From the IMG/VR virus record IMGVR_UViG_3300049491_000611, positions 1 to 34,919 of that record: a stretch of 34,919 nucleotides of DNA; one strand, written 5' to 3'. Within the stretch, counting starts at the first letter, position 1. Every line of letters starts with the position of its first letter. Of the stretch, positions 1-34,919 are shown in pieces. The notes under the pieces are model-generated. The model did not search any database. It was not told the origin of the DNA and saw only the letters and a list, made by a program, of their open reading frames with translations. The stretch comes from a virus. Position numbers and translations under genes: made by a program.

Positions 1-1762
1 CTATGGCTAGTTCTAAGCGTTGTTTTTCCAGCTGGTAGGCCGAATCGTCAAGTTTTACTTTTCGTGGTTGTGCAATCACGGCACTGGCCACGGGTGCGGG
101 TGCGCCTGTTGGTGTAACAACTCCAGCACTGGATTTTAATTTTTTGATTATTTCAGCTGACTTGCCAATTTGCACCAAAGCATCTTCCTCCAGTTTGGTT
201 TGTAAGTGGAACAAAGCACGGTCACCACCCATAATGGATTCACGTTTTTTCTTTTCAGCCTGTATGGTAGCATTTGCAACACGTATGTTTTCACGCTCAC
301 GTTCCAGCAATGCTTTTTTAGTTATTTCCTGCTGTTCCTTGGTAACGGTGGAAATGTTTTTCATAACAGCTTGGTATTCCTCAGCCCCTTGTGTTTTTCC
401 AAGGCCTTTGAAGTAGTCTTGAAGCTGTTTTTCATCCTTAAATAAAAGCCCTGTGAAGTCCATTATATTGGTTAAACCGCCTATAATGGTCTGAACAAAT
501 TTTGAAAAGCCACTGGTGTCGGATTCATTTATTGAAACAATCATTTTTGTCCAAGAATTGGACAATTTGTTTACCTCCTTGGTAATGGTGGAAACACCCT
601 CAGCTTTATCAGCACCCGTTAAAATAACCAATTGTCGGGCTGTTTCAGGAAGTACCTCACTGGCTAAAATTTTACCAGCTTTAATCATTTCAAATAAACC
701 TTTTTCAGTAAGGTTTTTTATTTCAGGATGTAGCACTTGCACGGCCTTTGTCATCGCTTGAACCGCCCCTGGCAAACTCTCCGCGAGTTGACCCCTAAGT
801 TCCTCACTAGCAACAGTTCCCTTGCTCAGCATTTGGTTTAAAGCCGTAAAAGAACGCCCCAAAGTGTCGTTTGACAGCCCTAGTGCGCTTCCTGATTTTG
901 ATATGTTTTCAAACAGTTCTTGAATTTCACTGCTGGCCAGTTTGTTTTTTGCTGAAACGTAAAATGAAACATATTCCTTGGTTAAGCTTTTTATTTCAAG
1001 GCCGTATTTGTTTGAAATCCTGATTAAAAATTCCTGTTGTTCCCTGAAATTTGCTTGGGTTTCAGTAACGGATTTTAAGGCCAAATCCAGTGATTGAATT
1101 TCCTTTGTGGTGTTGAAAATTTCTTTTCCAACAGCTACCAACCCAGCAACCCCACCAACAAAGCCCAAAGCCCCGAAAACACTTTTTACACCATCCCAAG
1201 CGGAGGCGTAATTCCCCACATTTCTACGGTGTTGACCCAAACTACTATCAATTTCTTTTAATTGCTTGTCAAGTGCGTTCGCTGTGGCCTGTGCTTCTTT
1301 GAATTGTTTGCTGGTCACTCCATATTGCACGCCCAAATCCTGAGCGCTCCTGAGGGCTTTTTTGTGTTGGGCATCCAAATTGACATAAGCCCCAGCAACG
1401 GTGCTGACTGCTTTGGCTTCTAAAGTGGCATTTTGTAAGGTTATGCGATTGTCAACTCGTTCCTGCAAAGTGGTTTTTGCCAGCCGTTCTTTGGCTTCTT
1501 TAAGTTTTGCAATTTCAGCGGTTAATTCAGTAATCAATTTAGCTTGGGTTTCCAGCTGTTCATTTACTTTGGCGTTTTCACTGGCATTACCTCCAACCCC
1601 TGAGGGCGTTTTTATACCAGCCAGTTTAGCACTAACAGCAAGGGCATCATCAGCGGTTTTCAAGATCATTTTATCCAAGGCATCCACCAAAACGGTTGCT
1701 TGGGTAAGCTGTTTTATTGCTTCCTCAGTTACTATCAGGTTTATTGCATTTTCATTCGCCAT
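1..1762 (-). CDS. Tape measure protein, N-terminal part (cut by window edge)
   Basis: The frame is open from an ATG at 1762 to the left edge, giving 587 codons without a stop, so the C-terminal part is outside the window. Around residues 318-336 it carries the run EELRGQLAESLPGAVQAM, which is the signature of the phage tape-measure N-terminal domain (TIGR02675-like). Before it lies a long Lys/Glu/Ala-rich helical stretch and a Gly/Val-rich hydrophobic patch (VFGALGFVGGVAGLVAVG, residues near 200). The family sets tail length and helps DNA ejection in long-tailed phages. The start overlaps the upstream gene by 11 bp, typical of this operon. Family assignment is strong; total length is unknown. 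Confidence 0.9.
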   Translation of the reverse strand, partial: MANENAINLIVTEEAIKQLTQATVLVDALDKMILKTADDALAVSAKLAGIKTPSGVGGNASENAKVNEQLETQAKLITELTAEIAKLKEAKERLAKTTLQERVDNRITLQNATLEAKAVSTVAGAYVNLDAQHKKALRSAQDLGVQYGVTSKQFKEAQATANALDKQLKEIDSSLGQHRRNVGNYASAWDGVKSVFGALGFVGGVAGLVAVGKEIFNTTKEIQSLDLALKSVTETQANFREQQEFLIRISNKYGLEIKSLTKEYVSFYVSAKNKLASSEIQELFENISKSGSALGLSNDTLGRSFTALNQMLSKGTVASEELRGQLAESLPGAVQAMTKAVQVLHPEIKNLTEKGLFEMIKAGKILASEVLPETARQLVILTGADKAEGVSTITKEVNKLSNSWTKMIVSINESDTSGFSKFVQTIIGGLTNIMDFTGLLFKDEKQLQDYFKGLGKTQGAEEYQAVMKNISTVTKEQQEITKKALLERERENIRVANATIQAEKKKRESIMGGDRALFHLQTKLEEDALVQIGKSAEIIKKLKSSAGVVTPTGAPAPVASAVIAQPRKVKLDDSAYQLEKQRLELAI

Positions 1763-2333
1763 TTTCAATTTCTTTACATAGTTCAATAAACTCCTTAAGC
1801 ATCAATTTTTTTGGGTTTAGTGCAACGGTAAAACCGAGGTTTTTTTCAATGATTTTAAGCTGGAAAAGCAACCCTTTTGACTTGCCTTTTTTTACTTCCA
1901 CCAATTCATTTTCAATTATTTTTATTTGGGTGATTAACCCATTGGTTTTTTGGTATAGTTCAGCCAATTCAGGCAGGCTTCCAGTTTTAATTTTTAACCC
2001 TAAGGAGGCCAGTTTTTTATGGAATTCGTGTTGTGTTTCAGGGTTTACAAAACCAGTCCTGCAACGGTTTAACAAAGTGATTATCACATTGTATTTTGTT
2101 ATAATATTGTCAATTTTGGCTATTTTCTGCAAACGGTTAAAAATATCCCTGTCATCCAGTTCAAGATAATACTGGTCAGTAATGCTTTTTTCAATTTGCA
2201 ACAGTTCATCGTTTCTGACCACTGGCTGTCTGCCATCAAACCCTTTAATTAACCAGTTGTTATTGTGTGATTTTATGTATTTATCCCAGTTAAACACTGG
2301 TAAAATGTCAATATTGTCATAGTAAACAGCCAT
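1752..2333 (-). CDS. Unknown tail-region protein upstream of tape measure
   Basis: A 193-aa protein if started at the ATG at 2333; a GTG at 2339 would add two residues and overlap the upstream stop. It has no motif I recognise. The C-terminal half is Lys/Leu/Ile-rich and probably helical, and the N-terminal part is Asp/Tyr/Asn-rich. It sits directly before the tape measure gene, where siphoviruses often encode tail assembly chaperones, but there is no visible slippery sequence or frameshifted second product. A chaperone or distal tail role is therefore inference from position only. Confidence 0.75.
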   Translation of the reverse strand: MAVYYDNIDILPVFNWDKYIKSHNNNWLIKGFDGRQPVVRNDELLQIEKSITDQYYLELDDRDIFNRLQKIAKIDNIITKYNVIITLLNRCRTGFVNPETQHEFHKKLASLGLKIKTGSLPELAELYQKTNGLITQIKIIENELVEVKKGKSKGLLFQLKIIEKNLGFTVALNPKKLMLKEFIELCKEIENGE

Positions 2334-2335
2334 AA

Positions 2336-2791
2336 TCACACGTATTTGTTTATGAAATCCATTAATTCAGGGTATATTATTTCCCAGTTTACAACCTTTT
2401 GGTTTTCCGTTGTCAGTCCAATGAAAGCCCCTGACATAAGTTCCAGTTCGTGGTTTTTGCCAGCTGAATCAGTGTTTTCCATAAACAGCACATAACCATT
2501 AAGCCTGAGGTTCATTTCACTGAATAAAAGGCCAGTTTTTACAAAGTTGTAAGGCTGGTTATAAATCTTTGGATAACCCTTTGAAATGTCGCCTGCTTCG
2601 GGCTGGTAATCGTGGGCATAATAGCCCAAATGGTGACCAAAAACATTAACACTATCCCTGAATAATTGCTGTTCAGTATTCAGTTCAATTATTTCCACCT
2701 CGTTTTTGTAAACAATTTTGTTTGTTTCCGCTGGTAGTGCATTTATCACAAAGCGTAAATTTTTCAAATAATCATTTGCGGTCACTGGCAT
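2336..2791 (-). CDS. Unknown tail-region protein, first gene after the partition island
   Basis: A 151-aa soluble, acidic protein without signal peptide or membrane segment. It contains a short stretch with the look of a beta-rich virion protein (YVLFMENTDSAGKNHELELM near residue 101). It is the first minus-strand gene left of the plus-strand partition island, so it cannot simply share a transcript with the tail tube gene unless RNA polymerase reads through two terminator-like hairpins. A leader hairpin lies 17 bp upstream of its ATG. Function unknown; a tail or neck role is inferred from its place between tail tube and tape measure genes. Confidence 0.75.
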   Translation of the reverse strand: MPVTANDYLKNLRFVINALPAETNKIVYKNEVEIIELNTEQQLFRDSVNVFGHHLGYYAHDYQPEAGDISKGYPKIYNQPYNFVKTGLLFSEMNLRLNGYVLFMENTDSAGKNHELELMSGAFIGLTTENQKVVNWEIIYPELMDFINKYV

Positions 2792-2802
2792 AGCTGGTAA
2801 AT

Positions 2803-2835
2803 AAAAACGGGGAACAGCCCTAAAGCCATTCCCCG
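2803..2835 (-). terminator. Terminator-like hairpin in the leader of the distal tail genes
   Basis: On the minus strand a perfect 7-bp stem CGGGGAA/TTCCCCG (2829-2835 with 2808-2814) encloses a 14-nt loop and is followed directly by TTTTTATTT. This is intrinsic-terminator shape, but it lies only 17 bp before the ATG at 2791. It could end a short minus-strand RNA, or act as an attenuator for the genes downstream. Confidence 0.55.
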
Positions 2836-2836
2836 A

Positions 2837-2844
2837 TAATTTTG
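2837..2844 (+). promoter_or_regulatory. Candidate -7 box for the partition operon
   Basis: TAATTTTG fits the Bacteroidota -7 consensus TAnnTTTG on the plus strand and would start a transcript near 2851, giving a leader of about 150 nt that contains the repeat array. No clear TTTG is present at the -33 position, so the assignment is tentative. Confidence 0.3.
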
Positions 2845-2918
2845 AATAAAGTTACTCAAAAAAATTATTCAACATTCAAATGTACTGAAAATTAACCTTT
2901 TACGTAAAAACGTGCAAT

Positions 2919-3000
2919 GTTAAACACAACCAACACATTAAACACATTGCACACACTAAAAACATTTAGTACATTGCGCACATTAATCACATAAAACACA
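2919..3000 (+). repeat. Array of short CACAT/ACAC repeats upstream of parA (candidate centromere/operator)
   Basis: About 80 bp made of degenerate short direct repeats such as AACACATTAA, ACACATTGCACACA and GCGCACATTAATCACAT, ending five bases before the first gene of the island. Partition systems with a ribbon-helix-helix partner usually place the centromere, which is also the operator, exactly here as short tandem repeats. The last 22 bp and the start codon closely match a segment upstream of the gene starting at 31603. The centromere role is inference from repeat form and place. Confidence 0.5.
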
Positions 3001-3005
3001 AAATT

Positions 3006-3257
3006 ATGAAAGACAAAAAAATTTTTAGTTTGGAGTACCAGTACCAGCTTTATTTGAAACGGGTGGGTCTTACTGAGGCATTAATGCATAGTGAACAAAG
3101 CATACAAACCCGACAGGCTTTTTTCGGTGCAACTGGCCAAATGTTACTGTTGCTTAGGGATGATATGTATGAATTTGAGGAAGATGAATGCATACAAATA
3201 ATGGAAGATATGGTTAACGAGGTCACACAATATTTTTTAAAACGCACACAAAACTAA
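3006..3257 (+). CDS. Small conserved protein, first gene of the partition island
   Basis: An 83-aa acidic, probably all-helical protein, ending one base before the parA start. It has a hydrophobic middle (ATGQMLLLLRDDMYEFEEDE, residues near 39-58) and no metal or DNA-binding motif I can name. Small proteins of this look are common in Bacteroidota prophages, often close to structural genes. Its strand and immediate coupling to parA place it in the partition operon. It could be an accessory partition or regulatory protein; function unknown. Confidence 0.8.
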   Translation: MKDKKIFSLEYQYQLYLKRVGLTEALMHSEQSIQTRQAFFGATGQMLLLLRDDMYEFEEDECIQIMEDMVNEVTQYFLKRTQN

Positions 3258-3258
3258 A

Positions 3259-4011
3259 ATGACAAAAATTATTGCACTTAGTAACCACAAGGGAGGTGTC
3301 GGCAAAACAACCTCCACAATAAATATCGGGGCGGGGCTTAACCAGTTAAACAAACGGGTTTTGATAATTGACCTTGACCCACAAGCAAATTTATCCTTGT
3401 CCTTGGGCATCCTAAAGGCTCAAAATAATATTTACGGTGCTTTGCGTGGGGATTACCAAATTGAACCATTTGCCGTAATGGAGGGCTTGGATTTAATACC
3501 ATCCGTGATTGAGTTGTCTGCCATTGAAATTGAATTAAGCACAAAACTTGACCGTGAGTATTATCTAAAGGAAATTATTGACCCCATAAAACACAACTAT
3601 GACTACATTTTGATTGATTGCCCCCCATCAATGGGGCTTTTGACCCTTAATGCTTTCACGGCCAGTGATGAAATTTTAATACCATTGCAGTCTGAGTTTT
3701 TGGCAATGCACGGTCTTTCCGAACTTATAAAAGTGATGAAATTAGTGAACAAACGCCTTAACCCTGCCTTGTTTATTGGTGGCATCTTTTTGACCCAGTT
3801 TGACAGCCGTAAAAAGCTAAACAAAGGTGTGTTTAATGAAGTGGTCAAGATATTCCCTGAGGTGGTTTTTAATACCAAAATACGGGATAACGTGGCCTTA
3901 GCTGATGCCCCAAGTTATAAGCTGGATATTTTCAGGCACAACCCCACCAGCAAGGGTGCGGAGGATTATTTGGAACTTTCAAAGGAATTAATTAAAAAAC
4001 ACTCAAAATGA
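3259..4011 (+). CDS. parA: ParA-family partition ATPase
   Basis: 250 aa, the size of small plasmid and phage ParA proteins without an N-terminal DNA-binding domain. The deviant Walker A motif KGGVGKTT is at residues 11-18, with the signature lysine 11 and P-loop lysine 16. DLDPQ at 38-42 is the Walker A' motif, and YILIDCPP near 116-123 is Walker B with Asp120. ParA ATPases drive segregation of low-copy replicons through a centromere-binding partner; the next gene looks like that partner. Being encoded on the plus strand in the middle of a minus-strand tail operon is unusual and suggests insertion of the module. Such a gene implies that the phage persists as a plasmid, which is inference. Confidence 0.93.
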   Translation: MTKIIALSNHKGGVGKTTSTINIGAGLNQLNKRVLIIDLDPQANLSLSLGILKAQNNIYGALRGDYQIEPFAVMEGLDLIPSVIELSAIEIELSTKLDREYYLKEIIDPIKHNYDYILIDCPPSMGLLTLNAFTASDEILIPLQSEFLAMHGLSELIKVMKLVNKRLNPALFIGGIFLTQFDSRKKLNKGVFNEVVKIFPEVVFNTKIRDNVALADAPSYKLDIFRHNPTSKGAEDYLELSKELIKKHSK

Positions 4012-4328
4012 AAACAGAAACAGTAAATGCAGTTGAAGAAAGTAGGTTTGCGGGTATTTTTAGCGGAAATGATGCCCCGATTGCACCAGTAAAAAATGCT
4101 AAAATTGAGAAAAAAGCACCCATAAAACAGCCTGAGCAGGCCGTAAATGAAAAAAGAACCAACATTGAAATGCCTTTGGTGCTTCACGAAAAGCTTACAA
4201 TTATGGCACATTTGGAGTTTTCAACCATAAAAAGAATAATAAATGAAGCCGTTGAAAAGACAATTGTCCAGTATGAAAAGACACACGGGGAACTAAAACG
4301 AGTACCCAAATCACAACGCACCAAATAA
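4008..4328 (+). CDS. Probable centromere-binding partner of ParA (ribbon-helix-helix-like)
   Basis: 106 aa, overlapping the end of parA by ATGA. Residues 1-45 are charged and low in complexity, probably flexible. Residues 48-85 start with the strand-like EMPLVLHEKL followed by two helices (IMAHLEFSTIKRIINEAVEK), the outline of a ribbon-helix-helix DNA-binding domain. The tail is basic. A flexible arm plus RHH domain behind a short ParA is the plan of type Ib partition partners such as ParG and omega. It probably binds the repeat array upstream of 3006 and represses its own operon. The fold is read from pattern, not from a search. Confidence 0.7.
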   Translation: MKTETVNAVEESRFAGIFSGNDAPIAPVKNAKIEKKAPIKQPEQAVNEKRTNIEMPLVLHEKLTIMAHLEFSTIKRIINEAVEKTIVQYEKTHGELKRVPKSQRTK

Positions 4329-4359
4329 AAAAGGGGCTTCATTACGAAGCCCCTTTTTT
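4327..4359. terminator. Bidirectional intrinsic terminator
   Basis: An 8-bp perfect stem GGGGCTTC/GAAGCCCC (4333-4340 with 4346-4353), 5-nt loop, flanked by six A and six T. It works on both strands: it closes the plus-strand partition operon and the minus-strand late operon after the tail tube gene. The two convergent units meet here. Confidence 0.9.
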
Positions 4360-4414
4360 GTGGCATTTATCAAACGGTAGGATTAAATCAGCCTACCAAA
4401 GATATAAAATAAAA

Positions 4415-5344
4415 TTAAGCCACCACCACGCTGGCCACATTTGATTTATAAAGCAAACCACTTGGGTCAACAATAATTGTTCCCACCGTGTTGGTTGCAT
4501 CCCAAGTTTCCACGGTATAAACCCCAGCTGTTGAGGCTGGAATGGTAAACGTGTACGTTTTGGCATCGTGGTCGTGATTGATTGCCGTTGGCGTTACTAA
4601 AACACCACCTTTTTTGATTCTAAAATCAGTTAGGGTAAGGCCATCAATGAAGTGGCTTTTATCCAGCAATGTAGTTTTAACCACCAAAGAGGTTGCACCA
4701 GTGGCCAGTGGTTGCGGTGTAAGGATAATATCATTTACACCATCCAAGTCACTTGGGCTAAAATTCAACTGGTCAGCAACAATCCAGCTTTGTCTGTCCA
4801 TTTCCTTAAAGTCTGTTAATTGAATGGTCATTTTGTACTCAGCTGGGGTGTTGCCCTCAGCCCCTTTGTACTGGCCAGTAAACAGCATTTTAGTACTAAA
4901 GCCTTTGAAAACTCCGCTTTTGCTTTGGGTAAAAATTTTGTTACCCACTGCATCATAAAAGGCAATATTGAAACGGTCTTTTGAATTTAAGGAACGCAAA
5001 GCTTTCCAAAAATTAACCCCATTTGCACCGAATAAAACGGTGTATTCATAAGGTAGTTCACCAGTTACGGATTTATAACCTGAGCCATCAGCGGTGTTGA
5101 TATTTGGCTCTAGTGGCACTAAGTTAAATGACTTAATACCTTTGATTATAATCAGTTTTTCCAATTGCTGTTCCTGTTGCACTTGGTCTAAGGTTTGAAC
5201 CTCAGTGTACACGTAGGAGCGCAAAGTTAGTTCTAAGACTTCAACCCTATCCCAGTCAAATGGGCAAGCTTCTTGTCCTGTACCTAGTAAATCGCCTCCT
5301 GAACAATTTACTACGTTTACTTGATCTACTAATTCAGTTGCCAT
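4415..5344 (-). CDS. Major tail (tube) protein, probable
   Basis: 309 aa, beta-rich and without a membrane segment. The first ~200 residues look like a tail tube domain, with alternating strands and the segment GVFKGFSTKMLFTGQYKGAE. The last ~100 residues (from about 205) look like an Ig-like add-on domain, ending in a typical beta-sandwich strand pattern (TYTFTIPASTAGVYTVETWD). Its place after capsid and connector genes and before the tape measure supports a tail tube role. It is the last gene before the bidirectional terminator. Its start overlaps the upstream stop (TAATG). Assignment rests on size, composition and synteny rather than a decisive motif. Confidence 0.6.
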   Translation of the reverse strand: MATELVDQVNVVNCSGGDLLGTGQEACPFDWDRVEVLELTLRSYVYTEVQTLDQVQQEQQLEKLIIIKGIKSFNLVPLEPNINTADGSGYKSVTGELPYEYTVLFGANGVNFWKALRSLNSKDRFNIAFYDAVGNKIFTQSKSGVFKGFSTKMLFTGQYKGAEGNTPAEYKMTIQLTDFKEMDRQSWIVADQLNFSPSDLDGVNDIILTPQPLATGATSLVVKTTLLDKSHFIDGLTLTDFRIKKGGVLVTPTAINHDHDAKTYTFTIPASTAGVYTVETWDATNTVGTIIVDPSGLLYKSNVASVVVA

Positions 5345-5529
5345 TATTTGATAAGTTTAGCGGTTAATAATTCAGCAATAAGCTTTTTATCGGTGGAGAA
5401 AAATTCGTTTCCTCTGTAATATTGCTTATCGCCTGTGAAGTTTTTGATAACTAAGTATTTTACCACGGTGGCCTCCTTTTTTGGTGGGGCAACCGCTTTT
5501 TCTACTTCTTGTTTTTTATCATTTTCCAT
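5344..5529 (-). CDS. Small lysine-rich virion-region protein
   Basis: 61 aa. A charged Lys/Glu/Pro N-terminus (1-20) is followed by a compact segment KYLVIKNFTGDKQYYRGNEF and a short helix ending in LLTAKLIK. The second half resembles the small phage proteins that read 'field strength, Gly, charged, then L..(G)LI' and often lie next to capsid genes. The gene at 6659-6892 has a comparable half in the opposite order. It is coupled to the tail tube gene by TAATG. Function unknown. Confidence 0.7.
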   Translation of the reverse strand: MENDKKQEVEKAVAPPKKEATVVKYLVIKNFTGDKQYYRGNEFFSTDKKLIAELLTAKLIK

Positions 5530-5533
5530 TGCG

Positions 5534-6055
5534 TTAAAATTTTATGTTTTTATTCAAACATTTTTGGTTATCTACATTCAACTCAATTGTGAATGTTATT
5601 GCGTTCCATATTACAATGGGGGTTTTGCCGTTCTTTTTTACTGAAAAATTAGGCTCTAAAGTGTAACTCCAAGTGTCGCTCCTTATTTGGAAGTTTCCTG
5701 AACGTATTAGGGCGGTTATCAGGTTATCATAAACAGGAATAAGTACCTTACTAAAGTCGTTATGATATTGAAACTCATTGAACCCATCAGGATTTGTTGA
5801 CCTTGTGGCCACCACAAAACGTGCTTTTCTTCGGGCGTTACGTTGTTGCTTGTCCGCTGTGGTGGGGTCAACAATCAGCCAAATAAGTGGGTATTTAGAT
5901 TGATTTTCCTTAAGCAAAAGAAATTTGGTCAAAACTTCATACGTTCCCCAATCATAGCGAACTGGCCACACAACAAATCCTGTGGGCTTTTTTGGCTCGG
6001 TATGGGCTGGCAGTAGCTCAACAATTTCTCTTATTTTTTCCTCGAATACAATCAT
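5534..6055 (-). CDS. Probable tail completion/terminator or neck protein
   Basis: 173 aa with the ATG at 6055, which overlaps the upstream stop as ATGA; an ATG further upstream at 6106 would overlap the previous gene by 55 bp and is less likely. The protein is soluble and aromatic-rich, with WPVRYDWGTYEVLTKFLLL near residue 30, a conserved-looking LIWLIVDPTTADKQQRNARR segment and a beta-rich C-terminus. Its place between the connector gene and the tail tube, and its size, fit a tail terminator or joining protein. No diagnostic motif is visible, so the role is inferred. Confidence 0.6.
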   Translation of the reverse strand: MIVFEEKIREIVELLPAHTEPKKPTGFVVWPVRYDWGTYEVLTKFLLLKENQSKYPLIWLIVDPTTADKQQRNARRKARFVVATRSTNPDGFNEFQYHNDFSKVLIPVYDNLITALIRSGNFQIRSDTWSYTLEPNFSVKKNGKTPIVIWNAITFTIELNVDNQKCLNKNIKF

Positions 6056-6675
6056 ATCCCAAAGCTGTTTTGTGTGGCATACACTTTGAATTTTGCAATT
6101 TCCCATTCAGAAAAGTCGCTGGCTTTGTCCTGCAAGTAGCCGTATAATGACTTGTAAACATCCTCATTGCAGTACCAGTCAAGGAAAACGCCCCTATGTA
6201 AATAAGGTTCACCCTCCCAATTGCCTTGATACTGTGTGATGAAGCTTTGGTTTGCCGTTGCAATAAGATAGACAGGCGTGGCCAAAACAGCGTTTTCAGG
6301 GTTGGCCTTAACTGTACCAACAGCTGACAGCCGTATGTTATTCTCAGTATTAAATACCTCGAAGATTCTAAAAGCCAGTAGTGAATATTCATAGTTTAGG
6401 CCGTTCCAAATTTTACTGTCGTATTCCTCACCATTAACCAAAAGCTTAAACTTATTGTCAAGTGGGTCGGAATAATCCCTTTCCATAGCTACTTGCAAAG
6501 CGTTATACATTGCAACCCCAAAAGCATTAATCAATACATCCCTTTCAACTTTTTTGCAAACAGAACCCAAGTCGCCCTGATTGTCAGGTGCGCCCGTGTT
6601 AGGGTCACCCACTGCCAAAGGGATGTAAAGGGAGTTTTCCTTGTTGAAAAAGCTGGTATCAATTATCTGCTTCAT
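6052..6675 (-). CDS. Probable head-tail connector protein (DUF6712-like)
   Basis: 207 aa from the ATG at 6675 (begins MKQIIDTSFF); a longer frame to 6789 adds a basic, low-quality N-terminus that lies inside the preceding gene. The protein is mostly helical with aromatic patches (LNYEYSLLAFRIFEVFN near residue 95; FLDWYCNEDVYKSLYGYLQD near 165). It resembles the Bacteroidota phage proteins placed just after the capsid gene that are thought to be connector or adaptor proteins; I recall the family as DUF6712 but could not check. It overlaps its upstream neighbour by 17 bp. Confidence 0.6.
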   Translation of the reverse strand: MKQIIDTSFFNKENSLYIPLAVGDPNTGAPDNQGDLGSVCKKVERDVLINAFGVAMYNALQVAMERDYSDPLDNKFKLLVNGEEYDSKIWNGLNYEYSLLAFRIFEVFNTENNIRLSAVGTVKANPENAVLATPVYLIATANQSFITQYQGNWEGEPYLHRGVFLDWYCNEDVYKSLYGYLQDKASDFSEWEIAKFKVYATQNSFGI

Positions 6676-6892
6676 TTTTGGATTTTTTAGCAATTGTGTC
6701 CGTGTGGCCTGATTGTGTTGAAACGGCCTGTGGTGTGCCTTTTTCCGCTTCTTTTTTCTCAGGTTTTTCAGCCCCTTTAGGGTTATCAATCACGCCCAAT
6801 TTCGTGGCCGTGAAAATGACTGCCTTGTCTTCAAGTTCGATTGAGCCACCTTTTTTGTGGTCACCCCAATCTTTTAACAGCTTGAATTTCAT
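6659..6892 (-). CDS. Small lysine-rich capsid-region protein
   Basis: 77 aa. Residues 1-38 form a compact segment (MKFKLLKDWGDHKKGGSIEL, then LGVI), followed by a disordered Lys/Glu/Ala/Ser/Thr tail. This is the reverse arrangement of the 61-aa protein at 5344-5529, and both may share a small SH3-like fold. It follows the capsid gene by 4 bp, where small decoration or head-completion proteins are common. Function inferred only from place. Confidence 0.7.
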   Translation of the reverse strand: MKFKLLKDWGDHKKGGSIELEDKAVIFTATKLGVIDNPKGAEKPEKKEAEKGTPQAVSTQSGHTDTIAKKSKNEADN

Positions 6893-6896
6893 AGCG

Positions 6897-8132
6897 TTAT
6901 ACTTTTGTTATCGCTGTTTTAATGGTAGCGATAGAATCGTAAACAAACGCCTGTTCATCAAGTTTTTTGACAAATGCGTGGAAACGGCTTTCCCCAAGAA
7001 TAACAAACTGGTTATGGATGAAGTCATCATTTACCCAGCCCACTTTTACGTGATACGGGCTGTAATTGGTGGTGTAATATTTGGAAATATCACCTACCAA
7101 AATGTTACCCACGGCCACAATTTCATCAGGGATAATCGTAACCCCTCCAATTGTAACTTGATTGAATAGACTGGCAGTAGGATAAAGCGGGTTGCCTTGA
7201 AAGTCTTTGGCTGAAACCAAATTGATAAAAAAGTCAACTGGGTGAACCATTACAAGGTTGGCCATATAAGGTGTTTCATCCTCATAATTGTGCGTAGTGG
7301 CAATGTCTGTAATAACAGCATTAATCACATCAATAAAGTTTGGATTTACAACTGACAAAGCTAAATCACCAGCACTAAATGCACGGGCGTAACTGATTAC
7401 ACCTTTTGGATTTGGTGCAATACCATCCCCATTGTAGATGCCTTTGGCTTTTTTAAGGTCGTGTTTTTTGTTCAATAAATCATAAGCGATTGATTCAACA
7501 CTGGCCACATCCTCCACAACTTCCTCAGTTAGTTTAATCCAGCCTGCAACCTTAACAGGGGTTGCCCATCTAGTTTCCCATTTGAAGTCAATTTGTGGTT
7601 TTATTGCACCCTCTGCAACAAAGGCGAAATCACCATCTTTCGGGGTCACCTCAGTGTATGGATATGCGGCCAAATTAGTGTTCAGATTGGTTGTTAAACC
7701 CAATAAGGTCACTGTACGCAAATTGACAGGGGAAAGCGGTGCGGATTGTGACCCAACCACATTTGGAATCATTGCAACGTTAATTCCATTTGCATTGGTT
7801 ACAGGACCAACCACTTTGAACTCAATCATACCACTACCAGCTTTGTGAATAGCTTTGATTTTTTCCTTGTTTTCAGTAAGGAAATCCACCAGCTGTTCAC
7901 GGGCTGTTTTAACAATGGTTTGCCCTCCTTTGGTTTTAAGTTCAGTGATTTCAAGCCCCAAGTCAGTGGCTTTTTCGTTGGCTTTTTTAAGGTCAGCCAA
8001 AACTGGCTCTAAAGCTTTCGCAATGGCCTGTTCTTGAATTTTAGCCTCGTGTTCACGTTGGGCTGTTTTGTAGGTATCGAGTTCAGCGGGTGTCATCGCC
8101 TCGATTTCCTCTGTTGTTTTATACTTAAACAT
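6897..8132 (-). CDS. Major capsid protein, HK97 fold
   Basis: 411 aa from the ATG at 8132 (MFKYKTTEEI); an ATG at 8156 would add eight residues. The first ~90 residues are a charged coiled coil, like the delta scaffold domain of HK97 gp5 that is cut off by the protease. A basic linker follows, then the typical capsid core with PYTEVTPKDGDFAFVAEGA, KVAGWIKLTEEVVEDVASVE and GDGIAPNPKGVIS (the GtG.. loop of the P-domain), and a C-terminal segment YSPYHVKVGWVNDDFIHNQF. Length and order match the HK97-like family. It follows the protease and portal genes as expected. Confidence 0.92.
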   Translation of the reverse strand: MFKYKTTEEIEAMTPAELDTYKTAQREHEAKIQEQAIAKALEPVLADLKKANEKATDLGLEITELKTKGGQTIVKTAREQLVDFLTENKEKIKAIHKAGSGMIEFKVVGPVTNANGINVAMIPNVVGSQSAPLSPVNLRTVTLLGLTTNLNTNLAAYPYTEVTPKDGDFAFVAEGAIKPQIDFKWETRWATPVKVAGWIKLTEEVVEDVASVESIAYDLLNKKHDLKKAKGIYNGDGIAPNPKGVISYARAFSAGDLALSVVNPNFIDVINAVITDIATTHNYEDETPYMANLVMVHPVDFFINLVSAKDFQGNPLYPTASLFNQVTIGGVTIIPDEIVAVGNILVGDISKYYTTNYSPYHVKVGWVNDDFIHNQFVILGESRFHAFVKKLDEQAFVYDSIATIKTAITKV

Positions 8133-8199
8133 AGCTGTTAGTATTAAATTAAACATTAGGTAAATCGAAGTGATTACTCGGCTTCGTGTCGGTGGTTTT

Positions 8200-8988
8200 T
8201 TAAACCATAATTCTTCTATTTTTGTTTTGACTGACTTTGGTTGTCGGGTCGGTTAATTCTTCTTTTGATGCTTGTATGTTAAGCGTTGGGGTTGCAAAAT
8301 TTGAGCCTTTTACAACCGCTGAACCCTCCACGGCTTTGGCCTCAGTAATAGCCCAAAAAAAGCCTTTGTCATCGGCTCTTTCCTTATTGGCAATTTCAGG
8401 ATAGTACTTATCCCAAACGGCTTTTTCTTCCTCCAAATCAGCCAAATCTGAGTTTATGGCCAAAAATAATTTGATGTACTGCATACCGACTGAATGCTCC
8501 TTAACGTAGCCTTTTGAGTACTGGCCAAACATAAACGGGTTTCTGTCTTTGCTTATTTGGGTGTTAAAAACCAGTGCTTCGGTACTGCCATCAAATTTGA
8601 AACCTAATTCTTTCCAAGTAAAGTCCTTTGTACTGGTTTTTACTTCATCGGAAATAACAAAATTAAAGGCCATTTTATGCTCCTGTAACAGTAGCTTAGT
8701 CGGGTTTTCCTTAACGTTTTTGTTCCAAATGCCTTTGATGTGGACATCATCGTGACTGTCCAGTACATTGGTGGTATTTATAATAAGCGTTGCATCCAAT
8801 AAGTCAGAATTGCTGGCCACCGCTTTTGCGCTGGCCGTGTGGTCATTTGGACAATGAAAAAAAGCATCGGCAAATTTCATTGTCATACGTTTTTGAGCAA
8901 TCAAAAAGGATTTATTTTTTTTAAGTTCTAAAAATAATTCCTCCTTGGTGGCAAACTCTTTTTCGGGGAACGATTTACATACTATCAT
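8200..8988 (-). CDS. Prohead serine protease (HK97 family)
   Basis: 262 aa. The HK97 and herpesvirus-assemblin type of protease uses Ser-His; here the likely catalytic residues are His104 in LLLQEHK and Ser166 in KEHSVGMQY, at the spacing usual for this family. An acidic stretch DLADLEEEKAVWDKYYPE follows and the C-terminus is Ser/Thr/Lys-rich, probably removed during maturation. It cuts scaffold and capsid N-termini during head assembly. The ATG overlaps the stop of the 42-aa gene upstream (ATGA). A 40-bp gap with weak hairpins separates it from the capsid gene. Confidence 0.87.
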   Translation of the reverse strand: MIVCKSFPEKEFATKEELFLELKKNKSFLIAQKRMTMKFADAFFHCPNDHTASAKAVASNSDLLDATLIINTTNVLDSHDDVHIKGIWNKNVKENPTKLLLQEHKMAFNFVISDEVKTSTKDFTWKELGFKFDGSTEALVFNTQISKDRNPFMFGQYSKGYVKEHSVGMQYIKLFLAINSDLADLEEEKAVWDKYYPEIANKERADDKGFFWAITEAKAVEGSAVVKGSNFATPTLNIQASKEELTDPTTKVSQNKNRRIMV

Positions 8989-9113
8989 TTTTGTATAATT
9001 TTATCGTTTTCTAAAGCTTTTTTTTTATCCGCAATGGATTTAACTATTTCAGGTTTAAGGCCTTTTTTGTCGCCTGTACTCGGTTTTGCTTCCTTTTCGT
9101 CTTTCTCTTTCAT
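8985..9113 (-). CDS. 42-aa charged protein between portal and protease
   Basis: A small frame from ATG 9113 to TGA 8985. It overlaps the portal stop by ATGA upstream and the protease start by ATGA downstream, so it fits the coupled tiling of this operon exactly. The product is hydrophilic and Lys/Glu/Asp-rich (begins MKEKDEKEAK, ends KALENDKIIQK), probably a single helix. It could be a scaffold helper or only a translational coupler. Function unknown. Confidence 0.7.
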   Translation of the reverse strand: MKEKDEKEAKPSTGDKKGLKPEIVKSIADKKKALENDKIIQK

Positions 9114-10300
9114 AATCCAAGTTTTTTGTATAGGTCATTATACTGTTTTTTGCCCTCTTGGGCTGTCATTGTTTGGTTGGTAATGGCAACGGTTATCAGG
9201 TCTTGAAAAGTTTTAAGAGTGGCAATTTTTTGATTAATGATTATTTGCATAATTGGCAAGTGCATAAAACTGGCCGTTAAACTTTCCCCTGCATCAATTA
9301 ACCCCCAGTGTGAAGCAAAGCTGTTCATTGTATTGTTTGCATCCACTTGGGTGGAGTTTTGGATGTAGTTTAACATTGCACGCTCTTGGTTTTCGTAGGT
9401 ACTGCCATCGTGAAAATAGTTCAGAATGTCTTTATTCATATCAAAAGCAAGGAGGCAAAAAAGGGCATCATTTGACAGCTGTTCATCCAAAAACAGCTTT
9501 TTAAAATCACTCACCAAGTGCGTGGCCTGTATTTTTTGGTTCGTTATAATGACCGATTTTTGGCCAATTTTTCGTAGCATATCTTTTCGGTCAGGCTCTT
9601 GAATTTGCACCTCATTTCCATCACTGGCTGAACTAATAATGTACTTTTGGGAAAACCTCAGGTTAATGTTTTTTGACTTTATGTTTTCCTCAATGTTTTG
9701 CAAAACGTGGTCAATACCTTGCACCCGTGACCGTGACTGCATAGGGCTGTTTTTGCTCATTCCATTAGCCAAATCATAAAACGGGATTATGCTTTTAAGG
9801 GGTAATTTGTAGTCCTGACCATCCAGCGTATAAACAATTTTTTGTTCCTCGTATTCCTTAATATCACCCTTTGTGGTAATGAATTTTTTTAGTTTATTGG
9901 TGTCCTTAAAATCAATTTCACTGGGTATAAGGTTGTAAAGTGCGGAGGGGTCTTTGCCTGAAAGTACTTCGTAGCAGTAGTCATTTCCTGTGGCTGAAAG
10001 AAACCACATTTGGCAAAATAAAAAGTCCTCTTGGGACTGGAAGTAATTTGGCTGTTTAAATAATTTGATGTAGGGGCTGTCAACTACTTCTTTGCCATTG
10101 CGGTCAAAATGCTGGATTTTCATTTGGCTGTAAATCTTTGCACGTAGTGCGCAAATAGTCATAAGCACAAAATTCTCATAGGATAAATTAAGGTACGAGG
10201 TTGACTTTTTCAGCCCATCTAATTCTGAGCCGTAGTACCAAACATTTCCCATTCTATCCCTTTCACCAAAAATCCCTCTCAATGTGTCTAGCCACCCCAT
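9110..10300 (-). CDS. Portal protein (HK97 family)
   Basis: 396 aa, the usual length for HK97-type portals. It begins MGWLDTLRGIFG and has the typical early segment with AlaLeuArgAlaLys (residues ~50) and DSPYIKLFKQPN, then QEDFLFCQMWFLSATGNDYCYE, the clip/wing region and a C-terminal helix. The portal forms the dodecameric ring at the capsid vertex through which terminase pumps DNA. Order TerS-TerL-portal-protease-capsid is standard. An 80-bp gap upstream with an AT-rich palindrome separates it from TerL. Confidence 0.87.
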   Translation of the reverse strand: MGWLDTLRGIFGERDRMGNVWYYGSELDGLKKSTSYLNLSYENFVLMTICALRAKIYSQMKIQHFDRNGKEVVDSPYIKLFKQPNYFQSQEDFLFCQMWFLSATGNDYCYEVLSGKDPSALYNLIPSEIDFKDTNKLKKFITTKGDIKEYEEQKIVYTLDGQDYKLPLKSIIPFYDLANGMSKNSPMQSRSRVQGIDHVLQNIEENIKSKNINLRFSQKYIISSASDGNEVQIQEPDRKDMLRKIGQKSVIITNQKIQATHLVSDFKKLFLDEQLSNDALFCLLAFDMNKDILNYFHDGSTYENQERAMLNYIQNSTQVDANNTMNSFASHWGLIDAGESLTASFMHLPIMQIIINQKIATLKTFQDLITVAITNQTMTAQEGKKQYNDLYKKLGL

Positions 10301-10380
10301 ACCTTAAGTATCTAAGTATAAAGGTATTAAAAAAACTAAACCAAAAAGTTAATTAAAATTAACAACGTTTGTGAGCCTGC
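10301..10380 (-). promoter_or_regulatory. Gap between TerL and portal with AT palindrome and weak promoter-like box
   Basis: The largest gap inside the head operon. It holds a perfect palindrome GTTAATT-AA-AATTAAC (10348-10363) and, on the minus strand closer to the portal start, TACCTTTA, one mismatch from the -7 consensus. It may be an internal late promoter; the evidence is weak. Confidence 0.25.
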
Positions 10381-11805
10381 TTAGAACGTGATTCTACGAG
10401 TGCGCACGTACCACATCACGAACATACGACAACAGTCCATTAAGTGGTCTTGATTGTTTTGCTCAGGCTCGTCCAACTGCATACCCTGATACACCCTCCA
10501 GCTGTAGTTTTCATACTCCAGTTCAAGATTTACGCTGGATTCCGTGTAAACGGCACGGGCTTTTTGCAAGGATTCAATGCCTCCATTTACTGAGCCAGCA
10601 CCTTTTTTGGCTGAAACACAATTATAACCAGCATTGCGCAATTTTGCGGTTTCCTGCTGGTTTAATTCATTGCCACTGTCGCAAATATTTTCCTTTGTTT
10701 TATCAATTTTTAGGTTGACAAACTGTTGCACCAGTGTTCCATCCATTAAATTCATAGGTTTATAAAGCAACTCTTTGAAGAAAAAAGTACGGTCACCATC
10801 AAATTTGCAGGCAACCACACCAGTACAAGCGGAAAGCCCGAAGTCAGTTGCATAGTATAACGGATAGGGCAAGGCATCAAAAATGTCATCCTTAATTTTG
10901 CCCCAATTTTTGAAAATGCGGTTTGGTTTTTCGGCCTTTTCCCCCTCCCCATAAACCAGCCAATGATATAAACTGCTGGACTTGGTGCGCTCGTTATTTA
11001 AACAGCGTTTCAATTCCATTAAGTCATTGCGGGTGAAGTTTTTTGGATTAATTAAGCGGTTGTAAGTATAGGCCTCAGGCAATGTCAAAAGGCCACTAAA
11101 AACAAGATAGCATCTTTCAACTGGCTGGTAGCTTAAAATTTGTTTTCGGCTTTCGTGAGGGCAAAATGGGTTATCACGAAAGGTTGATTTTAAAGTAATC
11201 GTATTTGCTTTGAGGCGTTCAATGTCCACCCAATGTGACTGCTTTGGATTCCAGTCAAAAATGATGTATTTGCTGGTTCGCTGGGAAAGTTGTTTGTACA
11301 CCTCGTGACTAAAATTGTAAGGCTCATTTATCCAGCAAATGTCTTGGGTCATACCCATTGCATCGTTTTCATCATCCAGCCCTGTGAAGCGTATAAATGA
11401 ACTGTTATGAATAAATGTCCAAGTGTGGTGTGTTTTGTTCCTCACGAAAAACCGCAAAAGGGATTCATCACGCAAAAATTCATCAAATTGCTGGATGTTT
11501 ATTAAACCATCAGCCAGCTGTTTTTTGCGCCCCATTGGGTCACTTAACCACTTAATCCAGTCAGTTTCCACAATTTCACGGCAACTTTTTTGGGTGTCAC
11601 GTAAAATCGTGGCCGTGAGCATTGGGTTTTTGTATAGGTCTAAAAACAAAACTTGGAAGTCACTCCAAGTCTTGCTACTTCGGGAACTCCCGTTTTGTTC
11701 AATTAGTTTGTATTTACCGCATTGAGTGGCTTGCCACGTGTCCTCAAATACCTTAGTGGCATTAAATTTGAATTCTATGTCTTCAATCGGTGTCGCTGTA
11801 GTCAT
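10381..11805 (-). CDS. Terminase large subunit
   Basis: 474 aa from the ATG at 11805 (MTTATPIED); in-frame starts up to 11838 would overlap the small subunit further. The ATPase half has a Walker A-like GSSRSSKT at about residues 39-46 and a Walker B-like stretch DICWINEP near 150. The nuclease half has the RNase H-like acidic motifs YATDFGLS and ICDSGNE. It cuts and pumps DNA into proheads together with portal and TerS. The codons at the start form an ATCGTCATC run that also encodes the Asp-rich end of TerS, a 20-bp or so gene overlap. Confidence 0.93.
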   Translation of the reverse strand: MTTATPIEDIEFKFNATKVFEDTWQATQCGKYKLIEQNGSSRSSKTWSDFQVLFLDLYKNPMLTATILRDTQKSCREIVETDWIKWLSDPMGRKKQLADGLINIQQFDEFLRDESLLRFFVRNKTHHTWTFIHNSSFIRFTGLDDENDAMGMTQDICWINEPYNFSHEVYKQLSQRTSKYIIFDWNPKQSHWVDIERLKANTITLKSTFRDNPFCPHESRKQILSYQPVERCYLVFSGLLTLPEAYTYNRLINPKNFTRNDLMELKRCLNNERTKSSSLYHWLVYGEGEKAEKPNRIFKNWGKIKDDIFDALPYPLYYATDFGLSACTGVVACKFDGDRTFFFKELLYKPMNLMDGTLVQQFVNLKIDKTKENICDSGNELNQQETAKLRNAGYNCVSAKKGAGSVNGGIESLQKARAVYTESSVNLELEYENYSWRVYQGMQLDEPEQNNQDHLMDCCRMFVMWYVRTRRITF

Positions 11806-12211
11806 CGTCATCATCGTCATAATCCAGTGTTTTAACAATATTTACTGTTATTGTAGTACTGGCATTCCCCTGCATTATTTTATCGCCCCCGCTGGTTAAA
11901 TCAGCCTTGATGCTACTACCATTTAGGCGGTGCGCTTCCTCGTCCGTGCAAATGATTTTCATCAGTGCAATTTGTAAACTTGCATTATCTGATTCTGACC
12001 ATTTTTTACGCATTGATATTTTGGTGGCAATTCGGTTGGATTCTAAAAGCTCTTTTAGGGTGTTCGTTTCGTTCGCCTTAGGTGTAAAGAACTCATAAAA
12101 TTTAGTCTTGCCACACGGCAAAACTGCAATAATATCTTCCATAAAAAACAGCCTGTGTTTGACTATTTTTTCCTTTGCCAGTTCAAATATTTCCTTTTTT
12201 TTGTAAGCCAT
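11783..12211 (-). CDS. Terminase small subunit
   Basis: 142 aa from the ATG at 12211 (MAYKKKEIF); an upstream in-frame ATG at 12304 would run into the preceding gene. Residues 8-55 contain a helix-turn-helix-like core (EDIIAVLPCGKTKFYEFF), the middle is helical and probably oligomerises, and the C-terminus is very acidic (seven Asp within ten residues). TerS proteins recognise pac or cos DNA. Its place directly before TerL supports this. The N-terminal ~60 residues are clearly related to the stand-alone 66-aa protein at 15301-15501. Confidence 0.85.
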   Translation of the reverse strand: MAYKKKEIFELAKEKIVKHRLFFMEDIIAVLPCGKTKFYEFFTPKANETNTLKELLESNRIATKISMRKKWSESDNASLQIALMKIICTDEEAHRLNGSSIKADLTSGGDKIMQGNASTTITVNIVKTLDYDDDDDDYSDTD

Positions 12212-12218
12212 TTTTTCA

Positions 12219-12716
12219 TCATTTAGGTTTCCAGCTTTTGGAAAATTCCTTGTCATTGAAAATTTGGGTTTTTGGTATGCCTGCATTGAATAACAGGCGC
12301 ACAACTTCCTCCTTTTCCATCCCCAGTCTATTCATTATTTCCTTGCCATCCACACCAGCATTTACCATTTCTTCCACAATTTTACTCATTTCTAGCACCC
12401 CGTGCGTTCCCCTTGCTCGGTTGTGTCTTATGGTGGCCATTTGTTGCTGACTGGCATCTTTCGGACTTATTACCACAACAGGCACTAAACCCCCAGTTAA
12501 GTCAAATATTTCCTTGTGACCTGAAACTGTCCACCTATGGAAGCCATCAACAATTGTCTTGTCAGGATTTATGACAATGGGCTGTGTCCAGCCATCCTCT
12601 AAAATACTAATTTTCAACAACTTAAGTTCAGGCGGTGCAACCCTGTTCGGGTTGTAGCCATTAGGGGAAAGTTCCTCACGATTAATCCATTGTATATTGT
12701 CTAAGGGCTGTTTCAT
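12219..12716 (-). CDS. ParB-fold protein, IbrB-like partner of PAPS-reductase-like gene
   Basis: 165 aa. An N-terminal ParB/sulfiredoxin-like domain shows NPDKTIVDGFHRWTVSG (residues ~50-66), in which GFHRW takes the place of the nucleotide-binding GERR box of true ParB, and then TIRHNRARGTHG. The C-terminal third is an HTH-like helix pair (IMNRLGMEKEEVVRLLFNAG). It overlaps the PAPS-reductase-like gene by ATGA. The same pair is known in E. coli as IbrA/IbrB, prophage-associated regulators of eib genes, and occurs in many phages. It is not a partition protein in this context. Whether it is a regulator or a nucleotide-dependent DNA-modifying enzyme is open. Confidence 0.75.
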   Translation of the reverse strand: MKQPLDNIQWINREELSPNGYNPNRVAPPELKLLKISILEDGWTQPIVINPDKTIVDGFHRWTVSGHKEIFDLTGGLVPVVVISPKDASQQQMATIRHNRARGTHGVLEMSKIVEEMVNAGVDGKEIMNRLGMEKEEVVRLLFNAGIPKTQIFNDKEFSKSWKPK

Positions 12717-13936
12717 TTTTGCTTGCTTTTAAAATGTTTTGCTTTGTAGTCATTTGTTCCAAACCGCATAACGGCCTCATTGAAAGAGTTTATTCCCAGT
12801 TTTTTTTGGGCGGTTATTGCGTTGCCCTCCAGCGTTGGTGCTGTCCTGCCTTTGAAATCCCCTTTGGTTATTAATTTACAAATAAAAATCCAGCTTGTGC
12901 CAGTTAAAGGGTGGTGTTCACTGTCAGGAATTTGGTCTGTGGTTTTATCATAATGCCTTTTTATGATTGAATTCACATTTTTTTTAACCGCAATAATGTC
13001 CACGGAATCATAACTTTCCAAGATCACTTCACACCATTCTTTATAGGTTAAATTCTCAGGCTTGTTTTGCTTTCCATACCCATAAATTTCAGTGTTAGCA
13101 TACCTCCAAGCCGTGGCCACACCATCCACACGGGCAAGCATTTTGTGCCACATATCAGGCCAACATTCAGCATACATCCACAAGCCCCTCAAAGGTTCTT
13201 CACCAAACGGGGGGCAAACCCTTTGGGAAAGAAACCCGTTGAACATTTTGGTCTTGTTCATAATGTCATAGGAACGGTTATAATCCCAGCCAAATTTGTG
13301 GACACAAAGCCAAACATCTTCACTGCTCATATCATAAATCGGGTGAGCGTGGGAAACGTGGCCATTACGTGCAATGTAATTGTCATTCTTTTTGGTGGAC
13401 ACGGCTTTCATACGCCTGAAACTTTCCTGAGTGCGCACGCCTGTAAGTATAACTGTCAAACCGCTGGAACGTTCAGGCAACAGGGAACTAAAAATTTGAA
13501 ACGACATACCTTTTTCAAATTTGGGGTGTTCCGTTATTAGGTTGTCAATTTTAGGCATTTCACGCACCCATAAATCAGCCTTTGTTTTATCCCAACAGTA
13601 CCAAAACGGTTCTTCATTTGAGCAGGCATTGCGGTGTTTGAATTGCAGGCAGTACCAATTGAATTTGATGCCCCATTCTTTGGCTTTTTCATAAGTCCTC
13701 AGGGCATATTCAATGGTCGGTGGGTGTACGGCTTCTTCATCAAAAAAGTTTATTTCAAAGGAACGGTTTAACTCCTTTGCAACCTTAAGGGTCATATTTA
13801 GCACACAAGTGCTGTCTTTTCCTGCTGAAAAATTGACAATAACATTATCAAAAGCCTCAAATAAATATTTTATTCGGGCGCACCCCTCGTCAAACACGTT
13901 GGTTTCGTTGTAGTCCTTTTGTCTTGTGGTACTCAT
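12713..13936 (-). CDS. PAPS-reductase-family protein (DUF3440/IbrA-like)
   Basis: 407 aa. The PP-loop SAGKDST is at residues 37-43, typical of adenosine-phosphosulfate reductases and related ATP pyrophosphatases. Later come RTQESFRRMKAV and HPIYDMSSEDVWLCV, then the long DUF3440-like C-terminal half with QRVCPPFGEEPLRGLWMY. It lacks the C-terminal ECGLH motif of classical reductases. DndC, which installs sulfur in phosphorothioate DNA, belongs to the same superfamily, but this protein is closer in form to IbrA. It is coupled to a cupin gene upstream (TAATG) and a ParB-fold gene downstream (ATGA). The substrate is unknown. Confidence 0.85.
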   Translation of the reverse strand: MSTTRQKDYNETNVFDEGCARIKYLFEAFDNVIVNFSAGKDSTCVLNMTLKVAKELNRSFEINFFDEEAVHPPTIEYALRTYEKAKEWGIKFNWYCLQFKHRNACSNEEPFWYCWDKTKADLWVREMPKIDNLITEHPKFEKGMSFQIFSSLLPERSSGLTVILTGVRTQESFRRMKAVSTKKNDNYIARNGHVSHAHPIYDMSSEDVWLCVHKFGWDYNRSYDIMNKTKMFNGFLSQRVCPPFGEEPLRGLWMYAECWPDMWHKMLARVDGVATAWRYANTEIYGYGKQNKPENLTYKEWCEVILESYDSVDIIAVKKNVNSIIKRHYDKTTDQIPDSEHHPLTGTSWIFICKLITKGDFKGRTAPTLEGNAITAQKKLGINSFNEAVMRFGTNDYKAKHFKSKQK

Positions 13937-14739
13937 TATTTCGTTCTGATTGATTCAATTTCGCTGGCCGATACTCCATTAACCATTGTGCGGTTTATCA
14001 TTGGATGACTGGTGTCAGTTGCCCCGAAATCGCTATCAGGGTGAAAGGCTACCACATTCATAACTTTATCCTCAAAGGTTTTGAATGAATGCGAACCATC
14101 TTCATACTGTTTGCCATCAATTCCGAGGCTGTACCCTAAACCATTCCACTCCTTTATAACAAAAATCATCCCCTCAGTTAGTTTTAAATTTCCAAAGGGT
14201 GTAATGCAAAGCCCCTCACCTGAAACCACGAGGCCAATTCTGTGGCTTGGGTGGGTGTGCATAGTTTGGTCAATATTGGTCGGGAAGTGTAAGTGATTAA
14301 AACAAGGGTCACCCAGTTTAACGGGTGGCAATAAAAGGCTGTCGGTGCATCCATCAATGTATTTCAACCGCCCTTTTTCCTCAATAGGACCACCAGTGGT
14401 AAAGTATGCTGAATAGTTGGTTTCAGGATAAACCCCTTTGGTGTGCAACACTTCCACAACTATCATTTTGCCCTCGTTTTCCTTAATTTCAAAATCACCT
14501 ATTGAAGTAAAATACATCCCCTTTGAAAGTATGGTAACGGGGCGGGCGGGGTGGAATAAAACCACCGTTCCAGCACTCACGAAACCAAAATAACTGCGGT
14601 CAGGTTTTGGCTTTAGGCCGTGGCCGTTTATTACATTGTAATAGGCAATAGGAAAGCTTTTATGTTCGCTTTCATCAAATAATAATCCTGCTTTAGTGTT
14701 GTCAAAACAGGCGAACGATTTTGTTTCATCAGTTATCAT
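13936..14739 (-). CDS. Cupin-domain protein (bicupin)
   Basis: 267 aa, apparently two cupin barrels. The C-terminal one has the metal-binding pattern: HTHPSHRIGLVVSGEG (residues ~160-175) supplies the H-x-H set and the following turn, and VVAFHPDSDFG near 232 supplies the later His. The N-terminal half has cupin-like strands (YFGFVSAGTVVLFHP) but no obvious metal His cluster. Cupins may be oxygenases, isomerases or sensors. Sitting in a four-gene coupled cassette between a ParB-fold and a PAPS-reductase-like gene, it may act on the same substrate. That is inference; function unknown. Confidence 0.75.
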   Translation of the reverse strand: MITDETKSFACFDNTKAGLLFDESEHKSFPIAYYNVINGHGLKPKPDRSYFGFVSAGTVVLFHPARPVTILSKGMYFTSIGDFEIKENEGKMIVVEVLHTKGVYPETNYSAYFTTGGPIEEKGRLKYIDGCTDSLLLPPVKLGDPCFNHLHFPTNIDQTMHTHPSHRIGLVVSGEGLCITPFGNLKLTEGMIFVIKEWNGLGYSLGIDGKQYEDGSHSFKTFEDKVMNVVAFHPDSDFGATDTSHPMINRTMVNGVSASEIESIRTK

Positions 14740-14741
14740 AG

Positions 14742-15326
14742 CTATTTTTTTTGATTATAAACCCGTATTATTTCCATCAGTGCATCTTCAATTTTCTCAA
14801 ATGCGAATTCAATTTTTATGCTATTCAAAAGGTCAATTAATTTTATTTTGTTTTGGTGTTCCATAATCAGTTCAAAGGTGCTGAAACCATCATCGGAGGC
14901 ACGGCCAGCACTTGCCGTGGTTTCCTCGTTATCTTCATCAATATTAAACATTTCACTGTCAGGATTCCACACTGGCAACCCCCATTCCTCCAGCAAGTCA
15001 GTATCCCATTCGTTGGCCAAAGCCTCCCAATCCCATTCACCACCAGCCACATTATCCTTAATCAAAAATTCCCGTTCCTGCTCAGGGGTTAAATCCTTTG
15101 CAATGATAACGGGAATTTCAGTGAGGCCAGCTTCAATGCAGGCTTTGTATCGCATATTACCACCCAAAATAATGAAGTCTTTATTCACCACAATGGGGCG
15201 TATTTCAAGCATTTGCGGGAAATCAGTTATGGATTGTACCAGTTTTTTAAATTTGTCATCCTTAATAATGCGGGGGTTATTTGGATTGACTTTTATTTTA
15301 CTAACTTTCAATATCTGTACGTTCAT
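14742..15326 (-). CDS. ParB-fold protein, second copy in cassette
   Basis: 194 aa. The N-terminal ParB/Srx domain reads PNNPRIIKDDKFKKLVQSI, then IILGGNMRYKACIEAGLTEI, then LTPEQEREFLIKDNVAGGEW and the acidic WDWEALANEWD. Proteins with exactly this layout are frequent beside phage methylases and terminases. The rest is acidic (DEDNEETTAS) and ends in a helix pair. The GNMR motif replaces the GERR box of CTP-dependent ParB. It overlaps the 66-aa gene upstream by 26 bp and is 2 bp from the cupin gene. Role unknown; a nucleotide-dependent phosphotransfer or nicking activity is possible for the fold. Confidence 0.82.
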   Translation of the reverse strand: MNVQILKVSKIKVNPNNPRIIKDDKFKKLVQSITDFPQMLEIRPIVVNKDFIILGGNMRYKACIEAGLTEIPVIIAKDLTPEQEREFLIKDNVAGGEWDWEALANEWDTDLLEEWGLPVWNPDSEMFNIDEDNEETTASAGRASDDGFSTFELIMEHQNKIKLIDLLNSIKIEFAFEKIEDALMEIIRVYNQKK

Positions 15327-15501
15327 ATTGCTTGGTTAAATTGATTAAAACTGTGTATCGTTCTGAACCAACTGGGAAGCATTTAAAAAATGCACGCACA
15401 TCAATTGGCAAGTGGCCAAAAAGGTTTGTTATTCTGTCAATTTTCAACTCAATAATTTTGTCTTTGGCAATTTCAAAAATTTGTTCTTTGTTTAGTTCCA
15501 T
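15301..15501 (-). CDS. Stand-alone TerS N-terminal-like DNA-binding domain
   Basis: 66 aa. It aligns without large gaps to the N-terminal ~60 residues of the TerS at 11783-12211: EQIFEIAKDKIIELKIDRIT against KEIFELAKEKIVKHRLFFME, then LFGHLPIDVRAFFKCF against IIAVLPCGKTKFYEFF. It therefore looks like a duplicated DNA-binding domain that has lost the oligomerisation part. It is the first gene after the terminator at 15539-15562 and so may open the packaging operon. It might regulate packaging by competing for TerS sites or bind its own promoter. Function is inferred. Confidence 0.8.
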   Translation of the reverse strand: MELNKEQIFEIAKDKIIELKIDRITNLFGHLPIDVRAFFKCFPVGSERYTVLINLTKQYERTDIES

Positions 15502-15532
15502 ACTGATTGTGAGTTATTTACAAAGTGAAATT

Positions 15533-15562
15533 ACAAAAAAAACCACTCGCTTTGAGTGGTTT
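15533..15562 (-). terminator. Strong terminator (minus strand), upstream of the late operon
   Basis: A perfect stem AAAACCACTC/GAGTGGTTTT (15539-15548 with 15554-15563) with 5-nt loop GCTTT, followed on the minus strand by eight T. It ends the transcript of the 104-aa gene and separates the ParB/cupin/packaging operon from the genes to its right. Confidence 0.88.
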
Positions 15563-15583
15563 TGGGTTTTCTGTTAATTTTTT

Positions 15584-15898
15584 TTATGAAATATGGTCGC
15601 TTGGTTCTTTGTGGTACTCCCCTCGCTTGCCTTTGTACTTTAGCCATCGGCCAGCTGGGTCATCTTTTCCATCCCACAAAGTAAGTGCCAGCAAAGCATC
15701 CTTTGAGTATTCGTGTGGGTAACACCACCGCCCCTCATAGCTGTCAAAGCCGTTGGTTGCAATGCCCTCACAAAGCCCTATGGTAAAGATAAATTTCATT
15801 AGGCCACAAATGCCACGGCCATCAATAACCCTTAGGGCAAAATAGCCCTCACTTTCCAGTAGGGCTTTGTTTTTTTCCAAACGTTCCAAGTCTGTCAT
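15584..15898 (-). CDS. Conserved phage protein of unknown function
   Basis: 104 aa, soluble. It has a Gly/Cys-rich middle (GRGICGLMKFIFTIGLCEGI) and the striking C-terminal run EGRWCYPHEYSKDALLALTL, WDGKDDPAGRWLKYKG. Proteins with this 'WDGK.DP.G.WIK.KG' ending recur in unrelated phages, often among morphogenesis or DNA genes, but I know no function. It lies 11 bp after the ParB-fold gene and just before a terminator, so it is the last gene of that unit. Confidence 0.75.
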   Translation of the reverse strand: MTDLERLEKNKALLESEGYFALRVIDGRGICGLMKFIFTIGLCEGIATNGFDSYEGRWCYPHEYSKDALLALTLWDGKDDPAGRWLKYKGKRGEYHKEPSDHIS

Positions 15899-15909
15899 TT
15901 TGCTTTGGT

Positions 15910-16641
15910 TTATAATTTAACGAAATTGTTTTTCTTTTTGTGGTTCAAAATGTTTTCAAAGGCGGTGCGATAGTCTTTTTCGTGGGTACATTTTGGTATT
16001 TTCAAAATATTGTTTCTGATTGTGGTACGTTGCTCTAAATCAGCTTTATTGAAAAGGACATAAACTGCATACACAAAGGCTTTAGTGGTTTTAAAAGACA
16101 CATCCTCTAAGTTATTTATGTAGTCAGCAATTTCAATTGCATTTTCTTGAAACGGAAAATCCCTGCCTTTTTTTATGTCGTGGGATTTGGCCTTGAAACC
16201 AAAGCAAAGGTGAAGTGAATTGGTGAAGCCAAATTTGTTTTTTTCCTCGTACTTCAAAAGTTTACGGTAATTGTCCATTCCTTGTTCAGCGTAACTTTTT
16301 ACGAAGTCAACAAGTTGCCAATGGTCTTGACTGGAGTTTAAAGCCATCGTTTTTCCAATTACGTTGCCAGTGATTATTTCATAAGTAATCGGCCAGCCTA
16401 AATCCCTGAGGGCGCAAAAACGGTGCTGGCCATCAATGATGTTAAAGTCCTTATCAATCAAAATGGGGCGACCAGCTATGACACCCCATTCACGGTAACT
16501 TTCTTTTATTTTTTCAACGTTCTTTTTGTTGATTTCCCTGTTTGCCCTTAGGAAAGTAAATTTTGCATAATCCTTTGTGCTGTTTTTTGCTGGTGTTTCC
16601 ATTTCAAGCGTTTCCGCTGTAAATCCGTTTAATGCTGTCAT
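15910..16641 (-). CDS. ParB-fold protein, third copy, with helical C-terminal domain
   Basis: 243 aa. Residues ~20-95 form a ParB-like nuclease domain: REINKKNVEKIKESYREWG, PILIDKDFNIIDGQHRFCAL, then WPITYEI. IIDGQHRF is the counterpart of the GERR box and matches the ParB-fold proteins often found in phages and mobile elements. The C-terminal 150 residues are helical with basic ends and no known motif. It is separated from the other two ParB-fold genes by a strong terminator, so it is probably expressed with the MBL-fold group. Function unknown. Confidence 0.8.
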   Translation of the reverse strand: MTALNGFTAETLEMETPAKNSTKDYAKFTFLRANREINKKNVEKIKESYREWGVIAGRPILIDKDFNIIDGQHRFCALRDLGWPITYEIITGNVIGKTMALNSSQDHWQLVDFVKSYAEQGMDNYRKLLKYEEKNKFGFTNSLHLCFGFKAKSHDIKKGRDFPFQENAIEIADYINNLEDVSFKTTKAFVYAVYVLFNKADLEQRTTIRNNILKIPKCTHEKDYRTAFENILNHKKKNNFVKL

Positions 16642-16668
16642 TGTTTTAAAGTTTAAATTAATAGTTAT

Positions 16669-16881
16669 TTATGATGTGCGAACCACGTTCCCTTTAATGG
16701 TTTTGAATTGTTTATCAGGGAACATTTTTTTAATCTTACAGAATAAAACCGAAAATGACCTATCGGCAAAATAGTCATAATCATCACGGTTTTTTTGTAT
16801 AAAATGTACTTTATTAAAGCTTTCCTCAACTTCCATTTTTTCCAGTGCATCATAGATCACTTTTGAATACTTGTCTTTCAT
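16669..16881 (-). CDS. Hypothetical protein, 70 aa
   Basis: A short basic, soluble protein with helices at the start (YSKVIYDALEKMEVEESFNK) and a Phe/Lys-rich second half. A different overlapping frame (16665-16853) exists but is of poorer composition. It lies 12 bp after the MBL-fold gene and 27 bp before the third ParB-fold gene, in the same orientation. No family recognised. Confidence 0.65.
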   Translation of the reverse strand: MKDKYSKVIYDALEKMEVEESFNKVHFIQKNRDDYDYFADRSFSVLFCKIKKMFPDKQFKTIKGNVVRTS

Positions 16882-16893
16882 TTTATCCGTTTT

Positions 16894-17640
16894 TTAAAAC
16901 GGGGATATGCCGAAAGGTATTTCCATACCACTGTCCGCTGACAGTACTGTTTTGGCGGTCAAATCCTCGATTTGTTTCACAAAATCAACCTCATTGGAAT
17001 TTCCATTAGATAAATGTATTAAAATAATTTTGTTAACTTTCGTTAAGTTCGTGTTTTTTAGCAAGTCAACACAATTTTCTATGGAAAAATGGCTGTTCAT
17101 AATGCGGTTTTTGATAAACAATTTATTGTTTTCAGCCGTAAATTTTTCATTTATTATTTCCTCACTGTAATTGGCCTCAATAATTATATTGTTTAGGCCT
17201 TTGAAATAATACTCGCTATATTTTGAATCGGTAATGAATAGCACTTTTCCGCAATCAGGGTGCTTAATCAAGAATCCCAGTGGCTCAACTGCATCGTGCA
17301 ATATGGTAAATGCTTTTATTGTGAAGTTGCCCAGCTGGAACTGTGTGCCGTGTTTTATTATGTGGGTTCGGCTGTTGTGCAAAGTTGACTTTTCCGTTTT
17401 GCTGGCCGTGCCTGCTGAAAGATAACAGTTAATACCCAGCTTTTGTATGCTTTGCAGTTCCTTTGCGTGGTCACCGTGTTCGTGGGTAATTATGCAACCA
17501 ACCACTTTTTCAGTGTTCCAGTTCAAAGCAATTTTTAAATCCTTAATGTGTACACCCGCTTCAATAATCAGGCATTCATTTTGGTTTTCCAGTAGGTAAC
17601 AATTGCCACTACTGCCTGAGCCTAAAACTTTTAATTTCAT
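16894..17640 (-). CDS. Metallo-beta-lactamase-fold hydrolase
   Basis: 248 aa, a full-length single MBL domain. VLGSGSSGNCYLL at residues 5-17 is the first strand, and THEHGDH at 52-58 is the zinc-binding HxHxDH motif. Later ligands are probably the His in ILHDAVEPLGF, the Asp in LFITDSKYSEYY and the His in ILIHLSNGN. It resembles YycJ/WalJ-type nucleases and phage MBL-fold proteins linked to DNA or nucleotide processing. It is coupled to the 89-aa gene upstream by ATGA. The fold is sure; nuclease or phosphodiesterase activity is likely but not shown by the sequence alone. Confidence 0.88.
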   Translation of the reverse strand: MKLKVLGSGSSGNCYLLENQNECLIIEAGVHIKDLKIALNWNTEKVVGCIITHEHGDHAKELQSIQKLGINCYLSAGTASKTEKSTLHNSRTHIIKHGTQFQLGNFTIKAFTILHDAVEPLGFLIKHPDCGKVLFITDSKYSEYYFKGLNNIIIEANYSEEIINEKFTAENNKLFIKNRIMNSHFSIENCVDLLKNTNLTKVNKIILIHLSNGNSNEVDFVKQIEDLTAKTVLSADSGMEIPFGISPF

Positions 17641-17906
17641 ACGGCCAGTTTTTTTGCGTGGTCATAAATAAACCATTGAGCTTTTCTATCACCAGTGCCA
17701 TCAATAAAAGCATTCATTTCTCTTTCATCGTATGCGTAACCAATAGCACCAAAATATCCATTGTGTACAACACAAACAAGGTTTTCAGTGAAATCTTTTG
17801 GTGGGTCAATCTTTATTGCACCATCTTCAACAAGTGCATTAATTTTTTCATAATATGTAGCCCCAATTAATTGGCCTTTTGAATTTTCATTAATATATTT
17901 TCCCAT
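17637..17906 (-). CDS. Conserved Bacteroidota phage protein, unknown function
   Basis: 89 aa, soluble. The middle and end (ENLVCVVHNGYFGAIGYAYD, then EREMNAFID and KAQWFIYDHAKKL) look like a family I have seen repeatedly in Bacteroidota prophages, but without an assigned function. It overlaps the MBL-fold gene start by ATGA and is 3 bp from its upstream neighbour, so the three genes form one unit. Confidence 0.72.
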   Translation of the reverse strand: MGKYINENSKGQLIGATYYEKINALVEDGAIKIDPPKDFTENLVCVVHNGYFGAIGYAYDEREMNAFIDGTGDRKAQWFIYDHAKKLAV

Positions 17907-17909
17907 AAA

Positions 17910-18122
17910 TTAAATTTTGTTTTTTTCAATTTCGGCAATGCTGTCTATCAGGTTTATTTGATTGTGAACCCTGCCTTTGTCAATGTTATGCAATTCTTTT
18001 TCCACCGCTTTGGCAATAATAGCCTTAAGCCGTTTTTCACCAATCTTTTGAAGCTTGTTGCCCTCAATCAAAAAGTAAGCCTGTACTTTTTTACTTCCAT
18101 CAGTTATTTTATTGCGCCCCAT
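17910..18122 (-). CDS. Small basic protein, possibly DNA-binding
   Basis: 70 aa, rich in Lys. Residues 11-28 (KKVQAYFLIEGNKLQKIG) could be a strand followed by helices (KRLKAIIAKAVEKELHNI), an outline that would fit a ribbon-helix-helix repressor, but the match is not firm. It is the first gene after a TACATTTG box and so may head the 18.1-15.6 kb unit. Function unknown. Confidence 0.65.
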   Translation of the reverse strand: MGRNKITDGSKKVQAYFLIEGNKLQKIGEKRLKAIIAKAVEKELHNIDKGRVHNQINLIDSIAEIEKNKI

Positions 18123-18141
18123 AATGCTATGATTTTGAAGC

Positions 18142-18149
18142 CAAATGTA
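18142..18149 (-). promoter_or_regulatory. Candidate -7 box for the 18.1-15.6 kb unit
   Basis: TACATTTG on the minus strand, matching TAnnTTTG, about 20 bp before the ATG at 18122. The upstream 40 bp are almost pure A/T and contain no clear TTTG at -33. It lies in the only sizeable gap of this region. Confidence 0.45.
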
Positions 18150-18177
18150 AAAATAAAATATGTATAAAATAAATATT

Positions 18178-18393
18178 TTAAAACTTAATTTTTACCAAAT
18201 ACCACCCAGCAACAAACAACACATAAAAAAGCAATATCCAAACCACGGCCAGCATAATTTTTACAATCATCAGAACAATATTTATGAATAAAATTTGCTT
18301 TTGGAAACGCTTGTTTATTTCGTCAACTCGTTCCAAATGTTCCTTTTCAGCTGGGGTCAATTGTTTGTCTTCCTTTGGTGGTGTTTCAGTCAT
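18178..18393 (-). CDS. Small membrane protein
   Basis: 71 aa. An acidic, soluble N-terminus with TPAEKEHLERVDEINKRF is followed by a long hydrophobic stretch (residues ~34-66, ILFINIVLMIVKIMLAVVWI then LLFYVLFVAGWYLV), enough for one long or two short membrane helices, and a basic end. Holins can look like this, but it is far from any lysis gene. It overlaps the HTH gene upstream by 8 bp. Confidence 0.7.
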   Translation of the reverse strand: MTETPPKEDKQLTPAEKEHLERVDEINKRFQKQILFINIVLMIVKIMLAVVWILLFYVLFVAGWYLVKIKF

Positions 18394-18610
18394 TTTTCAT
18401 ATTTTTTCGTTTCTCATAAATAAAGGCATCAATGTAACGGTTTACGGTGCTTTCATTTAATCCTGTAAGCTGTGCAATATGCCAGCTTTTATTCAAAATA
18501 ACGCCTTTATCATTGGCAAATTTGACCTTGCCAGTAAAATAATTTTCAATTAGCTGTTTTTGCTCAGCTGTCAATCTTTTGGGGCTGGGTGTATAGTTTG
18601 AAAGTTTCAT
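18386..18610 (-). CDS. Small helix-turn-helix protein
   Basis: 74 aa. The C-terminal half has a plausible HTH (SWHIAQLTGLNESTVNRYID), with the conserved-type Gly in the turn and a polar recognition helix, followed by a basic tail EKRKNMK. The N-terminus is basic. This could be a repressor or replication accessory protein. It is the first gene after the terminator at 18621-18658 and has no clear own promoter. Confidence 0.68.
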   Translation of the reverse strand: MKLSNYTPSPKRLTAEQKQLIENYFTGKVKFANDKGVILNKSWHIAQLTGLNESTVNRYIDAFIYEKRKNMKND

Positions 18611-18620
18611 AAAAATTGAA

Positions 18621-18658
18621 ATAAAAAAAAGCGCAAACCATTTGCAGGCGTGCGCTTT
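18621..18658 (-). terminator. Terminator at the end of the recombination operon
   Basis: On the minus strand the stem AAAGCGCA/TGCGCTTT (18651-18658 with 18628-18635) encloses 15 nt and is followed by a run of eight T. It ends the SbcC-like/RecT/70-aa transcript. Confidence 0.85.
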
Positions 18659-18664
18659 AAGCTG

Positions 18665-18877
18665 TTATTTTAAAACCTGATTTATAAGCTTTTCTCTGCG
18701 CTCAATAGCGTGTTCTTTTGAAATGGATGTTTCTTCAATGTTTTGATACAACCTCAAATACTCTTTGCACCAGTATTGAATATCACTAGAAATCATATTT
18801 ACTTTTATATCATTATCCCAAACATCGTTTTCTTTTATTCTACGAATAAGCAAACTTAATTTTGCAAAGCTGTCCAT
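18665..18877 (-). CDS. Hypothetical protein, 70 aa
   Basis: A mainly helical, charged protein (KLSLLIRRIKENDVW; YLRLYQNIEETSISKEHAIE). No metal, membrane or DNA-binding motif is visible. It follows the RecT-like gene by 3 bp and is the last gene before the terminator, so it may be an accessory of the recombination module. Function unknown. Confidence 0.68.
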   Translation of the reverse strand: MDSFAKLSLLIRRIKENDVWDNDIKVNMISSDIQYWCKEYLRLYQNIEETSISKEHAIERREKLINQVLK

Positions 18878-18880
18878 AAT

Positions 18881-19924
18881 TTAAAAATCAGGACTGTTTG
18901 GCGTTGCTGGCTCAGGGGCTTCAAAAGCCTGCTGGGGCGTTGCTGGTGTAATCGGGGCTTCATCAACTATTTCAGCCTCGTCAAAATCAAACTCTTTCCT
19001 GTTGGCGTTTTGGGCAACTTCATTGCTTAGTGTTTCGCTGGCAAAATCAGTGTCATTCACATTATTGGATTTTTCCTCCAACAACAAAAAGCGGGTTGCA
19101 TACTCATTCATTTTCTCACTGCTTAAAACAAAGCTGTCAAAACAGTGCCTTTTAATGGTTTTCATTACCATTTCCTCAAACCAGCCCTCAACGGCCTCAG
19201 TTTGGTTGGTTTTGTTGCCATTTTTCCAAACCGCTTTTTCACCTCCCCAAAACTCCACTGAGGCGTTTTTTGGTTTGCGTTTTTCAATATCCCTAAGGGT
19301 TAAAACTTTAACCTCGTTTTTGGTTTCATCATCAAAAATCTTCCACCAGTAACCCCCAACAATGTCACCACGGTTGAACGAATCAACAATTTTGTGAACC
19401 ACGGTGTTAATTGGGTTGTCCTTGTCCTTTACAATTTCCTGAAAGGTATCATTGCTGTAAACCACCTTAAAAATAATGTCCTTAGGGTATTCCACGGCAA
19501 AATTTCGGGCTTTGGTTTCCATACCAGCATAGCCAAACATAGGCGTTAAGTCGTACTTATTTAAGGCGGTGTTTTTGAACGGTATAAAGAACACTGAATT
19601 TTTAAGTGAACAGTCAATGCCTATACTGGAAAGGTCGGCCACATCCTGTGAAAGCTTATTCATATTTACGTTTGCCCAATTATATTCCAGTGCATCACGG
19701 TATTGCTCACTGGTTTTTTGGCGTTTCAATTCAGCGGTTTTAAGCACCCCATCAATAACAATGAAATACTTTTTTAATAATTTTAGCTGAGCATCGGAAA
19801 ATTTAACTGACTGGTCTATTTTCAAAACCTCCCCGATTACTCCTTGGGTAAACCTTTCGGCAAACCCCTGACTGTTAGGGGTTTGTGTAAATTCTGCTAC
19901 TTGTGTGTTTTTTGTTGCTGTCAT
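18881..19924 (-). CDS. recT: RecT-family single-strand annealing protein
   Basis: 347 aa. The central part follows the RecT pattern: SIGIDCSLKNSVFFIPFKN, then DLTPMFGYAGMETKARN, GDIVGGYWWKIF, RDIEKRKPKNASVEFW, and WFEEMVMKTIKRHC. RecT proteins anneal complementary strands during phage recombination and replication. The C-terminal ~60 residues are acidic and Pro-rich, ending in SPDF, which resembles the SSB-interacting tips seen in recombination proteins. It lies 30 bp after the SbcC-like ATPase gene, with an A-rich leader. No RecE-type or lambda-type exonuclease gene is adjacent. Confidence 0.82.
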   Translation of the reverse strand: MTATKNTQVAEFTQTPNSQGFAERFTQGVIGEVLKIDQSVKFSDAQLKLLKKYFIVIDGVLKTAELKRQKTSEQYRDALEYNWANVNMNKLSQDVADLSSIGIDCSLKNSVFFIPFKNTALNKYDLTPMFGYAGMETKARNFAVEYPKDIIFKVVYSNDTFQEIVKDKDNPINTVVHKIVDSFNRGDIVGGYWWKIFDDETKNEVKVLTLRDIEKRKPKNASVEFWGGEKAVWKNGNKTNQTEAVEGWFEEMVMKTIKRHCFDSFVLSSEKMNEYATRFLLLEEKSNNVNDTDFASETLSNEVAQNANRKEFDFDEAEIVDEAPITPATPQQAFEAPEPATPNSPDF

Positions 19925-19954
19925 TTTGTGTTTAATTTAAAAATTTTTAATTGT

Positions 19955-21973
19955 TTATACTGCTTTGGGTGCAACCCTTAAAACTTCATCCTGTGGGCTT
20001 ACTACCAAATTAATAATTTGGCTTTCGCATTCAATAATATCCGTAACTGACTCACGGTTATCAATAATAATCGGGGCTTGCACTTGGTAAAAACCGCAAA
20101 GCATATTTATAATATCCAGCCCAATATTCAAACGGCCAGCGGTGTTGACATTAGTATAAGGCACACCATTCAAAAGGGCTTCACAACAAGGCACTTCACC
20201 CCCGTTAATTTGCTGTTCAAACATTTTGAATTTCACATACTGCAATTTGCTATTAATGCTGTTTTCAAGTGCTTCAATTTTTACCCTATTGAAGTTGTCA
20301 ATAATAAACTGGGTGCGCTCCACATCCAAAATTTGCTGGCTCAAAATGGTTTCCTCAGCCTGTAGTTTTTTCACACGGTCATCAGCCAATTTTATTTGGT
20401 CTTTGGTGTGCATTTTTTTGTTCAGTTCCAAAATTTCGGCCACCAGTGCGTTTTTGTTGGTAATTAATTCAGAATAGTCAATTTTAGGAATTTCCACGAT
20501 GCTGGCCTCAGTGGTGGTAATTTCAGCAAGTTTTTGGTGGTGTAATTCATCACTGGCCAGTAAAGCTTTGTAGATTTCATTCTCCACCAAAACCACCGTG
20601 TTTGCCTGCAAATTTGTTTCCTCAGCCATCAACTCCACGCCCGTGGCCGTTAATGTTTCAATGAACTTTTTGCCCTCCTGAATCCTCAAATTAATTGCAT
20701 CAACTTCCGTTTGCTGGTTTTCCATAATGGCAATCAATGACTTTGCGGAAGTGGTAATTTTGGCCAGTTCCACTTTTTTGCTGGCAATGAAATCAGCGTG
20801 CATTTTGGTTTTTTGGGCTTCAATATCCGTGGCCTCAAAAGCACGTTTGCACGTAGGGCAATCAAAACACCCAGCTTCAAAATCCAGCGTTTTGGCGTTT
20901 TCCACGTGCCACTCAGCACGCTTTGCATCCACCTTGCTTTTGGTGTCCAAAATTTCGGTTTTAAGCAGTTCAGCTTTCCCAGTTAAGGTAGTAATTTTAT
21001 TCTGTGCGATAGTGATATTCCCAGCGTTTTCAGTGATTTTAGCCTGTAATTCAACCAAGTTTTTGTTTTGATCTTGAACCTGTTTTTTGGCTTTTTCACG
21101 CAAAACGCTTTCATTCATTGAAACCCAGTTTTTAAGTAGGTTTAGTTTGCTTTTGACCTCGTTGTTTTTGGTAATTTCAGTGTCGTACATACCTGATTTA
21201 TCCTGAATATCAGCATCAATTTTTTCCAAAAAGCCCTGTTTAGTTTCCAGCAAATAACTAATTTGTTTGAAGTCCAAAGCCTCAGGCGTATTGCGCACCA
21301 CTTCATCAATGCGGGTTGGAATGGCTTTTAAATCCTCTTTAGCCTTTTTGATGCTGGCTTGGATTTCCTTGTTATATTCCTCCAGCGTTTTGGTGGTGCT
21401 TAGTTTGGTCAAAAGCTTTTCAAAATCACGGTTTCCGTGTGCCAGCTGGGTGTCGGAAATTTTATCGGCAATTTTTACCAGCACCTCACGCCTGTCTTGC
21501 CATTTCAAGGACATAAAGCTGGCAGGGTTGGTTATTAGTTTGAAAACGGTTTCTTCACAAATCAAACTCACCTTTTCTTGGTACTCACGGGCTGTTCCCA
21601 GTGGCACATCATTCCAGTAGTGTTCAATTGTGTTGCCAGTGAATTCAGTGGTTGCTGAGCCTTTTTTCTTAGTCCATTTTTCAGTCAAAATTTTACGCAA
21701 AACAACAGTTTCACCATCCACCAAAAAAGTGGCCGTTACTTCGTGGTCCAGCTTTTCAATAACTTGGTTTTTTTCATTCAGCGTTTTCAATTCAAAATCT
21801 TTGCGGTCTTGGGAATCCTTGCCAAACAACACCCACGTAACGGCATCAAAAATAGTTGTTTTGCCAGCTTTGTTTGCTCCAAAAATATCAGTGTTATGTT
21901 CAAAATCAATGGACTGAAATTTAATGCCTTTGAAGTTTACCAGCTGGATGTTTTTAAGTTCTATGTTTTTCAT
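19955..21973 (-). CDS. SbcC/Rad50-like ATPase
   Basis: 672 aa, short for SbcC (about 1000) but with the full plan. GANKAGKTT at residues 32-40 is the Walker A motif, with Lys in place of the usual Gly at position four. Long coiled-coil arms flank CFDCPTC at about residues 366-372, a zinc-hook-like CxxC. The ABC signature region is weak, and APIIIDNRES near the C-terminus is the Walker B/D-loop segment with Asp-Asn-Arg-Glu. Such proteins tether DNA ends, usually with an Mre11/SbcD nuclease; none is visible here. Its partner may be RecT or a host nuclease. It is coupled to the 82-aa gene by ATGA. Confidence 0.85.
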   Translation of the reverse strand: MKNIELKNIQLVNFKGIKFQSIDFEHNTDIFGANKAGKTTIFDAVTWVLFGKDSQDRKDFELKTLNEKNQVIEKLDHEVTATFLVDGETVVLRKILTEKWTKKKGSATTEFTGNTIEHYWNDVPLGTAREYQEKVSLICEETVFKLITNPASFMSLKWQDRREVLVKIADKISDTQLAHGNRDFEKLLTKLSTTKTLEEYNKEIQASIKKAKEDLKAIPTRIDEVVRNTPEALDFKQISYLLETKQGFLEKIDADIQDKSGMYDTEITKNNEVKSKLNLLKNWVSMNESVLREKAKKQVQDQNKNLVELQAKITENAGNITIAQNKITTLTGKAELLKTEILDTKSKVDAKRAEWHVENAKTLDFEAGCFDCPTCKRAFEATDIEAQKTKMHADFIASKKVELAKITTSAKSLIAIMENQQTEVDAINLRIQEGKKFIETLTATGVELMAEETNLQANTVVLVENEIYKALLASDELHHQKLAEITTTEASIVEIPKIDYSELITNKNALVAEILELNKKMHTKDQIKLADDRVKKLQAEETILSQQILDVERTQFIIDNFNRVKIEALENSINSKLQYVKFKMFEQQINGGEVPCCEALLNGVPYTNVNTAGRLNIGLDIINMLCGFYQVQAPIIIDNRESVTDIIECESQIINLVVSPQDEVLRVAPKAV

Positions 21974-22218
21974 TTTTTCTTGATTTTAAAAATTTTTTTT
22001 GCGGGTGTTGCTGGTACTATCTTTTCCAGTTCCGTGTCATACTTTGTAATTATACATTTTTTGTTCACGTAGGAGGCATTTTTTTTGATTCTTGACACGG
22101 TGTGGGATGAAACCCCAACCCAGTCATTTTTTGGGTCATCAAACAGTTCGGCCAGTGTGTCATAATTGGAAACTTCGCCTGTTGACCTGTTTTCCAATCG
22201 GTAAGCTAATTTTTTCAT
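21970..22218 (-). CDS. Small NUMOD-like basic protein
   Basis: 82 aa, basic. It contains GVSSHTVSRIKKNASYVNKK (residues ~35-54), which has the look of a NUMOD-type DNA-binding motif with a helix and a Lys-rich loop, but no nuclease domain. A Lys-rich tail follows. A palindrome of the shared operator family lies 25 bp upstream of its start. It may be a DNA-binding accessory for the ATPase/RecT operon; function inferred. Confidence 0.68.
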   Translation of the reverse strand: MKKLAYRLENRSTGEVSNYDTLAELFDDPKNDWVGVSSHTVSRIKKNASYVNKKCIITKYDTELEKIVPATPAKKIFKIKKK

Positions 22219-22237
22219 AATGTTATCTTTAGAACGC

Positions 22238-22270
22238 CAAAAATACGAAATAAGTTTATTTTATTTCGTA
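22238..22270 (-). promoter_or_regulatory. Operator palindrome 1 with -7-like box
   Basis: TACGAAATA (22244-22252), 9-bp spacer, TATTTCGTA (22262-22270): a perfect inverted repeat of the same build as the three sites at 23.5, 25.2 and 25.8 kb, with one symmetric change per half. On the minus strand the box TATTTTTG (22238-22245) overlaps the palindrome. No clear TTTG lies at -33. Confidence 0.6.
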
Positions 22271-22297
22271 TTTTAAACGTTAAAATTTTCGGGTTTT

Positions 22298-22831
22298 TTA
22301 ATAATTCCTTTTAAGCTGTACGCCTGTTAAATCAGCCTCAGGTTTGCACTTCCATACACGGGTTTTTACTGTTCCGTTTACCCTTGCACCAGCTTTCAAT
22401 CTGTTTTGGTGGCAAATCCACACTGGCAAATAAGCTGTTTCATCAGTTAGGTAAATATCAGTTAATTTCATACCGCTGTCAAGTCCACCTGAGTAACCTA
22501 TGCCACCAGCATCAGAAAGGGAAAATGACCCATTTGGAGTGGTTTGTGCGCTGTCATCCCAAGTGTGGCAAAAGTAAACCACACCACCGCACGGCATCAC
22601 CAGCGCATCCCCATTTTTTGGGGTTTTTGGCGCACGGGCTGTAAAAGCCTTTTCACATTCTTTCAAAAGTTCAAAATCCTTTTCAACCAGCTGTTTTGCA
22701 CGGTCACTTTCAAGGTCATAATTCCAAGACTTTTTTTCAAAATCCCACGCATCAGCGGTTTTGAAACCAAAATTTTGGTTAAACTGGTTTTGGTTGGCCA
22801 AATCTTTCGGGGTTGCTGTTTCTGTGTACAT
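22298..22831 (-). CDS. Conserved Bacteroidota phage protein, unknown function
   Basis: 177 aa, soluble, Asp/Gly-rich. The middle contains GGVVYFCHTWDDSAQTTPNG and AGGIGYSGGLDSGMKLTDIY, runs I have met in Bacteroidota prophage proteins without a known role, then four aromatic strands and a basic end (VKTRVWKCKPEADL). Cys and His occur (CGG, CHTW, CHQN) but not in a standard zinc pattern. It lies 3 bp after the 193-aa gene, with which it shares operator 2. Confidence 0.7.
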   Translation of the reverse strand: MYTETATPKDLANQNQFNQNFGFKTADAWDFEKKSWNYDLESDRAKQLVEKDFELLKECEKAFTARAPKTPKNGDALVMPCGGVVYFCHTWDDSAQTTPNGSFSLSDAGGIGYSGGLDSGMKLTDIYLTDETAYLPVWICHQNRLKAGARVNGTVKTRVWKCKPEADLTGVQLKRNY

Positions 22832-22834
22832 AAT

Positions 22835-23416
22835 TTATTGATTTAAGATTCTATTAGCAATTTTTAAAAGTTCAATTGATTTTTCAACGTTTCCGTTTTT
22901 GTTGTATTGTGAGGCCTGTTTTTCGATATTTTGGCACATTTCCAAAACTTCATCAGCATCAAAAATATTTAACTCACGGCAATAAATGCACTCCCCAGCA
23001 ATGGTCAAACGGCCATCAAAATACGTTTGATACTTCAAATAAAATTTTAGGGTTGTATTGTCAAAATTCCTGCTCACTCTTTCAGCTGAATGGTAAGGAC
23101 AGTCACAAAACAAATTGATTCCCTCACCGCCTGCTGGGTTTTTGTGAAAAACCAAAGGTTTGTGAAAAGACTGTTTTTCAGCTTTTGCCATTTCAAGCAC
23201 GAATTCCTCGTGTTCCTCAGTGTGAAAAACCGAAATATTACCAATTGCTTTTCCATCAAATCTTGGAAAAGGAAAAGCAAAAAAGCATTTGTTTGCTGGG
23301 TTTAAATACGCTTTTGCATCATCATCCCCTAATTGTTTTTCAAGCATTTCTTTTGTTGCATAATATGCTTTTCCACAAGTACCAATTTTCGTTCCGTTGT
23401 TTGTAAAATCTCCCAT
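22835..23416 (-). CDS. Hypothetical protein with Cys pairs, 193 aa
   Basis: A soluble protein with an aromatic core (NKCFFAFPFPRFDGKAIGNI) and two Cys groups, FCDCPYHS near 105-112 and GECIYCREL near 143-150, which could bind a metal together. The C-terminal 40 residues are helical (CQNIEKQASQYN...SIELLKIANRIL). It is the first gene of a unit controlled by operator 2. No family recognised. Confidence 0.7.
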   Translation of the reverse strand: MGDFTNNGTKIGTCGKAYYATKEMLEKQLGDDDAKAYLNPANKCFFAFPFPRFDGKAIGNISVFHTEEHEEFVLEMAKAEKQSFHKPLVFHKNPAGGEGINLFCDCPYHSAERVSRNFDNTTLKFYLKYQTYFDGRLTIAGECIYCRELNIFDADEVLEMCQNIEKQASQYNKNGNVEKSIELLKIANRILNQ

Positions 23417-23453
23417 TTGTATAAATTTTTAAGTGTTTGTTATTTTAATACTG

Positions 23454-23511
23454 CAAATCTAGTGTAAATGATTAAAACTACAAAATAAAAAATCATTTAT
23501 TTTGTAGTTTT
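23454..23511 (-). promoter_or_regulatory. Operator palindrome 2 over a promoter
   Basis: A perfect 16-bp inverted repeat (23474-23489 with 23496-23511) containing the core TACAAAATA...TATTTTGTA. On the minus strand the TTTG inside the core (23481-23484) is separated by exactly 19 bp from TAGATTTG (23454-23461), so the palindrome covers the -33 box of a Bacteroidota promoter that drives the gene starting at 23416. Confidence 0.75.
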
Positions 23512-23515
23512 TTTG

Positions 23516-23668
23516 TTAAGTAAATAATTGCCAGTTAGTTACAATTGCTTCACTGGCCAGCTTTTTGGCCTCAGGCCTGCTGAAACCCGAATTTATAAAC
23601 TCAGCAATCAGTTCTTTTTTTATTTCCGTGGCCAGTGCGTTGGGCTGGCCTGCTGGGGATGCTTCCAT
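23516..23668 (-). CDS. Small UBA-like helical protein
   Basis: 50 aa from the ATG at 23668, one base after the preceding stop; an in-frame ATG at 23746 would give a hydrophobic N-terminus that only mirrors the membrane segment of the overlapping gene. The core LIAEFINSGFSRPEAKKLAS resembles the three-helix UBA-like repeat. Last gene of its unit, just upstream of operator 2. Function unknown. Confidence 0.6.
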   Translation of the reverse strand: MEASPAGQPNALATEIKKELIAEFINSGFSRPEAKKLASEAIVTNWQLFT

Positions 23669-23669
23669 A

Positions 23670-23864
23670 TTAGTTTTTTTTGTTGTTAAGTAGCAGGGCA
23701 ACACCAGCAAAAGACAATAAAAACAAGTTGCAATTAATGTTTTCACTTAAAAATAAGTCAATGGTTAGGAAAGCAACCACTAGGGCTAAAATAACATTTA
23801 TGCCGTTTCTAACTATTCTAATGTTGTTCAGGTCGGCAATTTCTACAAGGTTTGATTTTTTCAT
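23670..23864 (-). CDS. Small two-helix membrane protein
   Basis: 64 aa with two hydrophobic segments, GINVILALVVAFLTIDLFL (residues ~21-39) and LFLLSFAGVALLL (~46-59), a basic N-terminus and a Lys/Asn end. A hairpin membrane protein of holin-like size, but it sits among early genes, so a role in lysis is not supported. It is 3 bp from the 44-aa gene upstream. Confidence 0.68.
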   Translation of the reverse strand: MKKSNLVEIADLNNIRIVRNGINVILALVVAFLTIDLFLSENINCNLFLLSFAGVALLLNNKKN

Positions 23865-23867
23865 AAT

Positions 23868-24002
23868 CTAATTTTTTTGGGCTTCGGTGTCAATTTTTGA
23901 AATAAAAGCTATTGTTTGCCATAGTGTCAAAAAATGCCTTTCGTGGTCTTTTTTAACCACCGTATAAAATACGGTGGTTTGCTTGGTGGTAGTGATTTTC
24001 AT
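23868..24002 (-). CDS. 44-aa protein in early cluster
   Basis: A short frame from ATG 24002 to TAG 23868 that fills the only gap between two genes, with 2 bp to the gene upstream and 3 bp to the one downstream. The product begins MKITTTKQTTVFYTVVKKD and ends TLWQTIAFISKIDTEAQKN; basic, one short amphipathic helix. An internal repeat ACCACCGTA/TACGGTGGT in its DNA can form a hairpin. The tiling is the main evidence for a real gene. Confidence 0.6.
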   Translation of the reverse strand: MKITTTKQTTVFYTVVKKDHERHFLTLWQTIAFISKIDTEAQKN

Positions 24003-24004
24003 AA

Positions 24005-24226
24005 TTAAGCAAATTTTAATTTAAACCTTTGGACTAAAACACTGACCCCAGCCCTCAAATCCCCTGTAACATAATCCAGCAAGCTTTCGGCATCCTCGTC
24101 AATCAGTTCATTGTATGCCTGCTCATTTGTTATGCCGTAATGGTTGGCCACGTTTGAAAGAATTAAATCTTTGGTTTGGGCATCTATCGTATTTAAAAAA
24201 ACGAATGTGAATTTTGAATTTTTCAT
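24005..24226 (-). CDS. Hypothetical acidic protein, 73 aa
   Basis: Soluble, with an acidic middle (NEQAYNELIDEDAESLLDYV) and a basic, hydrophobic end (VLVQRFKLKFA). Predicted helical. It is tightly tiled with its neighbours (2 bp on each side) in the unit driven from operator 3. No motif recognised. Confidence 0.68.
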   Translation of the reverse strand: MKNSKFTFVFLNTIDAQTKDLILSNVANHYGITNEQAYNELIDEDAESLLDYVTGDLRAGVSVLVQRFKLKFA

Positions 24227-24228
24227 AA

Positions 24229-24699
24229 TTAGAATTTTTTGGTGAAAAAACAGGTTGGTAGTTTTGCGGATTCCTCACGCATCCACGCACGGGCTTTGGC
24301 GTGCGTTGCTATCCTGCCATCATTGTGGCTCAGAATGGTTAATTTATCGTGTTCAATGCCTGCCAGTTCAGGGAACTTTTCAACCACTTTTTTGCAGGCT
24401 TCTTCATCATCCAAGCCCATAGTGAAAAAACCATAAGCAAAACCACCGCTTGTCAAACTACTGCTATAACTCACCTCCTGTAAAAAACGGATGCCATCAA
24501 CTAAGTAAATAACATAATAATCAAAATCATAAATTGAGCCTTTGGTTTTGAAAAACCTAACCTCCTGAGCCATCAAATATCCATCCACTGTTTTGTTCCA
24601 CTCGTACTGATTATAATCTTTTTGGGTGGCCTGTTTAACTTCCTCAGCGGAAACAAATTTCCCACTTAAATTTTTTAGTATTTTAACTGATTCTAGCAT
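24229..24699 (-). CDS. Hypothetical protein, 156 aa
   Basis: A soluble mixed alpha/beta protein. Noteworthy stretches are FDYYVIYLVDGIRFLQEVSY and SSLTSGGFAYGFFTMGLDDE, then a helical domain ending KARAWMREESAKLPTCFF. No catalytic motif is recognisable. Second gene from the left in the operator-3 unit. Confidence 0.7.
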   Translation of the reverse strand: MLESVKILKNLSGKFVSAEEVKQATQKDYNQYEWNKTVDGYLMAQEVRFFKTKGSIYDFDYYVIYLVDGIRFLQEVSYSSSLTSGGFAYGFFTMGLDDEEACKKVVEKFPELAGIEHDKLTILSHNDGRIATHAKARAWMREESAKLPTCFFTKKF

Positions 24700-24701
24700 A
24701 A

Positions 24702-24950
24702 TTAAAGCGTTATTAGGTTTTTATTTGAAATTTTAAATTTTAGGCCAGCGTTTGCATAGCTGATAAACTGGTTCATTTTCATAATTACTTTATTGCGGGT
24801 GTCCTCAACAACAGCAACAACCATCGGAGTTCCCTCGTAGGTAATTCTATCGCCAATTTCACGGGCAAATTTTGAGTTATAATAAACTACCATTACCAAA
24901 CGCCCATCAGGGCTAATTTTAGCTAAACCAGTATGATTTTCAGTTGCCAT
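24702..24950 (-). CDS. Hypothetical beta-rich protein, 82 aa
   Basis: Small soluble protein, mainly strands (GRLVMVVYYNSKFAREIGDR; MVVAVVEDTRNKVIMKMNQF). It could be an SH3- or OB-like barrel. Lies 2 bp before the 156-aa gene. No family recognised. Confidence 0.66.
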   Translation of the reverse strand: MATENHTGLAKISPDGRLVMVVYYNSKFAREIGDRITYEGTPMVVAVVEDTRNKVIMKMNQFISYANAGLKFKISNKNLITL

Positions 24951-24962
24951 AATTTTTATTTT

Positions 24963-25163
24963 TTAAAAGTTGGTTAATATTTCAGTGTTCAGGTTTGAGT
25001 TGAAAATGTGGCCAGCGTATTTTTTATAACCGCCCTCCTTGATCATTTTTCTGATTTCTTTTTGAGCCTCTTTTTTGGTTTCAAAATCCAAAACCTTAAC
25101 CGTTTGGGTTGTTGTCATTGAATAACCTGATTCCATAGTTTCAATTGTTAATGTGAAAGCCAT
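24963..25163 (-). CDS. Hypothetical protein, 66 aa, first gene behind operator 3
   Basis: A soluble protein with N-terminal strands (MAFTLTIETMESGYSMTTTQ) and a lysine-rich helix (ETKKEAQKEIRKMIKEGGYK). It is the first gene of the 25.2-23.5 kb unit, with a leader of about 25 nt from the promoter at 25196-25226. First-gene products of repressed phage units are often regulators or host-takeover factors, but nothing specific is visible. Confidence 0.66.
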   Translation of the reverse strand: MAFTLTIETMESGYSMTTTQTVKVLDFETKKEAQKEIRKMIKEGGYKKYAGHIFNSNLNTEILTNF

Positions 25164-25195
25164 AATTATATTTTTTACTGGGTTTTTAACTGTTG

Positions 25196-25255
25196 CAAAT
25201 CTACAACCATTATTCCAATATACAAAATAAAAATAATCTATTTTGTATATTGGAA
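25196..25255 (-). promoter_or_regulatory. Operator palindrome 3 over a promoter
   Basis: A perfect 17-bp inverted repeat (25213-25229 with 25239-25255) with 9-bp spacer, core TACAAAATA...TATTTTGTA. On the minus strand TTTG (25223-25226) lies 19 bp from TAGATTTG (25196-25203). Same geometry as sites 2 and 4. Confidence 0.78.
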
Positions 25256-25262
25256 CATAAAT

Positions 25263-25466
25263 TTAACATTTAGGGCTTTGTTTGACTTTCCAAAAACCAA
25301 CAACGTACTCCCCTAGAATATCAAAAAACTCACTCCTAGCAACCGAGGGAATGTGAACTACCTCATTTAACATACCATAATTGCTTACCATTATTTCAGT
25401 GGCATATTTACTGAAAACTGAGGTACTAACTTTGTAATTGCCTTGCATTTTTACACTTGATTCCAT
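25263..25466 (-). CDS. Hypothetical protein, 67 aa
   Basis: Soluble, Ser/Val-rich, mixed strands (KVSTSVFSKYATEIMVSNYG; FFDILGEYVVGFWKVKQSPK). It is the second gene of the operator-4 unit, 1 bp after the 92-aa gene, and ends just before operator 3. No family recognised. Confidence 0.65.
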   Translation of the reverse strand: MESSVKMQGNYKVSTSVFSKYATEIMVSNYGMLNEVVHIPSVARSEFFDILGEYVVGFWKVKQSPKC

Positions 25467-25467
25467 A

Positions 25468-25746
25468 TTAATCTAAATTTAAAGTTTTGCCATCATACCA
25501 CGCCTGAGCGCCATCATTATTCACAACGTTTCTAGGTGTTAAAACAAAATCCACATTGCAGTTTTGCCACATTTTTTTTGCCTCCAGTTTGCGTTTTGCG
25601 TATTGTGGAGTAGAACGAATTGCATTAAAAATTTTGATGTAACCAGCTCTTTTCCAGTCATTCCACGCTTTTTTTAATGCTTGACTAAAAGTTACTTTGT
25701 ATTTTCTAAAGGTTGCCCAAGCTGTTTTGAAAAGTTGTGATTTCAT
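25468..25746 (-). CDS. Basic helical protein with KAW motif, 92 aa
   Basis: 92 aa from the ATG at 25746 (MKSQLFKTAW); the in-frame ATG at 25779 would place its start on the promoter's -7 box. The N-terminal run KVTFSQALKKAWNDWKRAG is a short motif common to many small Bacteroidota phage and mobile-element proteins. It is basic (DNA or RNA binding possible) and ends QAWYDGKTLNLD. First gene behind operator 4. Function unknown. Confidence 0.7.
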   Translation of the reverse strand: MKSQLFKTAWATFRKYKVTFSQALKKAWNDWKRAGYIKIFNAIRSTPQYAKRKLEAKKMWQNCNVDFVLTPRNVVNNDGAQAWYDGKTLNLD

Positions 25747-25776
25747 AGTGTTTGTATTTTTAGTTCTTAACTGGGG

Positions 25777-25834
25777 CAAAGATATAACCCTTTTTCAAAT
25801 CTACAAAATAAAAAACAATCTATTTTGTATATTT
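25777..25834 (-). promoter_or_regulatory. Operator palindrome 4 over a promoter
   Basis: TACAAAATA (25802-25810), 10-bp spacer, TATTTTGTA (25821-25829), with flanks extending the symmetry. On the minus strand TTTG (25804-25807) lies 19 bp from TATCTTTG (25777-25784). A second -7-like TAGATTTG (25796-25803) overlaps the left half-site. Confidence 0.75.
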
Positions 25835-25876
25835 ATTTTTAAACAACTAATATACAGTAAGTTAACCAGCGAAAAA

Positions 25877-26056
25877 TTAATGATTTTTTTTGGCGTTTTC
25901 GATTCTGCGTTTCAAATTGAAGAACTGATCAAAATAATATTTTTCCACGAAGCCACATTCAGCATAGGTTTTGCCGTTTATGTGCCAGCGTGCGCCAATT
26001 ATCTTGATTTTTAATTTAATCGGTAATTCGCTTTGAAGCTTTTTAAATTCATCCAT
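25877..26056 (-). CDS. Hypothetical protein, 59 aa
   Basis: From the ATG at 26056 (MDEFKKLQSE). A small basic, soluble protein with a compact core (LKIKIIGARWHINGKTYAEC) and a helical end (FFNLKRRIENAKKN). It overlaps the end of the small membrane protein gene by 8 bp. Last gene of the replication-initiator unit before operator 4. No family recognised. Confidence 0.62.
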   Translation of the reverse strand: MDEFKKLQSELPIKLKIKIIGARWHINGKTYAECGFVEKYYFDQFFNLKRRIENAKKNH

Positions 26057-26174
26057 AGTATTGCAAAACAAAAGCGCAAAGTACTAAAAACAAACCGATT
26101 AGGACAAAAAACATACCAATTTTGACACGTTTTTTGAACTGTTCCCGTTCTAATTTTTCCTCTAAATTTTCCAT
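26049..26174 (-). CDS. 41-aa single-helix membrane protein
   Basis: From the ATG at 26174 (MENLEEKLER), which follows the upstream stop at once; a longer frame to 26261 would lie within that gene. A charged N-terminal helix with basic KKRVK precedes one membrane helix (IGMFFVLIGLFLVLCAFVLQ). Function unknown. Confidence 0.62.
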   Translation of the reverse strand: MENLEEKLEREQFKKRVKIGMFFVLIGLFLVLCAFVLQYYG

Positions 26175-26175
26175 T

Positions 26176-26511
26176 TTAAGCCAGTTTTTGATTGAGTTGA
26201 GCAGTAATTGACCTAGCCAAATTTTGGTAGTATGGGTCAGCCTCCAGTGTTTCACGGCCATTCATAAATTTTTCCAGCACAAAAGCCTCGTGATACTTGA
26301 ATTTTAGCTTGTACCGTTTGCGGTTGTCCTCCACGTATGCGGTTTCCAGTGCCAGTTCCTTTTTGCTGGCCTTTTGTGCCACATCAAACAAAATGCTCCA
26401 AGTAAAAAAATGCTCCTTGCTGATTGCCTTTAGTGAAACAGGGCGCATTGAATCAATATTGCGTGAAATGTATTGAATCTCGTCAAAATTTAATTTTAGG
26501 TCAATATTCAT
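26176..26511 (-). CDS. Hypothetical protein, 111 aa
   Basis: From the ATG at 26511 (MNIDLKLNFDEIQYIS); the in-frame extension to 26652 overlaps the initiator gene and has poor composition. Helical and charged (SILFDVAQKASKKELALETA; KYHEAFVLEKFMNGRETLEA). Follows the replication-initiator-like gene by 56 bp. No family recognised. Confidence 0.65.
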   Translation of the reverse strand: MNIDLKLNFDEIQYISRNIDSMRPVSLKAISKEHFFTWSILFDVAQKASKKELALETAYVEDNRKRYKLKFKYHEAFVLEKFMNGRETLEADPYYQNLARSITAQLNQKLA

Positions 26512-26567
26512 TTTTAGGCGATTTAAAGCGTTATTTTTTTTGATTGGAGGCTTAGTATAAAAAAAAA

Positions 26568-27614
26568 TTATTGTTGCAATTCCATAGGCCTGTGTGCTTT
26601 GTTTGGGGTTTCTGAGAACTGGGAAGAATAGTGCTTTTGTTTTTTGAACCAAACAAAGAAGTTTCTTTTGAAGTCGTTAAACGTGATGTTTTTCAAATAA
26701 TCATCGGCCAAAAGGTGAGGCTCGTTAAGCAATGCCAGCTGGTAAGCATTGATTTCAATATAAACCGCCTGTGAGTTGAATTCAAAAGGCTGGTTGCATT
26801 CGTGGTTAAATTTTATTCGGGCGGTTTCCAGTGCGCTGGCATCCGTTTGGAGTTTTTCAATAAAGCCCCGTGTTTTGGTTTTGAAGCTTTCCAGCAATTG
26901 TTTTCTTTCAGCTGGTATTTTTTTCGCTGGTGCTGGTGCTGGGTTGTGGCCTTGGGTAAACTGGATTTCATTTTCAACCCATTTTGGAACTAGGCTTTCC
27001 CATTTGTAGATTTGCTGACCTCGGGTTTTTTTCCAGCCTACGGATTCCCAGTGGTGAAAAAAGTTTGCTGGGTTTGCCTTTAAATTTTCTTTTTGAAAAA
27101 ATGAAATGACATCATTGAGCGTGGGTGGCAAAAATTTTTCTTTTTGCCCTAACTCTATTTTTTTATTACTTAATTCTTTTTTGCTTACTTCTTTATTACT
27201 TATTGAAACGGGATTTTCCAATGTTGGATTTTCCAATGTTGGATTTTCCAGTGTTGGATTTTCCCTCCTTGGCTTTTCCAAGGCGGGATTTTCCCCTCTT
27301 GGGTTTTCAATTTCTGTAAGATTATGATTGTCAACACTTTCGTGTAAAAAGTAGGTTGTAACAAAACCGCTGGGGGTTATTTTCTTTTGTCGTTCCAAAT
27401 AACCAAAGTCCTCCAGTTCTTTTAAACCGCTCAAAATTGAGTCCAGCGACTCTTTGCATTGCGTGGCAATTAACTTGCCTGAAAACTTCCATCCATCAGG
27501 TTTGGACTGCATAAAAGCAAATAAACCTTTTGCCTTTAGTGAAATGCCTTTGTGATTCAATAAATTATTCGGTGTCATACCGTATGGAACGTGAAACTTC
27601 TTAAAATTGCTCAT
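26568..27614 (-). CDS. Replication-initiator-like winged-helix protein with ENPTL repeats
   Basis: 348 aa from the ATG at 27614 (MSNFKKFHVPYGM). Residues 1-95 form a winged-helix-like domain: GISLKAKGLFAFMQSKPDGW, then IATQCKESLDSILSGLKELE, a DNA-binding HTH, and a wing. Residues ~102-135 are a spacer of five-residue repeats (ENPTL and variants). The C-terminal part contains NPANFFHHWESVGWKKTRGQ, a DnaD-like YxxxxIxxxW-type segment seen in phage replisome organisers. No helicase or primase gene is nearby, so it probably recruits the host replisome. Family assignment by pattern. Confidence 0.72.
   Translation of the reverse strand: MSNFKKFHVPYGMTPNNLLNHKGISLKAKGLFAFMQSKPDGWKFSGKLIATQCKESLDSILSGLKELEDFGYLERQKKITPSGFVTTYFLHESVDNHNLTEIENPRGENPALEKPRRENPTLENPTLENPTLENPVSISNKEVSKKELSNKKIELGQKEKFLPPTLNDVISFFQKENLKANPANFFHHWESVGWKKTRGQQIYKWESLVPKWVENEIQFTQGHNPAPAPAKKIPAERKQLLESFKTKTRGFIEKLQTDASALETARIKFNHECNQPFEFNSQAVYIEINAYQLALLNEPHLLADDYLKNITFNDFKRNFFVWFKKQKHYSSQFSETPNKAHRPMELQQ
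27211..27310. repeat. Tandem 15-bp coding repeat
   Basis: Seven units of about GGATTTTCCAATGTT (plus strand) begin at 27211, 27226, 27241, 27256, 27271, 27286 and 27301 (partial). The first two are identical and identity falls towards the right. They encode the ENPTL spacer of the initiator-like protein on the minus strand. In several phages, repeats within the initiator gene are the replication origin. Confidence 0.85.
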
Positions 27615-27652
27615 TGCGTTTGTTTTTAATAGTTGTTTTTTATCGTTTATAC

Positions 27653-27851
27653 TTTGTAATCCCGTGCATTTGACTATTTTTGCAAACGCATTTGTTTTTA
27701 TAGTCATTTGCATCTGTTAGTGATAACAGGGGATAAAATAGGGTTGCCAGCCGTTAAGCTGGTATTATTATTTATCATTCATAAATTGAGGTAACCGCCA
27801 AGAAACCCAAATTAGAAAACATAAATAAGGAGGCTTTTAGCCTCTTTTTTT
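27653..27851 (+). ncRNA. Candidate plus-strand RNA antisense to the initiator leader
   Basis: TTTG (27653-27656), 18 bp, then TATTTTTG (27675-27682) forms a plausible promoter on the plus strand. From about 27690 there is no usable reading frame, but a hairpin CCAGC/GCTGG (27747-27751 with 27758-27762) and then a terminator GAGGC-TTTTA-GCCTC with seven T (27830-27851). The RNA would be about 160 nt and start in the leader of the minus-strand initiator gene. Expression is inferred. Confidence 0.4.
27830..27851 (+). terminator. Plus-strand terminator
   Basis: GAGGC (27830-27834), loop TTTTA, GCCTC (27840-27844), then seven T. No plus-strand gene precedes it, which is why a non-coding transcript is proposed. 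Confidence 0.6.
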
Positions 27852-27916
27852 GTGCCTACATTTTTTCATTTTGCTGGTGTTTAGTTGTTTATAAAAATGT
27901 TAACAAATTTTAAAAA

Positions 27917-27945
27917 GGATTATAAAAATAATCTTTTTTTTAATA
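27917..27945. terminator. AT-rich hairpin with T-runs on both sides
   Basis: GATTAT-AAAA-ATAATC followed by eight or nine T on the plus strand, and by CTTTTT on the minus strand. It lies between the two candidate RNAs and could stop transcription from either side, though the stem has few G/C pairs. Confidence 0.45.
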
Positions 27946-27960
27946 CGCTGATTTACAGGC

Positions 27961-28086
27961 ATAAAAAAACCTCCAAACAAAGTGGCCTCGGAGTGGACTT
28001 TGAATGAAGGTGTTTTTTATTTTTAAAACGGCCACTAGAACCTGTATCATAACAGTTTCCGAGGCCGTTTTGATTTCGCAAATGTA
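27961..28086 (-). ncRNA. Candidate structured RNA with alternative helices
   Basis: A TACATTTG box (28079-28086, minus strand) could start an RNA near 28072 that ends at seven U (27963-27969) after GGAGG. No reading frame fits. Helix C pairs AAAACGGCC with GGCCGTTTT (28063-28071 with 28025-28033) around a small CTGT/ACAG hairpin. Helix B pairs 28058-28066 with 27984-27992 over 9 bp. Helix A pairs 28030-28036 with 27981-27987. A and B exclude C or each other, or B could form a loop-loop contact. This is the behaviour of a regulatory RNA; its identity is unknown. Confidence 0.5.
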
Positions 28087-28126
28087 TTAAATAATATTTA
28101 ATAATATTAAATTTTGTTAAAAATAT

Positions 28127-28396
28127 TTAACTTTTTTTATCCTCGCCCCCGTACCGTTTCATAAAATCTTCAATGATCTTTGAACCCTCCCTGTAACCTT
28201 TGGTTTCCTTGTTTAGTTTATCCCCAGCGGTCACGTGTTCATCAGCCACATCCCCCAGCTCAATTGCGTGCTTTAGTAAATACCTTATGTCTTCATTCCT
28301 TGCAAAAAAAGCACTCAATTCCATTAATAATTCCAACGGGTGACCAGTACACTCAACTAACTGATGCTTAGGCATTATTTCAATTTTTAACTTCAT
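28127..28396 (-). CDS. Hypothetical acidic protein, 89 aa
   Basis: Soluble and mostly helical (PLELLMELSAFFARNEDIRY; LLKHAIELGDVADEH), with a charged end (IIEDFMKRYGGEDKK). It is divergent from the plus-strand gene at 28509 and lies directly upstream of the candidate structured RNA. No HTH is visible, although its place next to a divergent promoter region would suit a regulator. Function unknown. Confidence 0.68.
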   Translation of the reverse strand: MKLKIEIMPKHQLVECTGHPLELLMELSAFFARNEDIRYLLKHAIELGDVADEHVTAGDKLNKETKGYREGSKIIEDFMKRYGGEDKKS

Positions 28397-28468
28397 AATT
28401 TTTCATTTTAGTGGTTATTAAATTTATTGTTATGTTAATTTTTTTTAACTATTATTTGAAAATAAGAT

Positions 28469-28476
28469 TATATTTG
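28469..28476 (+). promoter_or_regulatory. -7 box for the plus-strand gene
   Basis: TATATTTG, a perfect TAnnTTTG, 32 bp before the ATG at 28509. A TTTG at 28455-28458 is too close to be the -33 element. The 110-bp divergent gap shows no other clear signal. Confidence 0.5.
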
Positions 28477-28508
28477 CTCCAGTTCTTAACCCAAAAAACG
28501 TTATCAAT

Positions 28509-28691
28509 ATGGAGGAAACAGCACCGTTACCAATCACAAAAAATGAAGCAAATTTGCTTACTTCTTGTATTAATGCACTGAAAGTCATTTTGTTAAATGG
28601 CAAAAGTGATGACAAGGAAGCTGAACAGCAAGCCAAAGCAGATGCCGTTATCTTAGAAAACATACAAGCCAAAATTCCAGCGTTCAATTAG
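28509..28691 (+). CDS. 60-aa protein, isolated plus-strand gene
   Basis: A small acidic helical protein (MEETAPLPITKNEANLLTSC; LLNGKSDDKEAEQQAKADAV). It has its own promoter box upstream and a terminator downstream, the arrangement of a moron, i.e. an independently expressed gene inserted between phage operons. Morons may be expressed from the prophage, and small acidic ones can be anti-defence or superinfection proteins; nothing in the sequence proves that. Confidence 0.68.
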   Translation: MEETAPLPITKNEANLLTSCINALKVILLNGKSDDKEAEQQAKADAVILENIQAKIPAFN

Positions 28692-28706
28692 CCTTAATTC
28701 ATACTT

Positions 28707-28747
28707 TTTAAACCTCCTTTTGTTGTGCTGTCATCAATTGGGGGTTT
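28707..28747 (+). terminator. Terminator of the plus-strand moron-like gene
   Basis: AAACCTCC (starting near 28709) can pair with GGGGGTTT (28740-28747) with a T-G pair, followed by further T. The loop is long (about 23 nt), so the hairpin is only moderate. It points away from the gene at 28750 on the other strand. Confidence 0.5.
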
Positions 28748-28749
28748 TT

Positions 28750-29088
28750 TTATGCAAATATTTTTTTTGCGTTTACGCCCTGCTGAATGAAGCCACGTTT
28801 TTCAATTAAGTGCTTTAAAAATTTTTGATTCCAAACCTCCAAAAAAACAAAGTTGCATTTGTTTTCCTTGCAGGCAAACTCAAACCACTCCAGCACATCA
28901 TCAAAATGGCCATTGTTTTTTTCCGTGTTTTCAATTGCCAAAATATAAAAGCTGTTTCCACGAAAAGCATAAAGCCCATCACAAGTGCCAATTTTAAATC
29001 TTTGCCAGTTATACCCGTCAGAAATTGGTTGATTGTACTCAGCTGACAAAAACTCTAGTTTATGCGTTGTTTCAAAACGTTTTTTCAT
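28750..29088 (-). CDS. GNAT-like small protein
   Basis: 112 aa. The C-terminal half, with a helix (FDDVLEWFEFACKENKCN), the strand FVFLEVWN and the ending FLKHLIEKRGFI, follows the last part of the GNAT acetyltransferase fold, where a residue near the start of that helix lets a partner in and 'krGF' closes the fold. The usual acetyl-CoA loop (Q/RxxGxG/A) is not visible, so it is probably a degenerate or distant member. Last gene of the 32.2-28.75 kb unit. Confidence 0.65.
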   Translation of the reverse strand: MKKRFETTHKLEFLSAEYNQPISDGYNWQRFKIGTCDGLYAFRGNSFYILAIENTEKNNGHFDDVLEWFEFACKENKCNFVFLEVWNQKFLKHLIEKRGFIQQGVNAKKIFA

Positions 29089-29090
29089 AC

Positions 29091-29441
29091 TTAAACCATT
29101 ATTTTGGGTGGGGTTGGTAAATCGGTGTCAACGGGTCGCCAAAGATGCAAAACGTGCGGGTGAACATTTACATACTGGCTTTGTGGTGGGTGAAACTGGA
29201 TGACACAATCCTCTTTGCCCCAAAAAAGGTCTTTCACAAAGCACATTTGTTCCCAAGTTGGTGTGATGTTTCTTTTTCCAACTGAGCAATGCACACTCAC
29301 GTGTTCCCAACCAAGGTCTGAGGCAATTATGTTATACTGAAAGCCGTTTCTTTTAAAGCAAAAATTACCATAATTTCCACAATTTTGAGGTGTTGCCCTA
29401 GCACCCGTTATGATTCTGTATTGTTCCGGAACTTTATACAT
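29091..29441 (-). CDS. DUF7694-like protein
   Basis: 116 aa. WEHVSVHCSV, then TPTWEQMCFVKDLFWGKEDC and VIQFHPPQSQYVNVHPHVLH with LWRP is a pattern I recognise from a domain of unknown function found in very many phages (I recall it as DUF7694). The conserved Trp, Glu, Asp and His residues suggest an enzyme or metal site, but no activity is known. It lies 2 bp after the next gene's start side, tightly tiled. Confidence 0.82.
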   Translation of the reverse strand: MYKVPEQYRIITGARATPQNCGNYGNFCFKRNGFQYNIIASDLGWEHVSVHCSVGKRNITPTWEQMCFVKDLFWGKEDCVIQFHPPQSQYVNVHPHVLHLWRPVDTDLPTPPKIMV

Positions 29442-29444
29442 ACG

Positions 29445-29837
29445 TTAATCAGTTATTTTTTCAGCTACGTTTAAAATACGTACTGAGGGATTATTTTGTC
29501 TTTCTTCAAAGTCCACAATGCATTCAGGGTCGCCCAATTCATATTTAAAACCCAAATAAGTCATTATTAATTCAGCAAAAGCTGGAGGTGGTATTTTAAG
29601 CCCATCATTCATTGAAATTGACAGATGCCTTAATTTATATTCAGGAACAATTTCAATGGTATAAACTATTTTAGTGCCGAAAGGGTCAATTATGTAGTAA
29701 CCTTTTGTGTCGCCTGCAACTGGTATTGAGCCGTTAATCATATCCAGCAAGTCATCCAAATACAAAGGGTTTGCCTCAGCAAATTCAGCCAGTTCCTCCA
29801 GCATATTAATCAAACAGGGTGTTATTATTATTGCCAT
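29445..29837 (-). CDS. Hypothetical protein, 130 aa
   Basis: Soluble, acidic. Helical start (LINMLEELAEFAEANPLYLD) and beta middle (GTKIVYTIEIVPEYKLRHLS), then PPPAFAELIMTYLGFKYELG. No motif known to me. Nine bp separate it from the gene upstream. Part of the early accessory unit. Confidence 0.68.
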   Translation of the reverse strand: MAIIITPCLINMLEELAEFAEANPLYLDDLLDMINGSIPVAGDTKGYYIIDPFGTKIVYTIEIVPEYKLRHLSISMNDGLKIPPPAFAELIMTYLGFKYELGDPECIVDFEERQNNPSVRILNVAEKITD

Positions 29838-29846
29838 ATCAAAAAA

Positions 29847-30251
29847 TTAAAGAATTACTACTAAAAAAAGCCCTAAAATTAATAAGGCCATTGCAACAAA
29901 AAACACTTTGAACAACTCCCAAATAAATGAATTTGTATTGTCTTTTTGCCAATAACCCACCACCAAATGACAGGCCACAATATGACCATCCACGGCCTGT
30001 TCCCAAGTTTCGTATCGGTCGCAATAGTTGTCGGCAATACTTCCAAAAATCATTGTTTCAAACAGCAAGGGCGCACCAGTTGGCTCAAAAAAAGAACGGT
30101 GGTCGATGCCTATAAAAACGGTAGAAACATCGGTATCGGTAAAAGTGGCTTTTGCAACCCGCCTATTTTCAATTTTTTCAAATTCCGCACCCCACTTCAA
30201 AACGCTGTCGGTTTCGTGGATTTCCTTGCCCTGTAAATAGTAATATTTCAT
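29847..30251 (-). CDS. Widespread phage protein with added membrane anchor
   Basis: 134 aa. VSTVFIGIDHRSFF, then PLLFETMIFG, then YCDRYETWEQAVDGHIVAC is a pattern shared by small phage proteins from several bacterial phyla; their function is not known to me. Unlike the usual soluble form, this copy ends in a long hydrophobic segment (LFKVFFVAMALLILGLFLVV, residues ~113-132), so it is probably anchored in the inner membrane with its conserved domain in the cytoplasm. It overlaps the next gene upstream by ATGA. Confidence 0.78.
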   Translation of the reverse strand: MKYYYLQGKEIHETDSVLKWGAEFEKIENRRVAKATFTDTDVSTVFIGIDHRSFFEPTGAPLLFETMIFGSIADNYCDRYETWEQAVDGHIVACHLVVGYWQKDNTNSFIWELFKVFFVAMALLILGLFLVVIL

Positions 30252-30616
30252 ATTTCAATGTGTTTTTCTTCCAACTCGCTTAAATCGCAATTATCCCTAA
30301 ACCATTTTTTAAACTTCCATAACCAGTAAAGCGAATAAGGGGAATTTAAGTAATGAAACCCGCTTTTGTATAAAAACAGCCCTTTTCTAAGTGAAAAGCG
30401 GTCTTTTTTGTACATCCAAATAAGCATATCATCAGCAAATAAAGGGCTGGAGCAAATTATTTCAGATTGTTTATCTACATAAAATTTCCTATTTTTTAAA
30501 TCCTCGTAAATTTTATGATACTGGCTATAATCACGCCAAAATATTAAGGCATTAATCCCGCACATTGTAACGTACCACCGTAACAAAAACGTAACAATAA
30601 GTTTAAATTCCTCCAT
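30248..30616 (-). CDS. Hypothetical membrane-associated protein, 122 aa
   Basis: An N-terminal hydrophobic segment (FKLIVTFLLRWYVTMCGINA, residues ~4-23) is followed by a basic, aromatic-rich domain (YSLYWLWKFKKWFRDNC). It is coupled by ATGA to the anchored protein at 29847-30251, so both may form a membrane complex. No family recognised. Confidence 0.66.
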   Translation of the reverse strand: MEEFKLIVTFLLRWYVTMCGINALIFWRDYSQYHKIYEDLKNRKFYVDKQSEIICSSPLFADDMLIWMYKKDRFSLRKGLFLYKSGFHYLNSPYSLYWLWKFKKWFRDNCDLSELEEKHIEI

Positions 30617-30618
30617 AA

Positions 30619-31173
30619 CTACAAAATTTGACCGTTTGCCCGCATTGTTTCAAGCCGTTTCGCTGGGTTTGGATTCCATTTTGGTTCTTGTGCGCTCCCC
30701 CAGCTGTTCCCGTACTTTTCCCGCCTCGTGTCCCAGTGCTTTGTCGGGTTGGCCAACCTCTTAGGCTGGCTTCTTATCAGTTCAAGGTGGCTAATCCAGC
30801 GTATATTGTCCCAACGATTATTCGTGTGTTCTTTTACTATGTGGGTGGCATAAAACGCCCGCCCCGCTTTTTCAAGTTCTTGGATATACTTTGGTTTGCG
30901 TACCCAGTGGTCAGCAACCGCCCGATGAATGTAAATTGTGCGGTTTTTTTTCACACCCTTTTCATCCGTTACCACAATGCTCGTAAATAAAAACGGCTCA
31001 ATTCCGTTCGTTCTTACGGCCTTAATCAATTCGGGGTAAACCCTAAAATATTCAACCCCGTTGCGAACACCTATTGAAATATTCCTTTCCAAAGATTTAA
31101 TTCGGCCTAAGTTGGAAATCAGATAATATTTTAAATCATACAGCTGTTTCCATTGTTCAACTTCATCTTTCAT
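30619..31173 (-). CDS. NUMOD4/HNH-type endonuclease
   Basis: 184 aa. The N-terminus is a NUMOD4 motif: EQWKQLYDLKYYLISNLGRI followed by KS. IHRAVADHWV and then THIVKEHTNNRWDNIRWISH give the HNH-like His, Asn and the 'NL-W' ending. The C-terminal 45 residues are basic. Such proteins are free-standing homing endonucleases or phage nucleases. The gene does not interrupt a visible gene, and it has the usual 2-bp gap, so it is integrated into the operon. Activity probable from the motifs. Confidence 0.8.
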   Translation of the reverse strand: MKDEVEQWKQLYDLKYYLISNLGRIKSLERNISIGVRNGVEYFRVYPELIKAVRTNGIEPFLFTSIVVTDEKGVKKNRTIYIHRAVADHWVRKPKYIQELEKAGRAFYATHIVKEHTNNRWDNIRWISHLELIRSQPKRLANPTKHWDTRREKYGNSWGSAQEPKWNPNPAKRLETMRANGQIL

Positions 31174-31177
31174 AATT

Positions 31178-31603
31178 TCAATTTTGGCTTATAAAATCTT
31201 TAAACACCACCCCCAAGCTAACATCACGCATATTTCTAACAATATGCATCAACCTTCGGCAGTGGGGAACTCTTTTATAAACCGCCCCCGTTTGGCTGTT
31301 GTATGGTATTACAAAGGCACTGAAATCCCCGTTTTCGGTGCAAAGAACGGCCACGAAATCGGTGGCCATATCTCCACCAGCTGGGAAATCAATTGCAAAA
31401 TAAATCCGTTTGCAATTTGAGGCCACGTACATAGTTATTAATTTATAGCAGTCTTCAACGCTGTCCACTCCAGCAACCACGATAAAATCGATGTGGCCGT
31501 CTGCCTTTTCGACAAAACAATGAAACGGGAAATAGCCAAATTCCCCGTTGCCTTGTTTGGTAATCTTTACGTTGGTTTTTACAAATTCCTCAATATCTTT
31601 CAT
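31178..31603 (-). CDS. Hypothetical protein, 141 aa, behind the CACA-repeat leader
   Basis: A soluble alpha/beta protein (DFIVVAGVDSVEDCYKLITM; CKRIYFAIDFPAGGDMATDF; VAVLCTENGDFSAFVIPYNS). The His/Arg-rich VPHCRRLMHIVRNMRD follows. No family recognised. Its leader contains a repeat array almost identical at its end to the one before the partition operon, so both may be controlled by the same protein. Confidence 0.68.
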   Translation of the reverse strand: MKDIEEFVKTNVKITKQGNGEFGYFPFHCFVEKADGHIDFIVVAGVDSVEDCYKLITMYVASNCKRIYFAIDFPAGGDMATDFVAVLCTENGDFSAFVIPYNSQTGAVYKRVPHCRRLMHIVRNMRDVSLGVVFKDFISQN

Positions 31604-31660
31604 CTTTTTGTGTTTTATGTGACTAATGTGTTTCGTGTGTTTTATGTGGTTGGTGTGCTT
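31601..31660 (-). repeat. CACA-type repeat leader, second copy
   Basis: Read on the minus strand, about 50 bp of ACACCAACCACATAAAACAC, GAAACACATTAGTCACAT-type repeats run into the ATG at 31603. The last 30 bp including the start codon match plus-strand 2979-3008 at 27 of 30 positions. Confidence 0.6.
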
Positions 31661-31923
31661 GATAGGCCGAATACTTTTTGCATCATCTTAAAAGCCCGCT
31701 TTTCGAAACGGTGGTCTTCGGGGTAATTAACAGCCTTTGCCATCCAACCCGCAAAACATTGGGGACAATAACAGGAATGTAAAACGGCTATGTAATACGC
31801 CTTTTCAAACCCATCGCAACAACTGTCGCAAATACCCAAACCCCCGAAAATCTTTTCCCGACATTCTTGGCCAGTACATTCAATTACCTTAAAATTCTTT
31901 TCGTTTTTAATAATTTGTGCCAT
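31642..31923 (-). CDS. Cys-rich zinc-binding protein, 93 aa
   Basis: Two Cys clusters, GICDSCCDGFEKAYYIAVLH (residues ~29-48) and SCYCPQCFAGW (~49-60), plus an upstream CTGQECRE. The order CxxC...CxCxxC with aromatic residues suggests a treble-clef or zinc-ribbon fold. Similar proteins are common among small genes of Bacteroidota phages and conjugative elements; no function is known. It precedes the 141-aa gene by 38 bp. Confidence 0.74.
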   Translation of the reverse strand: MAQIIKNEKNFKVIECTGQECREKIFGGLGICDSCCDGFEKAYYIAVLHSCYCPQCFAGWMAKAVNYPEDHRFEKRAFKMMQKVFGLSSTPTT

Positions 31924-31938
31924 TGATTTATAATTTAA

Positions 31939-32235
31939 TTAGTAAACATTAAAAGTCAGTTCCTCCCCGTGCGAATACAGTTTGCCACGATGCCAGCACG
32001 TACCCCGATTACTTTTTGAGGCATAATAAAGGCACTCCGATTTTTTGCAAATTGAACGCTCTAAAACTTCCCCGTAATGGCCACAAAAAACAAAGTCGGG
32101 GTTGTCGAAATCGGGGACGGCCTCAATTAAAGTTATTTCGGCAAGCCCGTCCGCTTTGGCATCGGCCAAATGGCTATCCAACGGACTGCAAATTGTATCA
32201 TCAATAGTTTTGAAATATAATTTTCGCCTTGCCAT
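31939..32235 (-). CDS. Cys/His protein, first gene of the early operon
   Basis: 98 aa. The second half carries FCGHYGEVLERSICKKSECL and YYASKSNRGTCWHRGKLYSH, giving four Cys and two or three His in an order that could bind zinc. The first half is acidic. It is driven by the promoter at 32263-32295 and opens the 32.2-28.75 kb unit. I have seen similar C-terminal halves in Bacteroidota mobile elements, without function. Confidence 0.7.
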   Translation of the reverse strand: MARRKLYFKTIDDTICSPLDSHLADAKADGLAEITLIEAVPDFDNPDFVFCGHYGEVLERSICKKSECLYYASKSNRGTCWHRGKLYSHGEELTFNVY

Positions 32236-32262
32236 AATGTTAACTTTTTTTAAGGTTTACCC

Positions 32263-32318
32263 AAATATAAAAAATTAAAGTATTGACAGCCAAATTAATC
32301 GATTATTTTATACCTAAC
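32263..32318 (-). promoter_or_regulatory. Early operon promoter
   Basis: On the minus strand TTTG (about 32292-32295) and TATATTTG (32263-32270) are 21 bp apart, a good Bacteroidota promoter, 28 bp before the ATG at 32235. An AATCGATT palindrome lies just upstream. Confidence 0.7.
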
Positions 32319-32363
32319 AACGTGTAAATGCAAAAAAGCACGGTTTCAGCACGGAAAAATCAC

Positions 32364-32385
32364 AAAAAAAGCACGTTTCCGTGCT
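32364..32385 (-). terminator. Strong terminator with GAAA tetraloop
   Basis: Minus strand: GCACG-GAAA-CGTGC (32371-32384) followed by seven T (32364-32370). A further copy of GCACGG lies at 32349-32354 and can form an alternative, longer stem. It ends the 34-32.4 kb unit. The segment 32386-32451 holds the GTAC repeats. Confidence 0.9.
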
Positions 32386-32404
32386 TGCTTTACAACTTTT
32401 TTTT

Positions 32405-32460
32405 TGGTACTGGGTTCGGTACTCGTACCGTTTTAGTACTGTTTTAGTACTTTAAGTACT
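32405..32460. repeat. GTAC-palindrome repeat cluster
   Basis: Six GTAC tetramers in 53 bp (at 32407, 32419, 32425, 32436, 32447 and 32456), including a tandem 11-bp repeat of GTTTTAGTACT type. The last one overlaps the stop codon region of the 84-aa gene. Spacing of 9-12 bp puts most of them on one face of the helix, as for a binding array. Purpose unknown. Confidence 0.55.
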
Positions 32461-32706
32461 TTTTTGAGCGTGGAATTTATTGCAGTGGCCACAATACAAA
32501 AATTTTATATCGTTTTGGTTGTAGCTGGTGCGCCCGCACGTAAGGCACGTGATTCCCTGCTGGTGCAAACGTTCGGTTTCTACTAAAACATAACCTTCAA
32601 AAGCCATTTTTGAAAGGCCGTTAAGGGCATCAATAATTTCTTGGGGGCAATTTTCGTCAACCGTTGCCGTTCCCCCGTGCGTTAATTTTATCCGTTTGGT
32701 TGCCAT
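32452..32706 (-). CDS. Zinc-ribbon protein, 84 aa
   Basis: The N-terminal part is basic and beta-rich (KRIKLTHGGTATVDENCPQE), then a helix. The C-terminal ITCLTCGRTSYNQNDIKFLY with CGHCNKFH is a CxxC...CxxC zinc ribbon of a kind common in phage and plasmid regulators. It is the last gene before the strong terminator and follows the alpha-CTD-like gene by 10 bp. It may act in transcription with its neighbour; inferred. Confidence 0.77.
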   Translation of the reverse strand: MATKRIKLTHGGTATVDENCPQEIIDALNGLSKMAFEGYVLVETERLHQQGITCLTCGRTSYNQNDIKFLYCGHCNKFHAQKST

Positions 32707-32716
32707 TGTGTTTTAA

Positions 32717-32920
32717 TTAAGGTTCTAAAGTTATCCCAGCTTCTAGCAAAATTTTATCAATTTCAATCATAACCGCCTTTCCGCAATTACGCAAACCCAT
32801 TATTTTTTTTCGGGGCAAAAGTTGCAAATCTGCCAAAATTTGGAAGCCAGCACCCCGCAAACAGTTTTTTGTTCTTGCAGTACAAACAAGGTCAATTATT
32901 TTTGTGTTTTCTGTTATCAT
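32717..32920 (-). CDS. RNA polymerase alpha C-terminal-domain-like protein
   Basis: 67 aa from the ATG at 32920, coupled by ATGA to the gene upstream (a GTG at 32926 would add two residues). TARTKNCLRGAGFQILADLQ, then LRNCGKAVMIEIDKILLEAG ITL follows the two helix-hairpin-helix turns of the bacterial alpha-CTD ('R..N.L....i.t..dL', 'n.G.ks..Ei...L...gl.L'). In bacteria that domain binds UP elements and activators. A free phage-encoded copy could redirect host polymerase. The fold is likely; the role is inferred. Confidence 0.78.
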   Translation of the reverse strand: MITENTKIIDLVCTARTKNCLRGAGFQILADLQLLPRKKIMGLRNCGKAVMIEIDKILLEAGITLEP

Positions 32921-33318
32921 AACCACGTTTCAACTATTTTTTGATCATCGCTTTCATCCCTCGGGATTTTAAACAAACCCATTCCAAAAAGTTTCTCCCT
33001 AATTTTATCCAAATCGGCATCAACCATAAAAACCTCCATTGCAACGGGTTCGTTTTCGGGTGGTACAACTTCCCACCTACGGGCAACAAACGTATCGGGG
33101 TAATCGGTCGGGCTATTGTAAATCGTGTACAAATTCATATTTTTTTTAATTAGGTGTTTTATTGTGTTGTTGGTGTAATGCTGTTTGCAAACTTTATGAA
33201 GCTTTGTGAAAGCCCGCATAGTTGCGCACATTTCAGTTAAGGGCATCGGAAGCACTAAATAAAAATCCCCTTTGCAGTGGGTGCAAAACATGCTATTTCC
33301 ATTTATTAATGAAGCCAT
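32917..33318 (-). CDS. Two-part protein: Cys domain joined to a YPD..VARRW domain
   Basis: 133 aa. Residues 1-49 (FCTHCKGDFYLVLPMPLTEM ... FTKLHKVCKQH) match the look of a small stand-alone phage zinc protein. Residues 61-133 (LYTIYNSPTDYPDTFVARRW) match another small stand-alone protein. The join (residues 50-60, codons ACC AAC AAC ACA ATA AAA...) looks like a translated spacer. An internal ATG at 33138 would give the second part alone (73 aa). Either a fusion, or two genes in one frame that lost a stop. Functions unknown. Confidence 0.7.
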   Translation of the reverse strand: MASLINGNSMFCTHCKGDFYLVLPMPLTEMCATMRAFTKLHKVCKQHYTNNTIKHLIKKNMNLYTIYNSPTDYPDTFVARRWEVVPPENEPVAMEVFMVDADLDKIREKLFGMGLFKIPRDESDDQKIVETWL

Positions 33319-33321
33319 ATT

Positions 33322-33765
33322 TTAAAGATTTAGGTAAATGTTATTGATTTTATCCTGTTCAAGAATTTCTAATTTTGTGCGCTCAATGTTTGGGGGAGAA
33401 TAATTACCAATATTGAATTGATAATTAAAAGCTGGTTTGAATTTCTTGATTAAGAAAATTTCCATAATTTCAACCAAATCAGCGGGGATTTCACAATAAG
33501 CAAAATATTTATAATGCTTCCTTTTTTCCAGCGTTAATCTATTGTCGTAGTTTTCCAAATCCTCAATTCTTGTAAATTCCACAAACAAATGACTTCTTAA
33601 ACGGTGCGTAATGCAACGGTTCGCCCTACCAATGTAAAGCAACTTTTCGCTTTCATCGTATAAAAAATAACACCCCTTTATTTTGTTTTTCGGCAAATTT
33701 TGTTCTGAAATTTCAAACAACCCCGAAAAATTAGTTATTTGGTATTTAATTTTTAATCCTTGCAT
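33322..33765 (-). CDS. GIY-YIG nuclease-domain protein
   Basis: 147 aa. GCYFLYDESEKLLYIGRANR at residues 31-50 is the GIY-YIG core, with Cys-Tyr in the first half (GCY) and YIG in the second, followed by the catalytic-type Arg in THRLRSHL and the Glu in EIMEIFLIKKFKPAFNYQ. Single-domain GIY-YIG proteins are nicking or homing endonucleases. It ends KINNIYLNL, almost the same as the end of the recombinase upstream. Two bp separate the genes. Confidence 0.85.
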   Translation of the reverse strand: MQGLKIKYQITNFSGLFEISEQNLPKNKIKGCYFLYDESEKLLYIGRANRCITHRLRSHLFVEFTRIEDLENYDNRLTLEKRKHYKYFAYCEIPADLVEIMEIFLIKKFKPAFNYQFNIGNYSPPNIERTKLEILEQDKINNIYLNL

Positions 33766-33767
33766 TT

Positions 33768-34322
33768 TTATAGATTTAGGTAAATATCGTTCAATTCCTC
33801 TTGTCGTATGCCTAAATAAACCCGTGTCGTGCGTAGGTCGCTATGATTAAACAACTCGGATAAATAAATTAGACTTGATTCGGTTTCTTGGTTGTTTTTA
33901 TAAACCCTACGGCCAAAGGATTTTCTTAGTGTGTGGGTGCTTATGTTAAGCCCGCTTTTTACATCTTTTTCAAAAACCTTTTTGAGCATTCGGTTTAAAT
34001 GCCAAATTGTAACGACCCCGCCTTTTTGAGTAATAAAAGGGCTACCAGTATAATCGGGTTCAATTATTGAATGTATGGCTTCGTTTATGGCAATTTTTTT
34101 CTTTTTGTCCGTTTTTTGCTCCTTAACAAAAAGGGTTTCTTTTTTTAGGTCGTCCCAAGTTAATTTCAAAACATCGGAACACCGCAAACCAGTATTTAAA
34201 GAAATGGTAATGTAATCCGCAATAAGTTTTTGCTTTGGGTTTTTGCGCAACCTTAAAACTACTCCAACGATATAATCAAAATCTAAGTAGTCGCATTTTG
34301 TGTTTGAATCCTTCAATGACAT
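33768..34322 (-). CDS. Minimal tyrosine recombinase
   Basis: 184 aa from the ATG at 34322 (MSLKDSNTK); a longer frame to 34412 runs through the promoter box. It is a catalytic domain: Arg47 in TGLRCSD, a Lys-rich beta hairpin (KTDKKKKI, ~71-77), His130-x-x-Arg133 in HTLRKSFGRR, His160 in LFNHSD and the nucleophile Tyr169 in TTRVYLG. The usual N-terminal core-binding and arm-binding domains are missing, as in FimB/FimE-size recombinases. It could integrate the phage, invert DNA or resolve dimers. The lox-like inverted repeat 126 bp upstream is a likely substrate. Confidence 0.88.
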   Translation of the reverse strand: MSLKDSNTKCDYLDFDYIVGVVLRLRKNPKQKLIADYITISLNTGLRCSDVLKLTWDDLKKETLFVKEQKTDKKKKIAINEAIHSIIEPDYTGSPFITQKGGVVTIWHLNRMLKKVFEKDVKSGLNISTHTLRKSFGRRVYKNNQETESSLIYLSELFNHSDLRTTRVYLGIRQEELNDIYLNL

Positions 34323-34337
34323 AATTTCCTTTTTGAC

Positions 34338-34345
34338 CAAAGATA
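34338..34345 (-). promoter_or_regulatory. -7 box of the recombinase gene
   Basis: TATCTTTG on the minus strand, 15 bp before the ATG at 34322, so the leader would be very short or absent. No TTTG at -33. The 60 bp upstream are A/T-rich. Confidence 0.45.
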
Positions 34346-34447
34346 AACAAAAATGTACACTTTTAACGTATTTAGAATAAAATTGCACATTTACAAATTG
34401 CAAAAAAATCAAATTTTTTTAACTACCTAAAAATCAGCCCCCATTCT

Positions 34448-34482
34448 GAAAATGTCCACTAATGTACTTAGTGGACATTTTC
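34448..34482. repeat. Perfect 15-bp inverted repeat (lox-like) upstream of the recombinase
   Basis: GAAAATGTCCACTAA (34448-34462), TGTAC, TTAGTGGACATTTTC (34468-34482). Read as 13-bp arms and a 9-bp centre it has the size of loxP (13-8-13). It has no T-run that would make it a terminator, and it stands between a real terminator and the recombinase promoter. Likely a recombinase crossover site or an operator. Confidence 0.7.
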
Positions 34483-34487
34483 AAGCA

Positions 34488-34514
34488 CAAAAAAACCGCC
34501 AAAACAGCGGTTTC
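34488..34514 (-). terminator. Terminator of the coiled-coil gene
   Basis: Minus strand: AAACCGC-TGTTTTG-GCGGTTT with seven T (34490s to 34514). It ends the transcript of the gene at 34549-34884. Confidence 0.88.
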
Positions 34515-34548
34515 CCAAAAATGGATTTATTTAGAGAGTGAATTGCAG

Positions 34549-34884
34549 TTATTGAACTTTTTTTGGTTTTGGGGTGTGGTTTGAAACTTCCTCGATTTCT
34601 TTAACATCAATTTCATTAATCACATTTTCGTTTTTAATGTTTTCAATGTCGGCATCGGTAACGGCAAATTTTTCCCGCAATAATTTATTTTCATTTTCCA
34701 AAATTTCGACCTTAACCGTTAATTCGGTGTTTTTGTTTGCCAGTGTATCAACTTCAATCAATTTTGATTTTATCAATTCATTAATTTGCAAAACTTGTTG
34801 AACCCCTTCTTTTGGAAATAATTTTGCTTGATAAGCACCCTCCAAAAGTCCATCCATAAATTTTAATAAATTTTCCGTTTCCAT
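34549..34884 (-). CDS. Coiled-coil protein, 111 aa
   Basis: Residues ~35-75 form a regular coiled coil (VDTLANKNTELTVKVEILEN ENKLLREKF). The N-terminus is helical and hydrophobic, and the C-terminus is acidic and then Pro/Lys-rich (NHTPKPKKVQ). It probably dimerises. It has its own terminator and an upstream TATCTTTA near 34908-34915, one base from the -7 consensus. No family recognised. Confidence 0.68.
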   Translation of the reverse strand: METENLLKFMDGLLEGAYQAKLFPKEGVQQVLQINELIKSKLIEVDTLANKNTELTVKVEILENENKLLREKFAVTDADIENIKNENVINEIDVKEIEEVSNHTPKPKKVQ

Positions 34885-34919
34885 TGTTAAAAATTTTTAA
34901 GTTGTATAAAGATATAAAT

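Follow-up and report, generated by a model that had tools for sequence, protein, structure and literature searches.

What is the function of a unit of four genes, two encoding ParB-fold proteins, one a cupin, and one a PAPS-reductase-like enzyme, at the start of the packaging genes of a phage? This question is raised by IMG/VR record IMGVR_UViG_3300049491_000611, the 34,919 nucleotides of which are hereafter called the window.

The four genes and their products

The cassette and the terminase genes that follow it are all on the minus strand. The order from 5' to 3' is ParB1 (14742..15326), the bicupin (13936..14739), IbrA (12713..13936), and IbrB (12219..12716). ParB1 and the bicupin gene are separated by 2 bp, the bicupin and IbrA genes overlap by 1 bp (TAATG), and IbrA and IbrB overlap by 4 bp (ATGA). 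An open reading frame (ORF) at 11783..12211 (ATG at 12211), with no family match in Pfam or PHROG, begins after a further 7 bp and is, by its position only, the probable small terminase subunit (TerS). The large subunit gene (TerL; 10381..~11802), the start codon of which was picked by inspection, overlaps this ORF and encodes a Terminase_3 protein (PF04466, 8e-9; phrog_2, 6e-19). Therefore, the four genes abut or overlap and run into the terminase genes, as the first-pass annotation had stated. An Rfam scan returned no match. Two other candidates were dropped: a 66-aa ORF overlapping ParB1, which had a weak likeness to a TerS N terminus (24%) and was not conserved upstream in other loci, and a ParB-like DGQHR gene (15910-16641) considered as a fifth member, which was rarely near the cassette (only in locus L028).

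ParB1 has the ParB/sulfiredoxin fold (ParB_N, PF02195, E 4e-9 in Pfam) and a C-terminal extension of approximately 80 aa. It matched phrog_498, the ParB part of a DNA methyltransferase (7e-30), and the PADLOC Type II MTase model (2e-9). IbrB showed a weak ParB_N match and a match to phrog_2159, the IbrB family (2.2e-67), which is present in 236 cultured phage records. Family alignments revealed that the GGNMR box of ParB1 and the DGFHRW box of IbrB are conserved. Pfam, phrog_2159, and these alignments agree with the earlier assignment of a ParB fold with GNMR and GFHRW boxes to the outer two proteins. Both differ from the canonical ParB CTPase clamp: GNMR and GFHR replace the GERR box, and Pfam found ParB_N alone, with no HTH or C-terminal dimerization domain.

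IbrA matched DUF3440 (PF11922, 1.1e-11), PAPS_reduct (PF01507, 1.5e-9), and phrog_2302 (1.4e-73). Its fold matches were FAD synthase, PAPS reductase, and ATP sulfurylase, it shares the PP-loop fold of CysH, and the SxGKDS PP-loop motif was invariant in 95 IbrA sequences. These results support its initial identification as a PP-loop relative of PAPS reductase, an ATP-pyrophosphatase. A protein with both DUF3440 and PAPS_reduct, followed directly by an IbrB-type gene, represents an IbrA/IbrB module. The Escherichia coli IbrA/IbrB pair, which activates eib genes, has the same two neighbors, a DUF3440 PP-loop protein and then a DGFHR ParB-fold protein, but does not include the added bicupin and further ParB-fold protein of the window. 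E. coli-type pairs have reportedly been associated with a gene-activation phenotype only.

A PAPS-reductase relative raises the possibility of sulfur chemistry, either as an auxiliary metabolic gene (AMG) of the PAPS-reductase type or as Dnd-like phosphorothioation. The weak PAPS_reduct and DndC-type matches (PADLOC DndC, 3.8e-8) point in this direction, and authors commonly label such genes as cysH-like AMGs. However, CysH requires a catalytic cysteine and DndC requires its own cysteines, whereas no cysteine was invariant in the 95 IbrA sequences (the best column reached 92%). Furthermore, DndA, DndD, and DndE were absent from the operon, which contains only ParB1, the cupin, IbrA, IbrB, and then terminase. 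Sulfur chemistry is therefore unsupported. IbrA is also constantly paired with ParB-fold proteins, and we consider a sulfur system to be very unlikely.

The AlphaFold (AF2) model of the cupin confirmed a true bicupin with a double beta-barrel (mean pLDDT 90.3). A metal site is predicted in the C-terminal barrel from H161, H163, and H217 (HxH...H motif), which are invariant in 134 phage and chromosomal relatives together with E120, C131, D133, Q158, R167, H233, and H245; the assignment of a metal-type bicupin between the ParB-fold genes was upheld. The nearest solved folds in the PDB were DUF861/(S)-ureidoglycine aminohydrolase bicupins (Z 17-18). However, identity to these was 12-14%, and no chain with a solved structure gave a convincing sequence match. 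Fold matches in BFVD were poor, Pfam returned Cupin_2 at 0.008, below the cut-off, with a weak, sub-threshold match to AraC_binding, and no PHROG matched.

Chromosomal relatives of the bicupin occur in many phyla and share its active site. They often adjoin other PP-loop enzymes (Asn-synthase in 18 loci and another PP-loop protein in 10 loci), and some adjoin sialic-acid-type sugar genes. Since these relatives act outside phages, some beside such sugar genes, the cupin may act on a small metabolite. The cassette as a whole might modify a target other than DNA, such as host tRNA, the nucleotide pool, a small metabolite, or a signal, in order to aid infection or block defense. The PP-loop fold relatives, which include FAD synthase, tRNA lysidine synthetase, and tRNA thiolases, and the location of chromosomal cupins in sugar and amide-ligase operons are consistent with this explanation. 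However, two ParB-fold partners and a fixed place before terminase would be odd for work on tRNA or metabolites, and the exchange with DpdA/Que operons described below favors DNA. We regard a non-DNA target as unlikely.

Recurrence ahead of terminases

This IbrA was found in 137 IMG/VR loci, 89 of which were non-redundant. Partner counts were limited to the 44 non-redundant loci with enough flank: IbrB was present in 44/44, the first ParB in 40/44, and the cupin in 39/44. In some loci, the cupin gene was shifted behind IbrB, yet retained. The search for the four-gene order that the first-pass annotation had called for thus recovered all four genes in 36 of these 44 loci. The recurrence of this order in dozens of non-redundant loci, from unrelated uncultured phages, far exceeds chance. 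Terminases of at least three kinds come after the cassette, and the relatedness of the cassettes largely fails to track that of the terminases; therefore, the cassette moves as one unit into a single position. No description of the four-gene combination was found in a literature search that covered only a minority of subscription papers.

We also assessed whether ParB1 and IbrB are centromere-binding or genome-tagging proteins for a phage ParA or for terminase. The window encodes a ParA-type ATPase (3259-4011), and terminases come after the cassette across the examined loci. However, the ParA gene, at a distance of 8 kb, is followed by a partner of its own, ParB1 and IbrB are missing the HTH and dimerization domains, a bicupin and PP-loop enzyme have no partition role, and the adjacent terminases are of different kinds. 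A role in partition or packaging is highly improbable.

The accompanying enzymes vary among phages. Extra members include a second PP-loop protein, an SDR, or an MTase-like protein in Arthrobacter and Bacillus phages, and a cupin is beside or fused to IbrB in other phages. Phages XCL1123 and Gaia have the order PAPS reductase, ectoine-synthase cupin, and ParB, with the cupin beside or fused to IbrB, next to IbrA. This cupin is a small one-barrel Ectoine_synth type, unlike the bicupin of the window, and homology between the bicupin and the XCL1123 protein was rejected because no sequence kinship was detectable.

Exchange with DpdA operons in cultured phages

IbrA/IbrB genes are present in more than 200 sequenced cultured phages, in which they are annotated as 'PAPS reductase', implying auxiliary metabolism, or as 'co-activator'. 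Many of these pairs are located in the replication region next to a helicase and not next to terminase. In Phlyer (Pipefishvirus), Shrooms (Laroyevirus), and Taranis (Taranisvirus), ParB-IbrA-IbrB is directly before or close to terminase, as in the window. However, these sets do not contain a cupin, and the extra slot encodes a small, MTase-like, or transporter-like protein. The cupin family was absent from approximately 50,700 cultured-phage records in three queries. Of the parts that were initially regarded as new, the cupin is a new part of the cassette, whereas the second ParB and the link to terminase already exist in Phlyer, Shrooms, and Taranis.

In Bclasvirinae mycobacteriophages, ParB-IbrA-IbrB fills the exact slot that relatives give to a DpdA/Que operon. 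ItsyBitsy1, Quesadilla, Heath, Phlyer, Oline, and Imvubu were compared (Rosebush and Orion were left out). Upstream of TerL and portal, ItsyBitsy1 and Quesadilla carry ParB-DpdA-QueC-QueD-QueE-FolE, Heath carries ParB-DpdA, and Phlyer carries ParB-IbrA-IbrB; Oline and Imvubu carry no comparable genes there. The TerL proteins were 52-62% identical to Phlyer TerL and the portals were homologous. The upstream ParB is also homologous, that of Phlyer being 47-56% identical to those of the DpdA operons. In Fusobacterium phage phiFN37, IbrA-IbrB is approximately 3 kb from ParB-DpdA-preQ0 transporter; the ParB1 family HMM matched the ParB beside this DpdA at 1.8e-44, and the same HMM also matches other ParB groups. 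In Rosebush, of the same species as ItsyBitsy1, the DpdA/Que operon produces 7-deazaguanine DNA, and the modified base is dPreQ0 (PMC6884629).

DpdA operons with a DpdB-like ParB resemble the cassette in slot and upstream ParB, and some include a PP-loop enzyme, QueC. In contrast, the window cassette does not contain a TGT-type transglycosylase or preQ0 genes; no DpdA-type TGT enzyme was found among the ten proteins scanned (the cassette and its neighbors). Since DpdA operons occupy the same slot, the pre-terminase position may merely mirror late-operon timing, and the earlier proposal that the cassette marks DNA for packaging is not supported by it.

The slot exchange also bears on a regulatory role, in which IbrA/IbrB, with ParB1 and the cupin as nucleotide or ligand sensors (the cupin being AraC-like), activate late or lysogeny transcription. 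This explanation follows an annotation tradition ('co-activator of prophage gene expression') and is consistent with a location where the late operon begins and with the cupin's weak, sub-threshold AraC_binding similarity. However, the Pfam scan of the four proteins detected neither an HTH nor any other DNA-binding domain, the invariant active site of the cupin is enzyme-like and common to non-phage homologues, IbrA keeps the full PP-loop motif, and the slot is swapped with an enzymatic DNA-modification operon. We consider a regulatory module to be unlikely.

A proposed role in DNA modification

DNA modification is the best-supported role of the four-gene unit because of the slot exchange with DpdA operons, the likeness of ParB1 to methyltransferase and DpdA-operon ParB proteins, and the recurring tailoring enzymes. 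It is also favored by the steady association of the genes across loci, the proximity of IbrA-IbrB to a DpdA set in phiFN37, the cupins beside or fused to IbrB in other phages, and the PP-loop neighbors of the chromosomal cupins. The same evidence supports the modification part of the initial suggestion of a nucleotide- or sulfur-dependent DNA modification; the sulfur part did not hold. The cassette is probably a post-replicative DNA base-modification system, for which we infer the DNA substrate, adenylation, cupin reaction, and protection. Against this reading, no recognized glycosylase, transglycosylase, or methyltransferase was found in the window cassette, and the many cultured-phage pairs next to a helicase and the activity of cupin relatives outside phages also weigh against it. 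IbrA may perform the ATP-driven adenylation of a carbonyl or carboxyl group, carried either by a DNA base or by a small molecule destined for attachment to that base, and the bicupin, as a metal enzyme, may make or finish the attached group. ParB1 and IbrB, as nucleotide-binding ParB-fold proteins, may load these enzymes onto DNA; a similar service to DpdA has been proposed for the ParB-like DpdB. Expressed first in the packaging operon, the cassette would alter DNA shortly before encapsidation and may thereby protect it in the next host.

A related combination is known. The PP-loop ligase CmoY hypermodifies DNA, and its genes are often near ParBc genes (PMC12783734). The CmoA/CmoX/CmoY system of 5-carboxymethylcytosine hypermodification resembles the window cassette in its PP-loop ligase and ParBc neighbors and, in the proposed reading, in acting on phage DNA (PMC12783734). 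However, the window cassette does not contain the CmoX methyltransferase or CmoA, and IbrA is of the PAPS-reductase type, not the asparagine-synthetase type. More tentatively, we suggest that the cassette may represent an undescribed chemistry, in which an adenylating PP-loop enzyme and metal cupin with two ParB-fold loaders act on phage DNA before packaging, and that this chemistry may be widespread in uncultured phages and also explain IbrA/IbrB.

The context of IbrA/IbrB points to DNA modification as a third role besides 'PAPS reductase' and 'co-activator'. The cupin-bearing form appears to be common in uncultured phages and is unseen in cultured phages; therefore, it may conceal both a new modified base and a counter-defense trait. 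Phlyer and other cultured phages make the DNA-modification role testable, Oline serving as the natural null and ItsyBitsy1/Rosebush as the positive control.

The cassette in the window and its conservation

Family searches of the window, a 34.9-kb record of an uncultured virus, identified HK97-type capsid, portal, terminase, RecT, and integrase genes. The cassette genes are all encoded on the minus strand: ParB1, the first ParB-fold gene (15326-14742); the bicupin gene (14739-13936), after a 2-bp gap; the gene of the PP-loop protein (13936-12713), joined to the bicupin gene by TAATG; and that of the second ParB-fold protein (12716-12219), joined by ATGA. The ORF at the TerS position starts 7 bp further on and is followed by TerL. 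The tight coupling of these genes to the packaging genes, as described in the first-pass annotation, was confirmed. Family searches also placed the last two cassette genes in the IbrA/IbrB pair, which is already known. The GERR box is replaced by GNMR in ParB1 and GFHR in IbrB, as previously noted, and neither protein has the HTH or dimerization domain of chromosomal ParB. Models of phage ParB families and of the ParB portions of DNA methyltransferases came closest to ParB1. The nucleotide bound by proteins of the ParB-fold superfamily, be it ATP, GTP, or CTP, differs between members (PMC12704722).

A 66-aa ORF (15301-15501, minus strand) overlaps the start of ParB1. Its resemblance to the TerS N-terminus is weak (one comparison; 24% identity, E 2e-6), and it is not kept upstream of ParB1 at other loci. 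Two small genes upstream of the cassette, a third ParB-like protein is encoded (15910-16641, minus strand; DGQHR, DndB-like). A ParA-type ATPase gene (3259-4011, plus strand) is directly followed by that of a 106-aa protein (4008-4328, plus strand), which is ribbon-helix-helix-like by eye and had no Pfam match. An integrase gene is located near 33768-34412. Together, these three genes suggest a temperate or plasmid-like phage.

Searches of viral contigs with the cupin and with IbrA yielded 36 and 33 loci, respectively. The order ParB1-cupin-IbrA-IbrB-(TerS)-TerL was kept in nearly all sufficiently long loci, and every sufficiently long locus from the IbrA-only search contained the cupin. With an IbrA profile search, which took no account of the other genes, the number of IbrA loci rose to 137 (89 non-redundant at 90% IbrA identity). 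Among the 44 loci whose flanks reached 3.5 kb or more upstream and 3 kb or more downstream, IbrB was present in 44, ParB1 in 40, and the cupin in 39, a share somewhat favored because part of the locus set was first found via the cupin. All four genes, the arrangement that the first-pass annotation had proposed to look for in other phage genomes, were present in 36 of these 44 loci. In L091, L096, L098, and L139-L141, the cupin was shifted behind IbrB yet retained.

Extra genes occurred repeatedly inside the cassette. In many loci (L005, L016, L022, L027, L041, L049, L054, L057, L061, and L064), the cupin and IbrA were separated by the gene of a second PP-loop protein of the PAPS-reductase type. 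A short-chain dehydrogenase gene was also seen: in L037 and L071-L073 it came ahead of a shorter cupin, and in an Endozoicomonas genome (L196) after IbrB, directly before the cupin. A protein of approximately 165 aa with a YWEMGxPI motif and no match in Pfam, PHROG, or PADLOC was encoded between IbrA and IbrB (L008, L058, L063, L078-L080, L082, L083, and L122).

In 72 non-redundant loci, the first long ORFs downstream of the cassette matched the large-terminase families Terminase_3 (36), Terminase_6N (40, overlapping with Terminase_3), GpA-type (18), and TerL_ATPase (2). A large terminase was located downstream in at least 58 of the 72 loci if the Terminase_6N and GpA matches are disjoint. Over locus pairs, the similarity of IbrA correlated with that of IbrB (Spearman 0.73) and less with that of TerL (0.37). 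Of the 1679 pairs in which IbrA was similar, 1187 showed no detectable similarity between their TerL candidates, which include a few long non-terminase ORFs. The weaker correlation and these dissimilar pairs indicate that the cassette swaps partners and retains its position; judging from these comparisons, one terminase is not simply co-inherited with it.

The PP-loop enzyme and the bicupin

The SxGKDS PP-loop signature and D66, E68, G166, R168, E171, S172, R175, P199, D202, D207, and R239 were invariant in 95 IbrA sequences, including those of eleven cultured phages. No cysteine was invariant in this set (top column, 92%). The AlphaFold model of IbrA (mean pLDDT 78) matched FAD synthase, PAPS reductase, ATP sulfurylase, TilS, and sulfur transferases. 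Conservation and fold together fit an adenylating enzyme, and the cysteine pattern argues against IbrA as either a PAPS reductase or a sulfur carrier of the DndC type. The sulfur-dependent chemistry initially considered is similarly disfavored.

The bicupin between the ParB-fold genes gave a confident AlphaFold model (mean pLDDT 90.3). The closest solved folds were DUF861/(S)-ureidoglycine aminohydrolase proteins (Z 17-18, identity 12-14%). Since many other bicupins had nearly equal scores, this match informs on the fold, not on the reaction. E120, R124, Y127, C131, D133, N148, Q158, H161, H163, R167, H217, H233, and H245 were invariant or nearly so in 134 cupin relatives. They point to the C-terminal barrel as the likely carrier of a metal site (H161, H163, and H217, as judged from the cupin motif). 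Of the metal-type bicupin originally described, the double-barrel fold is borne out by the model and the metal site is likely.

The cupin fell below every curated threshold in Pfam, PHROGs, and NCBIfam, and its family was absent from 50,697 cultured-phage records. It was present in 72 bacterial-genome loci, with IbrA adjoining in five and not in most others. Asparagine synthase was among the commonest chromosomal neighbors (18 loci), as was a further PP-loop protein (10 loci, mostly of Lewinella-type Bacteroidota), recognized by an SGGxDS motif rather than by Pfam. In Maricaulis, the commonest neighbors were NeuB and sugar-nucleotide transferase-like, ATP-grasp-like, and sulfotransferase-like proteins, several named by sequence inspection. 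In the tree, chromosomal and phage forms were interleaved with few changes, and a supported clade comprised 40 phage sequences, among them the window cupin. Therefore, the pairing of this cupin with a PP-loop enzyme also occurs outside phages. In Maricaulis and relatives (L142-L160), the cupin homologues lie near sugar genes of the NeuB type and a gene resembling a sulfotransferase; these possibly represent a glycan pathway that might point to the cupin substrate. As part of an operon, asparagine synthase and a zinc-ribbon/Toprim-like protein were encoded near the chromosomal cupin in L177-L209 (mostly Competibacteraceae), L171, L172, and L211.

A possible role in DNA modification

In mycobacteriophages of the Bclasvirinae, the genes after the slot, the gene position before terminase, are homologous (terminase, RuvC, portal, and MuF-type protein); TerL and portal are 52-62% and 51-57% identical, respectively, to those of Phlyer. 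The slot contains ParB-DpdA-QueC-QueD-QueE-FolE in ItsyBitsy1 (first gene annotated as HTH and homologous to the ParBs) and Quesadilla, ParB-DpdA in Heath, and ParB-gp2-gp3-IbrA-IbrB in Phlyer; Oline and Imvubu have neither the DpdA-type nor the IbrA-IbrB set there. The slot ParB is homologous in the former four phages (47-56% identity to that of Phlyer). Rosebush DNA contains dPreQ0 (PMC6884629). In Fusobacterium phage phiFN37 (L219), approximately 3 kb separates IbrA-IbrB from a ParB-DpdA-preQ0 transporter set. Phages of Arthrobacter and Bacillus have, with the IbrA-IbrB set, a methyltransferase-annotated protein that had no Pfam match. Hypermodification of phage cytosine by a PP-loop ligase, CmoY, has recently been demonstrated, and ParBc genes are often close by (PMC12783734). 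Because of the slot exchange with DpdA operons, phiFN37, the methyltransferase-annotated partner, and the CmoY precedent, DNA modification appears to be the most economical reading of the role of the cassette. In phiFN37, the two gene sets lie approximately 7 kb or less apart.

Known and new components

The first-pass annotation regarded the cupin, the additional ParB-fold protein, and the terminase link as seemingly new. This appears to hold for the bicupin family. ParB1 and the terminase neighborhood are visible in cultured phages, and we found no discussion of them within the literature searched. What appears to be undescribed is ParB1-bicupin-IbrA-IbrB as a conserved cassette, together with the bicupin family in it, how widely it is spread, and the way it alternates with DpdA operons in the slot; the likelihood that its chemistry is new as well is substantial. 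XCL1123 and Gaia also have cupins adjoining or fused to IbrB; however, these belong to a different cupin family. In Mycobacterium phage Gaia (L222, 6308-7207), an ectoine-synthase-type cupin is naturally fused to an IbrB-like ParB domain and adjoins IbrA.

Follow-up and report, generated by a model that had tools for sequence, protein, structure and literature searches.

Palindromes and promoter boxes in the window

The window, that is, the whole stretch of viral DNA analyzed here, is 34,919 bp long and carries four palindromic sites on its minus strand (W1 to W4, Table 1). Three are exact copies of one motif, TACAAAATA-N9/10-TATTTTGTA, as an earlier sequence-only reading of this DNA had reported, and the fourth is a related variant. 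Across 100 dinucleotide shuffles the motif was matched 0 times (mean, 0.00), in agreement with the earlier view that chance is very unlikely; chance or AT-richness as the source of the palindromes is rejected by these shuffles together with the scan of related contigs described below. The same reading had assigned perfect arms of 16 and 17 bp to the second and third sites. The lengths are correct and belong to the first and second: the arms of W1 match at 100% over 16 nt, out to 23474-23511, and those of W2 at 100% over 17 nt (25213-25255), while W3 has arms of 14 nt at 93%. W4 had been overlooked. Its longer arms (22233-22281) match at 86%, it lies within an inverted repeat found in the window, and its right half abuts TATTTTTG (22245-22238).

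Table 1. Positions of palindromes, promoters, and genes in the window and of counterpart sites in two related contigs
Feature	Position	Strand	Description
W1	23479-23506	-	TACAAAATA-N10-TATTTTGTA; class I
W2	25221-25247	-	TACAAAATA-N9-TATTTTGTA; class I
W3	25802-25829	-	TACAAAATA-N10-TATTTTGTA; class I, plus abutting TAGATTTG
W4	22244-22270	-	TACGAAATA-N9-TATTTCGTA; class II; related variant
Promoter of 22835-23416	23454-23484	-	TTTG 23484-23481, N19, TAGATTTG 23461-23454
Promoter of 24963-25163	25196-25226	-	TTTG 25226-25223, N19, TAGATTTG 25203-25196
Promoter of 25468-25746	25777-25807	-	TTTG 25807-25804, N19, TATCTTTG 25784-25777
ORF downstream of W1, 193 aa	22835-23416	-	no family match
ORF downstream of W2, 66 aa	24963-25163	-	83% identical to G007:17638-17838
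ORF downstream of W3, 92 aa	25468-25746	-	orthologs G006:24950-25225 (40%), G007:18076-18351 (39%)
Candidate regulator, 82 aa	21970-22218	-	directly downstream of W4; 76-77% identical in both relatives
Candidate regulator, 74 aa	18386-18610	-	modelled three-helix HTH; conserved in both relatives
Third candidate, Arc-like protein	4008-4328	+	beside ParA; 9-bp iteron array adjoining
W3 counterparts (A1, B1)	G006:24869-24894, G007:18609-18634		same gene junction
W2 counterpart (B2)	G007:17900-17925
W4 counterparts (A3, B3)	G006:26297-26322, G007:17447-17472		positional

The promoter box consensus was taken from the excerpted text of PMC9723704, in which Flavobacterium sigma-A promoters have a -7 box, TAnnTTTG, at -12 to -5; a palindrome over the promoter, in contrast, is not described in that excerpt. 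The pattern TTTG-N19-TAnnTTTG occurs three times on the two strands of the window, in every case at W1 to W3. At all three sites, as had been claimed, the TTTG of the minus-strand right half is placed as the -33 element, with TAnnTTTG exactly 19 bp further on. Each of these promoters lies upstream of a minus-strand ORF. Bidirectional promoters were considered and rejected, as TAnnTTTG is missing from the mirrored plus-strand position (2, 4, and 2 of 6 matches for the three window sites).

Two geometries were distinguished: in class I the right half carries the -33 TTTG, and in class II it adjoins TAnnTTTG directly. Across the window phage and its two relatives, the half-site symmetry TACnAnnTA / TAnnTnGnA is kept at 12 sites, with gaps of 8, 9, or 10 bp between the half-sites. 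The overlap with the core promoter has a fixed register, N19 in seven class I sites and an abutting -7 box in five class II sites, the abutting rule having been formulated only after inspection of the data. A clear TTTG -33 box is lacking in class II, and at one of its sites (B4) the -7 box matches at 5 of 6 positions.

Conservation in related phages and occurrence in other viral contigs

All comparisons involve three related contigs: the window phage, G006 (3300023260_000003), and G007. The hosts of this virus group are probably Flavobacterium-like bacteria. Each phage has four palindrome sites, three exact and one variant in the window and four apiece in G006 and G007. When G006 and G007 were scanned for the palindrome only, five sites were retrieved at a threshold of at least 17 of 18 matches; TAnnTTTG stands at exactly N19 in three of these (p 6e-8) and abuts the right half in the other two. 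With the threshold set at at least 16 of 18, seven of eight sites fit one of the two box positions.

Orthologous sites were assigned by their gene neighbours (W3=A1=B1, W2=B2, W4=A3=B3). The W3 junction site is kept in all three phages, though identity between the downstream genes is only 39-40%, and the W2 site lies upstream of the same gene in two phages, G007:17638-17838 having the same palindrome-promoter as its window counterpart. No ortholog of the ORF downstream of W1 was found in G006 or G007. The sequence-only reading had staked its proposal of one motif at several phage promoters on conservation in relatives; the proposal is supported, as both the gene junctions and the 19-bp spacing recur unchanged in G006 and G007.

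In viral contigs at large (viral_contigs), a search for the palindrome plus the N19 promoter returned four stretches: G006, G007, and two contigs with one identical site. Gap-10 palindromes were found in 18 viral stretches, one site each, and a separate palindrome search gave 50 stretches, likewise with one site each. Only two contigs among those 50 stretches have more than one, G006 (two) and the distant contig G013 (3300020045_009535; three), and most of the sites outside G006 and G013 have no promoter at either register. The three palindromes of G013 are exact, with a gap of 7; one stands beside a TTTG-N19-TATATTTG promoter, and a third half-site lies in the spacer of that promoter. In the Flavobacterium phages snork (L098) and filifjonk (L099), which are related by terminase, the palindrome is absent from the promoters; a single 22-bit motif match in filifjonk is without a promoter. 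A phage DNA similarity search gave no match, and plasmid records contained no related terminase, with only Firmicutes ATPase matches among the matches listed.

A putative regulator and its candidate genes

We consider it likely, with a probability of about 0.6, that a single sequence-specific regulator, most likely phage-encoded and probably a repressor, has the palindromes as its operators. The putative operators would overlie sigma-A-type Bacteroidota promoters (TTTG-N19-TAnnTTTG) of accessory and replication/recombination operons, which may be expressed early. In class I, the right half TATTTTGTA would double as the -33 element, with the palindrome centre near -43; in class II, the right half would abut the -7 box, with the centre near -24 (positions relative to a predicted transcription start site 5 nt past the -7 box). 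Since a bound protein, presumably a dimer, would cover promoter elements in both geometries, it would most likely act by repression.

Two small proteins are candidates for the regulator. The 82-aa product of 21970-22218 has a weak LacI-type HTH match (E 0.018) and a low-confidence predicted fold (pLDDT 57); a structure search with this model gave only noise, and homologs outside G006 and G007 were not found. The gene for the 74-aa protein is further along the co-directional gene run that begins with 21970-22218, and homeodomains are the best Foldseek matches of this protein (probability up to 0.97, E 0.33). Sequence searches of the PDB gave nothing informative, and 17910-18122, also named earlier as a candidate, has no Pfam or PHROGs match. 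Because a class II site precedes the 82-aa gene in all three phages, the arrangement suggests feedback on the operon that encodes both small DNA-binding candidates.

Multi-operator phage regulons of the lambda CI/Cro type likewise have a symmetric sequence at several promoters, overlapping promoter elements and kept in relatives. The putative regulon described here differs in that its sites are single rather than clustered triplets and in that no Xre/S24-type repressor is present in the 50 ORFs scanned. The earlier statement that no CI-like repressor is obvious thus holds: Pfam gave neither HTH_3 nor Peptidase_S24 in 50 window ORFs, a set that leaves out structural and some other ORFs of a possibly incomplete contig. 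Ribbon-helix-helix partition and copy-control regulators, such as omega of pSM19035, offer a second comparison, as this phage has ParA and an Arc-like protein and sites at several promoters. Here, by contrast, a separate 9-bp iteron array belongs to the par operon, which is unlike the palindrome and suggests a different binding site; the ParA/Arc-like protein is therefore a less likely regulator.

Structural, promoter, and host alternatives

Three features sit less easily with a protein operator. The flanks beyond the core co-vary within sites, which is unexpected of a fixed operator; the variable gap is an awkward fit to a rigid dimer; and the right half is common as a promoter element in Bacteroidales genomes, so that promoter conservation accounts for part of the pattern and the operator may be less than the whole palindrome.

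The first of these features leaves room for promoter-hairpin cassettes, in which the inverted repeat would act as a structure joined to the promoter (a hairpin in read-through RNA or extruded DNA) and would be carried with small accessory genes. Outer flanks are complementary more often within sites than between them, in 51 of 60 pairs against 40.5 expected over five flank positions (p 1e-4; class I sites alone, p 0.007). W2 (TTCCAATA/TATTGGAA) and its counterpart B2 (TATTTAAAAC/GTTTTAAATA) differ in their flanks, each pair being self-complementary, and nine of ten folded sites surpass shuffles at z -3 or lower. In addition, palindrome sites separate the gene blocks that differ among the three phages, and one class II site accompanies the lipoprotein gene that occupies that place in G006 and G007. 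Against these observations, A3 barely folds (z -1.24) and yet keeps its half-sites and -7 box, the core sequence itself is conserved beyond mere pairing, and the stems are A/T-dominated and mostly without a subsequent U-run, although the same phages have ordinary G+C terminators (4327-4359 and the region before the integrase gene). A4 and B4 are flanked by divergent genes, and the lipoprotein-gene sites of G006 and G007 lie in intergenic regions flanked by divergent genes, a setting in which no upstream gene could use a terminator. We regard such cassettes as unlikely. Slightly less probable is the proposal that the palindrome works by base pairing, instead of or besides a protein, as a modular promoter cassette moving with accessory genes in Bacteroidota phages; the arm of a hairpin or cruciform, co-varying to remain paired, would then contain or adjoin the -33 or -7 box.

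Promoter/stem-loop (PeSL) cassettes of T4-type phages were reportedly described by Arbiol in 2010 and Comeau in 2014. As presented in the excerpted text of PMC4503421, these also combine a promoter with an inverted repeat in short intergenic segments that lie between exchangeable small genes; in contrast to that account, the stems here contain or abut the promoter boxes, mostly lack a terminator U-run, and have a fixed core sequence at a fixed spacing.

Alternatively, no regulator may be involved, and the sites would be strong promoters in which the -33 element is extended (TATTTTGTA) and the left part is A-rich and UP-like, the palindromy arising from mutational template switching between near-complementary flanks. 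Template switching would likewise yield flank co-variation. In four Bacteroidales genomes the right half by itself is an ordinary extended -33 element: TATTTTGTA-N17-TAnnTTTG occurs there at 61 sites (reversed pattern, 0), mostly preceded by A-rich sequence; the left half is therefore the special part. The full left half, however, is present in only 2 of 30 sampled host promoters, both of them the pattern-selected ones; the palindrome is kept in class II, in which the right half does not form the -33 element; and four sites per phage compare with none expected. We judge this explanation improbable.

Least probable, and in our view very unlikely, is that several Bacteroidota phages have borrowed the operators of a regulator encoded by the host. 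G013 would fit such a scheme, having its three palindromes and no convincing homolog of the 82-aa or 74-aa candidate (blastp E up to 1); its factor, if any, therefore differs or is host-derived. The full palindrome, however, was found in 2 of 395 Bacteroidota genomes, the same number as for the reversed control, in a set that may exclude the true host, and a host chromosomal regulon is thus unsupported. The 21 bacterial genome matches (20 titled as Bacteroidales groups and 1 as a Bacteroidetes bacterium) lie upstream of varied genes, with one site apiece in the four genomes checked; the best reading is that they are extreme cases of the common promoter form.

Two further functions were rejected: a conventional terminator as the sole function, given the lack of a U-run at most sites and the divergent genes at A4 and B4, and recombinase core sites (7- to 10-bp spacers, with a tyrosine recombinase present), given that spacer sequence and length vary within the window.

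For operators of a single, probably phage-encoded regulator, the motif is exact and open to testing, each phage has four sites, and two small proteins are candidates for the regulator; the co-varying flanks offer a direct way to test a protein operator against a structural element. A search of the open-licence PMC literature turned up no description of an operator regulon in a Flavobacterium phage. If true, the operator interpretation would supply a phylum whose promoters are unusual with a defined control circuit from a phage and possibly with a promoter that can be controlled.

Palindromes and promoters in the window

An exact palindrome, TACAAAATA-N-TATTTTGTA, occurs in three copies in the window (W1 to W3), each with a co-directional ORF downstream. 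All three lie on the minus strand and coincide with the window's only TTTG-N19-TAnnTTTG promoters, which bears out the sequence-only reading of shared palindromes at promoters of 19-bp spacing. That reading had wrongly placed the perfect 16- and 17-bp arms at the second and third sites; they belong to W1 and W2. A fourth palindrome, W4, has the half-site of W1 to W3 with a symmetric A-to-G/T-to-C change.

Two geometries are distinguished. In class I, the right half carries the -33 TTTG, followed by N19 and TAnnTTTG; in class II, the right half abuts the TAnnTTTG -7 box, and no clear TTTG -33 box is seen. W3 carries both boxes, one at N19 and one abutting. If the register of the F. psychrophilum -7 box is adopted (-12 to -5; PMC9723704), the palindrome centre falls at about -43 in class I, over the -33 element, and at about -24 in class II, touching the -7 box.

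Coordinates of palindromes, candidate regulator genes and related contigs
Feature	Location	Description
W1	23479-23506 (-)	Inverted-repeat arms 16 nt, perfect; predicted 5' UTR 33 nt
W2	25221-25247 (-)	Inverted-repeat arms 17 nt, perfect; predicted 5' UTR 28 nt
W3	25802-25829 (-)	Inverted-repeat arms 14 nt, 93%; predicted 5' UTR 26 nt
W4	22244-22270 (-)	TACGAAATA-N9-TATTTCGTA; predicted 5' UTR 15 nt
Candidate regulator, 82 aa	21970-22218	LacI-HTH match, E 0.018; low-confidence model, pLDDT 57
Candidate regulator, 74 aa	18386-18610	Modelled three-helix HTH, pLDDT 69.5
Small lipoprotein-like gene	L063:5197-5436; L066:19608-19847	Opposite to late genes; own class II palindrome-promoter
G006 (related phage contig)	L023	37,996 bp
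G007 (related phage contig)	L024	39,547 bp
Symmetric elements of G013 (distant contig)	L131, about 9735-9860; L124, about 1130-1280	Palindrome with TTGATAATCAA-type repeats

Recurrence in related phages

The virus record comprises 34,919 bp, and the region gave no DNA match in the 'phages' collection. Its host is probably a flavobacterium, because the closest terminases among named phages belong to Flavobacterium phages (42-44%). A search with the SbcC-like ATPase retrieved 12 relatives, including two contigs, G006 and G007, with 68% identity in that protein. Of eight records searched, four contain the exact palindrome (G006, G007, G011, and G012); it is absent from those of L022, L025, L029, and L032.

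The best out-of-sample test is provided by G006 and G007, which were scanned for the palindrome alone, with promoters looked for afterwards. At least 17/18 matches were found at five sites, with TAnnTTTG at exactly N19 in three (p 6e-8, given how often TAnnTTTG occurs in the genome) and abutting the right half in two, so the 19-bp spacing first noticed in the window extends to relatives. At a cutoff of at least 16/18, eight sites were retrieved (four N19, three abutting, and G006:33133 neither); the N19 rule was prior, whereas the abutting rule was set post hoc, once the data had been seen. A twelfth site, G007:38553, matches at only 15/18 and was admitted for its position and a 5/6 abutting box. 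When all 12 sites are used to build a motif score, four sites per phage stand above background (next best 17.7, 18.7, and 13.4 bits), a separation that is circular by construction, as the score was trained on these sites.

By gene neighbours, W3 corresponds to G006:24869 and G007:18609, the junction being flanked by orthologs of 25877-26056 (60-65% identical) and 25468-25746 (39-40%). W2 corresponds to G007:17900 (downstream gene 83% identical); G006:25375 holds the same place, but with a different gene downstream. W4 corresponds to G006:26297 and G007:17447, upstream of the 82-aa gene and then the SbcC-like ATPase. The same comparison gave no counterpart of W1 in either contig. G006:5466 and G007:38553 precede a small lipoprotein-like gene oriented opposite to its late-gene neighbours, likely a moron.

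The distant contig G013 (31,286 bp) resembles the three phages only weakly, in its nuclease, ATPase, terminase, and tape measure, and neither candidate regulator has a convincing homolog there. It carries three exact palindromes with a gap of 7. One adjoins a TTTG-N19-TATATTTG promoter whose spacer contains a third half-site. No such promoter is visible at the remaining two, which are embedded in longer symmetric elements bordered by TTGATAATCAA-like repeats.

Paired flanks and the ordinary promoter

We favor, with a probability of about 0.6, the reading that the palindromes are the operators through which a single phage-encoded regulator controls a regulon, probably by repression. A structural or cassette role is distinctly less likely, and it draws on the flanks. 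Across the 12 sites, flank bases outside the core pair more within sites than between sites: 51/60 pairs at five flank positions against a permutation mean of 40.5 (p 1e-4), in a test where independence is incomplete because the sites are related. Class I sites alone give 31/35 pairs (p 0.007). W2 and G007:17900, counterparts upstream of the same gene, differ in their flanks, each of which is self-complementary. RNA folding of the ten sites other than G007:17447 and G007:38553 gave structures more stable than those of shuffles in nine (z -3 or lower); G006:26297 falls short of this (z -1.24; 23/200 shuffles fold as well). Gap length is 8 in G006 and G007 and 9-10 in the window. Pairing, folding, and gap variation count against a simple operator and are compatible with a hairpin or cassette role, or with mutational template switching.

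That the palindromes are promoters and nothing else is improbable. Four Bacteroidales genomes contain 61 instances of the right half combined with the -7 box (reversed control, 0); among 30 such sites inspected, the full left half is present in two, both pattern-selected beforehand, and at 8/9 in another two. Judged from these sequences, the right half is an ordinary promoter and the left half the special part, because the former is common there and the full left half rare.

Operators for a host regulator are more doubtful still: the plain palindrome occurs in 2/395 Bacteroidota genomes, as does the reversed control. A search of 84,980 species genomes for the palindrome-promoter composite gave 21 stretches, with unrelated downstream genes; the titles of 20 name Bacteroidales groups, and the other reads Bacteroidetes bacterium. 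In viral_contigs, the composite was found in four stretches: G006, G007, and two contigs sharing one identical site.

Candidate regulators and other elements

At 2925-3003, an array of about eight CACATTAAA-like iterons of 9 bp (spacing 9) lies upstream of 3006-3257 and of the genes for ParA (3259-4011) and for an Arc-like protein (4008-4328). The arrangement resembles a partition operon equipped with centromere-like repeats of its own, which suggests a plasmid-like stage; the Arc-like protein probably serves these iterons. Two ParB_N-domain proteins (12219-12716, Pfam E 1.8e-4; 14742-15326, Pfam E 4e-9) are encoded in the gene run between replication genes and terminase. UP elements could be the target of a 69-aa free RNA polymerase alpha C-terminal domain (32717-32926, minus strand; Pfam E 4.6e-8), for which neither G006 nor G007 has a listed ortholog. 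A possible attachment site is the 16-nt perfect inverted repeat TGAAAATGTCCACTAA at 34447-34483 (gap 5), which directly follows a G+C terminator and precedes the tyrosine recombinase gene (33768-34412); the corresponding position is occupied by another perfect repeat, of 14 nt, in G006 and by an imperfect one, of 20 nt, in G007.

Pfam analysis of 50 window ORFs returned no Xre or S24 protein, in agreement with the initial impression that no CI-like repressor is obvious. Both candidate regulators are conserved in G006 and G007. The 82-aa model gave no match in a fold search; the 74-aa model matched homeodomain folds (probability up to 0.97, E 0.33). Of all these features, flank pairing most deserves experiment. 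By type, the system would be a phage regulon from a host group that has received little study.
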